Assembly (NCBI RefSeq): GCF_004310865.1
Contig: NZ_SIXI01000001.1
Span: 310,001 to 374,000, forward strand
From: Aquabacterium lacunae
Lineage (GTDB): Bacteria > Pseudomonadota > Gammaproteobacteria > Burkholderiales > Burkholderiaceae_C
DNA: 64,000 bases
Reading direction: 5' to 3'
Shown here: positions 1-64,000 of the stretch, in pieces
Layout: the number at the start of each line of letters is the position of its first letter
Position numbering within the stretch: position 1 is the stretch's first letter
Made by a program: the position numbers and the translations under genes
The notes under the pieces: model-generated
Told to the model about the DNA's origin: nothing
Databases searched by the model: none
What the model saw: only the letters and a program-made list of their open reading frames with translations

Positions 1-2
1 AG

Positions 3-1112
3 CTGGGGTGGGGTCAGCCCGAGAAAGCCGATCCGGCTGACAAGGCCACCGCACCCGAGGCTTCGCCCGCCCCCGCGCCTGCCGCGCCCTCCCCTGCCGC
101 TGCGCCCGCTTCTGCGTCCGCTTTTGGACTCGCTTCTGCGCCGTCCCCGGTCGCATGGGTGCCGCAGGCCCAGGACGACACCCAGGCCAAACCCACCGAT
201 CGCCGCTCATGGCTCGACCGCCTGAAGAGTGGCCTGCGCAAGACCGGCTCGTCGATCGCGCAGGTGTTCACTGGCACCCGCATCGACGACGCGCTGTATG
301 AAGAGCTGGAAGCGGCCCTGCTGATGGCCGATGCCGGGGTGGCGGCCACCGAGCACCTGCTGGCCGACCTCAAGCAGCGCGTGAAAGACACGAAGGCCAC
401 CGACCCGGCCGCCGTGAAAGCCTTGCTGGCCGACGGCATTGCCGAGCTGCTCAAGCCGCTGGAACAGTCGCTGCAGATCGGGCAACACACGCCCACCGTG
501 ATCATGGTGGCGGGTGTCAACGGCGCTGGCAAGACCACCACGATCGGCAAGCTCACGCGCCACCTGTCCGACCACGGCGCGCAAGTGCTGCTGGCTGCGG
601 CCGACACCTTCCGCGCAGCGGCCCGCGAGCAACTGGCCGTCTGGGCCGATCGCAACCGCGTGCAGATCGTGAGCCAGGAAGGCGGTGATCCGGCGGCCGT
701 CACGTTCGATGCGGTCACTGCGGGCAAAGCCCGCGGTTGTGATGTCGTGATCGCAGACACCGCCGGTCGCCTGGCCACGCAGATCCACCTGATGGACGAG
801 CTCAAGAAGGTCAAACGCGTGATCGGCAAGGCCATGGACAGCGCCCCCCACGAGGTGCTGCTGGTGGTTGACGGCAACACCGGCCAGAACGCGCTGACCC
901 AGGTGAAGGCTTTTGACGACGCGCTGGGCCTGACCGGTCTGGTGGTCACCAAGCTCGATGGCACCGCCAAGGGTGGCGTGCTGGCCGCGATTGCCCTGTG
1001 GTCGCGTCAACGCGGCACGCCGGTGCCGGTGTATTTCATCGGGGTGGGAGAAGGTCTGGAAGACCTGCAGACCTTCAACGCACGCGAGTTCGCACGCGCA
1101 CTGCTGGAGTGA
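3..1112 (+). CDS. ftsY: Signal recognition particle receptor FtsY (5' end outside window)
   Basis: FtsY is the membrane-associated SRP receptor GTPase that docks ribosome-SRP complexes at the SecYEG translocon. The frame is open from the left edge, giving 369 visible residues, so the true start lies upstream; an internal GTG at 159 is not needed. The first ~50 visible residues are Ala/Pro-rich, as in the variable acidic or low-complexity N-domain leader of many FtsY proteins. The NG domain follows, with the P-loop GVNGAGKTTTIGKL, the DTAGR motif and the TKLDGTAKGG guanine-specificity motif, all intact. The C-terminus (FNAREFARALLE) is typical of the family. Its partner ffh lies 0.9 kb downstream on the opposite strand. 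The identification is firm; only the 5' boundary is unknown. Confidence 0.95.
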   Translation: MGWGQPEKADPADKATAPEASPAPAPAAPSPAAAPASASAFGLASAPSPVAWVPQAQDDTQAKPTDRRSWLDRLKSGLRKTGSSIAQVFTGTRIDDALYEELEAALLMADAGVAATEHLLADLKQRVKDTKATDPAAVKALLADGIAELLKPLEQSLQIGQHTPTVIMVAGVNGAGKTTTIGKLTRHLSDHGAQVLLAAADTFRAAAREQLAVWADRNRVQIVSQEGGDPAAVTFDAVTAGKARGCDVVIADTAGRLATQIHLMDELKKVKRVIGKAMDSAPHEVLLVVDGNTGQNALTQVKAFDDALGLTGLVVTKLDGTAKGGVLAAIALWSRQRGTPVPVYFIGVGEGLEDLQTFNAREFARALLE

Positions 1113-1126
1113 CCCCAGCGAGGACC

Positions 1127-1930
1127 TCAGCGCACCCGCTCGGGTTGATCGAGCGGGGTGTGCCCCGAGTGCACCGATTCGAACCACAGCGACATGCGCT
1201 GTGAACTGCCATCGCCGTCGGGTTTGTCTCCCAGGTTGTCACCCACGTCGGTGGGCACGTCGATGTCCTGTGGCTCAGAGGGGTCGACATCCAGATCGAC
1301 CGCCACACCGCCCTCGCCTCCGCGCTTGCGGATCAAAGCCGAGGTGTCGACCAGGGTGGCGCCTGATTTGGTGGTGAACACCACCGAGCCCCCCAGCACG
1401 GTTTCGCGTGCCACCGCGGGGCCCGGCAAAGCGCCTTCCAGCCACACGTGCACGGGAATGTTGGCCGCTGCCAGCACGCGGTCGAGGCGGCCATGGCGCT
1501 TGAGCGTGCGGTCCTTGTCCTTGCCCTGACCCACCGGCTGGCGGATCTCGACCACCGCCACCACCTGGGCGTTGGCATCGCAGACCACCAGATCGGCGCA
1601 CAGCGAGCCCGCACGGCGCAACCACTCGGAATACGAGTTGCGCGTGGGCACTTTCAGAAAACGGGCCAGGGGCACCTGAGCCAGCACCATGTGCTCGGGC
1701 AGGGCCTTGTGCAGGATGTGCCATGCCTCGCGCTCGGCGTGCGTCAGCACACGGGTGGCCGCAGGCTCCCAGCCTGTCACGGTGTCGAGTTCTTCGTTCT
1801 GCGCAGGGCGTTTCCCATTGGTGCCAGGCCGGGCCAGGCGCCTGCGGCTTCGCAGCACATACACACCGCCAGCCAGCAGCACCAGCCCCAGAAGGGCCGT
1901 CATCGCGATCGGCTGCATCAGTGTGTCCAT
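1127..1930 (-). CDS. DUF2726 domain protein with N-terminal membrane anchor
   Basis: A 267-residue protein. Residues ~8-27 (MTALLGLVLLAGGVYVLRS) form one hydrophobic helix followed by an Arg-rich stretch, consistent with an N-in membrane anchor. Residues ~60-190 match the DUF2726 pattern as I know it: a Leu-rich segment, a conserved R/W/L block, then CADLVVCDANAQVVAVVEI, which looks like a nuclease-fold-type core (D..V...VVEI). The tail is Asp/Val-rich and low in complexity. DUF2726 is sometimes compared with restriction-endonuclease-like folds, but I do not assign an activity. It is 45 nt downstream of ffh on the same strand and may be co-transcribed with it. Confidence 0.75.
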   Translation of the reverse strand: MDTLMQPIAMTALLGLVLLAGGVYVLRSRRRLARPGTNGKRPAQNEELDTVTGWEPAATRVLTHAEREAWHILHKALPEHMVLAQVPLARFLKVPTRNSYSEWLRRAGSLCADLVVCDANAQVVAVVEIRQPVGQGKDKDRTLKRHGRLDRVLAAANIPVHVWLEGALPGPAVARETVLGGSVVFTTKSGATLVDTSALIRKRGGEGGVAVDLDVDPSEPQDIDVPTDVGDNLGDKPDGDGSSQRMSLWFESVHSGHTPLDQPERVR

Positions 1931-1975
1931 GGTCTTTCCCTCGTCTCGGTTGGTGAGTGTGGCGGGCCTGAGGCC

Positions 1976-3337
1976 TCAGCGCATCCCGGGGAAGCCCTTC
2001 ATGCCTCCCATGCGCTTCATCATCTTGAACAGCCCACCACCGCGCATCTTCTTCATCATGGTTTGCATCTGCTCGAACTGATTGAGCAATCGGTTGACGT
2101 CCTGCACCTGAACACCCGCCCCGGTGGCAATGCGACGCTTGCGGCTGGCCTTGATCAGGTCAGGCTTGCGGCGCTCTGCCGGTGTCATGGAGTTGATGAT
2201 GCCTTCCATGCGGCGCACGTCGCGCTCGGCCTTGTCCATGTCGGCCTGACCGGCTTTGGCGGCGATTTCCGAGGGCAGCTTGTCGATCAGTGACGACAGT
2301 CCCCCCATTTTCTTCATCTGCGAGATCTGGGCAAGGAAGTCATTGAGGTCGAATTCGACCCCAGATTTGACCTTCTCGGCCAGCTTCTGAGCGGCTTCGA
2401 GGTCCACACCCTTCTGAACCTCTTCGACCAGGGCCACGATGTCGCCCATGCCCAGCACGCGGCCGGCGTGCCGATCGGCATCGAACACCTCCAGACCATC
2501 GATCTTTTCCGACACCCCGGCGAACTTGATGGGCGCCCCTGTGATCTGGCGAACCGACAGTGCTGCACCACCGCGAGAGTCACCGTCGAGTTTGGTCAGC
2601 ACCACGCCGGTCAGGGGCAGCGCCTCGCTGAAGGCCTTGGCGGTGTTGATGGCGTCCTGGCCCTGCATGGCATCGACCACGAACAAGGTCTCGATCGGCT
2701 TGAGCACGCCGTGCAGTTCCTTGATCTCGGCCATCAGGGCTTCGTCGATGGCCAGGCGGCCCGCCGTGTCCACCAGCAGCACATCGAAATAGTGCTTGCG
2801 GGCGTATTCATAGGCAGCCGCGGCAATGTCGCGCGGCTTCTGGGTGCCATCAGAAGGGAACCACTCGGCGCCGGCCTGTCCGGTGACGGTCTTGAGCTGC
2901 TCGATGGCCGCCGGGCGGTACACGTCGGCCGAGACCGTCAGCACCTTCTTGCGGCGCTTTTCCACCAGGTGCTTGGCCAGCTTGGCGGTGGTGGTGGTCT
3001 TGCCCGCCCCCTGCAGGCCCGCCATCAGTACCACGGCCGGCGGCTGGGTGGCCAGGTTGAGGTCGGCCACGCCTTCGCCCATGGTGGCGGCCAACTCCTT
3101 CTGCACGATGCTCACCAGCACCTGGCCCGGAGTGAGCGAGCCCACCACCTCCGCACCCAGGGCCTTTTCCTTCACACGGGCGATGAAGTCACGCACCACC
3201 GGCAAGGCCACATCGGCTTCCAGCAGGGCCATGCGCACTTCGCGCAGCATGTCCTGGACGTTGTCTTCGCTGATGCGGGTCTGGCCGCGCATCGTCTTGA
3301 TCAGACGACTCAGCCGTTCGGTGAGGTTGGATGCCAT
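1976..3337 (-). CDS. ffh: Signal recognition particle protein Ffh
   Basis: The 453-residue SRP54 homologue binds 4.5S RNA and nascent signal sequences and hands them to FtsY. The N domain covers residues 1-~90. The G domain has the P-loop GLQGAGKTTTTAKL, DVYRPAAIEQL, DTAGR and TKLDGDSRGG. The Met-rich M domain begins around residue 300 and ends in a run of Met/Gly/Lys (MRGGGLFKMMKRMGG). Length and motifs are normal for the family. The start (ATG at 3337) gives the usual MASNLTERLSRLIKTMRG opening. It is divergent from the YpjD-like gene and convergent with ftsY. Confidence 0.97.
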   Translation of the reverse strand: MASNLTERLSRLIKTMRGQTRISEDNVQDMLREVRMALLEADVALPVVRDFIARVKEKALGAEVVGSLTPGQVLVSIVQKELAATMGEGVADLNLATQPPAVVLMAGLQGAGKTTTTAKLAKHLVEKRRKKVLTVSADVYRPAAIEQLKTVTGQAGAEWFPSDGTQKPRDIAAAAYEYARKHYFDVLLVDTAGRLAIDEALMAEIKELHGVLKPIETLFVVDAMQGQDAINTAKAFSEALPLTGVVLTKLDGDSRGGAALSVRQITGAPIKFAGVSEKIDGLEVFDADRHAGRVLGMGDIVALVEEVQKGVDLEAAQKLAEKVKSGVEFDLNDFLAQISQMKKMGGLSSLIDKLPSEIAAKAGQADMDKAERDVRRMEGIINSMTPAERRKPDLIKASRKRRIATGAGVQVQDVNRLLNQFEQMQTMMKKMRGGGLFKMMKRMGGMKGFPGMR

Positions 3338-3414
3338 GGAGGGGGGTGTTGCAATTCGAGAAGCAGGCGGTCAATGCAGGTTCGGCGCAGGCGCCGGGAC
3401 CGTACACTGTCCAG

Positions 3415-4248
3415 ATGATTCTATCGCCCACCACCCTGTTCACTTCGGCCACCTTCGCCGCCGTGGGCGCCTACGCGCTGGCAGCGCTGTGGCCACAGGC
3501 AGGTGAGCCCTCCGACACGCCCCCCGCCGATCGTCTGGGCCTCAAACGCTGGCCCCCGGCCTTGTGGCTGCTGGCCGCGGGCTGGATGGCGCAATCGCTG
3601 GCGATCGCCCTCGACGTGCTGGACTGGCAGGCTGGCGCGCCTGTGGCTCGTTTCGGCTTTGCTCCGGCGCTGTCCTTCACGGTGTGGATGGTGCTGCTGA
3701 TTTACGCCATCGAACGCCTGGAGGTCGATTCGCTCGCCGCACGCCGCAGCCTGGCCTGGCTTGCCGTGGCCAGTTGCGTGCTGGCGTGGCTGTTTCCCGG
3801 GCAGGTGCACCCGTCGCAACATGCCCTGGCCCCGCTGCACTGGGTGCTGGGACTGTCGTCTTACGGGCTGTTTGGTGCCGCCTTGCTGCATGCCGCCTTC
3901 ATGCGCCGTGCAGAAAAGCGCCTGAAGCAGCGCCTGCCACCAGCGGGCATCCCCTTGCTCAAGCTGGAGTCGCTCACCTTCCGCTTCGTGATGGCCGGCT
4001 TTCTGGTGCTGTCGGCCACCCTGCTGCTGGGTTACGCCTTCGCCAGCCCCTGGCGCTGGGACCACAAGACCGTGTTCTCGGTGCTCTCCTGGGGGGTGTT
4101 TTCCACCCTGCTGCTCGGGCGGCACTGGATGGGCTGGCGCGGGCGCACGGCAACGCTCTGGCTGAGCGCAGGCTCTGTGCTGCTGTTGCTGTCCTACGTG
4201 GGCTCGCGTTTCGTGCTGGAAGTGCTGCTGCACCGCCCGGCCGCCTGA
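3415..4248 (+). CDS. YpjD/CcsA-like cytochrome c assembly family membrane protein
   Basis: I take the start as the ATG at 3415, giving 277 residues beginning MILSPTTLF; upstream in-frame sequence overlaps the ffh promoter side and lacks family character. The protein has about eight hydrophobic segments spread along its length. The late Trp/His-containing block (FASPWRWDHKTVFSVLSWGVF ending in GRHWMGWRG, with conserved His) is the signature of the CcsA/HemX/YpjD family associated with cytochrome c and haem handling. In Betaproteobacteria and Gammaproteobacteria this gene is typically found next to ffh, as here. The exact biochemical role of YpjD is not settled, so I give only the family. Confidence 0.8.
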   Translation: MILSPTTLFTSATFAAVGAYALAALWPQAGEPSDTPPADRLGLKRWPPALWLLAAGWMAQSLAIALDVLDWQAGAPVARFGFAPALSFTVWMVLLIYAIERLEVDSLAARRSLAWLAVASCVLAWLFPGQVHPSQHALAPLHWVLGLSSYGLFGAALLHAAFMRRAEKRLKQRLPPAGIPLLKLESLTFRFVMAGFLVLSATLLLGYAFASPWRWDHKTVFSVLSWGVFSTLLLGRHWMGWRGRTATLWLSAGSVLLLLSYVGSRFVLEVLLHRPAA

Positions 4249-4261
4249 AGCTGCTTCGGCC

Positions 4262-6214
4262 ATGCCGACCACCCGCTCGCCCCATCACCCCGAACCACGC
4301 TCGGCACCATCGCGTTCGGCAGTGCGCGCAGGCGCGCACCCCGACCTCGACGCCTCGACACTGCCCGCCGACACCGGTGCCTCGTGGTTCGGCGGGCTGG
4401 AAGACGCCGAGGCGTCGCGCCAACCTGCCCCAGACAGCCGCTCGGCGCGAGGGGCTCCGGAGGATCTGACCGCCAGCACACGCTGGTGGCAGGCCCCCTG
4501 GCGGGCGCCACTGACCGGCTCAGGTTCCGGTCCTGCGCTGGGCCGCCTTTACCGCGCCTTCCTGGCGGCACGTGTGGCCCTGGCCGTGGTGCTGCTGGCC
4601 GGTCTGGCCGCCTCCTGGTGGATGGACCGCCGGGGGGCGCTGGCCCTGGGCGGGCTCACCCTGGGCTATGCGCTGGTCACTGCGGTGTGGTGGTGGCTGC
4701 CCTCGCAGCGACAGGCCTTCACGCAAGGACAGCAGCGTCTGAGCACGAAACAGGCCCTGGCCACCTTGGGAGTCGACCTGGCCACCTTCGCGGTGTTTGG
4801 CTTCGTGGACAAGGTACTGAACCTCAATGCAGCGGCCCTGATGGCCCTGCCCGTGCTGATGGGTGCCGTGCTCCTGCCCCGATTCCTGGCCGTGGCCACG
4901 GCCGCCGCAGCCACACTGATCATCCTGACCGGCACCTTGCTGTCGGGCCTGTTCCATGACGATCTGGCTGCGGCACTGCCTGGCGCAGGGTTGGCGGGTT
5001 TTGGCCTGATGCTGGTGGCCTTGATGGTCAGTGAGCTGTCCTCCCGTCTGGCACGTGAGCAGAGCAGTGCCCGAAGCCACCAGGAACAGGCTCGCCAGCA
5101 GGGCCAGCTCAACCGACTGGTGATCGAAGAAATGAGTGAAGGCGTGCTGGTGGTCGACCGCCATGGCCGCGTGCGCAGTGCCAACCCTTCGGCGCGCAAG
5201 CTGTTGTCGGCCCATGGCAGCACACCCCAGCCGCCCTTCCAGCTTCGCGGCGTACCGGCCTGGAGGCCGCTGGTCGAAGCCATCGAATCGGCCTTCAACA
5301 AGCCCCCACGCCCTCACGACACGCACGACCTGGCGCTGCTGTTCGACGACCGGACCCGCCGCCTGCTCCGCATGCGGGTGAAGTTCACACGCGGGCGCAC
5401 CGGCCAGCGCCTCGACGACCTGTGTGTGCTCTTTCTGGAAGACCAGCGTGTGGTGCAGGCACGCGCCCGTCAGGACAAACTGGCGGCGATGGGCCGCATG
5501 ACCGCCGGCATTGCACACGAAGTGCGCAACCCGCTGGCGGCCATTGCCCAGGCCAATGCCCTGCTGGCTGAAGACGCCACCGACCCCACACAGGTGCGTC
5601 TGAACACCATGATCGCCGACAACGTCGAGCGGCTCAAACGCATCGTCGACGACGTGCTGACCGTGGCGCCGGGCCAGCGCCCCGATGCGCCGGCCATCGA
5701 GCTGGACCGCATGCTGCGCACCATTGCCGACGAATGGCAGGCGCTGCACCCCGAGGCAGCCAGCCAGCAGCGCCTGAAGGTGCAACTGCAAGGGCTGCCC
5801 CCACGCGAGCTGGGCTCGGTGGTGCGCGTGCTGTTCGAGCCCGAACACCTGCGTCGGGTCATGGTGAACCTGCTGGACAACGCCTGGCGCCACAGCAGCG
5901 CCGAAGCAGGCGCCATCGAACTGAACGCTGAACTGCTGCGCGACAGCGACACCGGCACGCTGCAAGCCCTGGTGTCGGTGGCCAGCGACGGCAAAGCCAT
6001 CGACGGCGACACAGAACGCTCCCTGTTCGAGCCTTTCTTTTCCACCCGCAGCCGCGGCACTGGCCTGGGCCTGTACATCAGCCGTGAACTGTGCGAGCGC
6101 CACGGCGCCACGCTCGATTACCGACAGCACCCGCCCATGGTGCGCCACCGCAACGAGTTCTACCTGCTGCTGCCACTGGTGCCCCAGGCGCCAGAGCAGC
6201 CTGCCACCCCATGA
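4262..6214 (+). CDS. pilS: PilS-type membrane sensor histidine kinase
   Basis: A 650-residue kinase. The first ~90 residues are a polar, Pro/Ser/Ala-rich cytoplasmic leader. Six hydrophobic segments follow between ~95 and 250, the arrangement known for PilS. A PAS domain (EMSEGVLVVDRHGRVRSANPSA, ~285-380) comes next, then the HisKA dimerisation helix with phospho-acceptor H419 in AGIAHEVRNPLAAI. The HATPase domain has an N-box (VNLLDNAWRHS) and the GTGLGLYI lid motif. It overlaps pilR by the ATGA at 6211-6214, so the two are translationally coupled. In Pseudomonas PilS senses PilA and controls the sigma-54-dependent pilA promoter through PilR; the same role is inferred here. The long N-terminal leader is unusual. 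Confidence 0.85.
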   Translation: MPTTRSPHHPEPRSAPSRSAVRAGAHPDLDASTLPADTGASWFGGLEDAEASRQPAPDSRSARGAPEDLTASTRWWQAPWRAPLTGSGSGPALGRLYRAFLAARVALAVVLLAGLAASWWMDRRGALALGGLTLGYALVTAVWWWLPSQRQAFTQGQQRLSTKQALATLGVDLATFAVFGFVDKVLNLNAAALMALPVLMGAVLLPRFLAVATAAAATLIILTGTLLSGLFHDDLAAALPGAGLAGFGLMLVALMVSELSSRLAREQSSARSHQEQARQQGQLNRLVIEEMSEGVLVVDRHGRVRSANPSARKLLSAHGSTPQPPFQLRGVPAWRPLVEAIESAFNKPPRPHDTHDLALLFDDRTRRLLRMRVKFTRGRTGQRLDDLCVLFLEDQRVVQARARQDKLAAMGRMTAGIAHEVRNPLAAIAQANALLAEDATDPTQVRLNTMIADNVERLKRIVDDVLTVAPGQRPDAPAIELDRMLRTIADEWQALHPEAASQQRLKVQLQGLPPRELGSVVRVLFEPEHLRRVMVNLLDNAWRHSSAEAGAIELNAELLRDSDTGTLQALVSVASDGKAIDGDTERSLFEPFFSTRSRGTGLGLYISRELCERHGATLDYRQHPPMVRHRNEFYLLLPLVPQAPEQPATP

Positions 6215-7782
6215 GCACACCGCGCCCTGCCCGTCTGCTGGTCCTCGACGACGAGCCCGACCTTCGCACCTTGTACGAGCTGACCTTGCTGCGAGAAGGT
6301 CACGACGTCGACACCGCTGCCTGCGTGACCGACGCACTGCAACTGCTGGCCCAGCAAGGCTATGACGCCGTCATCACCGACATGCGCCTGCCCGACGGCA
6401 GCGGACTGGACATCCTGCGCCAGCTCGAACAGCAGCAGCGGCCCGAGAAGGCCGTCGTGATCACCGCCCATGGTTCGGCCGACAACGCGGTCGAGGCGCT
6501 CAAAGCCGGAGCCTTCGACTACCTGACCAAACCGGTTGACCTCAAGCAGTTCCGAGCCGTGGTGAGCTCTGCCGTGGCCGCGCGCGGCACCCTTGCCCCC
6601 AGCCTGCGCAGCCTGGCCGAGCCCGAGGCACCATCGCTCCGCACCGCACGTCCCCCACGGCAGGCCAGTGATGCTGGCGCGCCCCCCAAGGCCGAACCAG
6701 GCACATCGCCCTTGTCCAGTCAGGCCGCGATGGCCCGCCTGATCGGCCGATCTCAGGCCATTGAACAGGTGCGCACCCTGATCGACAAGGTGTCCCGGTC
6801 GATGGCCCCTGTGCTGCTGTGGGGCGAATCCGGCACGGGCAAGGAACTGGTGGCACGCGCCATCCACGACGTCAGTGCGCGCCGTGCAGCGCCTTTCGTG
6901 GCCGTGAACTGCGGCGCCATCCCTGAACACCTGCTGGAAGCCGAGTTCTTCGGCTACCGCAAAGGCGCCTTCACCGGAGCGCAGGAAGACCGCGAGGGTT
7001 TTTTTCAGGCAGCGCGCGGGGGCACACTCTTCCTCGACGAGATCGGCGACCTGCCCCTGAGCATGCAGTCAAAGCTGCTGCGGGCCATTCAGGAGCGGGC
7101 TGTGCGGCCGGTGGGTGCTGTCAGCGAACTGGCCGTGGACGTGCGCATCGTCAGCGCCAGCCACAAAGACCTGGCCGAAGAGGTGCGCGAGCAACGCTTC
7201 CGCCAGGACCTGTTCTACCGCCTCAATGTGATCCTGATCGCGCTGCCGCCCCTGCGCCAGCGCCTCGACGACTTGCCCCTGATCTGTGAGCAGGTGCTGC
7301 GCCGCATCGCCCACGAATCAGGGCTGAACCCCGCGCCGGAACTGGGGCATTCGGCCCTGGAGGCCCTCGCTCAGCATGCGTTCCCAGGCAATGTGCGCGA
7401 GCTCGAAAACATGCTGCACCGGGCCGTGGCCCTGAGTGCCGGACACACCATCGAAGCCGAAGACCTGGGTCTGTCGCCCGCCCAACGGCAAGGCCAGGCC
7501 CCCACGCCCGCTCACACCACAGGCGTCGGGTCCATCGCGCCCGACAGCCCACCACCGGTCCCCGCCGACCTGGTCGCTCACCTGGACCGGATCGAGCGCG
7601 AGATTCTGGTGCAGGCCCTGGAGCAGCACCGACTGAATCGCACGGCCGCTGGCGCCGCCATGGGCCTGTCCCTGCGGCAAATGCGTTACCGCATGGCCCG
7701 CCTGGGCGTTCAGGTGGGCCCACAAGGCCTGGAAATCGGCGAGCGCTTTGTGGCCGACGCCGACCCCGAGGGGCAGGAATGA
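6211..7782 (+). CDS. pilR: Sigma-54-dependent response regulator PilR
   Basis: A 523-residue NtrC-family activator, starting at the ATG that overlaps the pilS stop. The receiver domain (residues 1-~125) has phospho-acceptor D57 ([13 protein letters not shown]) and the conserved T and K (TAHGS, TKPVD). A Pro/Ala-rich linker follows. The AAA+ domain has Walker A GESGTGKE at ~205-212, the sigma-54 contact loop GAFTGA at 252-257 and a DEIGD-type Walker B. A Fis-type helix-turn-helix sits at the C-terminus ([20 protein letters not shown]). Together with pilS it should drive type IV pilin transcription with RpoN. The pilin gene is not in the window. Confidence 0.9.
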
Positions 7783-8429
7783 ACGAACACTGCCCTGCCA
7801 CGGCCTGGCGCCATGGCTGGTGGCAGAGCGCCCGCCTGGTGCCCTCGCCCAACTTCGGACCGCGCCCAGCCGGCATGCCCATCACCCTGGTGGTGGTGCA
7901 CTCGATCAGCCTGCCGCCTGGGCAGTATGGTGGCCCCGAGATCGAGCAGTTCTTCACCAACAGGCTCGACACCACGGCCCACCCCTACTTCGCGCAACTG
8001 CAAGGCGTGGAAGTGTCGGCCCATTTCGTGATCCGACGCACCGGTGAAGTGCTGCAGTTCGTGTCGGTGCTGGACCGCGCATGGCACGCCGGCCGGTCTC
8101 ACTGGCTGGGCCTGGACAACTGCAACCACCACTCGGTGGGCATCGAACTGGAAGGTCTGGAGCACCACCCTTTCGAGCCCGCCCAATACAGCGCACTGGC
8201 GGCCCTGATGCTGTCGCTGCAGCAGGCCTGGCCCGTGCACCAGGTGGCCGGACACGAACACATCGCCCCAGGGCGCAAGGAAGACCCTGGACAGGCCTTT
8301 GACTGGACACGGCTGAGGGCCCTGCTTCGATGGCCCACCAGCGCCTTCCCCCCGGTCTTTCAGGCACCGTCCGACGCCTCTTCGGGGGCAGCCCCCAGCC
8401 GCCCCGACAGCCTAGAGTCAACACTCTAA
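7779..8429 (+). CDS. ampD: 1,6-anhydro-N-acetylmuramyl-L-alanine amidase AmpD
   Basis: Cytoplasmic zinc amidase of the Amidase_2 family (216 residues) that removes the stem peptide from anhydro-muropeptides during peptidoglycan recycling, which in many bacteria also keeps AmpR-controlled beta-lactamase off. No signal peptide is present. Predicted zinc ligands are H41 (VVVHSI), H161 (GHEHIAPGRKEDPG) and D169; E123 in GIELEG matches the catalytic Glu region. The opening (RLVPSPNFGPRP) is characteristic of AmpD rather than of exported amidases. It overlaps pilR by ATGA. No ampE or ampR is present nearby. Confidence 0.92.
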   Translation: MNEHCPATAWRHGWWQSARLVPSPNFGPRPAGMPITLVVVHSISLPPGQYGGPEIEQFFTNRLDTTAHPYFAQLQGVEVSAHFVIRRTGEVLQFVSVLDRAWHAGRSHWLGLDNCNHHSVGIELEGLEHHPFEPAQYSALAALMLSLQQAWPVHQVAGHEHIAPGRKEDPGQAFDWTRLRALLRWPTSAFPPVFQAPSDASSGAAPSRPDSLESTL

Positions 8430-8602
8430 AGCTGCGCCACAGTGCACAAGCCGGGACTGCGCAGGCCCAAAAACCTGTGGCGACAAGCACTTGGCGCAGG
8501 GGCCTCGAACCGCCTTGAGCTCGCGGACGCCCTGTGCGGGCTTTCCCGGATGGACCCCGCAAACACGGGGGCGGCTCAAAAAGGCGTTATAGTCAGCCCC
8601 GG

Positions 8603-8618
8603 ACACTACAGGTAGTGC
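8603..8618 (+). promoter_or_regulatory. NrdR box 1 upstream of nrdA
   Basis: ACACTACAGGTAGTGC is an imperfect 16-bp palindrome close to the NrdR consensus (ACAC-W-A-T-A-T-A-W-GTGT type). Its centre is 31 bp from the centre of box 2, the ~three-helical-turn spacing typical of paired NrdR boxes. It ends at the edge of the -35 element. Confidence 0.8.
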
Positions 8619-8647
8619 TTGAGCCCCCTCAAAACACCAGATATAGT
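8619..8647 (+). promoter_or_regulatory. Predicted sigma-70 promoter of nrdA
   Basis: TTGAGC (8619-8624) and TATAGT (8642-8647) are separated by 17 bp. The -10 lies inside NrdR box 2 and the -35 abuts box 1, so NrdR bound to both boxes would directly exclude RNA polymerase. The start point is predicted near 8654, about 83 nt before the nrdA ATG. Confidence 0.7.
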
Positions 8648-8649
8648 GT
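8634..8649 (+). promoter_or_regulatory. NrdR box 2 upstream of nrdA
   Basis: ACACCAGATATAGTGT matches the NrdR palindrome at about 14 of 16 positions. It covers the predicted -10 element of the nrdA promoter. The remainder of the 307-bp ampD-nrdA gap (8430-8602 and 8655-8736) shows nothing else I can name. Confidence 0.85.
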
Positions 8650-8736
8650 CCACAGAAATTGCGCCCCAGGCGCTCTGATGTGCCCCCCGCAGCCCTTTCT
8701 CCCGCATGAAACGGCTGCTTTTCTCTAGGGAATCCC

Positions 8737-11616
8737 ATGCAATCGACCACGACCAGCGCCACGTCCACCCCGGCATCCGTCCTGGCAGGTTTGCCTGCTG
8801 AAGGCGCCGCCCCCCGTCAGTCGGCCTTCTCGGCCTACCAGATCATCCGACGCAACGGCGCTGTCGTCTCGTTCGAGCCCAACAAGATCGCCGTCGCCCT
8901 GATGAAGGCCTTCCTGGCCGTGCACGGCACCCAGGGCGCCGCCTCGGCCTCGGTGCGCGAGACCGTCGACCAGCTGACCGAAGCCGTGGTGCGTGGCCTG
9001 CTGCGCTCGCGTCCCAACGGTGGCACCTTCCACATCGAAGACGTGCAGGACCAGGTCGAACTGGGCCTGATGCGCGGTGGCCACCATGAAATCGCCCGCG
9101 CCTATGTGCTGTACCGCGAGCGCCGTTCGCAAGAGCGTGCCAAGCAGGCGGCCGAACACCCGAGCGAAGTGCCCACCCTGCACGTGATCGACCGCGGTCA
9201 GCGTGTGCCCCTGGACATCGCCGCGCTCAAGGCCCTGATCGAAACTTCGTGCGAAGGTCTGGGCGCCGATGTCAAGGCCGCCCCGATCCTGGCCGAAACC
9301 CAGCGCAACCTGTACGACGGCGTCTCCATCGACGAGGTCTACAAGGCCGCCATCCTGGCATCGCGCACCCGCATCGAACACGACCCGGCCTACACCCGCG
9401 CCACCGCCCGCCTGCTGATGCACACCATCCGCCGCGAGATCCTGGGCGAAGAAGTCACCCATGCGGAAATGGCCACGCGCTATGCCGACTACTTCCCTGG
9501 CTTCATCAAGAAGGGCATCGAGGCCGAACTGCTCGATGAAAAGCTCGGCCAGTTCGACCTGGCCCGCCTGGGTGCTGCACTGAAGTTCGAGCGCGACCTG
9601 AACTTCGACTACCTGGGCCTGCAGACCCTGTACGACCGCTACTTCCTGCACAACCAGGGCACCCGCATCGAAATGCCCCAGGCATTCTTCATGCGCGTGG
9701 CCATGGGCCTGGCCCTCAACGAAATCGACCGCGAAGCCCGCGCCATCGAGTTCTACGAGCTGCTGTCCTCGTTCGACTTCATGTCGTCCACGCCCACGCT
9801 GTTCAACTCGGGCACCCGCCGCTCGCAGCTGTCGTCGTGCTACCTGACCACCGTCCCTGACGACCTCGACGGCATTTACGAAGCCATCAAGGAAAACGCC
9901 CTGCTGAGCAAGTTCGCCGGCGGCCTGGGCAACGACTGGACCCCGGTGCGCGCCCTGGGCTCGCACATCAAGGGCACCAACGGCAAGTCGCAAGGCGTGG
10001 TTCCCTTCCTGAAGGTGGTCAACGACACCGCCGTGGCCGTGAACCAGGGTGGCAAGCGCAAGGGCGCCGTGTGTGCCTACCTGGAATCCTGGCACCTGGA
10101 CGTCGAAGAATTCCTGGAGCTGCGCAAGAACACCGGTGACGACCGCCGCCGCACCCACGACATGAACACGGCCAACTGGATCCCCGATCTGTTCATGCGC
10201 CGCGTGATGGAAGGTGGCGACTGGACCCTGTTCTCGCCCGCCACCTGCCCCGACCTGCACGACAAGTTCGGCATCGCCTTCGAAGAGGCCTACACCGCCT
10301 ACGAGGCCAAGGCCGACCGTGGCGAACTCAAGCTGTTCAAGCGCGTGAAGGCCACCGACCTGTGGCGCCGCATGCTGTCGATGCTGTTCGAAACCGGCCA
10401 CCCCTGGATCACCTTCAAGGACGCCTGCAACGTGCGCTCGCCGCAGCAGCACGTCGGCGTGGTGCACTCGTCGAACCTGTGCACCGAGATCACCCTGAAC
10501 ACCAATGGCGGTGAAATCGCCGTGTGCAACCTGGGCTCGGTGAACCTGTCGCAGCACATCAAGGACGGTGGCATCGACCACGAGAAGCTGCGCAAGACGG
10601 TCACCACCGCCATGCGCATGCTCGACAACGTGATCGACATCAACTACTACGCCGTCAAGAAGGCCCGTGACTCGAACCTGCGCCACCGCCCGGTGGGCCT
10701 GGGCATCATGGCCTTCCAGGACGCGCTGTATCAGCTGCGCACCCCTTACGCCAGCCAGGCCGCTGTCGAGTTCGCCGACCGCTCGATGGAAGCCGTCTGC
10801 TACTACGCCTACTACGCATCGACCCAGCTGGCCGAAGAGCGCGGCCGCTACAGCAGCTACCGCGGCTCGCTGTGGGACAAGGGCATCCTGCCGATCGACT
10901 CGCTGAAGCTGCTGGCCGAGCAGCGCGGCGGCTACGTCGAAGTCGACACCTCGACCACCCTGGACTGGGACGCCCTGCGGGCCCGCATCGCCACCTACGG
11001 CATGCGCAACAGCAACTGCGTGGCCATTGCCCCCACCGCCACCATCTCGAACATCGTCGGCGTCGACGCCTCGATCGAACCCTGCTTCGGCAACCTGTCG
11101 GTCAAGTCCAACCTGTCGGGCGAGTTCACCGTGGTCAACGAGTACCTGGTGCGCGACCTCAAGAAGCTGGGCCTGTGGGACGACGTGATGGTCATGGACC
11201 TCAAGCACTTCGACGGTTCGCTGCGTCGCATCGACCGCGTGCCGGAAGACCTCAAGGCCCTGTACGCCACGGCCTTCGAAGTCGAACCCATCTGGCTGGT
11301 CGAAGCCGCCTCGCGTCGCCAGAAGTGGATCGACCAGGCCCAGTCGCTGAACATCTACATGGCGGGTGCATCGGGCAAGAAGCTCGATGAAACCTACAAG
11401 CTGGCGTGGGTGCGTGGCCTCAAGACCACCTACTACCTCCGCACCGTGGGCGCCACGCACGCTGAAAAGTCGACCGTGTCGCGCGGCCAGCTCAACGCCG
11501 TGTCGGCCACCGCAGGTGGCATGGCGATGGCCCCGGCCGAAGCCCTGACCAGCGAACCGGCCACCGACGTCAAGTTCTGCTCGATCGACAACCCCGATTG
11601 CGAAGCTTGCCAATAA
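8737..11616 (+). CDS. nrdA: Class Ia ribonucleoside-diphosphate reductase alpha subunit
   Basis: The 959-residue large subunit reduces NDPs to dNDPs with a radical delivered by NrdB. Residues ~28-120 are an ATP-cone (YQIIRRNGAVVSFEPNKIA). Residues ~145-235 look like a second, more divergent cone, which with the length resembles the two-cone NrdA of Pseudomonas aeruginosa (~960 aa). Catalytic features are visible: the first redox Cys in SQLSSCYL, the radical-site block SNLCTEI, the second Cys in AVCNLGSVNL, the paired Tyr in TTYYLRT, and the C-terminal CEAC thiol pair (DNPDCEACQ). A short SD-like AGGG precedes the ATG. NrdR boxes lie upstream. nrdB is 230 nt downstream on the same strand. Confidence 0.97.
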   Translation: MQSTTTSATSTPASVLAGLPAEGAAPRQSAFSAYQIIRRNGAVVSFEPNKIAVALMKAFLAVHGTQGAASASVRETVDQLTEAVVRGLLRSRPNGGTFHIEDVQDQVELGLMRGGHHEIARAYVLYRERRSQERAKQAAEHPSEVPTLHVIDRGQRVPLDIAALKALIETSCEGLGADVKAAPILAETQRNLYDGVSIDEVYKAAILASRTRIEHDPAYTRATARLLMHTIRREILGEEVTHAEMATRYADYFPGFIKKGIEAELLDEKLGQFDLARLGAALKFERDLNFDYLGLQTLYDRYFLHNQGTRIEMPQAFFMRVAMGLALNEIDREARAIEFYELLSSFDFMSSTPTLFNSGTRRSQLSSCYLTTVPDDLDGIYEAIKENALLSKFAGGLGNDWTPVRALGSHIKGTNGKSQGVVPFLKVVNDTAVAVNQGGKRKGAVCAYLESWHLDVEEFLELRKNTGDDRRRTHDMNTANWIPDLFMRRVMEGGDWTLFSPATCPDLHDKFGIAFEEAYTAYEAKADRGELKLFKRVKATDLWRRMLSMLFETGHPWITFKDACNVRSPQQHVGVVHSSNLCTEITLNTNGGEIAVCNLGSVNLSQHIKDGGIDHEKLRKTVTTAMRMLDNVIDINYYAVKKARDSNLRHRPVGLGIMAFQDALYQLRTPYASQAAVEFADRSMEAVCYYAYYASTQLAEERGRYSSYRGSLWDKGILPIDSLKLLAEQRGGYVEVDTSTTLDWDALRARIATYGMRNSNCVAIAPTATISNIVGVDASIEPCFGNLSVKSNLSGEFTVVNEYLVRDLKKLGLWDDVMVMDLKHFDGSLRRIDRVPEDLKALYATAFEVEPIWLVEAASRRQKWIDQAQSLNIYMAGASGKKLDETYKLAWVRGLKTTYYLRTVGATHAEKSTVSRGQLNAVSATAGGMAMAPAEALTSEPATDVKFCSIDNPDCEACQ

Positions 11617-11637
11617 AGCGCACTGGGGTTTGACAGG

Positions 11638-11658
11638 CATCGGCCGGAAAGGCCGATG
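11638..11658 (+). other. Stem-loop in nrdA-nrdB gap
   Basis: CATCGGCC and GGCCGATG form a perfect 8-bp stem around GGAAA, 21 nt after the nrdA stop. No T-run follows, so it is more likely an mRNA 3'-end stabiliser or processing site than an intrinsic terminator. Confidence 0.5.
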
Positions 11659-11794
11659 AACACTGGGTTCTCGGGGCACGGGGTTCTTTCTGAACCTGGT
11701 GCCCCCTCAAAAAAGGGCCCTGTTCATCATGCTTTTTGCCGATGCATTCGATGCAAGCCAGCAACAGAACTGGCTTGCACATGTCAACAAGTGC

Positions 11795-11824
11795 TTGGTG
11801 TTTTTCGCAACACCCTTTCATAAT
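11795..11824 (+). promoter_or_regulatory. Possible nrdB promoter
   Basis: TTGGTG (11795-11800) and CATAAT (11819-11824) are spaced 18 bp apart in the AT-richer end of the nrdA-nrdB gap. Two dyads lie just upstream: TGCATTCGATGCA at 11743-11755, and AAGCCAG/CTGGCTT at 11755-11776. I see no NrdR box here, so nrdB may have a separate NrdR-independent promoter in addition to read-through from nrdA. Confidence 0.4.
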
Positions 11825-11846
11825 CCGACTCCATAGGATGCACACC

Positions 11847-13097
11847 ATGTTGGTCTGGGACGACAACACTCCGACACCTTCGAACGCGCCACCTCAAGCG
11901 CCTTCCGGTTCCGTGCCGCCACTCGGTGGTTTTGCACGGGACGCGCATCCGTCGCCTGCTCACGCTGCTCCGGGTCTTCAGCCCATCTCGGCCACGCTGG
12001 CATCGGCTCAGGCCTTTGCGCAGCAGACCGCGGCATCAGCCCCGTCCGCATCGCGTGCACCTCAGGCCAGCAGCACCGCTCGCCGCGTGAACGTGGCAGA
12101 CAAGCGCATCATCAATGGTCAGACCGATGTCAACCAGCTGGTGCCCTTCAAGTACAAGTGGGCCTGGGAAAAGTACCTCGCCACCTGCGCCAACCACTGG
12201 ATGCCCCAAGAGGTCAACATGTCTCGCGACATCGCCCTCTGGAAAGATCCGAATGGCTTGAGCGAAGACGAGCGGCGCATCATCAAGCGCAACCTCGGCT
12301 TCTTCGTGACCGCCGACTCGCTGGCCGCCAACAACATCACGCTGGGCACCTACCGCCACATCACGGCGCCCGAGTGCCGCCAGTTCCTGCTGCGTCAGGC
12401 TTTCGAAGAAGCCATCCACACCCACGCCTACCAATACATCGTTGAAAGCCTGGGCTTGGACGAATCCGAGATCTTCAATGCCTACAACGAGGTGTCGTCG
12501 ATCCGTGACAAGGACGAGTTCCTGATCCCCTTCATCGAGGCGATCATGGACCCGAACTTCAAGACGGGCACCACCGAAAACGACCAGACGCTGCTGAAGT
12601 CGCTGATCGTGTTCGCCTGCCTGATGGAAGGCCTGTTCTTCTACGTGGGCTTCACGCAGATCCTGGCCCTGGGCCGTCAGAACAAGATGACCGGCGCTGC
12701 CGAGCAGTACCAGTACATCCTGCGTGACGAGTCGATGCACTGCAACTTCGGCATCGACCTGATCAACCAGCTCAAGCTCGAGAACCCGCACCTCTGGACC
12801 TCCGAGTTCAAGGCCGAGATCAAGGCCCTGTTCCTCAAGGCCGTCGAGCTGGAATACCGTTACGCCGAAGACACCATGCCGCGTGGCGTGCTGGGCCTGA
12901 ACGCCTCCATGTTCAAGGGCTACCTGCGCTACATCGCGAACCGCCGCGCCACCCAGATCGGTCTGGACGAACTCTTCCCCAACGAAGAGAACCCCTTCCC
13001 CTGGATGAGCGAAATGATCGACCTGAAGAAGGAACGCAACTTCTTCGAAACCCGCGTCATCGAATACCAGTCCGGTGGTGCGCTCTCCTGGGATTGA
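11847..13097 (+). CDS. nrdB: Class Ia ribonucleoside-diphosphate reductase beta subunit
   Basis: The 416-residue radical-generating subunit. I prefer the ATG at 11847 (MLVWDDN): AGGA at 11835-11838 gives an 8-nt spacing, whereas the ATG at 11838 overlaps that element. The first ~80 residues are a Pro/Ala/Ser-rich extension. The ferritin-like core carries the di-iron ligands: D in [10 protein letters not shown], the block [11 protein letters not shown] with E, H and the tyrosyl-radical Tyr in the E-x2-H-x3-Y spacing of E. coli NrdB E115/H118/Y122, and [10 protein letters not shown] for the second Glu/His pair. The presence of the Tyr supports class Ia rather than Ic chemistry. The size agrees with the larger proteobacterial NrdB partners of two-cone NrdA. 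Confidence 0.95.
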
Positions 13098-13255
13098 GCC
13101 ATGCAGCACATTGCACGGTCAGCCTCGATGGACAGCCACCTTCGGCTCACCGTGTTCATCACACCGCGTCCAGATCCTAGGGGACGTTGGGTGATGGATC
13201 GCTGCCCGACGCTCCGTCGTGCAGTGTGCTTTGCAACTTGATCAAGGAGATACGT

Positions 13256-13789
13256 ATGGCAACTGCAAAGAAGGCACCGGCCAAAAAGGCCGCCGCCAAG
13301 AAAGCTGCTCCGGCCAAGAAGGCAGCCGCTCCCGTGAAGAAGGCCGCCGCACCGGCCAAGAAGGCTGCCCCCGCCAAGAAGGCCGCCGCTGTGAAGAAGG
13401 CGACCCCGGCCAAGAAGGCGGCACCTGCCAAGAAGGCTGCCCCCGTGAAGAAGGCTGCGGCGCCTGCCAAGAAGGCCGCTGCACCGAAGAAGGCTGCCGC
13501 TCCGGCCAAGAAGGCTGCCGCTCCGAAGAAGGCTGCTGCCCCTGCCAAGAAGGCCGCCGCCCCCAAGAAGGCTGCTGCGCCCGCCAAGAAGGCTGCCGCT
13601 CCGGCCAAGAAGGCTGCTGCCAAGCCTGCCGCCGCCCCCAAGAAGGCTGCTGCCAAGCCCGCTGCTGCCCCCAAGAAGGCCGCCGCCAAGCCTGCTGCCG
13701 CCCCCAAGAAGGCTGCTCCGGCCAAGGCCGCCAAGACCACGCTGAGCCCCCAGGCAGCATGGCCTTTCCCGACCGGCAACAAGCCCTGA
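13256..13789 (+). CDS. Lys/Ala/Pro-rich histone H1-like repeat protein
   Basis: A 177-residue protein made almost wholly of AKKAA, PAKKAA and PKKAAA repeats, ending in a non-repetitive tail (TTLSPQAAWPFPTGNKP). The start ATG follows a strong SD (AAGGAGA, 5-nt spacing). The composition matches bacterial histone H1-like C-terminal-tail proteins (HctB, AlgP/AlgR3 types) that bind DNA nonspecifically through Lys side chains. Such proteins are common in Burkholderiales and vary in repeat number between strains. It forms its own transcription unit with a terminator at 13826-13849. A nucleoid-binding role is inferred from composition only. Confidence 0.8.
   Translation: MATAKKAPAKKAAAKKAAPAKKAAAPVKKAAAPAKKAAPAKKAAAVKKATPAKKAAPAKKAAPVKKAAAPAKKAAAPKKAAAPAKKAAAPKKAAAPAKKAAAPKKAAAPAKKAAAPAKKAAAKPAAAPKKAAAKPAAAPKKAAAKPAAAPKKAAPAKAAKTTLSPQAAWPFPTGNKP
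13262..13735 (+). repeat. Coding tandem repeat of GCC-AAG-AAG-GC type
   Basis: Degenerate tandem units of roughly 15-21 bp built on gccaagaaggc(c/t)gc encode the AKKAA repeats. The periodicity makes the region prone to slippage and unequal recombination, so copy number is likely to differ between strains. It also creates long spurious open frames on the opposite strand. Confidence 0.85.
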
Positions 13790-13825
13790 GCTTGAGCCAC
13801 TCGCCGGCGCGCTGGCGATGTCGAC

Positions 13826-13849
13826 AACCCGGCTTCGGCCGGGTTTTTT
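13826..13849 (+). terminator. Intrinsic terminator after H1-like gene
   Basis: AACCCGGC and GCCGGGTT form an 8-bp stem with a TTCG tetraloop, followed by T residues to 13849. Confidence 0.9.
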
Positions 13850-14062
13850 CATGGTGGGCCGGCGCACTTTCTCGCCCCGCGAAATGCCCACCTCCGGGTG
13901 GCTCGAAAGTGAACGCCAGACACCCCCGCACTTGGGTGCTACCCCCCTGGCCGGGCGCATCCAAGCACTTCAGTGGCTGCGTACAGTGACACATCGGCTG
14001 CAGCACGCCTCTGGTTGCAGCGATGCAGTCCCCGCACTGACCAGAGGCGATCGGAGCCCACC

Positions 14063-14263
14063 ATGTCGAGCATGCCCATCCAACCCGCCCCTTCGCAGAA
14101 CCTGTCGGACGTGCAATCGGCGCTGCTCGAACTCCATGAAGGCCTGATGAGCCTGAAGGCCTCGCTGCTGGAACTGGCCCGCAGCCACGAAGAAGAAGCC
14201 GCCATGCACACCGCCCGCGTGCAGGCCTGTGCCCTGATCGACCGCATTCGCCGCCAGGCCTGA
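14063..14263 (+). CDS. Small conserved-type hypothetical protein (66 aa)
   Basis: I use the ATG at 14063 (MSSMPIQPAP); the frame is open further upstream but without protein character or a good SD. After a short Pro/Gln-rich head, residues ~12-66 are predicted to be one long amphipathic helix rich in Leu, Glu, Ala and Arg (SALLELHEGLMSLKASLLEL), ending RIRRQA. There is no signal peptide, Cys motif or membrane segment. It has its own terminator immediately downstream, which supports it as a real gene. I do not recognise the family and assign no function. Confidence 0.6.
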   Translation: MSSMPIQPAPSQNLSDVQSALLELHEGLMSLKASLLELARSHEEEAAMHTARVQACALIDRIRRQA

Positions 14264-14283
14264 AGCCGTCTGCCCCACAGAAC

Positions 14284-14308
14284 AGGCCGACCGCGTGTCG
14301 GCCTTTTT
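14284..14308 (+). terminator. Intrinsic terminator after 66-aa gene
   Basis: AGGCCGAC and GTCGGCCT pair over a 5-nt loop (CGCGT), and the T-tract runs to 14308. The rest of the gap to ettA (14309-14458) shows no element I can support. Confidence 0.88.
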
Positions 14309-14458
14309 GCTGCCCGAACGACGCTGAACACCCTGGCTTGCCTTAAGCTATCGGGTTGACCCGCAGCCCCGCGTGCCCTCGCCGCGACCCCCTGCAGACT
14401 CCGCATCCCCGGCGCGCAACGCAGTCTTGCCGCCCCACCAGCTGAACACGCACACACC

Positions 14459-16123
<1,665 letters not shown>

Positions 16124-16132
16124 TGCGCTCCG

Positions 16133-16158
16133 AAAGCCCGGCACTGCCGGGCTTTTTT
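16133..16158 (+). terminator. Intrinsic terminator after ettA
   Basis: AAAGCCCGG and CCGGGCTTT pair across a 5-nt loop and run into a T-tract ending at 16158. Confidence 0.92.
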
Positions 16159-16337
16159 CATGCGCAGGCCAAGTGATGCCATGGGACAACCCCTAGGCTT
16201 TCATGGCACTTGATGCAAGCGCCTGAAGCTAGAATTTCCCGGATACCCTGCGCCTGGCCACAGCGCACCGAAACCCGTACCTCACCACGTTGAACAGGCC
16301 TTGATGCCTGCCCCGACGCCCCTTTCGGAGACCCTCG

Positions 16338-17363
16338 ATGATTCCCAGGATGACCCGCCTTCTGACCGCCACCGTGATGGCTGTGTCGGCCATGACCATG
16401 AGTGGCTGTGCGCTGCTGCAATCGGGCGCTTCTGGCGTCACCCTCAACATCCTGGAAGAAGGCTTCACGCCCCCGGCTCTGCGCCTGGCCGACGCCGACA
16501 TGGTGTGCAAGTTCGCCACCGTGAATGGCCCGCTGGTGGGCGCCGCCCGCGAGTTCCACGGTGACCCGTCGCTGATGGAAGCCACCCTGTACACCACCGC
16601 CTCGTTCTGCTCGGAAGCCGAGGCCGTGACCGAAGAGCTGCGCTACATGCGCGCCGTGCGCGACAAGCGCCCTGACGAAGCCACCGACGCGCGCATCGCC
16701 CAGAAGCGCCTGCTGGCCCTCACGGCCGAGCGTCAGTACCTGGCCTTCCAGCGCATGAAGACCAAGCTGGAGCAGAAGTACTTCTTCCAGTACGGCAAGA
16801 CCTGCCCCCGCTTCCGCCGTGACTTCGACGAGCTGGTGTACCTGTCGGGCACCATGGCCGGCCTGCTGGCCGTGACCAACGACTTCCAGTCGCAGCAGTC
16901 GGTGGGCGTGCCGACCGACATCGCCCCGCAGTCCGACTTCGCCATGACCTGCCTGAGCAACGAGAAGTGGTGGGGCGTGCCCTCGGCCGCACGTGCCGTG
17001 GTCTGGAGCCTGCTGCCAGGTGGCTCGGAAGGCAAGGACGTCAAGGGCACCTTCGAAAAGGCCATGGCCATTGGCGAAGCCAAGGGTGTGCGCCTGCCGC
17101 ACGTGTTCCAGGTGGTCGCCGCCGTGTCGGCCGACGACACCGAGACCGCTCGCAAGACCATGAAGCGTTTCGCCAATGTCGAAAACTTCAAGCCCAACGA
17201 CGACTACCGCATCTTCGACGTGATGGCCAAGATGCAGATGAACAACATCTCCGACCGCATGTGGACGCAAGCCACCGGCTCGCGCACCCCCTTCGGTGGC
17301 CTGGGCAAATTCTGGGATGAGAAGCCCAAGAACGACGTGAACGTGGACAATTTCCTGAATTGA
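16338..17363 (+). CDS. Lipoprotein, probable TatT-like component of a TRAP transporter
   Basis: A 341-residue predicted lipoprotein. Signal peptide 1-23 ends in the lipobox M-S-G-C with lipidated C24. GGAG 8 nt before the ATG supports the start. The mature part is mostly helical (repeated Ala/Glu/Arg helices, e.g. around 95-150) with several Cys residues, consistent with a TPR-like periplasmic protein. TatT proteins are periplasmic lipoproteins that associate with TRAP solute-binding proteins; the assignment here rests on lipoprotein nature, helical composition and the two following TRAP genes rather than on a decisive motif. A terminator separates it from the binding-protein gene. Alternative: an unrelated envelope lipoprotein. 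Confidence 0.6.
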   Translation: MIPRMTRLLTATVMAVSAMTMSGCALLQSGASGVTLNILEEGFTPPALRLADADMVCKFATVNGPLVGAAREFHGDPSLMEATLYTTASFCSEAEAVTEELRYMRAVRDKRPDEATDARIAQKRLLALTAERQYLAFQRMKTKLEQKYFFQYGKTCPRFRRDFDELVYLSGTMAGLLAVTNDFQSQQSVGVPTDIAPQSDFAMTCLSNEKWWGVPSAARAVVWSLLPGGSEGKDVKGTFEKAMAIGEAKGVRLPHVFQVVAAVSADDTETARKTMKRFANVENFKPNDDYRIFDVMAKMQMNNISDRMWTQATGSRTPFGGLGKFWDEKPKNDVNVDNFLN

Positions 17364-17377
17364 TCCCACCCCCCGTG

Positions 17378-17415
17378 AAAACCCTTCCCTTGCTCGCGTG
17401 GGAAGGGTTTTTTTT
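17378..17415 (+). terminator. Intrinsic terminator after TatT-like gene
   Basis: AAACCCTTCCC and GGGAAGGGTTT form an 11-bp stem around a 10-nt loop, followed by a run of T to 17415. Confidence 0.9.
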
Positions 17416-17457
17416 GACCTGGGGTTGAAAGATATAGTTACGGAATTCAATGCACTT

Positions 17458-17482
17458 GTTCAATTTTCGTAATGAATTGAAC
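17458..17482 (+). promoter_or_regulatory. Operator-like dyad before the binding-protein gene
   Basis: GTTCAATT (17458-17465) and AATTGAAC (17475-17482) form a perfect 8-bp inverted repeat with a 9-nt centre, in an AT-rich stretch (17416-17485) that contrasts with the surrounding GC-rich DNA. It ends 61 nt before the ATG at 17544. No T-run follows, so an operator is likelier than a terminator. I could not fix a convincing -35/-10 pair. Confidence 0.5.
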
Positions 17483-17543
17483 GCGCATTGATCAACAGGA
17501 AGCAAGGGTGAAGCCCTTTCACCCAGGTACCGTAGGAGATTGC

Positions 17544-18590
17544 ATGAAGCTCGACAAGACCCTGGTGGCGCTCGGCGCCGGTCTGATGATGGCGGCCTCG
17601 GCGCAGGCCTCGCAGAAGTTCTGTGTGTACGACATGCTGGGCGCCTCCGGCGACCTGTTCAACATGGCCAAAGACTATGTCGTGGCCATGCAGAAGCACG
17701 GCGTCACGATCGAACTCAAGGCCTACAACAACGAAGGCGTGGCCTCTGACGATTTCAAGGCTGGCCAGTGTGATGCCTTCGTGGCCACGGCCTTCCGCAC
17801 CCGCCAGTTCAACTCGGCCGCAGGCTCGATCGACACCCTGGGTTCGACCACCATCGTGCGCGACGGCAAGATCGACATGGCCGGCAGCTACGACGTGGTG
17901 CGCAAGCTGGTGCAGACCTACTCGGCCAACTCGCCTGCGGTCAACAAGCTGATGGTCGAAGGCAACTACGAAGTTGGCGGCATCGTGCCGATCGGCGCGG
18001 CCTACCCGATCGTGAACGATCGCCGCATCAACACGGTCGAAGCACTGGCCGGCAAGAAGATCGCCTCGTTCGACTACGACAAGGCCCAGGCCGTGATGAT
18101 CCAGCGCATCGGCGCACAGCCCATCTCGGCCGACGTCACCAATTTCTCGACCAAGTTCAACAACGGCTCGGTGGACATGATTGCGGCGCCCAGCCTGGCC
18201 TACAAGCCGCTGGAGCTGTACAAGGGCATTGGCAGCAAGGGTGCCATTGCACGCTTCCCGATCATGATCCTGACCTACCAGGTCATCATCAACCGCACCA
18301 AGTTCCCTGAAGGGTTCGGCGACAAGTCCCGCGACTACTGGCTGACCCAGTTCGACCGCGCCATGCAGCTGATCAAGCAGGCCGACGGCAGCATCCCTCC
18401 GGGCACCTGGATGGAGCTGAGCCCCGAGAACGCCTACAAGTACACCCTGATGCTGCGCGAGTCGCGCATCGACATCGCCCAACGGGGCTTGTATGACAAG
18501 CGCGGCCTGAAGGTCATCAAGAAGGTTCGTTGCTCGGTGAACCCGGCCGACCCGGAATGCTCGACCAAGTCGGAAGAAGAATGGAAGTGA
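17544..18590 (+). CDS. TRAP-type periplasmic solute-binding protein
   Basis: A 348-residue secreted protein. The ATG at 17544 is chosen because AGGAGA lies just before it and it yields a clean signal peptide MKLDKTLVALGAGLMMAASA with cleavage after AQA. The body follows the DctP-like binding-protein pattern: a helix after the first strand (GDLFNMAKDYVVAMQKHGV), IELKAYNNEGVASDDFKAGQCDAFVATAFR as the ligand-lobe segment, then a central hinge (KKIASFDYDKAQAVMIQRIGAQP). The C-terminal tail contains a Cys pair (RCSVNPADPEC). It resembles the solute-binding family annotated beside fused TRAP permeases in marine and beta/gammaproteobacteria. The substrate cannot be read from the sequence. Confidence 0.75.
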   Translation: MKLDKTLVALGAGLMMAASAQASQKFCVYDMLGASGDLFNMAKDYVVAMQKHGVTIELKAYNNEGVASDDFKAGQCDAFVATAFRTRQFNSAAGSIDTLGSTTIVRDGKIDMAGSYDVVRKLVQTYSANSPAVNKLMVEGNYEVGGIVPIGAAYPIVNDRRINTVEALAGKKIASFDYDKAQAVMIQRIGAQPISADVTNFSTKFNNGSVDMIAAPSLAYKPLELYKGIGSKGAIARFPIMILTYQVIINRTKFPEGFGDKSRDYWLTQFDRAMQLIKQADGSIPPGTWMELSPENAYKYTLMLRESRIDIAQRGLYDKRGLKVIKKVRCSVNPADPECSTKSEEEWK

Positions 18591-18624
18591 TCCGCTGCGC
18601 CTGACACTTCAGGCGGCTGGCGAC

Positions 18625-18652
18625 GGAGGGGGGAAACCCCCTCCTGTTTTTT
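18625..18652 (+). terminator. Strong hairpin/terminator between binding-protein and permease genes
   Basis: GGAGGGGG and CCCCCTCC form a perfect 8-bp GC stem closed by a GAAA loop, followed by TGTTTTTT. It would stop most transcripts after the binding-protein gene and so set its excess over the permease. Confidence 0.88.
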
Positions 18653-18697
18653 GTGTGATGGGCACCAGCATGGTGCACTGCGCTGCGAAAGTACGAG

Positions 18698-20848
18698 ATG
18701 GAACACCCTCAAGGCCCGAAGGTATTGGGCAGAACGCTGATGGAATGGCTGGCCAGCCTGCCCATCTTCTTCCTGTTGATCATGACCCTGGTGATCGGCA
18801 CTGGCGAAATGGTGCACGGCCAGCTGCTCAAGGCGGGCGAAGCCATGTTCGGCAACCCGGAGGCCGGCGTGCAGTACTTCATGCTGCGTGCCGAGCCCGA
18901 GAAGCCTGACTGCACGATCGTCACCGACATCGATGCGGCCATCGCCAAGGCCTCGTCTGAAAGCAGCGCCGGTGGCGACGACATCGACGACCTGTTTGGT
19001 GACAGCGCCAAGGTCGATCCGGCAGTTCAGCGCAAGTCGATCGAGCAGGCGAACCAGATCTGCCAGACCAAGCTCGACATGTACAAGAAGATCGTCGAGC
19101 ACCAGACCCCGCAGGTCCAGACCTACCGATTGATCGAAACCAGCTTCTTCAAGCTGTTCGAGATCGGCACGTCGAACCGCTCGCTGATCCTGCTGCTGAT
19201 GGTGGTGATCGCCGGCATTTCGGCCACACTGGCCAACCACCACATCGGCATCCGCCCGCTGCGCTACACCAAGGACCACCGCCTGGCCAATGCCACGATG
19301 GCCATTGCCGCCGGCCTGCTGCTGCACTCCAGCATCAGCTACTACAACATCCTGCATGCCTCGGGCACCGAGGTGGAGCATGTGCATCTGCACTACCTGT
19401 GGTGGTTCTTCTTTGGCACCATGCTGGCCATCACGCTCAAGCGTGCCATCGTGCCGCCACACTGCCCGGACGGCGAAGGCACCTGGGGCCTGGCCGGTCT
19501 GGCCGTGCCGCTGTTCGCCAACATGTCGCTGATCGCCGGCTTTTATTTCCTGGCCAAGGGGCACCCCGCTGGCCTGGCCATCTACATCAGCCAGCTGATG
19601 GAGCTGCCCGCCATCTTCCTGAACCTGGGTCTGTTCATCCTGGCCGGCATGCTGCTCAAGCAAAGCCGCGTGGTTGACCTGTTCATGAACCTGCTGCGCC
19701 CGTGGCGCCTGTCGCCCCAGCTGCTGACCTACATCATCTTGCTGGCCGCAGCCCTGCCCACGGCCTACACCGGCGCCTCAGGCATCTTCGTGATCGCCGC
19801 CGGCGGCATCATCTATCACGAGGTGCGCGCCTCGGGAGGCTCGCGTCAGTTCGCTGCCGCCGCCACGGCCATGTCCGGCTCGCTGGGTGTGGTGCTGCGC
19901 CCCTGCCTGCTGGTGGTGCTGATTGCTGCGTTGAACAAGGAAGTCACCACCAATGGCCTGTACCACTGGGGCTTCTATGTGTTCCTGCTGACCTCGACCA
20001 TGTTCTTCCTGGCCTCGCAGATGCTGCGCACACAGCGAGCCAACATCGAGTCGCCGCGTGTGGCCATCCCGGCCATGCTCAAGGAAGTGCCGCCACTGCT
20101 GCCCTATGTGGCCGTGGTGCTGGTCATCCTGTTTGCCTACGAACACGGTCTGGACACCCAACTCAACGAAATCACCGCGCCGATCATCGTGCCCATCATG
20201 CTGATCCTGGTGCTGATCTTCGACAAGGTGCTCAACCGCGGCAAGGCCGAGATCACCCCTGACTACGCCAGCCACCGTCAAAAGGGTGTGGAAAGCTCGA
20301 TCCGCTTTGCCACCAACGAGACCATCGGCCACATCGGTGCCCTGATCACCCTGATGACCCTGTCGCTGGCCATCGGTGGCGTGATCGAACGCTCTGAAGT
20401 GATGAGCCTGGCCCCGCAGGTGTTCGAGAGCCCCTGGACCGCCATGGCCTTCCTGATGGCCGTGCTGATCTTCCTGGGCATGGTGATGGACCCCTTCGGT
20501 GCCGTGATCCTGGTGTCGGGCACGCTGGCCCCCATCGCCTACGCCAACCACATCGACCCGCTGCACTTCTGGATGGTCGTGCTGGTGGCCTTCGAGCTGG
20601 GTTACCTGTCGCCCCCCGTGGCCCTGAACCAGCTGCTGACCCGTCAGGTCATTGGCGAGAAGGAGATCGACCTGGCCGACGAAGAAGTGCGCAGCAAGAG
20701 CTTCTACTACCGCTACGAGCGCTGGATCCTGCCGACCGTGGTGATGCTGCTGGGCCTGATCATCATCGCCTTCGGTCCGCTGGCCGTGAGCGACATCCCC
20801 TTGCTGGAAGGTGTCAAGGGCCTGTTCCCACCACCGCCCGCACTGTGA
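18698..20848 (+). CDS. TRAP transporter fused small/large permease
   Basis: A 716-residue polytopic membrane protein. Residues ~17-40 (TM1), 161-180, ~205-225 and ~235-255 form a four-helix DctQ-like unit, interrupted by a ~120-residue hydrophilic loop (41-160, with a DDIDDLFGD acidic patch) between TM1 and TM2. The remaining ~430 residues are the DctM-like unit with two inverted-repeat signatures: GASGIFVIAAGG to GSLGVVLRPC, and later FGAVILVSGTLAP to FELGYLSPPVALN. The second signature is a clear TRAP large-subunit motif. It would move organic anions using an ion gradient, fed by the binding protein upstream. A terminator follows directly. Confidence 0.85.
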   Translation: MEHPQGPKVLGRTLMEWLASLPIFFLLIMTLVIGTGEMVHGQLLKAGEAMFGNPEAGVQYFMLRAEPEKPDCTIVTDIDAAIAKASSESSAGGDDIDDLFGDSAKVDPAVQRKSIEQANQICQTKLDMYKKIVEHQTPQVQTYRLIETSFFKLFEIGTSNRSLILLLMVVIAGISATLANHHIGIRPLRYTKDHRLANATMAIAAGLLLHSSISYYNILHASGTEVEHVHLHYLWWFFFGTMLAITLKRAIVPPHCPDGEGTWGLAGLAVPLFANMSLIAGFYFLAKGHPAGLAIYISQLMELPAIFLNLGLFILAGMLLKQSRVVDLFMNLLRPWRLSPQLLTYIILLAAALPTAYTGASGIFVIAAGGIIYHEVRASGGSRQFAAAATAMSGSLGVVLRPCLLVVLIAALNKEVTTNGLYHWGFYVFLLTSTMFFLASQMLRTQRANIESPRVAIPAMLKEVPPLLPYVAVVLVILFAYEHGLDTQLNEITAPIIVPIMLILVLIFDKVLNRGKAEITPDYASHRQKGVESSIRFATNETIGHIGALITLMTLSLAIGGVIERSEVMSLAPQVFESPWTAMAFLMAVLIFLGMVMDPFGAVILVSGTLAPIAYANHIDPLHFWMVVLVAFELGYLSPPVALNQLLTRQVIGEKEIDLADEEVRSKSFYYRYERWILPTVVMLLGLIIIAFGPLAVSDIPLLEGVKGLFPPPPAL

Positions 20849-20882
20849 TGCGTGGCGTGGCCTGAGTGCCCGCCTGCCAGCC

Positions 20883-20911
20883 AAAGCCGCGTCCGATGAC
20901 GCGGCTTTTTT
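20883..20911 (+). terminator. Intrinsic terminator after TRAP permease
   Basis: AAAGCCGCGTC and GACGCGGCTTT form an 11-bp stem with a CGAT loop, followed by T residues. Confidence 0.92.
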
Positions 20912-20989
20912 CATGGGGAGCACCACACCCGTCTGCCACCCTCTTGTCGGGGTTCCGGCAAGGTGGGCACCGCGCGGCACAATGCATGC

Positions 20990-23860
20990 ATGACGCACAG
21001 CCTGTCGCTTTCCAGAACTGCACTCGCCATCGGCCTGCTGGGCGCACTGTCGGCCTGCAGCCACCTGCCCTGGCTGGCGACACGCCCGGGGCCAGCAGCC
21101 ACAGCCCAGGCCGGAGCCACTGCGCCTGCCCGTCAGCACACGTCACAGCCCACGTCACAACCCACACCACGCGCCCCCGTGACGCCCCCTGCAGGGCCAG
21201 TCGCCACCAAAGCATCAGCAGGGACAGCGCCCCCGGCCGGCGGCCAAGGGGCGGCCGCTGCCAACTCCGGGGCGAACACGCCACCACCGTTCGAACAGGT
21301 GGCACGAGGTGCCGAGCGCATTCAGGGCTGGTTGCCGGTGTGGCGCCGTCAGGACAAGGTCTGGGTCGAGCTCAAGCCGTCTGATTTCAACCGCCCGATG
21401 TACCTGTCGCCCCGTCTGCGCACGGGCCTGGGCGAAGGCGGTCTGTACGGTGGGCTCATCGCCAGCCGCTTCGGGCTGGTCGGTCGCCCCCAGTGGGTCG
21501 AATTCCGAAAGCTGCACCAGCAGGTTCAACTGGTGGCGGTGAATGCAGCGTTCATGGCACAAGCGGGCACACCGCGCAGCCTGGCCGTGGCCCAGGCGTT
21601 TTCGCCCAGCCTGCTGGCCAGCGTGCCCCTGGCCAGTGCGCCCAGGGCCCAGGACGAGGCCGTGCTGGTGGAGCTGTCGGCCCTGATGCTGGGCGACATT
21701 CAGGGCCTGGGGGCACAGCTCAATGCAGCGTTTCGCCAGGGCCATGCACTGGACGGCCGCAACTCGGCCGTGACGGATGTGCGCGTGAGCCCCACAGGCC
21801 TGACACTCGATGTGGTTCAGCACTTCTACACGGCCAACCTCAGTGCCGCAGCACCGGCCCCTGGGCAGGCTGCAGCCAACCCACCCAGCGGCCTGCCCGA
21901 TGCCCGCAGCCTGCTGCTGAACCTGCGCTACACCCTGGCTCCCCTGCCCGAGGCCATGCCACAGCCGCGCCCGGCCGACCCGCGCGTGGGCTACTTCACC
22001 ACCACGGTGAACGACTTCAGCAACGACCTGGCTCGCACGCCCCGGGTGCGCCACATCAACCGCTGGCGCCTCGACAAGCAAGACCCGGCAGCGGCCTTGT
22101 CCCCCCCTGTGCGTCCCATCGTGTACTGGCTGGACCACAGCATCCCCACCGAGTACCGCCCAGCCATTCGCGAAGGCGTGCTGGCCTGGAATGCAGCTTT
22201 CGAAGCCATTGGCATCCAGGGGGCACTGGAGGTGCGTGAAGCCACCGACACCGAGCCACAAGACATGGTTGGCAAAGGCCAGGCCATCATCCGCTGGATG
22301 ACCAACCACCGGCCCAGCTTCGGTGCCATCGGCCCCACGCATGTCGACCCGCGCACTGGCGAGATCCTCACGGCCGACATCGGCATCGAGAGCCTGTCAT
22401 CGCGCTCGATCAGGGTTCAACGCAGCCAGATCCTGCCAGGGCTGGGAATGGGCGGCATGCCTCCAGGGGCGCCCACCGACGGCACAACGCATGCACATGG
22501 CGAACACTGCCAGCATGGCGAATGGGCCACCGAGCAGCTGGCCATGGGCCTGGCGATGCATGGGTTCGATGGCGCCGCCGCCGAGCAGCCAGACGCCCCG
22601 GAGGTCAGGGCATTCGTGGAGGCCTACCTCAAGGACGTGACCATGCACGAGGTGGGGCACACGCTGGGCCTGCGGCACAACTTCAAGGCCTCGCAATGGC
22701 GCACGGCCGCCGAACTGGACCAGGCCGACCTGACGCGCCGGCATGGCCTGGCGGCCTCGGTGATGGACTACCTGCCCATCAACCTGAACCTGCCAGGGCA
22801 ACCTGCGGGGGCCCCCTTCCAGACCACGCTGGGCCCGTATGACTTCTGGGCCATCGAGTATGGCTACCGCCCGCTGACCGGCTCGGCCGACCAGCAGCGT
22901 GCGGCGCTGCGTGCCGTGGCCGACCGGGCAGAACACCCTGGACAGGAGGCCCTGGCTTACGGCACCGACGAAGACAATGCCCTGGGCCTGGACCCCACCG
23001 TGCAGGTGTTCGACCTGGGCAATGAACCGCTGGCTTTTGCGGCACGGCGTCTGGCCTTGTCGGGGGCGCTGCTGCAGCGGGCCGAAGCCCAGTCGGGCCA
23101 ACGGGCCGCCACGGTGGACGACGCGGCCCACACGCGCCGCCTGGTGGGGTATGCCTTGCGCGAACGTGAACGCGCAGCCGGTGTGTTGCTGCGTCAGGTG
23201 GGTGGCCTGCTCACGCGCCGTGACCTGCCCGGCAGTGGCCGAGACCGCCTGGAGCCCTTGCCCGCAGCGCAGCAGCAAGCCGCCTTGCAGATGTTGCTGG
23301 GCCACTGGATGGGGGCTCAGTCCCTGCGGCTCTCGCCCCGCCTGCAACGCCAGATGGCGCCCGACTACTTCGAGCGCACGGAGGGCACGGGCCTGCCCAA
23401 TGCCGCTCCGGTGGTCACCGACTTCTCGGTGGCCGAGCAGGTGGCCCAGACCCAGCGCGGTCTGCTCGACGCGCTGATGTCCGACACCCTGGCGGTGCGC
23501 CTGCTGGACAACATCGACCGTGTGCGCGACCGTGAAGCCCGCCCCTTGACCCTGCGCGCCCTGCAGACACAACTGCGCGAAGTGGTGTGGCAACGCCCCG
23601 AGGGCGAGCCGGAACCCTGGCGACGCAACCTGCAACGCGAGTACGTGAACCGCCTGGCGGTGGCCCTGGTGCGCGGTGGTGCCCGCGCCGATGTGCGGGC
23701 CCAGTGGCTGGCCCAGGGCCGCGCGCTGGAAGCTGAACTGAAGGCCAGCCTGAAGGCCGACCGCGGTGATGCGCTCAGCACCGAAGTGGCCCATCGCCGT
23801 GACTGCCTGGAAACGCTGCAGCGCTCGCTGCAGGCCGCCGTGGTGCGCACCACCCCCTGA
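20990..23860 (+). CDS. Zinc-dependent metalloprotease lipoprotein (DUF5117/DUF4953 type)
   Basis: A 956-residue envelope protease. The start is the ATG at 20990, giving a lipoprotein signal with lipobox L-S-A-C and lipidated C23. A ~70-residue Ala/Pro/Thr/Gln-rich linker follows. The catalytic site is HEVGHTLGLRH: H553, E554, H557 and H563, the metzincin HExxHxxGxxH pattern, with a Met-turn-like SVMDYLP downstream. The N-terminal half matches the DUF5117/DUF5118 organisation as I know it (YLSPRLRTGLGEGGLYGG, SRFGLVGRPQWVEF). Substrate unknown. It is the first gene after the TRAP terminator, and dinG-like follows 13 nt later. Confidence 0.85.
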   Translation: MTHSLSLSRTALAIGLLGALSACSHLPWLATRPGPAATAQAGATAPARQHTSQPTSQPTPRAPVTPPAGPVATKASAGTAPPAGGQGAAAANSGANTPPPFEQVARGAERIQGWLPVWRRQDKVWVELKPSDFNRPMYLSPRLRTGLGEGGLYGGLIASRFGLVGRPQWVEFRKLHQQVQLVAVNAAFMAQAGTPRSLAVAQAFSPSLLASVPLASAPRAQDEAVLVELSALMLGDIQGLGAQLNAAFRQGHALDGRNSAVTDVRVSPTGLTLDVVQHFYTANLSAAAPAPGQAAANPPSGLPDARSLLLNLRYTLAPLPEAMPQPRPADPRVGYFTTTVNDFSNDLARTPRVRHINRWRLDKQDPAAALSPPVRPIVYWLDHSIPTEYRPAIREGVLAWNAAFEAIGIQGALEVREATDTEPQDMVGKGQAIIRWMTNHRPSFGAIGPTHVDPRTGEILTADIGIESLSSRSIRVQRSQILPGLGMGGMPPGAPTDGTTHAHGEHCQHGEWATEQLAMGLAMHGFDGAAAEQPDAPEVRAFVEAYLKDVTMHEVGHTLGLRHNFKASQWRTAAELDQADLTRRHGLAASVMDYLPINLNLPGQPAGAPFQTTLGPYDFWAIEYGYRPLTGSADQQRAALRAVADRAEHPGQEALAYGTDEDNALGLDPTVQVFDLGNEPLAFAARRLALSGALLQRAEAQSGQRAATVDDAAHTRRLVGYALRERERAAGVLLRQVGGLLTRRDLPGSGRDRLEPLPAAQQQAALQMLLGHWMGAQSLRLSPRLQRQMAPDYFERTEGTGLPNAAPVVTDFSVAEQVAQTQRGLLDALMSDTLAVRLLDNIDRVRDREARPLTLRALQTQLREVVWQRPEGEPEPWRRNLQREYVNRLAVALVRGGARADVRAQWLAQGRALEAELKASLKADRGDALSTEVAHRRDCLETLQRSLQAAVVRTTP

Positions 23861-23873
23861 TTGCTCCCTGTTC

Positions 23874-25937
23874 ATGGACCTGCAAGACGACATCCGCGCC
23901 ATCTTCGCGGCCGACGGCCCACTGGCCCGGGCCCTGCCCGGCTACCGCGTTCGACACGAACAGATCGAGATGTCGCTGGCCATTCTGGAGGCCATCGCCA
24001 CCTCGGGCACCGCCGTGCTGGAAGCAGGCACGGGCGTGGGCAAGACCGCGGCCTACCTGGTGCCCAGCATGCTGGCCGGAGGCAAGGTGATCCTGTCAAC
24101 CGGCACCAAGGCGCTGCAAGACCAGCTCTTCAACCGTGACCTGCCCAATGTGCGCGACGCGCTGGGCCTGCCCATCAAGGCCGCACTGCTGAAGGGCCGC
24201 AGCAACTACCTGTGCTTCCATCACCTCGAGCGAACCAACCAGGACGCCACCTTGCTGGCCAGCCGGCAGGAGGTGCGCGACCTGGGCCAGATCAACCGCT
24301 TCCGCACCCTCACCAGCACGGGCGACAAGGCCGAATGCGCCACGGTGCCAGAAACCGCACCCATCTGGATGCGCGTCACGTCCACCCGCGAGAACTGCCT
24401 GGGCAGCGATTGCAGCTTCCACAGCGACTGCTTCGTGCTCAAGGCCCGACGCGAAGCCCAAGACGCCGACGTGGTCGTGGTGAACCACCACCTGTTCTTT
24501 GCCGACCTGGTGCTGCGCGAAGAAGGGGCCACCGAACTGCTGCCCTCGGCACAGACCATCGTGTTCGACGAGGCCCACCAGCTGCCCGACACGGCCACCA
24601 TGTTCTTCGGGGAAAGCGTGAGCAGCGCCCAGCTGATGGACCTGCTGCGCGACACCAAGGCCATCGGGATGTCGCACGCACGCGATGCCTGCCACTGGCC
24701 CGACCAGATCGCCCCGGTGGACAAGGCCCTGAAAGACCTGCGCCTGTGCTTTGACGGTGGCATCTCGAAATGGTCGCAAGGCCAGCTGCCCGCCAGCCAC
24801 CCGCTGTGGCAAGCCCTGCCCACCCTGCGAGACAGCCTGCGCGAGCTGCGTGACCTGCTGCACCTGCACGCCGAACGCAGCGCCGACCTGGCCAACCTGC
24901 ACCGCCGCGCCGACGAGCTCATGCAGCGCCTGTGCGCCTGGGGCCACCCCGAACGGGCGCACGAGCCCGAACTGTGCTGGCTCGACGTCAGCCAGCTGGG
25001 CTTTCAGCTGCACCGCACGCCCATTTCCGTGGCCGATGTGTTTCGGCGCCAGCGCCTGGGCGACGCCGCTGGCCCCGATGGGGATGACCATGCGGCCCAT
25101 GACGAGGGCCTGGCCTGGTCAGACGACACCGACACACCCCACACCCCACAGGAAGTGCCGCGCAAAGCCTGGGTGTTCACCTCGGCCACGCTGGCCGTGA
25201 AGAACGATTTCAAGCACTTCCAGGAGGCGCTGGGCCTGCAGGACGCGCACTGTGCGGCCTGGTCCAGCCCCTACGACTACCCCCAGCAGGCCATGCTGTA
25301 TGTGCCCCAGGGCATGCCAGCGCCCACCTCGCCCGACTTCACCGACGCGGTAGTGAACGCGGCCTGGCCCCTGATCGTGGCCAATGGCGGGCGGGCCTTC
25401 CTGCTGTGCACCAGCCACCGCGCCGTGCAGCGTGCCACCGAGACCCTGCGCAAGCGCATCGAGGCCGAAAACGCCCAGCTCACGGTGCTGATGCAGGGCG
25501 ATGGGCCCCGGCCCATGCTGCTCGATGAATTCCGGCGCCTGCGCCGCGCCGTGCTGGTGGGCAGCCACAGCTTCTGGGAAGGCATCGACGTGAAGGGCGA
25601 CGCGCTCACGCTGGTCGTGATCGACAAGCTGCCCTTTGCCCCGCCCGATGACCCGGTGCTGGCCAAGCGCATGGAGCTGCTGGAGCAACGCGGCGGCAAC
25701 CCCTTCATGGAGCACCAGGTGCCCCAGGCCATCATCGCGCTCAAGCAAGGCGCCGGGCGCCTGATCCGCAGCGAGACCGACCACGGGGTGCTGATGATCG
25801 GCGACACACGCCTGGTGGACAAGCCTTATGGTCGGCGCATCTGGCAGAGCCTGCCACCGATGCGGCGCAGCCGCGTGCAGGACGAAGCGCTGGTTTTTCT
25901 CAAGGGCCTGCAAGAGCGCCCTGCGGGCGAGGGCTGA
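23874..25937 (+). CDS. DinG/YoaA-family ATP-dependent DNA helicase
   Basis: A 687-residue superfamily 2 helicase of the XPD/DinG group, expected to unwind DNA 5'-3' and act on damaged or R-loop DNA. The start is the ATG at 23874, only 13 nt after the protease stop. Walker A is AGTGVGKTAAY (~51-61). Four Cys at 155, 175, 180 and 186 (CATVPET, ENCLGSDCSFHSDC) form the iron-sulphur cluster site. Walker B is VFDEAHQ. Helicase motifs in the C-terminal half include GSHSFWEGIDVKG and the late QGAGRLIRS. YoaA versus DinG cannot be decided from motifs alone. Confidence 0.9.
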   Translation: MDLQDDIRAIFAADGPLARALPGYRVRHEQIEMSLAILEAIATSGTAVLEAGTGVGKTAAYLVPSMLAGGKVILSTGTKALQDQLFNRDLPNVRDALGLPIKAALLKGRSNYLCFHHLERTNQDATLLASRQEVRDLGQINRFRTLTSTGDKAECATVPETAPIWMRVTSTRENCLGSDCSFHSDCFVLKARREAQDADVVVVNHHLFFADLVLREEGATELLPSAQTIVFDEAHQLPDTATMFFGESVSSAQLMDLLRDTKAIGMSHARDACHWPDQIAPVDKALKDLRLCFDGGISKWSQGQLPASHPLWQALPTLRDSLRELRDLLHLHAERSADLANLHRRADELMQRLCAWGHPERAHEPELCWLDVSQLGFQLHRTPISVADVFRRQRLGDAAGPDGDDHAAHDEGLAWSDDTDTPHTPQEVPRKAWVFTSATLAVKNDFKHFQEALGLQDAHCAAWSSPYDYPQQAMLYVPQGMPAPTSPDFTDAVVNAAWPLIVANGGRAFLLCTSHRAVQRATETLRKRIEAENAQLTVLMQGDGPRPMLLDEFRRLRRAVLVGSHSFWEGIDVKGDALTLVVIDKLPFAPPDDPVLAKRMELLEQRGGNPFMEHQVPQAIIALKQGAGRLIRSETDHGVLMIGDTRLVDKPYGRRIWQSLPPMRRSRVQDEALVFLKGLQERPAGEG

Positions 25938-25975
25938 GGCCGAGGGCAAGGCCCTTCAACCCGCCGCCATTCGCC

Positions 25976-26899
<924 letters not shown>

Positions 26900-26909
26900 T
26901 CATGCGCAT

Positions 26910-27734
26910 TCAATACGCATGGATGCTTTCGTCAGGGAAGTGCCCCGCCTTGACCTCGCTGACGTAGCGGCCAATGGCGTCTTCCACCGAACCGCCTTCG
27001 GCCATGAAGTTGCGCACGAAGCGGGGCAACTTGCCGCGGGTCACGTGCAGCATGTCGTGCAGCACCAGCACCTGGCCTGCAGTGGCATTGCCAGCACCGA
27101 TGCCGATCGTCATCACGCCGGGGTTGTCGGCCTGCACCTGGGCAGCCACCGCAGAAGGCATCAGCTCCAGCACCATCATGGCGGCGCCGGCCTGGGTCAG
27201 CTCTTTCGCGTGGCGGCGCAGGGTTTCCACACCCGCCTCGTCACGGCCCTGGATGCGGTAGCCGCCCAGGGCGTGCACGCTTTGCGGGGTCAGGCCGATG
27301 TGGGCGCACACGGGAATGCCACGCTCGGTCAGGAAGTGCACGGTGTCGGCTGTCCAGCCGCCACCTTCGAGCTTGACCATGTGGGCACCGGCCTGCATCA
27401 GGGCCACGCTGCTGCGCAATGCCTGCTCGCGGCTTTCCTGGTAGCTGCCAAAGGGCAGGTCACCCACCACCCAGGCGCTGCGGTTGCCTCGGGCCACACA
27501 GCGGGTGTGATAGACCATCTCGTCGAGGCTGACGGGCACCGTGCTGCTGTGGCCTTGCACCAGCATGCCCAGCGAATCGCCCACCAGGATGCAGTCAACG
27601 CCACACTCGTCGACCAGGCGGGCGAAGGTGGCGTCGTAGGCCGTGAGCATGGTGATTTTTTCACCCTGTGCATGCATCTCGCGCAGGCGGTGCAAGGTGA
27701 CAGGTTTGCGTGCAGGCGCGGCAGGGGTGCTCAT
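26910..27734 (-). CDS. panB: 3-methyl-2-oxobutanoate hydroxymethyltransferase
   Basis: A 274-residue enzyme making ketopantoate from alpha-ketoisovalerate and methylene-THF, the first committed step of pantothenate synthesis. I use the ATG at 27734 ([17 protein letters not shown]), which has AAGGA 5 nt upstream; the longer open frame runs into the promoter. Family motifs: [35 protein letters not shown] and [19 protein letters not shown]. The magnesium-binding Asp and Glu positions are present. It is the first gene of a panB-panC unit. Its leader carries a perfect 18-bp palindrome, suggesting repressor control. Confidence 0.95.
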
Positions 27735-27761
27735 GAAGGTCCTTGCCCCGACGAGTTCCTC

Positions 27762-27779
27762 CGCACGAACGTTCGTGCG
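27762..27779. promoter_or_regulatory. Perfect 18-bp palindrome in panB leader (operator candidate)
   Basis: CGCACGAACGTTCGTGCG is a gapless perfect palindrome 28 bp upstream of the panB ATG and ~20-37 nt downstream of the predicted start point. Its size and central AACGTT resemble TetR-family operators. The binding protein is not identified. Confidence 0.65.
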
Positions 27780-27805
27780 AAAACCACGGCCCGTCAGGTG
27801 GCGCG

Positions 27806-27834
27806 ATTCTAGGGCAGACCCTGAGTTCCGACAA
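27806..27834 (-). promoter_or_regulatory. Predicted panBC promoter
   Basis: On the minus strand TTGTCG (27834-27829) and TAGAAT (27811-27806) are separated by 17 bp. Transcription would begin near 27799, giving a ~65-nt leader that contains the 18-bp palindrome. Confidence 0.55.
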
Positions 27835-27935
27835 ACGCTCAACACCGAGACACCTGACCAACGGATGCCACACAAAATTTCGCGCACATGTCACCATGGT
27901 GATCAGATGAATTTGGCCGTTTTGAAGAACACCGC

Positions 27936-29150
27936 ATGCCGCACACCACCCGAGGACACAGGCTGACCCTGTGCATGGCTTTGCTGGGCCTGGCGCTGAT
28001 GTCCGGGTGCCGATCGGAAGCGCCTGCCAACACCCCAACCAACGCCAAGCTCACCCGAACGGGCAGCCAGCCGAGTGTGGAAGAGGTTGCCCGAGGCTTT
28101 GAACACCCCTGGGCGCTGGCCTTCTTGCCAGACGGCCGCATGCTGGTGAGCGAACGGGGTGGGCGGCTTTGGCTGTTGTCGGCCGACGGGCAACAGCGCC
28201 AGCCTGTGAGGGGTCTGCCACCGGTGGTGGCCCGCGGGCAAGGCGGCTTGCTGGATGTGTCGGTGGCCCCAACCTCGGTGGTACCAGGCGCCGATTCCTG
28301 GGTGTACTGGACCTACAGCGAACCAGGCACAGGCGCAGAAGCCCGGCTGCAAGGCACGGCCGTGGCCCGAGGACGACTGGTGGGGGACGAATTGCTCGAC
28401 GTGCAGGTGGTGTACCGGCAGGTGCCCAAAACCTCAGGCCATGGACACTATGGCAGCCGTTTGGTGTGGGGCCGTGACGGCCACCTGTTCGTGACCTTGG
28501 GCGACCGCCAGCGCGACGACCCGTCACGTCCGGGTCGCGAGCACGCGCAAAACCTGGGCACAACGCTGGGCAAGGTGGTTCGCCTTCGCGCCGACGGCAC
28601 GGTGCCTGCCGACAACCCACGCTGGCCGACGCCTGGCGCGCGACCGGAGGTCTACAGCCTGGGGCACCGCAACGCGCAGGGTGCGGCCCTGCACCCAGAC
28701 ACCGGAGAGCTTTGGTTGACCGAACATGGGCCTCAGGGCGGCGACGAACTCAACCGTGTGCTGCCCGGCCGCAACCATGGCTGGCCGCTGGTCAGCGCCG
28801 GGTGCCCCTATGGCAGCCCGGAAGTGCACACATGTCAGGTCAACGGGGGGCACCACGAACCCGATTTCGAGCCCCCCTTGAGTGTGTGGGCGCCCTACTC
28901 CACGGCGCCCAGCGGCCTGGCCTTCAACACCGCCAAGCGCTACCCGGGTTGGGAGGGGCATCTGTTTTCAGGCTCGCTGAGTGGCGAGACCTTGTGGCGA
29001 ATCGAATTGAAAGACCACCAGGTCGTGGCACGCCAGCCACTGCTGGAGCGCAAAGTAGGTCGCATCCGTGACGTGCGCATGGGCCCCGACGGCTGGCTGT
29101 ACCTGGTGACCGACGAAGAGGACGGCCGCATCCTGCGCCTGGTGCGCTGA
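27936..29150 (+). CDS. PQQ-dependent aldose sugar dehydrogenase-like lipoprotein
   Basis: A 404-residue six-bladed beta-propeller enzyme of the soluble glucose dehydrogenase/YliI (Asd) family. It has a lipoprotein signal with lipobox M-S-G-C (LALMSGC). Family motifs: GFEHPWALAFLPDGRMLVSER, HYGSRLVWGRDGHLFVTLGDR and the late block YSLGHRNAQGAALHP with ELWLTEHGPQGGDELN. These mark the catalytic and PQQ-binding face. It would oxidise sugars in the periplasm if PQQ is available; no pqq genes are seen here. It is divergent from panB and convergent with scpA. Confidence 0.88.
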   Translation: MPHTTRGHRLTLCMALLGLALMSGCRSEAPANTPTNAKLTRTGSQPSVEEVARGFEHPWALAFLPDGRMLVSERGGRLWLLSADGQQRQPVRGLPPVVARGQGGLLDVSVAPTSVVPGADSWVYWTYSEPGTGAEARLQGTAVARGRLVGDELLDVQVVYRQVPKTSGHGHYGSRLVWGRDGHLFVTLGDRQRDDPSRPGREHAQNLGTTLGKVVRLRADGTVPADNPRWPTPGARPEVYSLGHRNAQGAALHPDTGELWLTEHGPQGGDELNRVLPGRNHGWPLVSAGCPYGSPEVHTCQVNGGHHEPDFEPPLSVWAPYSTAPSGLAFNTAKRYPGWEGHLFSGSLSGETLWRIELKDHQVVARQPLLERKVGRIRDVRMGPDGWLYLVTDEEDGRILRLVR

Positions 29151-29165
29151 AAGCCTGCGCCGAAC

Positions 29166-30014
29166 TCAGGAGGGCTGGTAGGCCAGACGCACGTAGACCG
29201 GCGCGAAAGCCTCGGCCTGCGTGATCTCGAGCAAGCGCTCCTTGGTCAACTCGAGCATCGCGATGAAGGTGACCACCATGACGGGTGCGCCTCGGCTCAC
29301 GTCGAACAGGTCCTGGAACTCGACGAACTTGCGGCCTTGCAGGGTGCGCAGCACGATGGACATGTGCTCGCGCACCGACAACTCTTCTCGGGAGATGGTG
29401 TGGTGGGTGTGCAGCTTGGCGCGCTTGAGGATGTCCATCCACGCCTCGCGAAGTTCGACCACCGCCACATCGGGGTGGCGCACGCGCTCACCGGGCTCGG
29501 CATGGATCTGCACTCGCCGGAAATCACGACCCAGCAGCGGCACCTGGTCAAGCTTGTGCGCGGCAGACTTCATCTGCTCGTACTCGATCAGGCGACGCAC
29601 CAGCTCGGCACGCGGGTCTTCGGCCTCTTCGCCCGCCTCGGTCTTCTTGGGGGGCAGCAGCATCCGCGACTTGATCTCGATGAGCATGGCTGCCATCAGG
29701 AGATAGTCGGACGCCAGTTCGAGGTTCGACTTGCGGATCTGGTCGACATACGCCAGGTACTGGCGCGTGACGTCGGCCAGCGGGATGTCGAGGATGTTGA
29801 AGTTCTGCTTGCGGATCAGGTAGAGCAGCAAGTCCAGGGGGCCTTCAAAAGCCTCCAGGAACACCTCCAGCGCGTCTGGAGGGATGTAGAGATCGGTCGG
29901 GAAATTGAACAGGGGCTCGCCGTACAGGCGCGCAATGGCCACATGGTCGACGACCGCTGGCAGCCCATGGTCGTCGAGGAGGGCCTCAGGCCCTTCGTCG
30001 ATCCGACCGCTCAC
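29166..30014 (-). CDS. scpA: Segregation and condensation protein A
   Basis: A 282-residue kleisin that bridges SMC heads in the chromosome condensation complex. I place the start at GTG 30014, 5 nt after the DUF3460 stop with AAGGG 9 nt upstream; the longer frame overlaps the DUF3460 gene. Family hallmark: FLEAFEGPLDLLLYLIRKQNFNILDIPLADVT with DYLLMAAMLIEIKSRMLLP. The C-terminal winged-helix part (FQDLFDVSRGAPVMVVTFIAMLELTK) is also present. scpB is not in the window. Tightly linked to DUF3460, an arrangement usual in Burkholderiales. Confidence 0.93.
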   Translation of the reverse strand: MSGRIDEGPEALLDDHGLPAVVDHVAIARLYGEPLFNFPTDLYIPPDALEVFLEAFEGPLDLLLYLIRKQNFNILDIPLADVTRQYLAYVDQIRKSNLELASDYLLMAAMLIEIKSRMLLPPKKTEAGEEAEDPRAELVRRLIEYEQMKSAAHKLDQVPLLGRDFRRVQIHAEPGERVRHPDVAVVELREAWMDILKRAKLHTHHTISREELSVREHMSIVLRTLQGRKFVEFQDLFDVSRGAPVMVVTFIAMLELTKERLLEITQAEAFAPVYVRLAYQPS

Positions 30015-30019
30015 AGGGC

Positions 30020-30220
30020 TCAGCCCTTGGTGTGATAGACGTAAGGCTGCTGAGCCACGCGCGCGGCGCGCTGCTCGGCCTGGGCCTGGCGGTCCACCTG
30101 CTTGTCCCACAGCAGAGCGCGGCCCTGGCGTTGACGCTCTTCGAGCTGCGGGTCGCGCTGCTTGAGGCTGTCGATGAACTGGGTGACGTCAGACTTGTAG
30201 GGTTTCCAGAACAGAGGCAT
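30020..30220 (-). CDS. DUF3460 family small protein
   Basis: A 66-residue soluble protein beginning MPLFWKPYKSDVTQFIDSLK, the recognisable DUF3460 opening, followed by a Gln/Arg/Glu-rich helix (PQLEERQRQGRALLWDKQVDR) and the ending YVYHTKG. I chose the internal Met at 30220 because the upstream in-frame residues are not family-like. It is upstream of scpA with a 5-nt gap and is presumably co-translated with it. Function unknown. Confidence 0.85.
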   Translation of the reverse strand: MPLFWKPYKSDVTQFIDSLKQRDPQLEERQRQGRALLWDKQVDRQAQAEQRAARVAQQPYVYHTKG

Positions 30221-30307
30221 GGTGATGCTTTCGATGGGGTTGGCCGGGGCAGAAGGCTCTGCCGGCCCAGCCGACATTTTATCGGCATGGCCCGGCGGTG
30301 GTGAACC

Positions 30308-30982
30308 TCAGACCTCTTTCATCTCGAGCAGCTTGCCGCGGCGCACGAAATCGTTGGGTTGCCCCACCACCCACTTGGACAACTCGTCGAGCACGGTGGT
30401 GCTGACCTGCGAGGCCTCGAACTCCACCGTCCAGCGGGCCAGCCCCTCCAGGTTGTTCACCTGGAACTGCAGGCGGGCTTCGTCGTGCAGAGGCTTGAGC
30501 TTGATGCCGGCGATCACGTCGGCCACGAACTCGTAACGCACCTCCAGCAGCTTGCCGGTTTCGGGCTGCAGGATGCGCTCGGGCTGGTAGCGGATGCCGG
30601 CCTGGTTCAGTCGAGCTTCCAGCTTTTCCATCTCGGGCAGGAAATCGCGCTTGAGGTGCACGGACTGGCCTTCGCCCACCGTGGCATACAGCGCCACATG
30701 GTCGGTCAGGTCCTGGTCGACCGACAGGCCCTTCTTGCGCACATCGGCGCGGAAGTTGCGCATGGGCTGCCCCTGGATGGCCAGCTTGGTGTCGATCAGG
30801 TAACGGCCCCGCGGCACAGGCAGCAGGGTGTTGAGCTGTTTGGACAGGTCGACCCAGTAGCGAAACACCGCCAGACAGGCCTTTTCGACCTCGGCGTGAC
30901 GCGCCTGACGGTCGGCATGGCTCAGGTGCTGGGTCTGACGCAACTGATCGGCCTGCTGCCGAAGGTTGTCCAGGAAACTCAC
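30308..30982 (-). CDS. Conserved-type hypothetical protein (224 aa)
   Basis: I place the start at GTG 30982, which has GGAGGA three nt upstream and gives a protein beginning (V)SFLDNLRQQADQLRQTQ. Residues 1-~60 are helical and charged (LSHADRQARHAEVEKACLAVFRYWVDLSKQLN). The middle contains a mixed strand/helix domain with GRYLIDTKLAIQGQPMRNFRADVRKKG. The end has EGLARWTVEFEASQVSTTVLDELSKWVVG. There is no signal peptide, TM helix or metal motif. I have seen proteins of this shape annotated only as hypothetical in Burkholderiales and assign no function. Confidence 0.7.
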   Translation of the reverse strand: MSFLDNLRQQADQLRQTQHLSHADRQARHAEVEKACLAVFRYWVDLSKQLNTLLPVPRGRYLIDTKLAIQGQPMRNFRADVRKKGLSVDQDLTDHVALYATVGEGQSVHLKRDFLPEMEKLEARLNQAGIRYQPERILQPETGKLLEVRYEFVADVIAGIKLKPLHDEARLQFQVNNLEGLARWTVEFEASQVSTTVLDELSKWVVGQPNDFVRRGKLLEMKEV

Positions 30983-31045
30983 AGGTCCTCCGTTGTGTGA
31001 AATTCTGAAACTGCAGGGCGCAAGCATAGCCCCACAATCTCGGGC

Positions 31046-32053
31046 ATGAAAGAGATCGAGCTGAAGTTTCAGGTGCCTGATTCGGCACTTTCCGGTGTGA
31101 ATGAAGCCCTGCAGGCCCTGGGCCGCGCACCGGCCATCCCCATGCACGCGGCCTATTTCGACACGGCCGACCACGCCCTGGCCCGGCAGCGCTGTGCCTG
31201 GCGGGTGCGGCGTGAAGGCGACGACTGGGTGCAGACCTACAAAGGCCTGGGGGCCGACGCCATGACCCGCGTGGAAGAAAACTGCCCCCTGCCCGCCCCC
31301 GCCGATGGCCGTCCCGCCCCGGTGCTGGCCGCCCACAGCCCTGAGGTGCAGCAGGCTCTGCGACGCGCGCTGAACTGGCCTGAGCAGGCCGGCACGCCAC
31401 CAGCGGCCCTGGTGACGGTGTACGACACCCGCTTCGAGCGCCATGTGCGCACCCTGGACCACGCCCTGGGCCGCGTGGCCGTGTGCCTGGACCTGGGCGC
31501 CATCGAGGCCGGCGCAGCACGCGAGCGCCTGCAGGAGCTGGAGTTCGAGCTGATCGACGGCCAGCCCCAGGCGCTGTTGTCACTGGCCATGGGCTGGGTG
31601 CAGGCCCACGGGCTGTGGCTGGACGTGCAATCGAAGGCCATGAAAGGCACCCGCCTGGCCGCCCAGGTGCAGTCGGCGGCATCGGATGCCAATGCAAGCA
31701 GACAGGTCCAGCGAGCCTGCCAACCGGTGCCGCTGCCTGCCGTGGTGCAGACCCCTCGTGCGCACCTGTCGGCCCTGCTGGACACCTGCGCGGGCAACTG
31801 GGCCGAACTGGCCACCCCGCGCGCAGGCTGGGCAGATGCCCTGGCGCTGTGGCGCCAGGCCCACCCCCGGGTCAGCCAGGCCCTGGCCGGCACGCCACTG
31901 GGCAACAGCCCGCAATGGCAGGCGCTGGACCAGGCCCTTCAGGCGGCCCTGGACGAGCCCGACACCGCCGAGCGTGCGGCCGAGCTGGCCACCAGCGCCG
32001 CGCCCACGGGTTGGGCGCTGGCCGTGCTGAGCCACTTGCAGACGCTGAACTGA
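31046..32053 (+). CDS. CYTH domain protein (inorganic triphosphatase-like)
   Basis: A 335-residue protein. Residues 1-~200 are a CYTH domain: the N-terminal EIELKF (ExExK) signature, paired basic residues in QRCAWRVRREGDDWVQTYKG, the acidic ELEFELIDG strand and a late K (SKAMKGTRLA). CYTH tunnel enzymes hydrolyse triphosphates or cyclise ATP. Bacterial YgiF-type members are tripolyphosphatases with a C-terminal CHAD domain. Here residues ~230-335 are Ala/Leu-rich and helical but lack clear CHAD His residues, so a degenerate CHAD is possible. The start ATG is 63 nt from the divergent hypothetical gene. Confidence 0.8.
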   Translation: MKEIELKFQVPDSALSGVNEALQALGRAPAIPMHAAYFDTADHALARQRCAWRVRREGDDWVQTYKGLGADAMTRVEENCPLPAPADGRPAPVLAAHSPEVQQALRRALNWPEQAGTPPAALVTVYDTRFERHVRTLDHALGRVAVCLDLGAIEAGAARERLQELEFELIDGQPQALLSLAMGWVQAHGLWLDVQSKAMKGTRLAAQVQSAASDANASRQVQRACQPVPLPAVVQTPRAHLSALLDTCAGNWAELATPRAGWADALALWRQAHPRVSQALAGTPLGNSPQWQALDQALQAALDEPDTAERAAELATSAAPTGWALAVLSHLQTLN

Positions 32054-32114
32054 GCCGCACGGTTGCCGCGCCAGCGCGCGGCTGCGACGCCCCCTCAGGC
32101 AAGGGGGCACGCCA

Positions 32115-32152
32115 CAGCGCCCCTTCAAACAAGGGCTGCGTCCGCTTTTTTC
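32115..32152 (+). terminator. Possible weak terminator after CYTH gene
   Basis: AGCGCCCCTT and AAGGGCTGCG pair imperfectly over CAAAC, followed after a few bases by TTTTTT (32146-32151). The U-tract is displaced from the stem, so confidence is limited. A second hairpin, GCCCCCT/AGGGGGC, lies just before it. Confidence 0.4.
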
Positions 32153-32221
32153 ACTATCTAGAATCGCGCCACTTCGGGCGGGGGAGTTGACCGCCCCATC
32201 GTTCTTCGACCGAGGACCCGC

Positions 32222-32848
32222 ATGGCGCCCAACCACCCTTCACACACCACCGACACCTCCAGGCGACAGGCCGTGATCGCCGGTCTTGGCTTGCTGGGCA
32301 GCGTGGCCGCAGGCACCCTGCCGGCCACCGCACGGGCCCAGAACACCGCCACACGCTTTGCCAACTACGTGCGCCTGGGCAACACCGAGTTGCTGCTCAA
32401 CGGCAAAGGCACCCGCACCAAGATGTTCGTGAAGGTGTACGACATGGCCCTGTACACACCGCGCAGGGTTCAGTCGGCCTCGCAGCTGCTGGCCATGCCA
32501 GGGCCCAAACGCCTGAGCATGGTCAGCTTGCGCGCCCTGAAAACCGCCGACATCGGCCTCATGTTCATCAAGGGCATGAAGGCCAATTGCGAGCCTGATG
32601 TGATCGCCCGCTACACCACCACGGTGTCGGACCTGATCCAGATCTTTTCCTACCGCTCGGTGATGGACGCGGGGGTGAACTTCTCGATGGACTTCGAGCC
32701 TGGCAAAGGCACGGCCTTCGTGTTCAATGGCCAGCAGGTGGCCGAGCGCGTGGGCGACGACGAGTTTTTCGCCAATGCCCTGAGGATCTGGTTCGGGCGC
32801 GACCCGGCCGACCCGGAGCTGTCACAGGCCCTGCTGGGCAAGGCCTGA
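32222..32848 (+). CDS. Chalcone isomerase-like secreted protein
   Basis: A 208-residue protein with an N-terminal twin-arginine-like signal (TSRRQAVIAGLGLLGSV, cleavage after ARA around residue 39). The body matches the bacterial chalcone-isomerase-like fold (Chalcone_3 type): VRLGNTELLLNGKGTRTKMFVKVYDMALYTPR, then a helix-rich middle and FEPGKGTAFVFNGQQVAERVGDDEFFANALRIWFG. Bacterial members bind fatty-acid-like ligands or are of unknown role, so flavonoid isomerisation should not be assumed. The exported location differs from the plant enzymes. Confidence 0.82.
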   Translation: MAPNHPSHTTDTSRRQAVIAGLGLLGSVAAGTLPATARAQNTATRFANYVRLGNTELLLNGKGTRTKMFVKVYDMALYTPRRVQSASQLLAMPGPKRLSMVSLRALKTADIGLMFIKGMKANCEPDVIARYTTTVSDLIQIFSYRSVMDAGVNFSMDFEPGKGTAFVFNGQQVAERVGDDEFFANALRIWFGRDPADPELSQALLGKA

Positions 32849-32903
32849 CGCCAGGGCCCGAGCCGCAAGGCTGGGCTCCAGCGCCAAGGCCTGCACCCGC
32901 ACT

Positions 32904-34979
32904 TCAGCGGATGCGCATGCCCGGCTCGGCGCCGGGGAAGGGTTCGAGCACGTACACGCCCGGGTTGGCCTTTTCGTCGGCGTGCGAGGCGGCCAGCACC
33001 ATGCCTTCGCTGATGCCGAACTTCATCTTGCGCGGCGCCAGGTTGGCCACCAGCACCGTCAGCTTGCCGATCAGCTGCTCAGGCTGGTAGGCCTCCTTGA
33101 TGCCGCTGAACACATTGCGGTGGCGGCCTTCACCCGCGTCCAGGGTCAAGCGCAGCAGCTTGGTGCTGCCTTCCACGTGCTCGGCATTCACGATCCTGGC
33201 GATGCGCAAATCGACCTTGACGAAGTCGTCGATGGTGATGGTGGGGGCGATGTCCTCACCGCCGGGTTTCGGTGCCTCGACCACGGGTGCGGGCGGCGGC
33301 TCGAACAGGGCATCGAGCATCTTCACGTCCACGCGCTGCATCAGATGCTGGTAGGCGCCGATGGTGTGCTCGCCCAGCAGCTGTTCGGCGCTGGCAAAGG
33401 TCATGGGCTCGACCTTCAGGAAAGCCTCGACGTTGGCGGCCACCGCGGGCAGCACGGGCTTGAGGTAGATGCTCAGCAGGCGGAAGGCCTCGATGCACAC
33501 GGTGCAGACCTCCTGCAGGCGGGCATCGGCCCCCTCTTGCTTGGCCAGCTCCCAGGGCTTGTTGGCATCGACGTATTCGTTCACGCGGTCGGCCAGCAGC
33601 ATGATCTCGCGCAGCACCTTGCCCAGCTCGCGCGCCTCATACAGCTCGACCAGGCCGGCGCGGCCCGCTTGCAGGGTGGCCAGCAAGGCCTGGCCCTCGT
33701 CGCCGAGGGCGGCCGTGGTGCGGCCTTCAAAGCGCTTGGCCAGGAAGCCTGCGGCACGGCTGGCGATGTTGACGAACTTGCCCACCAGGTCAGAGTTGAC
33801 CCTGGCCATGAAGTCGTCCTTGTTGAAGTCGATGTCTTCGACGTTGGCGTTCAGCTTGGCCGCAATGTAGTAACGCAGCCATTCCGGGTTCATGCCCAGG
33901 CTCAGGTACTTCAGGGGGTCGAGGCCGGTGCCGCGGCTCTTGGACATCTTCTCGCCATTGTTCACGGTCATGAAGCCGTGCACGTTGACCTGGTTCGGCA
34001 GCTTGCGGCCGCTGAACTGCAGCATCGCGGGCCAGAACAGGGTGTGGAAGTAGGTGATGTCCTTGCCGATGAAGTGCACCTGCTCCACGGCCGGATCGGC
34101 CATGAACTCTTCGAAGCTGCGGGCTTCGCCGTACTTGGCTTTCGGGCCACCAGCCGAGAAGTAGCTCTTGAGCGAGGCCAGGTAACCAATGGGCGCGTCC
34201 AGCCACACGTAGAAGTACTTGCCGGGCGCGCCGGGGATCTCGATGCCGAAGTACGGCGCATCGCGGCTGATGTCCCAGTCACCCAATCCACCTTCGCCGT
34301 TTTCATCCTTGGTGAACCACTCCTTGATCTTCTTGCTGACGGCCGGCTGCAGCTTGCCGTCTTGCGTCCACTGCTCCAGGAAGCTCAGGCAGCGCGGGTC
34401 GGACAGCTTGAAGAAATAGTGATCGGAAGTCTTGAGCACCGGGGTGGCGCCCGACAGGGCCGAGTACGGGTTCTTCAGTTCGGTGGGCGCATACACGGCG
34501 CCGCACACCTCGCAGGAATCGCCGTACTGGTCTTTCGCGCCACACTTGGGGCATTCGCCCTTGATGAAGCGGTCGGCCAGGAACATGCCCTTTTCGGGGT
34601 CGAAGAACTGCTCGATGGGCCGAACGTCGATCAGGCCCTGGTCTTTCAGGGCCAGGTAGATGCTTTGCGCCAGCGCGTGGTTCTCGGGGCTGTCGGTGCT
34701 CGACCAGTGGTCGAAACTGATGTGAAAGCCATCCAGATAAGGTTTGCGGCCCGCGGCGATGTCGGCCACGAACTGCTGCGGCGTCTTGCCCACCTTCTGG
34801 GCCGCGATCATGATGGGTGCGCCGTGCGCGTCGTCAGCCCCCACGAAATGCACCTGATGCCCCTGCATGCGCTGGAAACGCACCCAGATGTCGGCCTGGA
34901 TGTATTCCATGATGTGGCCAATGTGGAAGTGGCCATTGGCATAGGGCAGTGCCGTGGTGACGAAAAGCTGACGGGGCAT
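32904..34979 (-). CDS. metG: Methionine-tRNA ligase
   Basis: A 691-residue class I synthetase charging tRNA-Met. The start at 34979 gives [16 protein letters not shown]; upstream frame sequence overlaps the divergent apbC promoter region. The HIGH motif is HIGH in [10 protein letters not shown]. The Cys4 zinc knuckle is [17 protein letters not shown]. The KMSKS loop is [11 protein letters not shown]. The C-terminal ~110 residues are an EMAPII-like tRNA-binding OB domain (VDLRIARIV to ENPGV-type ending). The normal dimeric form is expected. It is convergent with the chalcone-isomerase-like gene. Confidence 0.97.
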
Positions 34980-35097
34980 GGTGTGAAGCTCGGATGGGCA
35001 GACCCGAGATTTTAAGTGCGGCACACTTACGCCTGCGCGTCCTTTGGACCTTCCCTGCGCCCCTTGAAGCCCACGGCCTGCCGCCAGCACCCTCCCC

Positions 35098-36228
35098 ATG
35101 AGCCTTTCCAGCCCCCCGAACGCCCTCGAAACCGCCGCCCTGGGTGCCTTGCGCGCCCTGATCGACCCCCTGACCGGCCAGGACTGGGTAACAGGCCGGC
35201 AGCTGCAACAGCTGAAGGTGGGCTCCGATGGCGTGGCCCAGTTGCAGATCACCCTGGGCTACCCGGCAAAAAGCCTGTGGCCGCAGCTGGTCGAGCAAGT
35301 GAAAACCAGCCTGGCCGCCGTGCCCGGCATCCAGGGCGTGAAGGTGCAGTTCAGCACCCGCATCACGGCCCGCGCCGTGCCTGTGGGGCAAACCACGCTG
35401 CCTGGCGCCAAGAACCTGATCGCCGTGGCTTCGGGCAAGGGCGGCGTGGGCAAGAGCACCACCGCCATCAACCTGGCCCTGGCCCTGTCGGCCGAAGGCG
35501 CCCGCGTGGGCCTGCTGGACGCCGACATCTACGGCCCCAGCCAACCCCTGATGACCGGCCTGAGCGGCAAGCCCGACAGCCCCGATGGCAAGACCATCAC
35601 CCCGCCCGAGGCCTTTGGCCTGCAGGTGATGTCCATGGGTCTGCTGGTGTCGGAAGACAAGGCCACCATCTGGCGCGGCCCCATGGCCAGCCAGGCCTTC
35701 GACCAGCTGCTGCGCCTGTCGAACTGGGGTGAGCCTGACCAGCCGCTCGATTACCTGGTGGTCGACCTGCCCCCGGGCACCGGCGACATCCACCTGAGCA
35801 TCACCCAGCGCGCGCCCCTCACGGCCGCCGTGATCGTGACCACGCCGCAAGACATCGCCCTGCTCGATGCCCGCAAGGGCCTGAAAATGTTCGAGCGGGT
35901 GAACACCCCGGTGCTGGGCATCATCGAGAACATGGCCGTGTTCCACTGCCCGAACTGTGGCCACGAGGCCCACATCTTCGGCCAGCATGGCGGCCAGAAG
36001 CTGGCCAGCGAGGGCGATGTGCCCCTGCTGGGCTCGCTGCCACTGGACCTGAAGATCCGCGAGCAGGCCGATTCGGGCCAGCCCACCGTGGTGTCCGACC
36101 CCGACAGCGCCGCCGCCGGCCTGTACCGCGCCGTGGCCCACCAGGTGGCGGCCCGCCTGAGCCTGCTGCCCAAGGATTACTCGTCGAAAATGCCTGGCGT
36201 GAGCGTGGTGACTCCGCCGAGCGCCTGA
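35098..36228 (+). CDS. apbC: Iron-sulphur cluster carrier protein ApbC/Mrp
   Basis: A 376-residue P-loop ATPase that carries and transfers [4Fe-4S] clusters. Residues 1-~90 are the MIP18-like (DUF59) domain. Walker A is [15 protein letters not shown], the deviant type. Other motifs are [26 protein letters not shown] and the cluster-binding CPNC ([14 protein letters not shown]). Length is normal. It is divergent from metG, a pairing seen widely in Proteobacteria. Confidence 0.95.
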
Positions 36229-36345
36229 GGCCGCGGCTGGATCGTCCTCAACGTCGCGCCGCCGACACGTCTGACCGCGAACAGCCCCTCTCTCTGCGCC
36301 CGCCCGCACCAGGCAGGCGCAGAATCAACGGAACACTCACCCAAG

Positions 36346-38634
36346 ATGTCCGTGACGAACACCGACCCCTGGTTCGACCTGGTGCCCCTGGCCATGGCCG
36401 AGTTCGAAGAACAAGGCCTCTGGCTGCGCCACAACGCGGCGTTCACGCGCATGACCGGTCTCAACCCCGAGCCGGGCACGCACGTGGCCACCCTGCCCGC
36501 GGCCCTGCAACAGCTGGTGGGCTGGGACAGCCCGGTGGCGCTGCTGGGCCTGCGCCCGGGTGACGCGCCGCTGCCCACGCGCACCGGCTGGTCCAAGGCG
36601 GGGCACCCCGCACGCAGCCTGCGTGCAGACGTGCACGCCCAGCCGGGTGCCGAAGGCAGCCAGCGCCGCTTCCTGTGTGTGCTGCAGGCCGCCGTGGCCA
36701 CGCCGCCAGCACCATCCAGCGCGGGCGCACCACCGCGTCCTGCAGAGGGTGCCGAAGGTCAGCCCCTGGCGCACGCCTCGGACAGCGAAGCCCTGCTGCG
36801 CGAGCTCACCATGATCCTGGAAAGCTCCCCGGCCGGCATTGCCTACCTGCGGGGCAACACCCTGGTGCGCTGCAACCGGCGCTTCGAACGCATGCTGGGC
36901 ATGGCCGGCACCACGCTCACCAACATGAGCCTGGACACCCTGCTCAACCACGACGCACGCATCCGCCGTTTCGCCGCCGATTTCGTGCCCCGTCTGCAGG
37001 CCGAAGGCCAGTTCGAACGCGAACTCGAAATCCTGGTGCCCGGCCTGCCCACGCTCTGGTACACGCTCACGGTCAAGCGCATCGGTGACGTCAACGGCCC
37101 GCTGGAAGCCATTGCCGTGCTGTCCGACACCAGCCGCATCCGCAAACAGACCATCCGCCTCGAGGCCATGGAGCGCGACCTGGCCCAGCAGGCCGACCGC
37201 ACGCGTGCCATCCTCGACTCGGTGTTCGTGGGCATCGTCACCATCGACCCCAACGGCATCAGCTGGATGAACCGCTCGGCGCGGCGCATGTTCGCCGGCG
37301 ACCTGTCCGACTTCGTGGGCAAACCGCTGGCCACCGTGGCCACGCACGACATCGACCACCCCTTCCGCATCACCGACTACCTCGACACCCTGCAAGACGG
37401 CCAGTCGCACACCTTCGAATGCCAGGTGATGGCCCGTGACGGCCGCGTCTTCTGGGTGGTGGGCAATGCCGTGGTGATCGATGTCGAATCGACCCACCGG
37501 CAGGTCACCTACGCACTGCTGGACATCGACCGTCGCCGCCAGGCCGAAGCCCGTTCGGCCGAGGCCGAAGCCCGGCTGAAGCGCATCATCGAGATGGCGC
37601 CCATGGCCATCACGGTGCACGAAGCCGGCAGCCTCAAGCTGCTGCAGGCCAACCAGAGCGCCGCCAGCTTCATGCAGCGCGATGCGGGCCAGGCCGTGGG
37701 GCAATCGCTCAACGAGATCTACCCCGAAGCCCGAGCCCGCCTGCTGGGCCTGGAAATGAACTCGGCACTCGATGCCCAGCACGCGGTCCAGAAAGAGCAC
37801 CGCATCGAAGGCAGCACCCGTGGCACCGCCCAGATCTGGGACGTGAACTACCTGCCGCTGCAGGGCGACGGCGACACGCCCGACCAGGTGCTGATGGTGG
37901 CCTCGGACATCACCGAGCAGCGGGCCGCTGAAAACGCGCGCCTGGAAGCGGCCATCACCCAGCGCGAAATGCTGGTCAAAGAGGTGCACCACCGCATCAA
38001 GAACAACCTGCAGGGCGTGGCCGGCCTGCTGCAGCAGATCGCCGCACGCAAGCCAGAAGTGGCGCCCGCCATTGCCGAAGTGGTGGGGCAGGTGCAGGCC
38101 ATTGCCCAGGTGTACGGCCTGCAGGTGGGCACCGGCGGCCCGCTTCGACTGGACAGCGTGGTCTCGGCCATTGCCGGCTCGGTGCAGAAAACCTTCGGTC
38201 GACAGATCGACCACGGCCAACCCGAAGCCACGCGGGTGCCCTGGCTGCTGCCCGAGGCCGAATCCATCCCGATTGCACTGTGTCTGAACGAATTGCTGAC
38301 CAACGCGCACAAGCACAGCCCGCAGGCGCCTGCCGGTCAAGCCCTGCCTCTGCACTGTGAGCTGCAGTGCGACGAACAGGGTGCCCAGATCTGCATCCGC
38401 AACCCGGGGCAACTGCCCGAAGGCTTCAGCGTGGACCAGATCCGGGGCGGAGTGTCGGGCCTGGGGTTGGTGCGCGCGTTGATGCCCCGGCGCAGTTCGC
38501 GCATCCAGATGCGGCAGGATGGCAACTGGGTGGTGACGGTGCTGCAACTGACCCCACCGGGTATCGTGCAGGGGGAGCCCCCCGCAACCCTGGGTGAGCC
38601 CACTGGTCAACAGTACGCGCTTTGGCCACAATAA
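36346..38634 (+). CDS. PAS-domain sensor kinase, HisKA_2 type
   Basis: A 762-residue cytoplasmic kinase with no membrane helix. At least three or four PAS-like regions lie before residue ~530 (e.g. ILESSPAGIAYLRGNTLVRCNRRFERMLG; ILDSVFVGIVTIDPNGISWMNRSARRMF; IIEMAPMAITVHEAGSLKLLQANQS). The transmitter starts EMLVKEVHHRIKNNLQGV, with phospho-acceptor at H548/H549, the HisKA_2 signature. An HATPase follows (LCLNELLTNAHKHS, RGGVSGLGLV). HisKA_2 kinases frequently pair with ANTAR regulators, and the next gene is one. No target system is adjacent. Confidence 0.85.
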   Translation: MSVTNTDPWFDLVPLAMAEFEEQGLWLRHNAAFTRMTGLNPEPGTHVATLPAALQQLVGWDSPVALLGLRPGDAPLPTRTGWSKAGHPARSLRADVHAQPGAEGSQRRFLCVLQAAVATPPAPSSAGAPPRPAEGAEGQPLAHASDSEALLRELTMILESSPAGIAYLRGNTLVRCNRRFERMLGMAGTTLTNMSLDTLLNHDARIRRFAADFVPRLQAEGQFERELEILVPGLPTLWYTLTVKRIGDVNGPLEAIAVLSDTSRIRKQTIRLEAMERDLAQQADRTRAILDSVFVGIVTIDPNGISWMNRSARRMFAGDLSDFVGKPLATVATHDIDHPFRITDYLDTLQDGQSHTFECQVMARDGRVFWVVGNAVVIDVESTHRQVTYALLDIDRRRQAEARSAEAEARLKRIIEMAPMAITVHEAGSLKLLQANQSAASFMQRDAGQAVGQSLNEIYPEARARLLGLEMNSALDAQHAVQKEHRIEGSTRGTAQIWDVNYLPLQGDGDTPDQVLMVASDITEQRAAENARLEAAITQREMLVKEVHHRIKNNLQGVAGLLQQIAARKPEVAPAIAEVVGQVQAIAQVYGLQVGTGGPLRLDSVVSAIAGSVQKTFGRQIDHGQPEATRVPWLLPEAESIPIALCLNELLTNAHKHSPQAPAGQALPLHCELQCDEQGAQICIRNPGQLPEGFSVDQIRGGVSGLGLVRALMPRRSSRIQMRQDGNWVVTVLQLTPPGIVQGEPPATLGEPTGQQYALWPQ

Positions 38635-38735
38635 GGAACTCAGGCGCCGCTCCCCAGAGAAAATGAGCCGCGTTAAACTATAACGTTTCAACCAGGTGGT
38701 GCGTCTCGCGAGCACCGCACGACGTCCCCATCGAC

Positions 38736-39422
38736 ATGACCGCAGGCAACAAAGGCAAAGTGCTCGTCGTTGACGATGACCGACTCGTGCTCGCCACCGT
38801 GACCCATGGCCTGGCCCAGGCCGGCTTCGAAGTGATCGACGCCGACAACGGCGACGACGCCATCCTGCTGGCCCGCCAGCACAAGCCCGACCTGGCCCTG
38901 CTCGACATCCGCATGGAGGGCAAGAGTGGCTTCGACGTGGCCGCTTACCTGCGCGAGTATTGCCAGATCCCTTTCATGTTCCTGTCGGCGTTCTCTGACG
39001 AGGCCACCATCGCCCAGGTCAAGGCCCTGGGGGCTGTGACCTACCTGGTCAAGCCGCTCGACGTGAAACAGATCGTGCCGGCCGTGGAAGCGGCCTTCGC
39101 CAGCCGGGGCCTGAACGGCCAGCACCAGCCGGCCAGCAACGAGCCTGCCACCCCTGACCTGCTCACCGCCGCCGCGCCCGCGGCACCCGAGGGGCTGGAT
39201 GAAGCCCTGGCGCCTGCGGCGAACGCCGAGGTGCCAGACCCCACCACACAGACCGTGGCCCTGGCCATCGGCATCGTGATGCACCGTCACTCGATGGGTG
39301 CTCAGCAGGCCCTGGCTCGGCTGGAGCAGCAGGCCCGCAGCGAAGGTCGCACCCTGCAGGCGCTGACCGAGCGCCTGGTGCATGCCCAGGAAGTGCTGGC
39401 CACACTGGGCAGCCTGGGCTGA
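38736..39422 (+). CDS. ANTAR-domain response regulator (RNA-binding antiterminator)
   Basis: A 228-residue regulator. Receiver 1-~125 has acidic residues VVDDDR, phospho-acceptor D57 in LALLDIRMEG and K in YLVKPLD. A ~40-residue Ala/Pro linker follows. The C-terminal ANTAR domain is ~165-225 (VALAIGIVMHRHSMGAQQALARLEQQARSEG). ANTAR proteins bind paired hexaloop hairpins in nascent RNA and block terminators. It sits 101 nt after the HisKA_2 kinase and is its likely partner. RNA targets are unidentified. It ends 21 nt from the convergent kinase gene. Confidence 0.88.
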   Translation: MTAGNKGKVLVVDDDRLVLATVTHGLAQAGFEVIDADNGDDAILLARQHKPDLALLDIRMEGKSGFDVAAYLREYCQIPFMFLSAFSDEATIAQVKALGAVTYLVKPLDVKQIVPAVEAAFASRGLNGQHQPASNEPATPDLLTAAAPAAPEGLDEALAPAANAEVPDPTTQTVALAIGIVMHRHSMGAQQALARLEQQARSEGRTLQALTERLVHAQEVLATLGSLG

Positions 39423-39443
39423 ACCCTGCGGAGCCGAGCGGCC

Positions 39444-40970
39444 TCAGCGCCTCGGCGTGCCGCCCTTGAATGGCGCCAGCGAAAAGTAGAAGCAAGCCCC
39501 CTGACCCGGTTCAGCTTCGGCCCACACACGCCCGCCATGCCGGCGGATGATGTTGTTGACGCTGGCCAGCCCCACGCCCGAGCCCGGGAATTCGCGGGTG
39601 CTGTGAAGCCGCTGGAACAGCCCGAACAGCTTGTCGGCGTGCTTCATGTCGAAGCCAGCGCCGTTGTCTTTCACGAAGTACACCTCTGGGTCGGTGTGGG
39701 GCACCGCCCCGACGGTGATGTGCGGCTGCGCCACCTTCTGGCTGTACTTGATGGCATTGCCGATCAGGTTCTCGAACACGCGCCTCACCAGCACGGCATC
39801 GGCCTGGGTGCACATGCCACCGGTGACCTCCAAAAGCACCTCGGGCGGCAGGCTGCCATCGGCTCTTGGGGGGCGGCAGGTGATCAGTTCGCCGGCCACA
39901 TCCAGGGCCAAGGCGCTGAGGTCGACCTCGGCACGCTGCAGCGGCGCCTGCGACAGGTGCGCCTGGTCCAGCACAGCGTCGATCATGCCGTTCATGCGGT
40001 GAGCCGCCGCCAGGATGCGCTCGATGTGGTCGCGGGCCAGCTTGTCGAGCGAGGCGGCGTGATCTTCTTTGAGGATGCGGGCAAAACCGTCGATGACGCG
40101 CAGTGGCGCCCGCAGGTCATGCGACAGGGCATAGCGCAAGGCCTCCTGCGCGGCTTCGGCCAGTTCGTCGCGCTCGGCCACGCGCACTCCTGCCAGGGGA
40201 GACGCTTCGGCCACAGCACGAGGCTCCTCGATCGGTCGCCACACGCCATGGTGCCCCAGGTGCTCGCCCAGGGTGCTCACGCGGGGCATGCCCAGCAGAT
40301 GCCCTTCCCCATCTGGCATGCCCAAGCCATCGGCCCAGTGCAGCGCGCCCACGTCGACCCGACCACCGGCTTGCAGCTGCCCACTCAGGCGGGGCTGCTC
40401 GGTGGCATCCACCAGGGTGTGCAGCAGGGGGCCTTGGGCCAGCACCTCGGCCGCCTGCGCCCAGGTGGCCGCATCGGCCCGCAGCACAGGGCGCCATTGC
40501 ACCAGCCGGTGCTCGGCATCGGTCTGCCAGTACCAGCCATCCAGCCATTCGGTCCAGCAGGCGGTGTCGACTTCGGCGCCAAGGGGCGGCGCATCGACTG
40601 GGTGCTTTTGCGCCGGCCGTGCCAGGTCCGTCGCCAAGGACTGTGAACCGACCGGGGCATCTGGGCGGTCATGGAGGTGAAGATGCGCGCGATCCGACGG
40701 CCGTTCGTGCCGACATGCGCGGGCTGCACGAGCGGCCAGGCCTCCCGCCACGGCTGCGCCCAGCAAGATCCCGAACGCCAGGGTCAGGCCCAGGTTTTGC
40801 CAGTTGAGGGCGATGTCTGCCGACAGCATGCCCGCGCCGCCCGCATGGGCCACCGGGGCGAGCACCAGGCCGGCCGCGGCCGGCAGCACGACACACACCG
40901 CGGCACACCACTCGGTCAACGAGCGGGACTTTGACGGTCGCAATGGCCGAGGCGCGGAACCAGAGTGCAT
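39444..40970 (-). CDS. Membrane sensor histidine kinase
   Basis: A 508-residue kinase using the ATG at 40970; a TTG 13 codons earlier is possible, and neither has a good SD, so the start is uncertain. Two hydrophobic segments (~residues 17-38 and ~55-80) enclose a very short periplasmic loop. A ~150-residue cytoplasmic region with a PAS-like patch (LDGWYWQTDAEHRLVQWRP) follows. The HisKA helix has ALSHDLRAPLRVIDGF; the ATPase domain has the N-box FENLIGNAIKYS, DNGAGFD and GSGVGLASV. The transmitter resembles phytochrome-type kinases. It is transcribed away from the hybrid kinase gene, sharing a 154-bp regulatory gap. Confidence 0.85.
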   Translation of the reverse strand: MHSGSAPRPLRPSKSRSLTEWCAAVCVVLPAAAGLVLAPVAHAGGAGMLSADIALNWQNLGLTLAFGILLGAAVAGGLAARAARACRHERPSDRAHLHLHDRPDAPVGSQSLATDLARPAQKHPVDAPPLGAEVDTACWTEWLDGWYWQTDAEHRLVQWRPVLRADAATWAQAAEVLAQGPLLHTLVDATEQPRLSGQLQAGGRVDVGALHWADGLGMPDGEGHLLGMPRVSTLGEHLGHHGVWRPIEEPRAVAEASPLAGVRVAERDELAEAAQEALRYALSHDLRAPLRVIDGFARILKEDHAASLDKLARDHIERILAAAHRMNGMIDAVLDQAHLSQAPLQRAEVDLSALALDVAGELITCRPPRADGSLPPEVLLEVTGGMCTQADAVLVRRVFENLIGNAIKYSQKVAQPHITVGAVPHTDPEVYFVKDNGAGFDMKHADKLFGLFQRLHSTREFPGSGVGLASVNNIIRRHGGRVWAEAEPGQGACFYFSLAPFKGGTPRR

Positions 40971-40983
40971 CAAAATGATTGTA

Positions 40984-41054
40984 TGAACAGCTTTCAGCGG
41001 TTTCTTCAAGCAGCTGTTTGGTTTTTCAAACAGATAGAGTCATTCATCTGTTCA
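40984..41054. promoter_or_regulatory. Four-part inverted repeat in divergent kinase promoter region
   Basis: TGAACAG (40984-40990), CTGTTTG (41014-41020), CAAACAG (41027-41033) and CTGTTCA (41048-41054) form a nested symmetric set. The inner pair can also form a 7-bp stem with loop GTTTTT. The region is AT-rich compared with its flanks and lies between the two divergent kinase genes, so it is a candidate shared operator. Confidence 0.45.
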
Positions 41055-41124
41055 AGGTCAGAAGTATGCCTTTACAGGTGACAGACTGACGCGTCAATCT
41101 CTGGCGGGATTCCCAAGCTGCACG

Positions 41125-44100
41125 ATGTCACACCCGAGCACCGGTTCACGACTCTCCTGGCCCACGCTGGTGGTGGCCCTGCTGCTGGCCGTTGCCTTGT
41201 TGCTGGCCTGGCAACAGGGCTGGAACCACGTGCTGCTGGGCACCCTGGCCCTGATCGCCGCATCCACTGGCTTCCTGGTGCGCCACACCCTCAGCCCCGA
41301 ACTGCCCCCGGCCGACACCACGCCGGAAAACCCGGACACTCACCCCGAGCGCGAGGCCGATGACGGTCCCGAACGCACCATGCCCGACATCCGCATGGTG
41401 CCCCAGCGCTGGCTGCAACTCAGCCAGGAAGTGGCCAGCACAGCCCAGCGGGCCCATACGCTGACCGAAGCCATGAGCCAGGTAGGCACCCGCATGCATC
41501 AGGTGCTTGGTGCACGTGCCTGGCACTGTCTGAAAGTAGAGGACTGGAACGGCCAATCGGGCCTGCTGCGCCCGTGGATGGAGTTCGATGGCCAGGACGA
41601 TGATCACATCGATCTGGGGGTCATGGCCCCGGTAGACGGCGGCGATCAGCCGCTGGGCCAGTGCCTGGTCGATCGCCATCCCGTACTGACCATCTTGCCG
41701 CAGCCCGAGCCTCCTTCGGCACGACACCCCTGGCGTGGCGCCCCGGCACGGCAGGTTCTGGCCGTGCCTGTGTTCGTGGGGGGGCGCCCCCTGGCCGTGC
41801 TGGAGTACCTGGACCCGCAGCCCATGGCCCACGAGGCGCACACCCTGTTGCAACTGGCCGTGATCCAGTTGAGCTTTGTGGCCCAGCGCGACGAATCGCT
41901 CAACCGAGCGGCCGACAGCGCCGCCCTCCTGGAGCGCCTGGGCCTGGTCGCCTCTCGCATTTCCAGTGGCGTGGCCTTGCTCGATCGCCACGGCGTGATC
42001 GAATGGGTCAACCCCCACCTGACAGCCCTGACAGGCTGGCGCCCCGAACGTGTGCTGGGCCATCGCCTGTCGGATGCACTGGCCCGCAGCCAGGTCGAAG
42101 CAGGAATCGTGAACCAGGTGCGACAACACATCGCACAGGGCGGCCCATTCCGCAGCAGTTTCGAATGCACGCGCACGCCAGCCGACGCTCCTTCTCAGTC
42201 GTACTGGTGTGAAATCGACGCGATTCTCACAGTCGACGACACCGGCGCCACAGGGCACTATGTGTGCCTGTTCAACGACATCAGCGAACAAAAGACGCTG
42301 GAGATCCAGCAAAGCCAGGAAAAGGAGTTCCTGGAAGCACTGATGGGCAATTTGCCGGTCAGCCTGATCGTGATGGACGCGCGCGACCTGTCTGTGGTGG
42401 CCATCAACAAGTACACCGAACTGGAGCTGGGCCTGAACCAGGCCCAAGCCCTGCGCAAGCCGATCGCCGATGCTGTGGGGCCAGCCGTGATGTCGGCCAT
42501 CGCGCCACGCATGCGCCAGGCACTGGACGACGGCGAGACCGTGGAGCACGACTTCGCCTGGCCGTCGAGCGACGGGGTGCGCATCGTCAATGCGCGCCAC
42601 TTCGCGCTGCGAGGCACCAACGGTGCGCCACGCTTGCTGATCACGCTGGCGCGTGACATCACGGTCGCACGCCGCGCAACCGCCGACCTGGAAGAATCGG
42701 AACGTCGCTTTCGCGAGCTGGTCGAATCGATGGACGACGGGGTCTATGTGGCCTCCGGCATGCACGCCCAGTTTCTGTACCACAGCCCCCACACTGCCGA
42801 CATCCTGGGCGTGTCGCCGGACAGCCGCACCGAAACGGCAGGCGGCAACAGCCCCTTGCTCGACACCCTGGTGCTGCCCGACGATCGCCCCGCCCTGGCC
42901 CTGGCCGAGCAACAATGCGAGCGCGAAGAGCCCACCGACCTGGTGTTTCGCATCCAGCATCCCATCAAGGGCCTGCGCTGGGTGCGCCGCCGTACCCGCA
43001 GCCGTCGCCTGGACGACGGCAGCCTGCGGGTGTACGGCCTGATGTCGGACGTCACCGACGACCGCGAACGCTCGGAAGAATTGCAGCGCGCCCGCGTGGC
43101 CGCCGAGAACGCCAGCCAGGCCAAGAGCCAGTTCATGGCCAGCATGAGCCATGAGATCCGCACACCCATGAACGCCATCCTGGGCATGACCGAGCTGATG
43201 CTGGCCTCCGACCTCGATGCCATCCAGCGCAAACAGGCCCAGATGGTGTTCCGCTCGGGAGAACAGCTGCTGGAGATCATCAACGACATCCTTGATTTCT
43301 CCAAAATCGAGGCCGGCCGGCAGGAGCTGGCACCGGTCGACTTCGCACTCAACACCCTGATCGACGACACAGTGGAACTGCTGGCACCTCGCGCCCATGA
43401 AAAAGGGCTGGAGGTGACCGCCCACGTGCAGCCCGGCCTGCCGCCCATGATCCACGCCGATTCACTGCGCATCGGGCAGGTTCTGACCAACCTGGTGGGC
43501 AATGCCATCAAGTTCACAGAAGCCGGCGAGGTGGTGGTGACCGTGGGCCTGAGCGAGCCGATCTCGCCCACCGAGCAGCTCGATGTGGGTGACGCCCTGA
43601 TGCTGACTTTCAGCGTGCGCGACACAGGCATCGGCATCCATCCCGACGTGTTGCCGCGCCTGTTCCACGCGTTCACGCAGGCCAATGCCGGTCTGTCGCG
43701 CCGGTATGGCGGCACTGGCCTGGGTCTGGCCATCTGCAAGCAACTCGTCGAATTGATGGGTGGCCACATCGAGGCTCGCAGCTCGCCGGGCATGGGCTCC
43801 GAGTTCGTGTTCCAGGTGCCCGTGCAGGTGGCTGCTGGCGAGTCGATCTGGGGCCTGCTCGACGACGCCGAGCTGCCCGCCATGCACGTGCTGGTGGTCG
43901 ACGACAACGCCACCAACCTCACGGTCATCGAAAACCTGCTGACGGCCTGGGGCATGCAGGTCACCCTGGCCCGCGACGGACAGGAGGCACTGGATCTGCT
44001 CATGCAGCCCGAGCACGACCTGGACATCGACCTGGCCCTGGTCGACATGAAAATGCCGCGCATGAACGGGCTGGAGTTCGCCCAGGCCATGCGCAGCAGC

Positions 44101-45156
44101 CAGCGCTACGCCCGACTCAAGATGGTCATGCTGTCATCGATCAGCACGCTCGATGACGTGCAGCTGGCACTGAGGGCAGGCTACGAGCGATTCCTGTCCA
44201 AGCCGGTTCGCAAGCTGGAACTGCGCCAGGCACTGCTGGGGGTGTCATCGAGCATCGCGCCCCCCACTGTGCAGGCCCTCAAACTGGGGCTGAACGTGCT
44301 GGTGGTGGAAGACAACTCGGTGAACCAGGAAGTGTGCAGCCAGATGCTGCGGCGTCTGGGCTGCCGCACCACCGTGGCCGGTTCGGCCATCGAAGGCCTG
44401 CGCAAGCTCACCCAGGATCGCTTCGATGTGGTCCTGATGGACATCCAGATGCCCGGCATGGATGGCACCGAGGCCTTGCAGGTGTTCCGTCGAAACCGCC
44501 ACCAGCGGTTCAACTTCCTCACGCGCCCTGACACCCCGGTGGTGGCAGTGACTGCCCATGCACTGGACGGCGACGACCTGCGCTTTGCCAGTGTGGGTTT
44601 TGACGCCTACCTCTCCAAGCCTTTCCGGATACACCAGCTTGCCAAAGTGCTGCAGACTGTGGCGCACCTTCAGCCACCGGACGCCTTGCCCCCTGACCCC
44701 TCCGCACAACCTCAGGGACTGACCCCTGTGTCGGGGAAGACACAAACCTTGCAACCGACACCCCACATGACCACCAGCAGCGCCCAACCGACCTCGTGGC
44801 GTGAGGTATTCGACGAAATTGCGGTACAACGTCTGCTGGAGCTGGACCCTGCAGGCCGCAATGCCCTGATCGACCGGATCATCAAGATGTTCGCAACATC
44901 GGTGGACAAGTACCTTGTGCAACTGGCGTCTGCCCGGCAGGCGCAGGATCGGCGTGCCATCAAGGACGTGGCTCACACGCTGAAGTCTTCGTCTGCGAAC
45001 GTGGGGGCACTCAAGTTGTCACAGATCTGTGTCGAAATCGAAAATGCCATTCGAGATGACAACGGACTGCCCCTTGAACCCATGATCGACCGCCTGGAAG
45101 TCGAAGCCCGCTACGTGGTGGCTGCCCTGCCCCTTTTGCTGGAGGCGTCCCGATGA
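41125..45156 (+). CDS. Hybrid sensor histidine kinase with two receivers and Hpt
   Basis: A 1343-residue phosphorelay protein. Two adjacent TM helices lie at ~12-50. A GAF-like domain follows (~95-260; LAVPVFVGGRPLAVLEYL), then three PAS regions (~270-650). HisKA has H676 in MASMSHEIRTPMNAI; the HATPase has NLVGNAIKFTE and GTGLGLAICKQL. Receiver 1 has D974 (ALVDMKMPRMNG), receiver 2 has D1106 (VLMDIQMPGMDG), and the Hpt domain has H1284 (AHTLKSSSANVGA). All phosphotransfer residues are intact, so a full H-D-H relay is possible. The stop overlaps the next gene by ATGA, which couples it to a receiver-GGDEF-EAL protein that is the obvious output. Confidence 0.9.
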   Translation: MSHPSTGSRLSWPTLVVALLLAVALLLAWQQGWNHVLLGTLALIAASTGFLVRHTLSPELPPADTTPENPDTHPEREADDGPERTMPDIRMVPQRWLQLSQEVASTAQRAHTLTEAMSQVGTRMHQVLGARAWHCLKVEDWNGQSGLLRPWMEFDGQDDDHIDLGVMAPVDGGDQPLGQCLVDRHPVLTILPQPEPPSARHPWRGAPARQVLAVPVFVGGRPLAVLEYLDPQPMAHEAHTLLQLAVIQLSFVAQRDESLNRAADSAALLERLGLVASRISSGVALLDRHGVIEWVNPHLTALTGWRPERVLGHRLSDALARSQVEAGIVNQVRQHIAQGGPFRSSFECTRTPADAPSQSYWCEIDAILTVDDTGATGHYVCLFNDISEQKTLEIQQSQEKEFLEALMGNLPVSLIVMDARDLSVVAINKYTELELGLNQAQALRKPIADAVGPAVMSAIAPRMRQALDDGETVEHDFAWPSSDGVRIVNARHFALRGTNGAPRLLITLARDITVARRATADLEESERRFRELVESMDDGVYVASGMHAQFLYHSPHTADILGVSPDSRTETAGGNSPLLDTLVLPDDRPALALAEQQCEREEPTDLVFRIQHPIKGLRWVRRRTRSRRLDDGSLRVYGLMSDVTDDRERSEELQRARVAAENASQAKSQFMASMSHEIRTPMNAILGMTELMLASDLDAIQRKQAQMVFRSGEQLLEIINDILDFSKIEAGRQELAPVDFALNTLIDDTVELLAPRAHEKGLEVTAHVQPGLPPMIHADSLRIGQVLTNLVGNAIKFTEAGEVVVTVGLSEPISPTEQLDVGDALMLTFSVRDTGIGIHPDVLPRLFHAFTQANAGLSRRYGGTGLGLAICKQLVELMGGHIEARSSPGMGSEFVFQVPVQVAAGESIWGLLDDAELPAMHVLVVDDNATNLTVIENLLTAWGMQVTLARDGQEALDLLMQPEHDLDIDLALVDMKMPRMNGLEFAQAMRSSQRYARLKMVMLSSISTLDDVQLALRAGYERFLSKPVRKLELRQALLGVSSSIAPPTVQALKLGLNVLVVEDNSVNQEVCSQMLRRLGCRTTVAGSAIEGLRKLTQDRFDVVLMDIQMPGMDGTEALQVFRRNRHQRFNFLTRPDTPVVAVTAHALDGDDLRFASVGFDAYLSKPFRIHQLAKVLQTVAHLQPPDALPPDPSAQPQGLTPVSGKTQTLQPTPHMTTSSAQPTSWREVFDEIAVQRLLELDPAGRNALIDRIIKMFATSVDKYLVQLASARQAQDRRAIKDVAHTLKSSSANVGALKLSQICVEIENAIRDDNGLPLEPMIDRLEVEARYVVAALPLLLEASR

Positions 45157-47393
45157 CGCGCATGGCGCCATTCGAGGACGATGAACTGGCGCAACCGCCG
45201 CGGGTGCTGCTCGTCGACGACGACGAAGTGAACCTGCTGCTGACCTCCATCGCCCTGCGCGAGCGGGGGTTCTCCATCCGTGAATGTGCGTCGGGCGAAC
45301 TGGCTCTGCGCGAAATGGGCGGTAGCGACTGGATGCCCGACGTGGTGGTGCTCGACGCCGTCATGCCGGGTCTGGACGGTTTCGAAACCTGCGAAGAGAT
45401 CCGTACCCTGCCCGGTTTCGAATCGGTGCCTGTGCTGATGCTCACCGGTCTGGACGACGAAGCCTCGATCACAAGGGCCTACGAGGTGGGGGCCACCGAC
45501 TTTTTTGTCAAGTGCAACCAATGGAGCCTGCTGGCAGGCCGATTGCGCTACCTGCTGCGCGCCTCGCGCACTCGCCACGAACTCGAGCGCTCCAAGTCAA
45601 AGCTCGCACGCGCCCAGGACCTGGCCCGCATGGGCAGCTTCGATTGGCGTCGTGACGGCAGCTACCGGGTGGCATTTTCGACTGAAGGCCTGCGCGTGCT
45701 GGGCATGGGCCCTGGCGACAACCCCTCCTTGCGCAACATCATCCGCATGATGTCTCGCGAAGATCAGTTTGGCTTCATCCGCCTGCTGCGCAACGTACTC
45801 GATCACGGCACCGTGCTGTGCTGCGATGTGGAAGTGACCCTTTCCGATGGCCGCGCCCGCATGCTGCACATCGAAGCTGAACCCGAGTTCAACGAGCTGG
45901 CCAGCATCATCGGCTATACCGGCATCCTGCAGGACGTGACCGATCGTCGGCTGGCGGAAGACAAGATCCAGCAGCTGGCCAATTTTGATGTGCTGACCGG
46001 CCTGCCCAATCGGCGCCAGCTGTTCTGGCGCAGCGAACGCGCCATCGAGCACGCCAAGCGCCTGGGCCACTCCATGGCCCTGATCCAGGTGGGCCTGGAC
46101 CGCTTCAAGGTGATCAACGAGAACCTGGGACACACAGCCGGCGATGAACTGCTGATCGAAGCGGCTCGCCGCATTCGTGGCTGCGTGCGCCACAGCGAGC
46201 AGGTGCTCGACGGCGGCATGTTCGAATCGCCTCTGCACCGCGGGCACCGCACCCTGGAAGCCGTGGGCCGTCTGGGTGCCGACGAATTCGTGGTGCTGCT
46301 GCCCGAAATCCGCAGTGCCGAAGAGGCCCACGACGTGGCCCGCAAAGTCCTGGAAAAGCTGCGCGAGCCCATGATGGCCGGTGGACAGGAATGCTTCATC
46401 ACGGCCAGTGCCGGCATCGCGTGTTTCCCGTCTGACGGCGCCAGCGTGGCCGACCTGCTGCGCAATGCCGATGTGGCCATGGACATGGCCAAATCGCAAG
46501 GCCGCAATTCGACCATGCTGTATGACCAACAGCTGGCCAGCAAGGGCCGTGTGCGTCTGGACCTGGACACCGCCTTGCACAAGGCCATGGAGCGCAACGA
46601 ACTGGTGCTGTACTACCAGCCCAAGATCGATGTGCGCACCAGTCAGATGGTGGGTGCCGAAGCACTGATGCGCTGGATGCGCGATGGCAAGCTGGTGCCG
46701 CCCGGGGATTTCATCCCGCTGGCCGAGACCACCGGCCTGATCACCGACATGAGCTTATGGGCCATCCGTGAAGCGGCTCGGCAGGTGCGGGCCTGGAAAG
46801 AGCAGCACAGTCTGGACATCACGGTGGCCGTGAACATGCCCAGCCGCCTGTTCGAGCGCACCGACCTGGTCGAGGTGATTCTGCAGATCTTGCAGGAAGA
46901 ACAAGTGGCCCCCCACCTGATCGAGCTCGAGATCACGGAAACCGGCCTGATGAAAGACCTGCAGGGCGTGGTGCCTTCACTGCACAAGCTCAATGCAGTG
47001 GGCATCGAGATTTCCATCGACGACTTCGGCACCGGCTACTCGTCACTGGCCTACCTGACCTCTCTGCCGATCAGCGAACTCAAGATCGACCGGTCATTTG
47101 TCCGGGATCTGGGCAGCACGCCACAAAGTTCGGCCGTGACTTCGGCCATCATCGCTTTGGCGCGTGCGCTCGGTCTGCGCGTGATCGCCGAGGGGGTGGA
47201 ACAGGTCGCCCAGATGGAAGTGCTCTACAACCTGGGCTGCCAGGTGTGCCAGGGCTTTCTGTTTGCCCGTCCGATGCCCGCCACCGAAATCAGTGAATGG
47301 TTGCGTGATCAGGACGTCAGGCCCCTGCCGCGCATCGAGACCGATTTCGCTGGTCTGCCCGAACTCACGCCATCAGGCCCCAAGGTGTCCTGA
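45153..47393 (+). CDS. Receiver-PAS-GGDEF-EAL protein, probable c-di-GMP phosphodiesterase
   Basis: A 746-residue response regulator. The N-terminal receiver has D68 (VVLDAVMPGLDG); a Cys and Asn-rich variant of the KP loop occurs (FFVKCNQ). A PAS-like region lies at ~150-270. The GGDEF domain begins LTGLPNRRQLF, but its signature is G375-A-D-E-F instead of GGDEF, suggesting a regulatory rather than synthetic role. The EAL domain is complete: E503-A-L in GAEALMRW, NMPSRLF, ELEITETGLM, IDDFGTGYSSL, LKIDRSFV and AEGVEQ. Hydrolysis of c-di-GMP controlled by the upstream hybrid kinase is the inferred function. Confidence 0.88.
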   Translation: MTRMAPFEDDELAQPPRVLLVDDDEVNLLLTSIALRERGFSIRECASGELALREMGGSDWMPDVVVLDAVMPGLDGFETCEEIRTLPGFESVPVLMLTGLDDEASITRAYEVGATDFFVKCNQWSLLAGRLRYLLRASRTRHELERSKSKLARAQDLARMGSFDWRRDGSYRVAFSTEGLRVLGMGPGDNPSLRNIIRMMSREDQFGFIRLLRNVLDHGTVLCCDVEVTLSDGRARMLHIEAEPEFNELASIIGYTGILQDVTDRRLAEDKIQQLANFDVLTGLPNRRQLFWRSERAIEHAKRLGHSMALIQVGLDRFKVINENLGHTAGDELLIEAARRIRGCVRHSEQVLDGGMFESPLHRGHRTLEAVGRLGADEFVVLLPEIRSAEEAHDVARKVLEKLREPMMAGGQECFITASAGIACFPSDGASVADLLRNADVAMDMAKSQGRNSTMLYDQQLASKGRVRLDLDTALHKAMERNELVLYYQPKIDVRTSQMVGAEALMRWMRDGKLVPPGDFIPLAETTGLITDMSLWAIREAARQVRAWKEQHSLDITVAVNMPSRLFERTDLVEVILQILQEEQVAPHLIELEITETGLMKDLQGVVPSLHKLNAVGIEISIDDFGTGYSSLAYLTSLPISELKIDRSFVRDLGSTPQSSAVTSAIIALARALGLRVIAEGVEQVAQMEVLYNLGCQVCQGFLFARPMPATEISEWLRDQDVRPLPRIETDFAGLPELTPSGPKVS

Positions 47394-47422
47394 GGCCTCG
47401 CCTGCCTGCGCCAGGAGCCCCG

Positions 47423-49168
47423 ATGTCTGCCCCCCAGGTTCCCCAAGCCACACCGGCCCTGCTGGCCAAGGCCGCCCTCAAGCGCCTGGCCCTGGACCGG
47501 CTGGAACCCACCCCCGACAACTACCGCAAGGCCTACGAGGCCGAGTGCAAGGCCGCCGGTGTGCCCACGCCGTCGCGAGGAGCCACGGGCGAATTGCCCG
47601 CTGCGGCGACCAGCGTGTCCGCCACAGCCGAGCGACCCGACCCTGGGCCCGAGTGGTCGGACCTGATCGGCCGCATCACGCGCGGTCTGGAGCGCCCCAA
47701 CAAGCAATGGACGACGGCACGCAAAAAGGAAAGCCTGCAGCGTGTGCTGACGGGCAGCCGCCAGTCGGCTGAGCGCCTGTTGCAGCGCCTTCAACAGCTC
47801 ATCCTGAGCTGGGACAAGGACGACCCGGATTCGCTGGTGAGCGAAGGCGCCGACCTTGCCAACGTGGTCGGCAGCACCGAGGCCTCGGCCACCGCAACAG
47901 CCGCTCAGGCCGCAGCGGGCACGCAAGCGCCCCCCGGATCGGCCAGCCCCGACAAGGCGCTGGCACCCGACACGGTGCCCGCCGAAGTGGCGACCTGCTG
48001 GCACAGCACCTTGCAGCAGGCGCTGCCGGAAAGTGAGGCCACAGGCCGTGAAGCAGCCATGGCACTGGACCAGGCCTTCGCCATGGCCCTGCAAGCCGAC
48101 CAGCACCCACCCGACACCGTGCGCCAGCAGGCCCGCCAGGCCTGCGAGCAGGCGCGCCGCGTGATCGAGCACCGCCATCACCTGGTCACCCACCTGACAC
48201 GGCTGTGCCAGACCTTGACCGACAGCCTGGTCGATCTGGCCGAAAACGACAGCTGGGTGGCCGGCCAATGCCAGGCCATGCAGGCCGAACTGGTCCATGG
48301 CCTGACCCCACGAGGCAGCCGCCGCCTGCACGAGTTGCTGCGCGACACCCGAGAGCGCCAGAAAACACTGAGGGCCGAGCGTGAAGCGGCCCGCCAGGCG
48401 CTCAAGGACATGCTGCACCAGATGCTCAGTGAAATCGGAGCGCTGGGCCATGCCACGGGCACCTTCCAGGACAAGCTGCTGGGCTATGCCGAGACCATCG
48501 GACAGGCCGACACCCTGGAAAGCCTGGCCGGCGTGGTCCGTGACCTGGTGGCCGACAGCCGCACGGTGCACGGCGTGATCCACAGCACGCAGGAGCGTCT
48601 GCAGGCCGAACACACCCGCGCCACGGAACTGACCGACCGCGTGCGCAGCCTCGAAGACGAGCTGCGCCGTCTGTCGGAAGAGGTCTCGACCGACCCACTC
48701 ACGCAGATCGCCAACCGCCGAGGTCTGGAGAAGGCTTTCGAGACCGAACGGGCCCGCGTGAACCGTCAGGGCGCCCCGATGTCGATCGGGCTGCTGGACG
48801 TCGACAACTTCAAAAAGCTGAACGACACCCTGGGCCACCAGACGGGCGACGAAGCCCTGAAATTCCTGGCCCGGCGTGTGAGCGAGAGCCTGCGGCCCAT
48901 GGACGTGGTGGCGCGCTACGGTGGCGAAGAGTTCGTCGTGCTGTTGCCCAACACCCAGGCCGAAGAGGCCCAGGGCGTGCTGACCCGACTGCAGCGGCAA
49001 TTGAGCGCCGAGTTCTTCACCCAGGGCGAGCAGAAAGTGTTCATCACCTTCTCGGCCGGGGTGACACCTTACCGCGATCAGGAACCCATCGAGACGGCGC
49101 TGGAGCGCGCCGACCTGGCGCTGTACGAAGCCAAACGGTCGGGCAAGAACCGCACCTGTCTGGGCTGA
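47423..49168 (+). CDS. Diguanylate cyclase with canonical GGEEF
   Basis: A 581-residue cytoplasmic protein. Residues ~1-410 are Ala/Gln/Glu/Arg-rich and helical, with long predicted coiled coils (e.g. ELLRDTRERQKTLRAEREAARQAL; RVRSLEDELRRLSEEVS). The C-terminal GGDEF domain (~420-580) starts DPLTQIANRRGLE, has DVDNFKKLNDTLGHQTGDE and the active-site GGEEF at 500-504. RPMD five residues before it is a canonical allosteric I-site, so product inhibition by c-di-GMP is expected. It lies 29 nt downstream of the EAL gene on the same strand and probably shares its transcript. Confidence 0.9.
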   Translation: MSAPQVPQATPALLAKAALKRLALDRLEPTPDNYRKAYEAECKAAGVPTPSRGATGELPAAATSVSATAERPDPGPEWSDLIGRITRGLERPNKQWTTARKKESLQRVLTGSRQSAERLLQRLQQLILSWDKDDPDSLVSEGADLANVVGSTEASATATAAQAAAGTQAPPGSASPDKALAPDTVPAEVATCWHSTLQQALPESEATGREAAMALDQAFAMALQADQHPPDTVRQQARQACEQARRVIEHRHHLVTHLTRLCQTLTDSLVDLAENDSWVAGQCQAMQAELVHGLTPRGSRRLHELLRDTRERQKTLRAEREAARQALKDMLHQMLSEIGALGHATGTFQDKLLGYAETIGQADTLESLAGVVRDLVADSRTVHGVIHSTQERLQAEHTRATELTDRVRSLEDELRRLSEEVSTDPLTQIANRRGLEKAFETERARVNRQGAPMSIGLLDVDNFKKLNDTLGHQTGDEALKFLARRVSESLRPMDVVARYGGEEFVVLLPNTQAEEAQGVLTRLQRQLSAEFFTQGEQKVFITFSAGVTPYRDQEPIETALERADLALYEAKRSGKNRTCLG

Positions 49169-49186
49169 GGCCAGCGCCCACGCGGC

Positions 49187-50977
49187 TCACTGCGGGGGCA
49201 CACCCCACAGCCGGCGCAGCACCCCCGGCACCTGCTCGGGCAGGTCGTCTGCCAGCAGGCCGGGGCCGAAGCGGTGCCCGCACTGCCCGTGCACCCAGGC
49301 CGCACCGCAGGCCGCGTGCCAGGCGTCCACCCCCTGGGCCATCAACCCTGCGATGAAACCGGCCAGCACGTCCCCCGAGCCTCCGGTGGACAACCACGGC
49401 GGCGCGTCGTCGTGCAGCATCACGCGGCCATCGGGCGCCGCCAGCACTGTGTCGGCCCCCTTGTGAAGCACCACAGCCCCCGCCATGGCCGCCGACAGAC
49501 GGGTGCGCTCGAACTTGCCCGGATCACCGGCTGTGGCCTGCGCCTGTCCCGCCTCTGCACGCACAAGGTCGCCAAACAGGCGGTTGAACTCGCCCTCGTG
49601 CGGGGTGAGCACCACACTGGGAGGAGCCCCCTCCCGATGACGATCGTTCAAGGCCTGGCACAGCAGCTGGGGATGGCCCTCAAAGGCCATCAAGGCGTCC
49701 GCGTCCAGCACCAGCGGCACCTCGGTGGCCAGGGCATCGAGCACCAGGGTGCGCAGGGTGTCGGCCTGGGGTTCTGGCAGCCCCAGCATGGCGCCGGGGC
49801 CCAGCACGATCGCATTCCAGCGTCGACTGGCCAGCAGCGCGCGCCAGTCGGCGCACAAAGCGTCAGCCGATTCGTCGGCCAGCGGATGGGCCATGGCCGA
49901 CATCAGGTGGCCCGCCAGATGCGGCCAGGCTGTGCGGGTCATGGCCAGGGTCACGAGACCTGCACCGATGCGGGCCGCGGCCCGGGCCGCCAGCCTGGAG
50001 GCCCCCGGCATCCGGGGCCCGGACCACACCAGCACATGCCCACGGTGGTACTTGTGCCCGCCCCTGCGAGGAGCCTGCCATGCATGGCCCCACACCACCG
50101 GGGTGTTGCGCCGCCACAGCCCCACCGGCTGGGCCTGAGCGGCCACCGCCTGAAGCGCCGCCAACGGCAGACCGATGTCATGCACCACCAGGTCGCCCAT
50201 CAGGGCCCGGCCGTGCATGAGCATGTGGGCGGGCTTGGGGGCCATGAAGGTCACGGTGAGGTCGGCTGGGCACGGCACGGTCTGGTCGGCCAGCCCGTGT
50301 GCGGTGTCACCATGCAGGCCGGAGGGCACGTCCACGGCCACCACCTGCACGCACCCCGGGGTGCTGGTCGCGTCGCCGGTTCGCCATGTGGCCAGTTGCG
50401 CCAGGGCAGCATGCACCTTCTCATCCAGCGGACGGCTCAAGCCCGCGCCGAACAAGGCATCGACCACCAGCACCGCAGGGCTGTGCGGGCCACTGCGCCC
50501 CTGGGCATGGGCTCGCTGCACCGCGATGGCCTGCAGGGCCTGGTCCAGTGTGTGCACGTCAGCGCTCGCCGCCCTGCTCAGACGCGCCTGCCGCCACCGT
50601 TGGGCGTGATGCGCCGCATCACCCTGCAGCGATTCGATGGGGCTGTCGCAGGCCACGGACACCTGCGGCCAGCCCGCCGCCTCGAGCAAACGCGCGATCA
50701 CCCACCCGTCGCCACCGTTGTTGCCAGGGCCACACCACACCCACACCGGGCATGGCAGCCAGCGGGCGGTCAGGGCCTGCACCACCCCTGCCCCGGCGCG
50801 CTCCATGAGCACCACGCCTGGCTGACCGTGCGCCATGGCCCAGGCATCGGCCTGAGCCATCTGAGCACAGCGCAAGACCACCGTCGCCCAGTCCAGGCCG
50901 TTGTCAGGCACATGGCTGAGTCGGGAGGTCGCATAAGAGCCTGCAGGCACCGGGTGAGCAGAGGGATCAGAAGGCAT
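49187..50977 (-). CDS. nnr: Bifunctional NAD(P)H-hydrate epimerase / ADP-dependent dehydratase
   Basis: A 596-residue YjeF-type enzyme repairing damaged NAD(P)HX. The N-terminal epimerase domain (~30-285) has LMERAGAGVVQAL and the dinucleotide-binding CGPGNNGGDGWVIARLL. The C-terminal ribokinase-like dehydratase domain (~300-596) has VVLTPHEGEFNRLFGD and the Gly-rich STGGSGDVLAGFIAGL active-site motif. Both domains appear complete. A ~25-residue polar leader precedes the epimerase. It is convergent with the diguanylate cyclase gene. Confidence 0.92.
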   Translation of the reverse strand: MPSDPSAHPVPAGSYATSRLSHVPDNGLDWATVVLRCAQMAQADAWAMAHGQPGVVLMERAGAGVVQALTARWLPCPVWVWCGPGNNGGDGWVIARLLEAAGWPQVSVACDSPIESLQGDAAHHAQRWRQARLSRAASADVHTLDQALQAIAVQRAHAQGRSGPHSPAVLVVDALFGAGLSRPLDEKVHAALAQLATWRTGDATSTPGCVQVVAVDVPSGLHGDTAHGLADQTVPCPADLTVTFMAPKPAHMLMHGRALMGDLVVHDIGLPLAALQAVAAQAQPVGLWRRNTPVVWGHAWQAPRRGGHKYHRGHVLVWSGPRMPGASRLAARAAARIGAGLVTLAMTRTAWPHLAGHLMSAMAHPLADESADALCADWRALLASRRWNAIVLGPGAMLGLPEPQADTLRTLVLDALATEVPLVLDADALMAFEGHPQLLCQALNDRHREGAPPSVVLTPHEGEFNRLFGDLVRAEAGQAQATAGDPGKFERTRLSAAMAGAVVLHKGADTVLAAPDGRVMLHDDAPPWLSTGGSGDVLAGFIAGLMAQGVDAWHAACGAAWVHGQCGHRFGPGLLADDLPEQVPGVLRRLWGVPPQ

Positions 50978-51271
50978 CGTGGCAAGCCGTCAGCGGAGAT
51001 GTCGTGAAATGGATCACGCCAGGGGCCTTTGTGCATCACGGCAAGCTCCCACGGCGGGCGGGTCTGTGGCACATTGTGCATGTGGGCTTCAGTCATGTGT
51101 TGACCGCCCGCAGGACGCGCCGGGTATCGGCCGTCAACGCAGACACCGCCGGATCATCCGGCAGCAGGAAGGCCCTGCCGGGGTCTGCCCGCCAGTGAGG
51201 CGGCCCCTCCAGGGGACATCGGGTTGACAGGCCCTCTCGTCAGCCCAGGCGCAGCGGTTGCTTCGCTGAAC
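50978..51271. other. Gap without a recognised gene
   Basis: The region between nnr and the orphan terminator at 51272-51303 contains only short open frames such as 51004-51198 (+), which lacks family character. I see no tRNA-like cloverleaf or riboswitch signature. Because the terminator is oriented on the plus strand and no plus-strand gene precedes it, an unannotated small RNA ending near 51303 is possible. Confidence 0.4.
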
Positions 51272-51303
51272 AAGCCCGACAGGTTCGCCCTGCCGGGCTT
51301 TTT
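51272..51303 (+). terminator. Orphan intrinsic terminator upstream of hemerythrin gene
   Basis: AAGCCCG and CGGGCTT pair with an internal mismatch and a further CAGG/CCTG stem around a TTCG-containing loop, then TTTTT. The nearest upstream plus-strand gene is more than 2 kb away and is separated by a minus-strand gene. Confidence 0.75.
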
Positions 51304-51410
51304 GTTGTGCACTGCATCAAGCGGCATTGATGCAACGCAAGCAGCGCCTGGAGCCGCTTCCCACAATGGATGCATCGCCGCCCGGTCGGCAGCCTTTTGG
51401 GGAGCACGCC

Positions 51411-52001
51411 ATGTCGTCAGCCAGCACCACCGCATCCACCGCCGAATCTGCACACACCACCCCGGTCGGTCGCCCCGTGCAGCCTTTCGACGTGCTGGAC
51501 GCCTGCCACCGCCAGATGGTGGTGGCCTTGCAGCAACTCGACGAGCTCACGGCACGGCTGGAAGACCATGGGGTCGACGGCAAGACCCGCACCCTGGCCA
51601 AGGACCTGTTCCTGTTCTTCACGAACACCGCCCGTGAGCACCACCTCGACGAAGAAAAGCATGTGTTCCCGGCCTTGCTGACCAGCGACGACGACGAGCT
51701 GGTGCGCCTGACGCTGCGGCTGCAGCAGGACCATGGCTGGATCGAAGAAGACTGGCTTCAGCTGGCCCCTCAGATCGAAGCCATCGCCGCAGGCTACAAC
51801 TGGTTCAACATCGACTACCTGCGCGCGGCCATTCCGGTGTTCAAGGCCCTGTACCAGGACCACATGGCCCTGGAGGAGTCGATGATCTACCCCGAGGCCC
51901 GCAGCCGCATCGGTGAATGGGACCTCCGGGGCATGGGCCGCGAAATGGCCGCACGCCGTCGCCAGGCGGGCCAGGCGCCCCACATGGAACAAGCCGCCTG
52001 A
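51411..52001 (+). CDS. Hemerythrin HHE-domain protein
   Basis: A 196-residue cytosolic protein. The start ATG at 51411 is preceded by GGGGAG at good spacing. After a ~30-residue Ser/Thr/Ala-rich head, the four-helix bundle has the expected di-iron ligands: H in DACHRQM, HxxxE and a following H in REHHLDEEKHVFPAL, H in LQQDHGWIEEDW, and HxxxxE in YQDHMALEESMIYPEA. Such proteins bind O2 or NO or help repair iron-sulphur clusters. It has its own terminator and lies immediately upstream of the nirBD control region, hinting at a role in NO or nitrite stress, which is inference. Confidence 0.87.
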   Translation: MSSASTTASTAESAHTTPVGRPVQPFDVLDACHRQMVVALQQLDELTARLEDHGVDGKTRTLAKDLFLFFTNTAREHHLDEEKHVFPALLTSDDDELVRLTLRLQQDHGWIEEDWLQLAPQIEAIAAGYNWFNIDYLRAAIPVFKALYQDHMALEESMIYPEARSRIGEWDLRGMGREMAARRRQAGQAPHMEQAA

Positions 52002-52041
52002 GGCGGCCCGAGGCGCAGCACTGCGCTGCTGCACCTCCTTC

Positions 52042-52078
52042 AGCGCCCCTGGCCTGCATGGGCTTCGGGCGCTTTTTT
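52042..52078 (+). terminator. Intrinsic terminator after hemerythrin gene
   Basis: AGCGCCC (52042-52048) and GGGCGCT (52067-52073) pair, with a small internal stem between, followed by TTTTTT to 52078. This isolates the nirB control region from upstream transcription. Confidence 0.85.
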
Positions 52079-52083
52079 GCGCG

Positions 52084-52100
52084 CACACCATCTTGGTGCG
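52084..52100 (+). promoter_or_regulatory. Second, weaker NtrC-like site
   Basis: CACACC-ATCTT-GGTGCG matches the NtrC consensus TGCACC-N5-GGTGCA at 9 of 12 positions. Its centre is 25 bp upstream of the perfect site. Tandem NtrC sites promote cooperative binding. Confidence 0.55.
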
Positions 52101-52108
52101 CGGCGCAC

Positions 52109-52125
52109 TGCACCACAGCGGTGCA
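52109..52125 (+). promoter_or_regulatory. NtrC enhancer site upstream of nirB
   Basis: TGCACC-ACAGC-GGTGCA is a perfect match to the NtrC consensus, with the symmetry extended by one more C/G pair. The centre is about 129 bp upstream of the predicted sigma-54 start, an ordinary enhancer distance. Confidence 0.8.
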
Positions 52126-52219
52126 GCAACCCACACATCTGCCCGCACATCGGCCTGCGCAACACCCTGCTGCGGGCATTCGCGCCATCGCCCAGGCGGC
52201 ATCCCCCTGGACAAGGCCC

Positions 52220-52235
52220 TGGCACAGCGTTTGCA
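52220..52235 (+). promoter_or_regulatory. Sigma-54 (-24/-12) promoter of nirBD
   Basis: C-TGGCAC-AGCGT-TTGCA matches the RpoN consensus TGGCAC-N5-TTGCW. The -12 GC is at 52233-52234, so transcription should start near 52246 and produce a ~196-nt leader before the nirB ATG. Within 52246-52441 I see weak hairpins, including GGTCT/AGACC at 52262-52276 and TCAGG/CCTGA with a 6-nt loop CCACGC at 52313-52328, but no U-tract terminator. Confidence 0.8.
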
Positions 52236-52441
52236 TGAGTGTGTACGTCCGCAGGCAACGAGGTCTCGGGCAGACCCGGTTCGGCACCACTGACGAAGGT
52301 GGTTTCCAGCCCTCAGGCCACGCCCTGACGACGGCTGATGCACCCCGAACCGCACAGGATTGATTGCGCCCCCAAGCGCAGCCCCTCGTTGCCACGCGGC
52401 CGCCCGACCAGGCTGCAGCAACCCGTTCCCCAGGAGCAGCC

Positions 52442-54973
52442 ATGAAGATTGTCGTCGTCGGCCACGGTATGGTGGGCCACAAGTTCCTCGAAAGCCTTGC
52501 TGAATCCGGCGTGCAGAGCGCCGAAGTCACCGTGCTGTGCGAAGAACCACGCCCCGCCTACGACCGCGTGCACCTGTCCGAATACTTCTCGGGCAAGACC
52601 GCCGAAGACCTGTCCCTGGTCGAAACCGGCTTTTTCGAGCGCACCGGCTTCAGCCTGCGCCTGACCGCACGCGCCGCCACCATCGAGCGCCGCCACAAAA
52701 CGGTCACCACCGCCGCGGGCGAAACCCTGCCCTACGACAAGCTGGTGCTGGCCACCGGCTCGAACGCCTTCGTGCCGCCGGTGCCCGGCCGCGACCGCCC
52801 CGACTGCTTCGTGTACCGCACCATCGAAGACCTGGATGCCATGAAGGCGGCCGGCGCCCGCAGCAAGTCGGGGGTGGTGGTGGGCGGCGGCCTGCTGGGC
52901 CTGGAGTGCGCCAAGGCCCTGCGCGACATGGGGCTGGAGACCCACGTGGTCGAGTTCGCGCCGCGCCTGATGGCCGTGCAGGTCGACGACGGCGGGGGTC
53001 GCATCCTGCGCGAGAAGATCGAAGCCCTGGGCGTGAAGGTGCACACCAGCCGCAACACGACAGAAATTGTCGATGGCGCCACGGCCCGCCACCGCATGGT
53101 GTTTGCCGACGGCACCCACCTCGAAACCGACATGATCGTGTTCTCGGCCGGCATCCGCCCCCGCGACGAACTGGCCCGTGCCAGCCTGCTGCCGGTGGGT
53201 GCCCGCGGCGGGGTGGCCATCGACAGCCATTGCCGCACGGCCGACACCGACATCTACGCCGTGGGCGAATGCGCCGCCTGGAACGACCAGACCTTCGGCC
53301 TGGTGGCCCCCGGCTACGACATGGCCCGCGTGGCGGCCAAGCACATCGCTGGTGACGCCGATGCAGCATTCACCGGCGCCGACATGAGCACCAAACTCAA
53401 GCTCATGGGCGTGGACGTGGCCTCGATCGGTGACGCCCACGGCAAAACCGCAGGTTGCCGCAGCTTCCAGTACATCGACGAGGTCAAGCAGGTCTACAAG
53501 AAGATCGTGGTCAGCGCCGATGGCAGGCAGCTGCTGGGCGCCGTGCTGGTGGGCAATGCCGACGAATACGGCACCTTGCTGCAGATGGCCCTGAACGGCA
53601 TCGCCCTGCCCGACGAGCCCGAATTCCTGATCCTGCCCAGCAGCGACGGCAAGGCCAAGCCTGGCCTGGGCCCCGACGCCCTGCCCGACTCGGCCCAGAT
53701 CTGCTCGTGCAACAACGTCACCAAGGGCCAGATCTGCGCGGCCGTGGCCGAAGGCACCTGCACCATCGGCGACATGAAGGCCTGCACCAAGGCCGGCGCC
53801 ACCTGCGGCGGCTGCGTGCCCCTGGTCACCCAGGTCATGAAGAGCGAGATGGCCAAGCGCGGCATGGCCGTCAACAACCACCTGTGCGAGCACTTCCCCT
53901 ACTCGCGCCAGGAGCTGTTCCACCTGGTGCGCGTGGGCCAGATCAAGAGCTTCGACGACCTGATCGCCAAGCACGGCAAGGGCCTGGGCTGCGACATCTG
54001 CAAGCCGACCGCCGCCAGCATCTTCGCCTCGGTGTGGAACGACTTCGTGCTCAAGCCCCAGCTGGCCAGCCTGCAGGACAGCAACGACTACTTCCTGGGC
54101 AACATCCAGAAAGACGGCACCTACAGCGTGGTGCCCCGCATGCCCGGTGGTGAAGTCACGCCCGATGGCCTGATCGCCGTGGGCCAGGTCGCCAAGAAGT
54201 ACGGCCTGTACACCAAGATCACGGGCGGTGCCCGCGTGGACATGTTCGGTGCGCGCGTCGAGCAACTGCCCGCCATCTGGGAAGAGCTGATCGCCGCCGG
54301 CTTTGAGTCAGGCCATGCCTATGGCAAGAGCCTGCGCACGGTCAAGAGCTGCGTGGGCAGCACCTGGTGTCGCTATGGCGTGGACGACTCCATCGGCCTG
54401 GGCGTCGAACTGGAGAACCGTTACAAGGGCCTGCGCGCGCCGCACAAAATCAAGTTCGGCGTGTCAGGTTGCACCCGCGAATGCGCCGAAGCCCAGGGCA
54501 AGGATGTGGGCGTGATCGCCACCGAAAAGGGCTGGAACCTGTACGTGTGCGGCAATGGCGGCATGAAGCCCCGCCATGCCGAGCTGTTCGCCTCTGACCT
54601 GAGCAAGGCCCAGCTGATCCAGCTGATCGACCGCTTCCTGATGTTCTACGTGCGCACCGGCGACCGCCTGCAGCGCACCAGCACCTGGCGCGAAAACCTC
54701 GAGGGCGGCCTGGACTACCTCAAGAGCGTGCTGATCGACGACAAGCTGGGCATTGCCGCCGAGCTGGAAGCCCAGATGCAGCACGTGGTGGACACCTACC
54801 AGTGCGAATGGAAGAGCGCCGTGACCACGCCCGAGGTGCGCCAGCGCTTCCGCAGCTTCGTCAACAGCGACGCGGTGGATGCCACCGTGAAGTTCGTGCG
54901 GGACCGCGGCCAGATCCGCCCCGCCCGCCCCGAAGAGCGCGAACAGGCCGCCACCAACGCCCTCGACGCCTGA
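52442..54973 (+). CDS. nirB: Assimilatory NADH nitrite reductase large subunit
   Basis: An 843-residue cytosolic enzyme reducing nitrite to ammonia with NAD(P)H. The ATG at 52442 has GGAG upstream and starts the FAD-binding motif VVVGHGMVGHKFLE. A second dinucleotide fold is near GVVVGGGLLGLECAKAL. The BFD-like [2Fe-2S] region is CSCNNVTKGQI with CGGC. The sirohaem/[4Fe-4S] ligands are C-x5-C (SCVGSTWC) and C-x3-C (GCTREC). The enzyme appears complete. It is controlled from a sigma-54/NtrC promoter, indicating use in nitrogen assimilation, with nirD following at 28 nt. Confidence 0.96.
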   Translation: MKIVVVGHGMVGHKFLESLAESGVQSAEVTVLCEEPRPAYDRVHLSEYFSGKTAEDLSLVETGFFERTGFSLRLTARAATIERRHKTVTTAAGETLPYDKLVLATGSNAFVPPVPGRDRPDCFVYRTIEDLDAMKAAGARSKSGVVVGGGLLGLECAKALRDMGLETHVVEFAPRLMAVQVDDGGGRILREKIEALGVKVHTSRNTTEIVDGATARHRMVFADGTHLETDMIVFSAGIRPRDELARASLLPVGARGGVAIDSHCRTADTDIYAVGECAAWNDQTFGLVAPGYDMARVAAKHIAGDADAAFTGADMSTKLKLMGVDVASIGDAHGKTAGCRSFQYIDEVKQVYKKIVVSADGRQLLGAVLVGNADEYGTLLQMALNGIALPDEPEFLILPSSDGKAKPGLGPDALPDSAQICSCNNVTKGQICAAVAEGTCTIGDMKACTKAGATCGGCVPLVTQVMKSEMAKRGMAVNNHLCEHFPYSRQELFHLVRVGQIKSFDDLIAKHGKGLGCDICKPTAASIFASVWNDFVLKPQLASLQDSNDYFLGNIQKDGTYSVVPRMPGGEVTPDGLIAVGQVAKKYGLYTKITGGARVDMFGARVEQLPAIWEELIAAGFESGHAYGKSLRTVKSCVGSTWCRYGVDDSIGLGVELENRYKGLRAPHKIKFGVSGCTRECAEAQGKDVGVIATEKGWNLYVCGNGGMKPRHAELFASDLSKAQLIQLIDRFLMFYVRTGDRLQRTSTWRENLEGGLDYLKSVLIDDKLGIAAELEAQMQHVVDTYQCEWKSAVTTPEVRQRFRSFVNSDAVDATVKFVRDRGQIRPARPEEREQAATNALDA

Positions 54974-55001
54974 GCCCAGCCCCACCAGAAAGGACCGCGC
55001 C

Positions 55002-55355
55002 ATGTGTGCCGCCATCCTCAAGACGCCCGCCATGACCGACATCGCCATTTGCCCTGCAGACCAGATCGTGCCCGACACCGGCGTGTGTGCACTGGTCGAT
55101 GGCCAGCCCGTGGCGGTGTTCCGTGTGGGCACCGATCAATTCTTCGCCATCGACAACATCGACCCCAAGAACGGCGCCAACGTGCTTTCGCGCGGCCTGG
55201 TCGGCAACCTGGGTGATCGCATCGTCGTGGCCTCCCCTTTGTACAAGCACCACTTCGACCTCCGCACCGGTGAGTGTCTGGAGAACGCCGACTGGTCGGT
55301 GCGCGCCCACAAGGTGCGCATTGAACAAGGGCAGGTGCTCGTCACCCTCGGCTGA
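55002..55355 (+). CDS. nirD: Nitrite reductase small subunit
   Basis: A 117-residue Rieske-fold partner of NirB. AAAGGA precedes the ATG. The fold is recognisable (VFRVGTDQFFAIDNIDPKNGANVLSRG, then VASPLYKHHFDLRTGECLE), but the paired Cys/His cluster ligands of true Rieske proteins are absent, which is normal for NirD. Residues 1-~12 may be an extension, since a second Met occurs at residue 11. No nitrate reductase gene follows; a strong terminator at 55485-55533 ends the operon. Confidence 0.93.
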   Translation: MCAAILKTPAMTDIAICPADQIVPDTGVCALVDGQPVAVFRVGTDQFFAIDNIDPKNGANVLSRGLVGNLGDRIVVASPLYKHHFDLRTGECLENADWSVRAHKVRIEQGQVLVTLG

Positions 55356-55408
55356 GAGATCCGTCCGGACCCGGCCCACTGAGAGCCGCACTGCACCACC
55401 CGATTGCC

Positions 55409-55424
55409 GCGCCCACGCAGGCGC
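55409..55424 (+). ncRNA. Hexaloop hairpin 1 (candidate ANTAR target)
   Basis: GCGCC-CACGCA-GGCGC folds into a perfect 5-bp stem with exactly 6 loop nucleotides and G at loop position 4. ANTAR targets as I know them are paired stem-loops with 6-nt loops carrying conserved A1 and G4; here position 1 is C, so the match is partial. Confidence 0.35.
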
Positions 55425-55461
55425 CCGACGGGGCAGATCGCGGCCACCCCCGCTGAAACCT

Positions 55462-55479
55462 GGCGCCCTCGATGGCGCC
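55462..55479 (+). ncRNA. Hexaloop hairpin 2 (candidate ANTAR target)
   Basis: GGCGCC-CTCGAT-GGCGCC forms a 6-bp stem with a 6-nt loop, again with G at position 4 and C at position 1. It lies 5 nt before the stem of the strong terminator and 37 nt after hairpin 1, the order expected for an ANTAR-controlled attenuator. Confidence 0.35.
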
Positions 55480-55484
55480 CCCCG

Positions 55485-55533
55485 CGGCACTCTGCCTCCC
55501 CGACACCGGCCCGGGGCAGAGTGCCGATTTTTT
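55485..55533 (+). terminator. Strong intrinsic terminator between nirD and NIT-ANTAR gene
   Basis: CGGCACTCTGCC and GGCAGAGTGCCG form a perfect 12-bp stem followed by TTTTTT (55528-55533). It ends nirBD transcription or, if read-through is regulated, attenuates the NIT-ANTAR gene 72 nt downstream. Confidence 0.93.
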
Positions 55534-55604
55534 GGTCGTCCCTGGTCGCGCAGGGGCACCCCCGACACAGGTTCGGGACACGCCATCGGAGTCGTCGCAC
55601 AATC

Positions 55605-56909
55605 ATGTCCATGCCCTTGACCGTCTCCCAAGTGGTGCTGGCCGCCCGCCAGCGCGAAATCGAATCCATCCAGCACCTGGCCAGCCGCACCGAGCTGGTC
55701 GATGTGCTGGGGCAGCTCATCCACGCGCTGCAGCGTGAACGGGGTGCTACCAGCGTCTACCTGGCCTCGGGAGGCCAGCGCTTCGCCGACGTGCGGCAAG
55801 CGGCCATCGGCCAGGCGCAAGCCCTGGAAGCCCAGGTGCGCGAGGCCTTCGAGCGCCAGGCCCAGCCCGAGCAGGGCGCCTCCAGCCGCATGCTCTCGCT
55901 GATGGCCTGGGTGCTGCTCGACCTCGACGCCCTGCGCGGCCTGCGCGCGGCGGTCGACCAGCGCGCCTGGTCGGCCCATGACTCGGTGGCCGCCTTCAGC
56001 CGCCTGCTGGCCGGCATGGTCGAACTGGTGTTCCTGGTGGCCGACGCCACGCTGAACCCGCGCGTGTCGCGTCTGCTGGTGGCCTGCGTGCACCTGCTGC
56101 AGGGCATGGAAGCCGCCGGGCAGGAACGCGCCATCGGGGCCCTGCTGCTGGCCTCGGGGCAGCTGGACGAAGGCGACCGCCAGCGCATGGTGCACCTGAT
56201 CGACGCGCAAGAGCGCAGCCTGAAGGTGTTCGACGAGTTCGCCCCGCCCGACATCAAGGCGCGCTGGGCCCAGCACCAGCTCAGCAGTGGCTCGGCCCAG
56301 CTGGAGCGCCTGCGCCGCACCCTGTGTACGGCGCGCGCCGACACCCCGCTCGACGCGGGCCAGAGCGACGCCTGGTTCAGCGTGTGCAGCGAGCGCATCG
56401 ACGAACTGTGGCAGCTGCAATGCGCCCTGACCGCGCAAATGCGCGCCGACTGCAGCCAGCAGATCGAGCGCGCCCGGCAAGACCTCAGCGACACCGAAGG
56501 CCTGCTGCGCCAGTTGCGCGACAACCCGCCAGCCCACACCCACGCGGTCGATCGCTTCTTCGACACGCAGCAGACCCCGCAGGCGGCCCCGGTGATCACG
56601 CCCCCTCCGACCGGTGAAGCAGGCGCAGGCGAGCAGGCCCGCACCTCGCTGGTCGATCTGCTGGAAGCGCAAACCGCACGCCTTGGCAAGATGGAGGCCG
56701 AGCTGGCGGCCGCACGCCGCGCCCTGAACGACCGCAAGGTGATCGACCGTGCCAAGGGCTTGCTGATGAACCGCCTGGGCATGACCGAAGACGTGGCCTT
56801 CCGCACTTTGCAGAAAACCGCCATGGACCAGAACCGCCGCCTGGTGGACGTGGCCGAGGCCATGCTGGCCCTGCCCGATTTCGCCTTCGCGGCGCGCACC
56901 AAGGGCTGA
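55605..56909 (+). CDS. NIT-ANTAR nitrate/nitrite-responsive antiterminator
   Basis: A 434-residue cytosolic regulator. The ATG at 55605 opens MSMPLTVSQVVLAARQREIESIQ; the upstream frame lies in the terminator region. Residues ~25-320 match the helical NIT sensor domain (LGQLIHALQRERGATSVYLASGGQRF is the recognisable opening), which binds nitrate and nitrite in Klebsiella NasR. Residues ~370-432 are ANTAR (DRKVIDRAKGLLMNRLGMTEDVAFRTLQKTAMDQNRRL). Ligand binding would free it to bind RNA hairpins and prevent termination. Position after nirBD fits a nitrate-assimilation regulator. NasR homology is by domain plan, not proven orthology. Confidence 0.88.
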   Translation: MSMPLTVSQVVLAARQREIESIQHLASRTELVDVLGQLIHALQRERGATSVYLASGGQRFADVRQAAIGQAQALEAQVREAFERQAQPEQGASSRMLSLMAWVLLDLDALRGLRAAVDQRAWSAHDSVAAFSRLLAGMVELVFLVADATLNPRVSRLLVACVHLLQGMEAAGQERAIGALLLASGQLDEGDRQRMVHLIDAQERSLKVFDEFAPPDIKARWAQHQLSSGSAQLERLRRTLCTARADTPLDAGQSDAWFSVCSERIDELWQLQCALTAQMRADCSQQIERARQDLSDTEGLLRQLRDNPPAHTHAVDRFFDTQQTPQAAPVITPPPTGEAGAGEQARTSLVDLLEAQTARLGKMEAELAAARRALNDRKVIDRAKGLLMNRLGMTEDVAFRTLQKTAMDQNRRLVDVAEAMLALPDFAFAARTKG

Positions 56910-56932
56910 ACGTACGCCCCCCTGCGCGGGGT

Positions 56933-58303
56933 TCAAGGGCGCAGCGCCTGCAGGTGCTGCAGCACCGCTGCCCAGCCAGGCCGCTGGCCCACAGGGCCCA
57001 CGCAGGCCCGGTGCAGCGACCACCAGCCCTCCGGCACGGCGGCGCCAGCAGGGGGCACCACATGCGACAGCAGCTCGTGCAGGAAATGGCCCCAGGCCCG
57101 CACCTCCAGCGCGGCCATGCGGCCCGCCTGCGCGGTGTCGGCTTCATCGAAGGGCGTGGCCGCGCCGAAATCGCCCAGTCGCAAAGGCGCACCAGCGCGC
57201 CACATCAGGTTGTGGGCGTAAAAGTCACCATGCATCCAGCCTTGCGCGTGCAGGTGCGCCAAGGCCGAAGCCGTGTCGTGCGCCATCTGCCAGGCCTCGC
57301 GCAAGGGCCAGGCGCGGTCTGCGGGGTACACGTCACGTGAGCAGCTGGCCAGGCTGGGCGGGCCGGCCAGGGCCTGATGGTCAGCGGGCACCAGGGGCAT
57401 GAACAGGCCGTCACGGCCCTGCGGATGCCCCTGCAGCAAGCCCTTCACGCCGATCAGGTTGGGGTGCGGTGACACGCTCAGGCAGGCGGTCAGTTCGCTG
57501 TCGGGCCAGCCGTCGCTGGTCAACTCGCCCTTGAACACCTTCAGCGCCAGGGCTTCGCCCTGCGGGTGCTGGGGTGTCGGCGGCCAGGCCACCTGGTGGA
57601 TGTGGCCCGAGGCGCCTTCGCCCAGCAAGGCGCCCCACTGCAAGGCACTGAAGGGCACGCGAGGCAAGTCAGCGGCCCGCGCCGCCTGTGCCCGCCGCGA
57701 CTGCTCCAGCGCCTGCGTGGCCGGGTTGCCGGCCAGGGCCAGCCAGCACAGGGCCGGCAGGTCGAACAGCCAGTCGGGAAAGGCCTCGAAGGCGTTGGCC
57801 GACAGGCGCATCAGCGCCAGGTTCGGGGCCCCTGCCAGGGTGTCGGGCAGGTGGCTCAGGCGGTTGCCGGCCAGGGCCAGCTTTTCCAGGGCAGGCCGCT
57901 GGCCCAGGGTGTCGGGCAAGGCTTCGATGCGGTTACCCGTCAGGATCAGCCAGCGCAGGCGTGCGGGCAGGCTGCTGGCCGGCACCTCGGTGATCTGGTT
58001 GCTCTTGAAGCCCACCATGGTCAGTTGCGGGCAGGCCCCTACCACCTCGGGCACGCGCGTGAAGCGGTTGTCCGAGCAGAACAGCACCTTCAGGTGCCGC
58101 AACTCGGGCAGCCAGTCGGGCAGGCTGTGCAGCGCATTGCCACTGAGGTTGAGCACCTCCAGCGTGTCGGCCAGGGCCAGCACCTCGCGGGGCAACTCGG
58201 TCAGGCCCTCGGCCAGGTTCAGCCGGTTCAGGCCGGTCAGGCGGCCTGCGCGCAAATCGGAAAGGGTGTGCAAGGTCACAGGAACGGCCGCCCGTGACTG
58301 CAC
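56933..58303 (-). CDS. Leucine-rich-repeat protein kinase
   Basis: A 456-residue cytosolic protein. Residues ~20-215 contain seven or so LRRs of the L-x2-L-x-L-x2-N-x-L type (LEVLNLSGNALHSLPDWL, LRWLILTGNRIEALPDTL). Residues ~225-456 are a protein-kinase-like domain: Gly-rich loop LGEGASGHIHQV, Lys in ALKVFKG, catalytic loop HGDFYAHNLM and GDFGAA as the DFG segment. The HRD motif reads HGD, a variant seen in bacterial kinases. There is no signal peptide. The substrate is unknown. LRR-kinase fusions are uncommon in bacteria but recurrent in Burkholderiales. Confidence 0.85.
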   Translation of the reverse strand: MQSRAAVPVTLHTLSDLRAGRLTGLNRLNLAEGLTELPREVLALADTLEVLNLSGNALHSLPDWLPELRHLKVLFCSDNRFTRVPEVVGACPQLTMVGFKSNQITEVPASSLPARLRWLILTGNRIEALPDTLGQRPALEKLALAGNRLSHLPDTLAGAPNLALMRLSANAFEAFPDWLFDLPALCWLALAGNPATQALEQSRRAQAARAADLPRVPFSALQWGALLGEGASGHIHQVAWPPTPQHPQGEALALKVFKGELTSDGWPDSELTACLSVSPHPNLIGVKGLLQGHPQGRDGLFMPLVPADHQALAGPPSLASCSRDVYPADRAWPLREAWQMAHDTASALAHLHAQGWMHGDFYAHNLMWRAGAPLRLGDFGAATPFDEADTAQAGRMAALEVRAWGHFLHELLSHVVPPAGAAVPEGWWSLHRACVGPVGQRPGWAAVLQHLQALRP

Positions 58304-58345
58304 GGGCCTGAGGCCGGTGCGAGGGTATCACGGGGGGCAAGGGGT

Positions 58346-60787
<2,442 letters not shown>

Positions 60788-60977
60788 CCCACGTTGTCCG
60801 CGACGACGCATGCCACACCCCATGCAACGGGCTCGCCAAACGCCATCGAAGGCATCTTGGGGCGAAGTCACGCCCGAACGCACCGGGCGCCATGGTCGAG
60901 CCAGCGTCTGGCGTGCATTTGTCCCGTGAAGCAGTCAGCAGTCTGAACGACTCTGCGCACCCCCTTGAACAGGGATA

Positions 60978-60993
60978 TGACAATGATTTGTCA
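60978..60993. promoter_or_regulatory. Dyad upstream of P-type ATPase gene
   Basis: TGACAATGATTTGTCA consists of TGACAA and TTGTCA around TGAT, an operator-sized symmetric element 47 bp before the ATG at 61040. It does not match FNR or NtrC sites as I know them. Confidence 0.45.
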
Positions 60994-61039
60994 CCGGTGC
61001 TTGCGTGACAGCCTGCGCAGGGCTGCCCACACTGGGTTC

Positions 61040-63216
61040 ATGAGCACGCCAGACGCCCCAGCCGACCTGAGCCCGCAGGAGGCCCTTCAGCGTCTGCGCG
61101 CCCACGGCCCCAACCAGCTCGACGATGCCGAACGCCGCGGCCTGCTGAGCACCCTGCGGCACATCGGCTCAGAGCCCATGTTCATGCTGATGCTGGCGGC
61201 CGCAGGCATCTACCTGGTGCTGGGCGATCTGGGCGAAGGGGCTTTGCTGGCCTTCTTCGCGCTGGTGACCCTGGGCCTGGTGGTGTTCCAGGAACGGCGC
61301 AGCGAGCGTGCGCTCGACGCGCTGCGCACCTTGTCGGCCCCCAGCGTGCGTGTGCGGCGGCAGGGCATCGAGCAGCGCATCGCCTCGCGCGACCTGGTGC
61401 CCGGCGACGTGCTGCTGGTCAGCGAGGGCGAGCGGGTGGCTGCCGATGGCCGGCTGCTGCAGGCCACTCACCTGGCCGTGGACGAATCACTGCTGACCGG
61501 CGAGTCGGTGCCCGTGAGCAAGGGCGTGGCCACCACCGACAACACCGTGCACGCCGGCACCCTGGTGGTGGCAGGCCATGCGCTGGTGGCGCCCGAAGAA
61601 TTCCCCATGGCCCTGACCGTGTTCCTGGCCCTGGGCGCCTGGCGGCTGGCCAAGGTGAAGGTGCTGGCGCGGCGTCCGGCCGTGATCGAAGCCCTGGGCG
61701 CCACCACCTTGCTGTGCGTCGACAAGACCGGCACCCTCACGGAAAACCGCATGCGGCTGCGGCAACTGGTGGGCCCCGAGCAAGCCCTCGACCTGACCGA
61801 AGGCGCCCGGAACTCGCCGCCACCGCTACCGGAGTCACTGGCCACGCTGCTGGAGCATGCCGTGCTGGCCTCGCGCCGCGGCAGTGCCGACCCGATGGAC
61901 CAGGCCCTGATCCACCAGGGCGATGCCACGCTAGCCAGCAGTGCACGCCTGCACCCCGACTGGACCCTGTTGCGCGAGCACCCCGTGACCCCTGCCCTGC
62001 TGGCCATGACGCAGGTGTGGCACACGCCGTCGGGCGCACGCCATGTGGCCAGCAAAGGCGCGCCCGAGGCCATCTTCGGCCTGTGCCGCCTGGCCCCCGC
62101 CGAGCAGGCCCGGCACCTGGCCTGCGTGAGCGCCCTGGCCGCCCGGGGCTTGCGGGTGCTGGCCGTGGCGCAAGCCGAGTGCCCCCCAACGCAGCCCGAT
62201 GACGCCCCCCTGACTGCCCTGCCTTTCCGGTGGCTGGGCCTGCTCGCTTTTGAAGACCCCCTGCGCGAAGGCGTGCCCGCGTCGGTGGCACTGGCCCACC
62301 AGGCGGGCATCGGCGTGGCCATGATCACCGGCGACCACGCCGACACGGCCCGGGCCATCGCCCAACAGGCCGGCATCTCGGTGGACGGCGGGGTGCTCAC
62401 GGGGCAGCATCTGGCCACCATGCCTGCCGCAGAGCTGGTGCAAGCGGTGGCCAAGGTGCGGGTGTTTGCGCGGGTCACGCCGGAACAGAAGCTGCGCCTG
62501 ATCCAGGCCTTCCAGGCGCGTGGCGAGGTGGTGGCCATGACCGGCGACGGGATCAACGATGCCCCGGCGCTGAAGGCCGCCCACATCGGCATCGCGATGG
62601 GCGTGCGCGGCACCGACGTGGCACGCGAGGCCGCGGGCCTGGTGCTGCTGGACGAAAACTTCTCGCGCATCGTGGGCGGTGTGCGCATGGGGCGGCGCAT
62701 CGTCGACAACCTGCGCCACGTGATGGTCTACATCACCGCCATCCACGTGCCCATCGCGGGCCTGGCGCTGTTGCCCATGCTGCTGGGCCTGCCCCCCATG
62801 CTGCTGCCCGCGCACATCGTGCTCACGCAGCTGGTGATCGACCCGGTCTGCACCCTGGCGTTTGAAGGCGCTCCCGAACACCCGGCCCTGATGCAACACC
62901 CGCCGCGAGACCCGGCCCTGGGGCTGATGGGCGCGCTCAATGCCCACGCCGGGCTGGGCTGGGCTGGCGGGTGTGGTTCCAGCCCAGCGCAAGGGCACTG
63001 TGGGGCGTGGCGGCTGTGGCCTGCACCGCCTTGCTGCTGGCCTTGTGGTGGCCCGGCGCGCGCGCCCTGCTTCGCTTCGGCCTGCCGCCACTGTGGGGGC
63101 TGGCATGGGGCTCGGCCGCCGTGCTGGGCTGCGTGTGGCTCGGTCAGCATGTGTCGCGACAGATGGCGCAGACGCCGCCAGAACGGCCATTTGACTGGAC
63201 GCGCGTTGGCCACTGA
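61040..63216 (+). pseudogene. Cation P-type ATPase, internally deleted and frameshifted
   Basis: This is a recognisable cation-transporting P-type ATPase: M1-M2 near residues 25-75, TGES in LLTGESVPVS, phosphorylation motif DKTGTLTENR, GDGINDAPALKAA and the M6 block IDPVCTLAFEGAPE. Two lesions appear. After GTLVVAGHALV the sequence passes directly to APEEFPMALTVFLALGAWR, skipping the end of the actuator region, M3 and the first half of M4, about 75 residues by comparison with the family as I recall it. Near 62940-62970 the frame shifts: the downstream C-terminal helices (WGVAAVACTALLLALWW, GSAAVLGCVWLG) continue in another frame to the stop at 63216, while the original frame turns Cys/Arg-rich. 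Either the gene is decaying or the assembly contains an error. Confidence 0.75.
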
Positions 63217-63277
63217 TTGGCCCGACACGAGGTACCGCTTTGGTGCCAATGTCCGCGAATGGGCCGTACTGGACAAG

Positions 63278-63305
63278 AAAAAAGGCCTGCACTTTCGTGC
63301 AAGCC
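63278..63305 (-). terminator. Intrinsic terminator of tRNA-Lys(CTT)
   Basis: On the minus strand GGCTTGCAC and GTGCAGGCC pair (9 bp, one G-U) over a GAAA loop and run into TTTTTT. It lies 22 nt past the tRNA 3' end. Confidence 0.88.
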
Positions 63306-63326
63306 TTTGATTTCTTTTCGAATTTT

Positions 63327-63402
63327 TGGTGGGCCCTGAGTGACTCGAACACTCGACCTACGGATTAAGAGTCCGCTGCTCTACCAACTGAGCTAAGAGC
63401 CC
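63327..63402 (-). tRNA. tRNA-Lys, anticodon CTT
   Basis: A 76-nt cloverleaf on the minus strand beginning GGGCTCTTAGCTCAG and ending in encoded CCA. The anticodon loop contains CTCTTAA with anticodon CTT (reads AAG). The D-loop GTTGGTAG and T-loop GTTCGAG motifs are present. All stems pair. Confidence 0.97.
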
Positions 63403-63474
63403 GCACTTTTGACAACGATCGATGCCGATGTCTTGTTGCGTTTCACTGAATTTGATTAATCAGCGAAGATTTGA

Positions 63475-63502
63475 ACTATAGCACGCTTTTTGATGCTGTC
63501 AA
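63475..63502 (-). promoter_or_regulatory. Promoter for tRNA-Lys(CTT)
   Basis: On the minus strand TTGACA (63502-63497) and TATAGT (63480-63475) are separated by 16 bp, a near-consensus sigma-70 promoter in an AT-rich segment. Start near 63468 leaves a ~65-nt 5' leader to be removed by RNase P. Confidence 0.75.
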
Positions 63503-63528
63503 TCAAATTCTTGATTTTTTTGACAGGC

Positions 63529-63548
63529 ACTGAAGTGCGCACTTCAGT
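63529..63548. repeat. Perfect 20-bp palindrome between tRNA-Lys genes
   Basis: ACTGAAGTGCGCACTTCAGT is perfectly self-complementary and begins 5 nt past the 3' end of tRNA-Lys(TTT) in the transcription direction. On the minus strand an A-run rather than a U-run follows, so it may be a processing or weak pause structure rather than a classical terminator. Confidence 0.75.
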
Positions 63549-63553
63549 CTCGA

Positions 63554-63629
63554 TGGTGGGTCGTGCAGGATTCGAACCTGCGACCAACGGATTAAAAGTC
63601 CGCTGCTCTACCGACTGAGCTAACGACCC
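63554..63629 (-). tRNA. tRNA-Lys, anticodon TTT
   Basis: A 76-nt cloverleaf on the minus strand beginning GGGTCGTTAGCTCAG with encoded CCA. The anticodon loop contains CTTTTAA with anticodon TTT (reads AAA and AAG). The T-loop motif GTTCGAA is canonical. A TATAAT-type -10 lies at 63647-63642, about 13 nt upstream of the tRNA 5' end. Confidence 0.97.
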
Positions 63630-63641
63630 ATCGAGCCTTAA

Positions 63642-63647
63642 ATTATA
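63642..63647 (-). promoter_or_regulatory. -10 element of tRNA-Lys(TTT) promoter
   Basis: TATAAT on the minus strand within an AT-rich patch. The 17-bp-spaced -35 position reads GGCGAA, which is poor, so the -35 is not assigned. It overlaps the end of the tcdA region. Confidence 0.6.
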
Positions 63648-63657
63648 TACCGAGTTT

Positions 63658-64000
63658 TCAAGCTTTCGCCAGCACCTGGTTCAACAACACGGCTGCGGCG
63701 CTCATGCCGAAGCTCGCCGTGACGGTCACGCTGGAGCCGTAGCCGTGGCAGTTCAGACTGCCGTCGGTGCTGCAGGCCGCGTCTTGTGGTGGACGCACTG
63801 ACTCGCGTGAAAACACGCAGGTCAGGCCCATGGTACCCTTGCGTGCACCCCCATGGCGCTGACGCAAACGCTGGCGCAGGCTGGCCAAGAGAGGGTCATG
63901 GGTCACGTCGGCCAGGTCGGCCACCTCGATGGCATGCGGCCGCAACTTGCCACCGGCCGCGCCCACGGTCACCACGGGCACGCCGTGTTCACGGCCCCAG
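63658..64000 (-). CDS. tcdA: tRNA threonylcarbamoyladenosine dehydratase TcdA (5' part outside window)
   Basis: The C-terminal ~113 residues of an E1-like enzyme that cyclises t6A37 in tRNA (TcdA/CsdL). Diagnostic end blocks are GLTCVFSRESVRPPQ and GSLNCHGYGSSVTVTASFGMSAAAVLL. The frame stays open to the right edge, so the start and ATP-binding domain are outside the window. The 3' end lies 29 nt from the downstream tRNA-Lys(TTT) gene; read-through into the tRNA is possible. Confidence 0.85.
   Translation of the reverse strand, partial: WGREHGVPVVTVGAAGGKLRPHAIEVADLADVTHDPLLASLRQRLRQRHGGARKGTMGLTCVFSRESVRPPQDAACSTDGSLNCHGYGSSVTVTASFGMSAAAVLLNQVLAKA

Follow-up and report, generated by a model that had tools for sequence, protein, structure and literature searches.

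An NtrC/sigma-54 promoter and a probable, diverged ANTAR-type leader predicted upstream of nirBD in Aquabacterium lacunae

In this study we focus on the region in front of the nirBD genes of Aquabacterium lacunae, in a stretch of 64,000 nucleotides (hereafter the window) that is part of a 3.9-Mb genome. Our analysis makes it reasonably likely that nirBD in this strain is under two-input control, in which initiation at an NtrC/sigma-54 promoter would be followed by control through a leader RNA read by a NasR-like protein. The locus comprises, in this order, a hemerythrin-domain gene, the control region, nirB, nirD and a gene encoding a NIT-ANTAR protein (ATG at 55605):

52442..54973, + strand: nirB (Pfam NIR_SIR, Fer2_BFD, Pyr_redox_2 and others)
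55002..55355, + strand: nirD (Rieske_2, 126.8 bits)
55485..55533, + strand: strong intrinsic terminator in the nirD-nasR gap, a long GC hairpin followed by T6
55605..56909, + strand: nasR-like gene with NIT and ANTAR domains (Pfam NIT 154.8 bits, ANTAR 77.2 bits)

On the minus strand, the gene at 56933-58303 encodes leucine-rich repeats together with a protein-kinase domain. The predicted promoter elements of the control region are the following:

52084..52100, + strand: weak NtrC-like copy CACACCATCTTGGTGCG, 3 mismatches, probably not meaningful alone
52109..52125, + strand: predicted NtrC-binding palindrome TGCACCACAGCGGTGCA, the sole match with 0 mismatches in the window
52220..52235, + strand: predicted sigma-54 -24/-12 promoter TGGCACAGCGTTTGCA, exact TGGCAC-N5-TTGCA, with a predicted start at about 52245-52246

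The assignment of these elements to an NtrC/sigma-54 promoter of nirBD can be made with very high confidence for a prediction from DNA motifs. The initial annotation had described a perfect NtrC palindrome and a TGGCAC-N5-TTGCA promoter, and both are borne out: the palindrome has no equal in the window, and the promoter string is exact and the single one in 64 kb, where 0.06 would be expected, with its -24 GG and -12 GC elements at the correct spacing. The tandem NtrC copy that it had also called is present as a string, but with its three mismatches it is at chance level: the window contains 99 NtrC-like matches with at most three mismatches, where 81 +/- 7 would be expected and none of 100 shuffles came to 99, and a single match of this kind means little. 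This weak copy lies just downstream of a T6-tailed terminator-like hairpin (52040-52080, -20.8 kcal/mol) that follows the hemerythrin-domain gene. The palindrome starts 111 bp from the sigma-54 start. Exact NtrC palindromes number three in the whole genome, another of them lying upstream of the gene at locus L118, which we take to be ammonium-transporter-like, and sites with at most one mismatch number 37 genome-wide, compared with 8 for the reversed control. Both rpoN and ntrC, the latter above cut-off, are present in the genome. The exact sigma-54 string occurs seven times in the whole genome, against two occurrences of the reversed control pattern, so that the string alone is no proof; this count speaks for the view that the promoter motifs are due to chance and that a vegetative promoter drives nirB. 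Such a situation is extremely unlikely, as both motifs are conserved in the genus and no sigma-70-like promoter emerged before nirB from a consensus scan.

Conservation of the two motifs in relatives had been set beforehand as the check on the promoter, and it turned out to be strong within the genus. We compared 34 nirB regions from other Aquabacterium species (35 loci with the window added) and a set of 80 nirB loci from named genomes, which shares records with the genus set and whose loci are related. In the 150 bp preceding the sigma-54 box, 28 of 35 loci have an NtrC-like palindrome with at most two mismatches, compared with 2.1% of shuffled regions, and 14 of 35 have one with at most one mismatch, compared with 0.1%. 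The palindrome-to-box spacing ranges from 23 to 135 bp, and is 86-111 bp in 23 of the 35. An automatic search recovered a sigma-54-like box (at least 8/11) at a fixed distance before the second leader hairpin described below in 32 of 34 congeners, while the boxes of L177 and L205, missed by the filters, were recognised by eye. Among the named genomes, 58 of 80 nirB loci have a box of at least 9/11 within 800 bp, a count for which no chance rate was computed and to which a few contigs ending near nirB belong. With rpoN and ntrC in the genome, the conserved motifs render the predicted control of nirBD, and hence of nitrite reduction, by nitrogen limitation well supported, as the initial annotation had proposed.

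Directly after the promoter, the leaders of the relatives contain two hairpins, of which hairpin 1 is variable and hairpin 2 (H2) is near-invariant, mostly of the form CCGC[CU]-AAYGAN-GGCGG. The published motif of ANTAR targets consists of two hexaloop hairpins with A at loop position 1 (A1) and G at position 4 (G4), as described in PMC3369931, and the predicted hairpins of the relatives fit it. Of the 80 named-genome loci, 49 carry the H2 core no more than 420 nt ahead of nirB, and in 45 of those 49 it lies 50-95 nt from the sigma-54 box. The other 31, in which it was not found, are mainly Cupriavidus, Oxalobacteraceae, Methylophilaceae and similar, and include both Delftia loci and Aquabacterium sp. 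A7-Y. A covariance model, R1, was built from 32 named-genome loci with the window left out. It recovers the nirB leader of 42 of the 80 loci (E <0.004, 29.7-67.2 bits), of which 32 are the training sequences and some others near-duplicates; with E allowed up to 1, it matches 33 of the 34 genus loci with 16.2-60.2 bits (L187 partial, L205 none), several of them being the same records as training loci. The covariation score of the A2 alignment (32 selected sequences) was reached by 0 of 500 shuffles. The pairs with two-sided changes in A2, seven and all in hairpin 1, are not above shuffles (142 of 500 reach this number), only 67.8% of hairpin-1 cells pair and hairpin 2 hardly varies, so that covariation support is moderate. 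ANTAR-type control in the lineage is highly probable.

In the window itself, the leader elements are:

52247..52271, + strand: ANTAR-type hairpin 1 (GUCCG-C-AGGC / AACGAG / GUCU-CGGGC), from the minimum-energy fold and the R1 alignment
52286..52303, + strand: ANTAR-type hairpin 2 (ACCACU / GACGAA / GGUGGU), from the minimum-energy fold and the R1 alignment
52384..52393, + strand: CCTCGTTGCC, exact 10-nt complement of the hairpin-1 segment 52254-52263, a possible but uncertain competing strand

Hairpin 1 begins 1-2 nt past the predicted transcript start. Its hexaloop (52257-52262, AACGAG) has both A1 and G4; the hexaloop of hairpin 2 (52292-52297, GACGAA) keeps G4 and has G at position 1. Of the 33 congeners in which H2 was recognised, 27 have A1 in loop 2, and the G is shared with 6 of 34 (L182-L186 and L196). 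According to PMC3369931, A1 is important for attenuation by NasR in vivo. Folded in isolation, this region adopts a minimum-energy structure with exactly both hairpins and one 3-bp helix between them. The ANTAR case for the window copy is made by the position of the loops relative to the sigma-54 start, 37 and 72 nt, where loop 2 of the congeners lies at 67-76 nt; loop 1 was sought solely at offsets 33-43, and a stem of at least three pairs was found there in 31 of 34 loci, window included. Of 20000 shuffles, one produced a pair of [AG]NNG hexaloop hairpins close to the conserved offsets, with thresholds chosen post hoc on the window. R1 aligns to the window leader over its full length (52238-52305) with a weak score of 11.9 bits and an E-value of 0.8 in 64 kb (rank 2) or 0.0088 over 701 bp. 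The leader is absent from the 13 matches of a genome-wide R1 search in which 150 of 4551 candidates were scored; the top match of that same search (24.5 bits) is inside an acyl-CoA-dehydrogenase-like gene and was set aside as a coding-sequence chance match. The exact complement CCTCGTTGCC is matched in length by 34 of 5000 shuffles, and competition of the downstream sequence with hairpin 1 is not significant by a folding-cost control (65 of 200); competition with hairpin 2 was not detected in the window.

Other candidates for a structured or regulatory RNA were tried and rejected. The idea of a new structured RNA, formed by a multi-branch fold of the entire leader, was dropped because the stability of the whole leader against shuffles is modest (z -1.8). 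With E allowed up to 10, no Rfam family matched the leader (52246-52441), the nearest being ncS54 at 52001-52080, with 20.7 bits, below the cut-off of 43. A second ANTAR leader at a narK/nasA cluster (L215) was not retained, its best R1 score being 7.6 bits. In that stretch (G000:C22:39500-50500), an NtrC-like site and TGGCATGGCGTTTGCT are seen at 1203-1253 just before a nitrate-transporter-like gene of the nasA cluster; the sigma-54-like pattern is about as common there as chance predicts (5 matches, 4.9 expected).

The candidate reader of the leader is encoded next to nirBD. The NIT-ANTAR protein (55605) contains a NIT domain and a C-terminal ANTAR domain and matches the Klebsiella oxytoca NasR structure 4AKK in both (E 9e-41); by analogy, we infer that it would bind RNA upon nitrate or nitrite. 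A NasR homologue on the same strand, at most 6.3 kb from the nirB start, is found in 25 of 34 congeners. None was seen in the nirB stretch of the other nine. One of these stretches is the 3.7-kb end of a contig, and G033, also among the nine, has a NasR homologue on the opposite strand at a distance of about 9 kb. The terminator at 55485-55533 is very stable (-33 kcal/mol, z -4.8; its stability was reached by none of 200 shuffles), and this T6 hairpin together with the 249-nt gap makes co-transcription of nirD and nasR unlikely; nasR is probably its own transcription unit. In the corresponding gaps of the 25 congeners with a same-strand homologue, a T5 run occurs in two (L191 and L195), and several have a GACAAT/TACAAT -10-like string instead. 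The sole other ANTAR match in the genome is a receiver-ANTAR gene at 38736-39422 of the window, beside a histidine kinase gene; we take this pair (36346-39422) to be PdtaS/PdtaR-like. Its ANTAR protein was considered as trans factor and put aside, the NIT-ANTAR gene adjoining nirBD being the better candidate.

Of the 34 genus leaders, 17 contain a terminator-like hairpin that starts within hairpin 2 and is followed by a U-rich 8-mer, where 3.5 would be expected from shuffled downstream sequence; among the named-genome leaders, 8 of 49 contain one, where 3.3 would be expected. In typical cases the 5' arm is GGCGGA from the 3' side of hairpin 2, as in L189 (T6 tail) and L194 (TTTTGATT). When overlap with hairpin 2 is not required, terminator-like hairpins with bulges and internal loops allowed occur in 20 of 34 genus leaders (7.8 expected) and 22 of 49 named-genome leaders (10.4). 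In the published ANTAR attenuator, the second hexaloop overlaps the terminator stem, as described in PMC8934654, and the predicted H2-overlapping terminators of the relatives are of this layout. An earlier reading, that ANTAR leaders of this clade have no terminators above chance, came from a scan without bulges and with loops of at most 12 (3 of 34, 2.4 expected; 6 of 49, 4.5 expected) and was withdrawn when bulge-tolerant scans showed the excess. In L077, L086, L090 and L091 (Pelomonas, Roseateles and two MAGs), a terminator-like GGCCCCGACC...GGGGCC hairpin followed by TTYTTACTGG is located after H2.

No terminator had been visible to the initial annotation in the window leader, and this holds in a bulge-tolerant scan: the longest T run is 3, no 8-mer has five T, no match was obtained with bulges allowed, and no intrinsic terminator overlapping hairpin 2 was found. 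Without a U-rich stretch, the leader therefore has no recognisable terminator. A simpler scan gave none either, yet it also missed the strong terminator at 55485-55533, which the bulge-tolerant scan recovered, and is insufficient alone. Leaders without a U-rich 8-mer number 8 of 34 in the genus, window included. Two defining features of the canonical ANTAR attenuator are thus missing, and the window RNA is probably a diverged homologue, as judged from sequence, which works now, or worked formerly, like an attenuator. The initial annotation had noted that a leader of about 196 nt leaves room for a second control layer and had left the matter there; in the form of ANTAR-type hairpins, such a layer very probably exists or existed.

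It is possible, if rather doubtful, that only the NtrC/sigma-54 layer functions in this strain and that the hairpins are a decayed remnant of the relatives' ANTAR attenuator. The weak R1 score and the G at loop-2 position 1 agree with this, as does the lack in the window of a U-rich 8-mer, an overlapping terminator or a pairing that competes with H2; moreover, congener L205 has the promoter, yet no recognisable H2. Decay is harder to reconcile with the NasR-like NIT and ANTAR gene that persists beside nirBD and with two hairpins that are both in the minimum-energy fold and keep G4. Nor does the loop-2 G argue strongly for it: five of the six congeners that share it have a downstream NasR homologue, four of these (L182, L183, L185 and L186) keep an overlapping terminator-like hairpin, and A1 makes no specific contact in the EutV-RNA structure described in PMC8934654.

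Pairing that competes with H2 is predicted in part of the relatives. The real downstream sequence disfavours H2 more than shuffled sequence does in 25 of 70 leaders (at most 2 of 40 shuffles; about 5 expected). The strand that competes with H2 is, in some genus leaders, CCGTCG beside the Shine-Dalgarno sequence; in L179, L187, L193 and L197, inspection by eye points to a mid-leader CGTT[AG]G. An exact CCGTCGCAGGAG, whose CCGTCG is complementary to the H2 core CGACGG, lies at most 40 nt from the ATG in 16 of 35 genus loci, and the wider [CT]CGTCG is found in 18 of the 71 H2-bearing leaders and in none of the 32 that lack H2 (Fisher P 0.0007, overstated because the loci are related). These counts favour a translational switch, in which the leader would fold over the ribosome-binding site when NasR is missing. 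We nevertheless hold it to be very unlikely: with the hairpins enforced, the predicted opening of the Shine-Dalgarno sequence improves by at least 1 kcal/mol in just 10 of 34 leaders, changes by 0.0 in the window and is 3.0 worse in L180, and CCGTCG is missing near the window ribosome-binding site. A general switch by Shine-Dalgarno sequestration was rejected on the same figures.

In the preferred two-input reading, phosphorylated NtrC bound at 52109-52125 would activate sigma-54 RNA polymerase at 52220-52235 under nitrogen limitation, as the conserved DNA suggests. The nirBD transcript would open with the two ANTAR-type hexaloop hairpins, and nitrate- or nitrite-loaded NasR may bind and stabilise them, lifting the leader block and allowing nirBD expression; this second step is modelled on the RNA of the relatives and on the neighbouring regulator gene. 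If the second layer is a NasR-read ANTAR RNA, the expected input is therefore nitrogen limitation AND nitrate/nitrite. The terminator that shares the 3' arm of hairpin 2 would form the block in roughly half of the genus. As no terminator is recognisable in the window, the block there would be of another kind (Rho, translation) or lost, and either the read-out has changed or the ANTAR layer is decaying. The terminator of the relatives, lacking here, lowers our confidence in ANTAR control for this strain. That a terminator-less NasR-type switch still works here through Rho-dependent termination or translation, perhaps also in other genus leaders without a U-rich stretch, is unlikely when taken together with the rest of this proposal, a competing strand re-wired between species (by the ribosome-binding site, mid-leader, or, in the window, against hairpin 1 and not 2) and a loop position 1 that is now free to be G. 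The sequence downstream of H2 is C-rich (mean C 0.37 and G 0.28 over 33 loci; 0.44 and 0.26 in the window), which is compatible with Rho but gives no evidence for it.

The Klebsiella nasF operon is under Ntr control. As in the K. oxytoca nasF/NasR system, a NIT-ANTAR regulator, homologous in both domains (4AKK), goes together here with a two-hairpin leader target on nitrate/nitrite assimilation genes (described for Klebsiella in PMC7496416 and PMC3369931), and half of the genus leaders share with nasF a terminator-like hairpin that overlaps hairpin 2. Unlike nasF, the window leader has no recognisable terminator and has G at loop-2 position 1, the target is nirBD, and nasR sits behind a separate terminator. 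Pseudomonas nirBD, as described in PMC12830290, likewise has an NtrC/sigma-54 promoter followed by a leader RNA, NalA, and control by an ANTAR protein; the regulator is NasT with NasS there, and a NIT-ANTAR protein here. The EutV target RNA of the Enterococcus eut genes (PMC3369931, PMC8934654) also consists of two hexaloop hairpins with G4, from which the window differs by the missing overlapping terminator and by the change of loop-2 A1 to G. The two-part logic of Ntr-type initiation and subsequent ANTAR control is thus already known from Klebsiella nasF/NasR and Pseudomonas nirBD/NalA/NasT. For the NAD(P)H-nitrite reductase genes of Pseudomonadota (COG1251), sigma-54 control has already been predicted in PMC12316311, whose main text does not name Aquabacterium and whose passage on this prediction does not treat the leader. 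From titles and abstract openings, no printed report of ANTAR leaders on nirBD in Burkholderiales was recognisable.

Thus the statement that nirBD is controlled by nitrogen limitation becomes a testable two-input gate, nitrogen limitation AND nitrate/nitrite, which would be relevant to Aquabacterium and to many related Burkholderiales and Rhodocyclales. The leaders of this group, with and without an H2-overlapping terminator, form a natural series that may show how much of an ANTAR switch outlasts the loss of its terminator.
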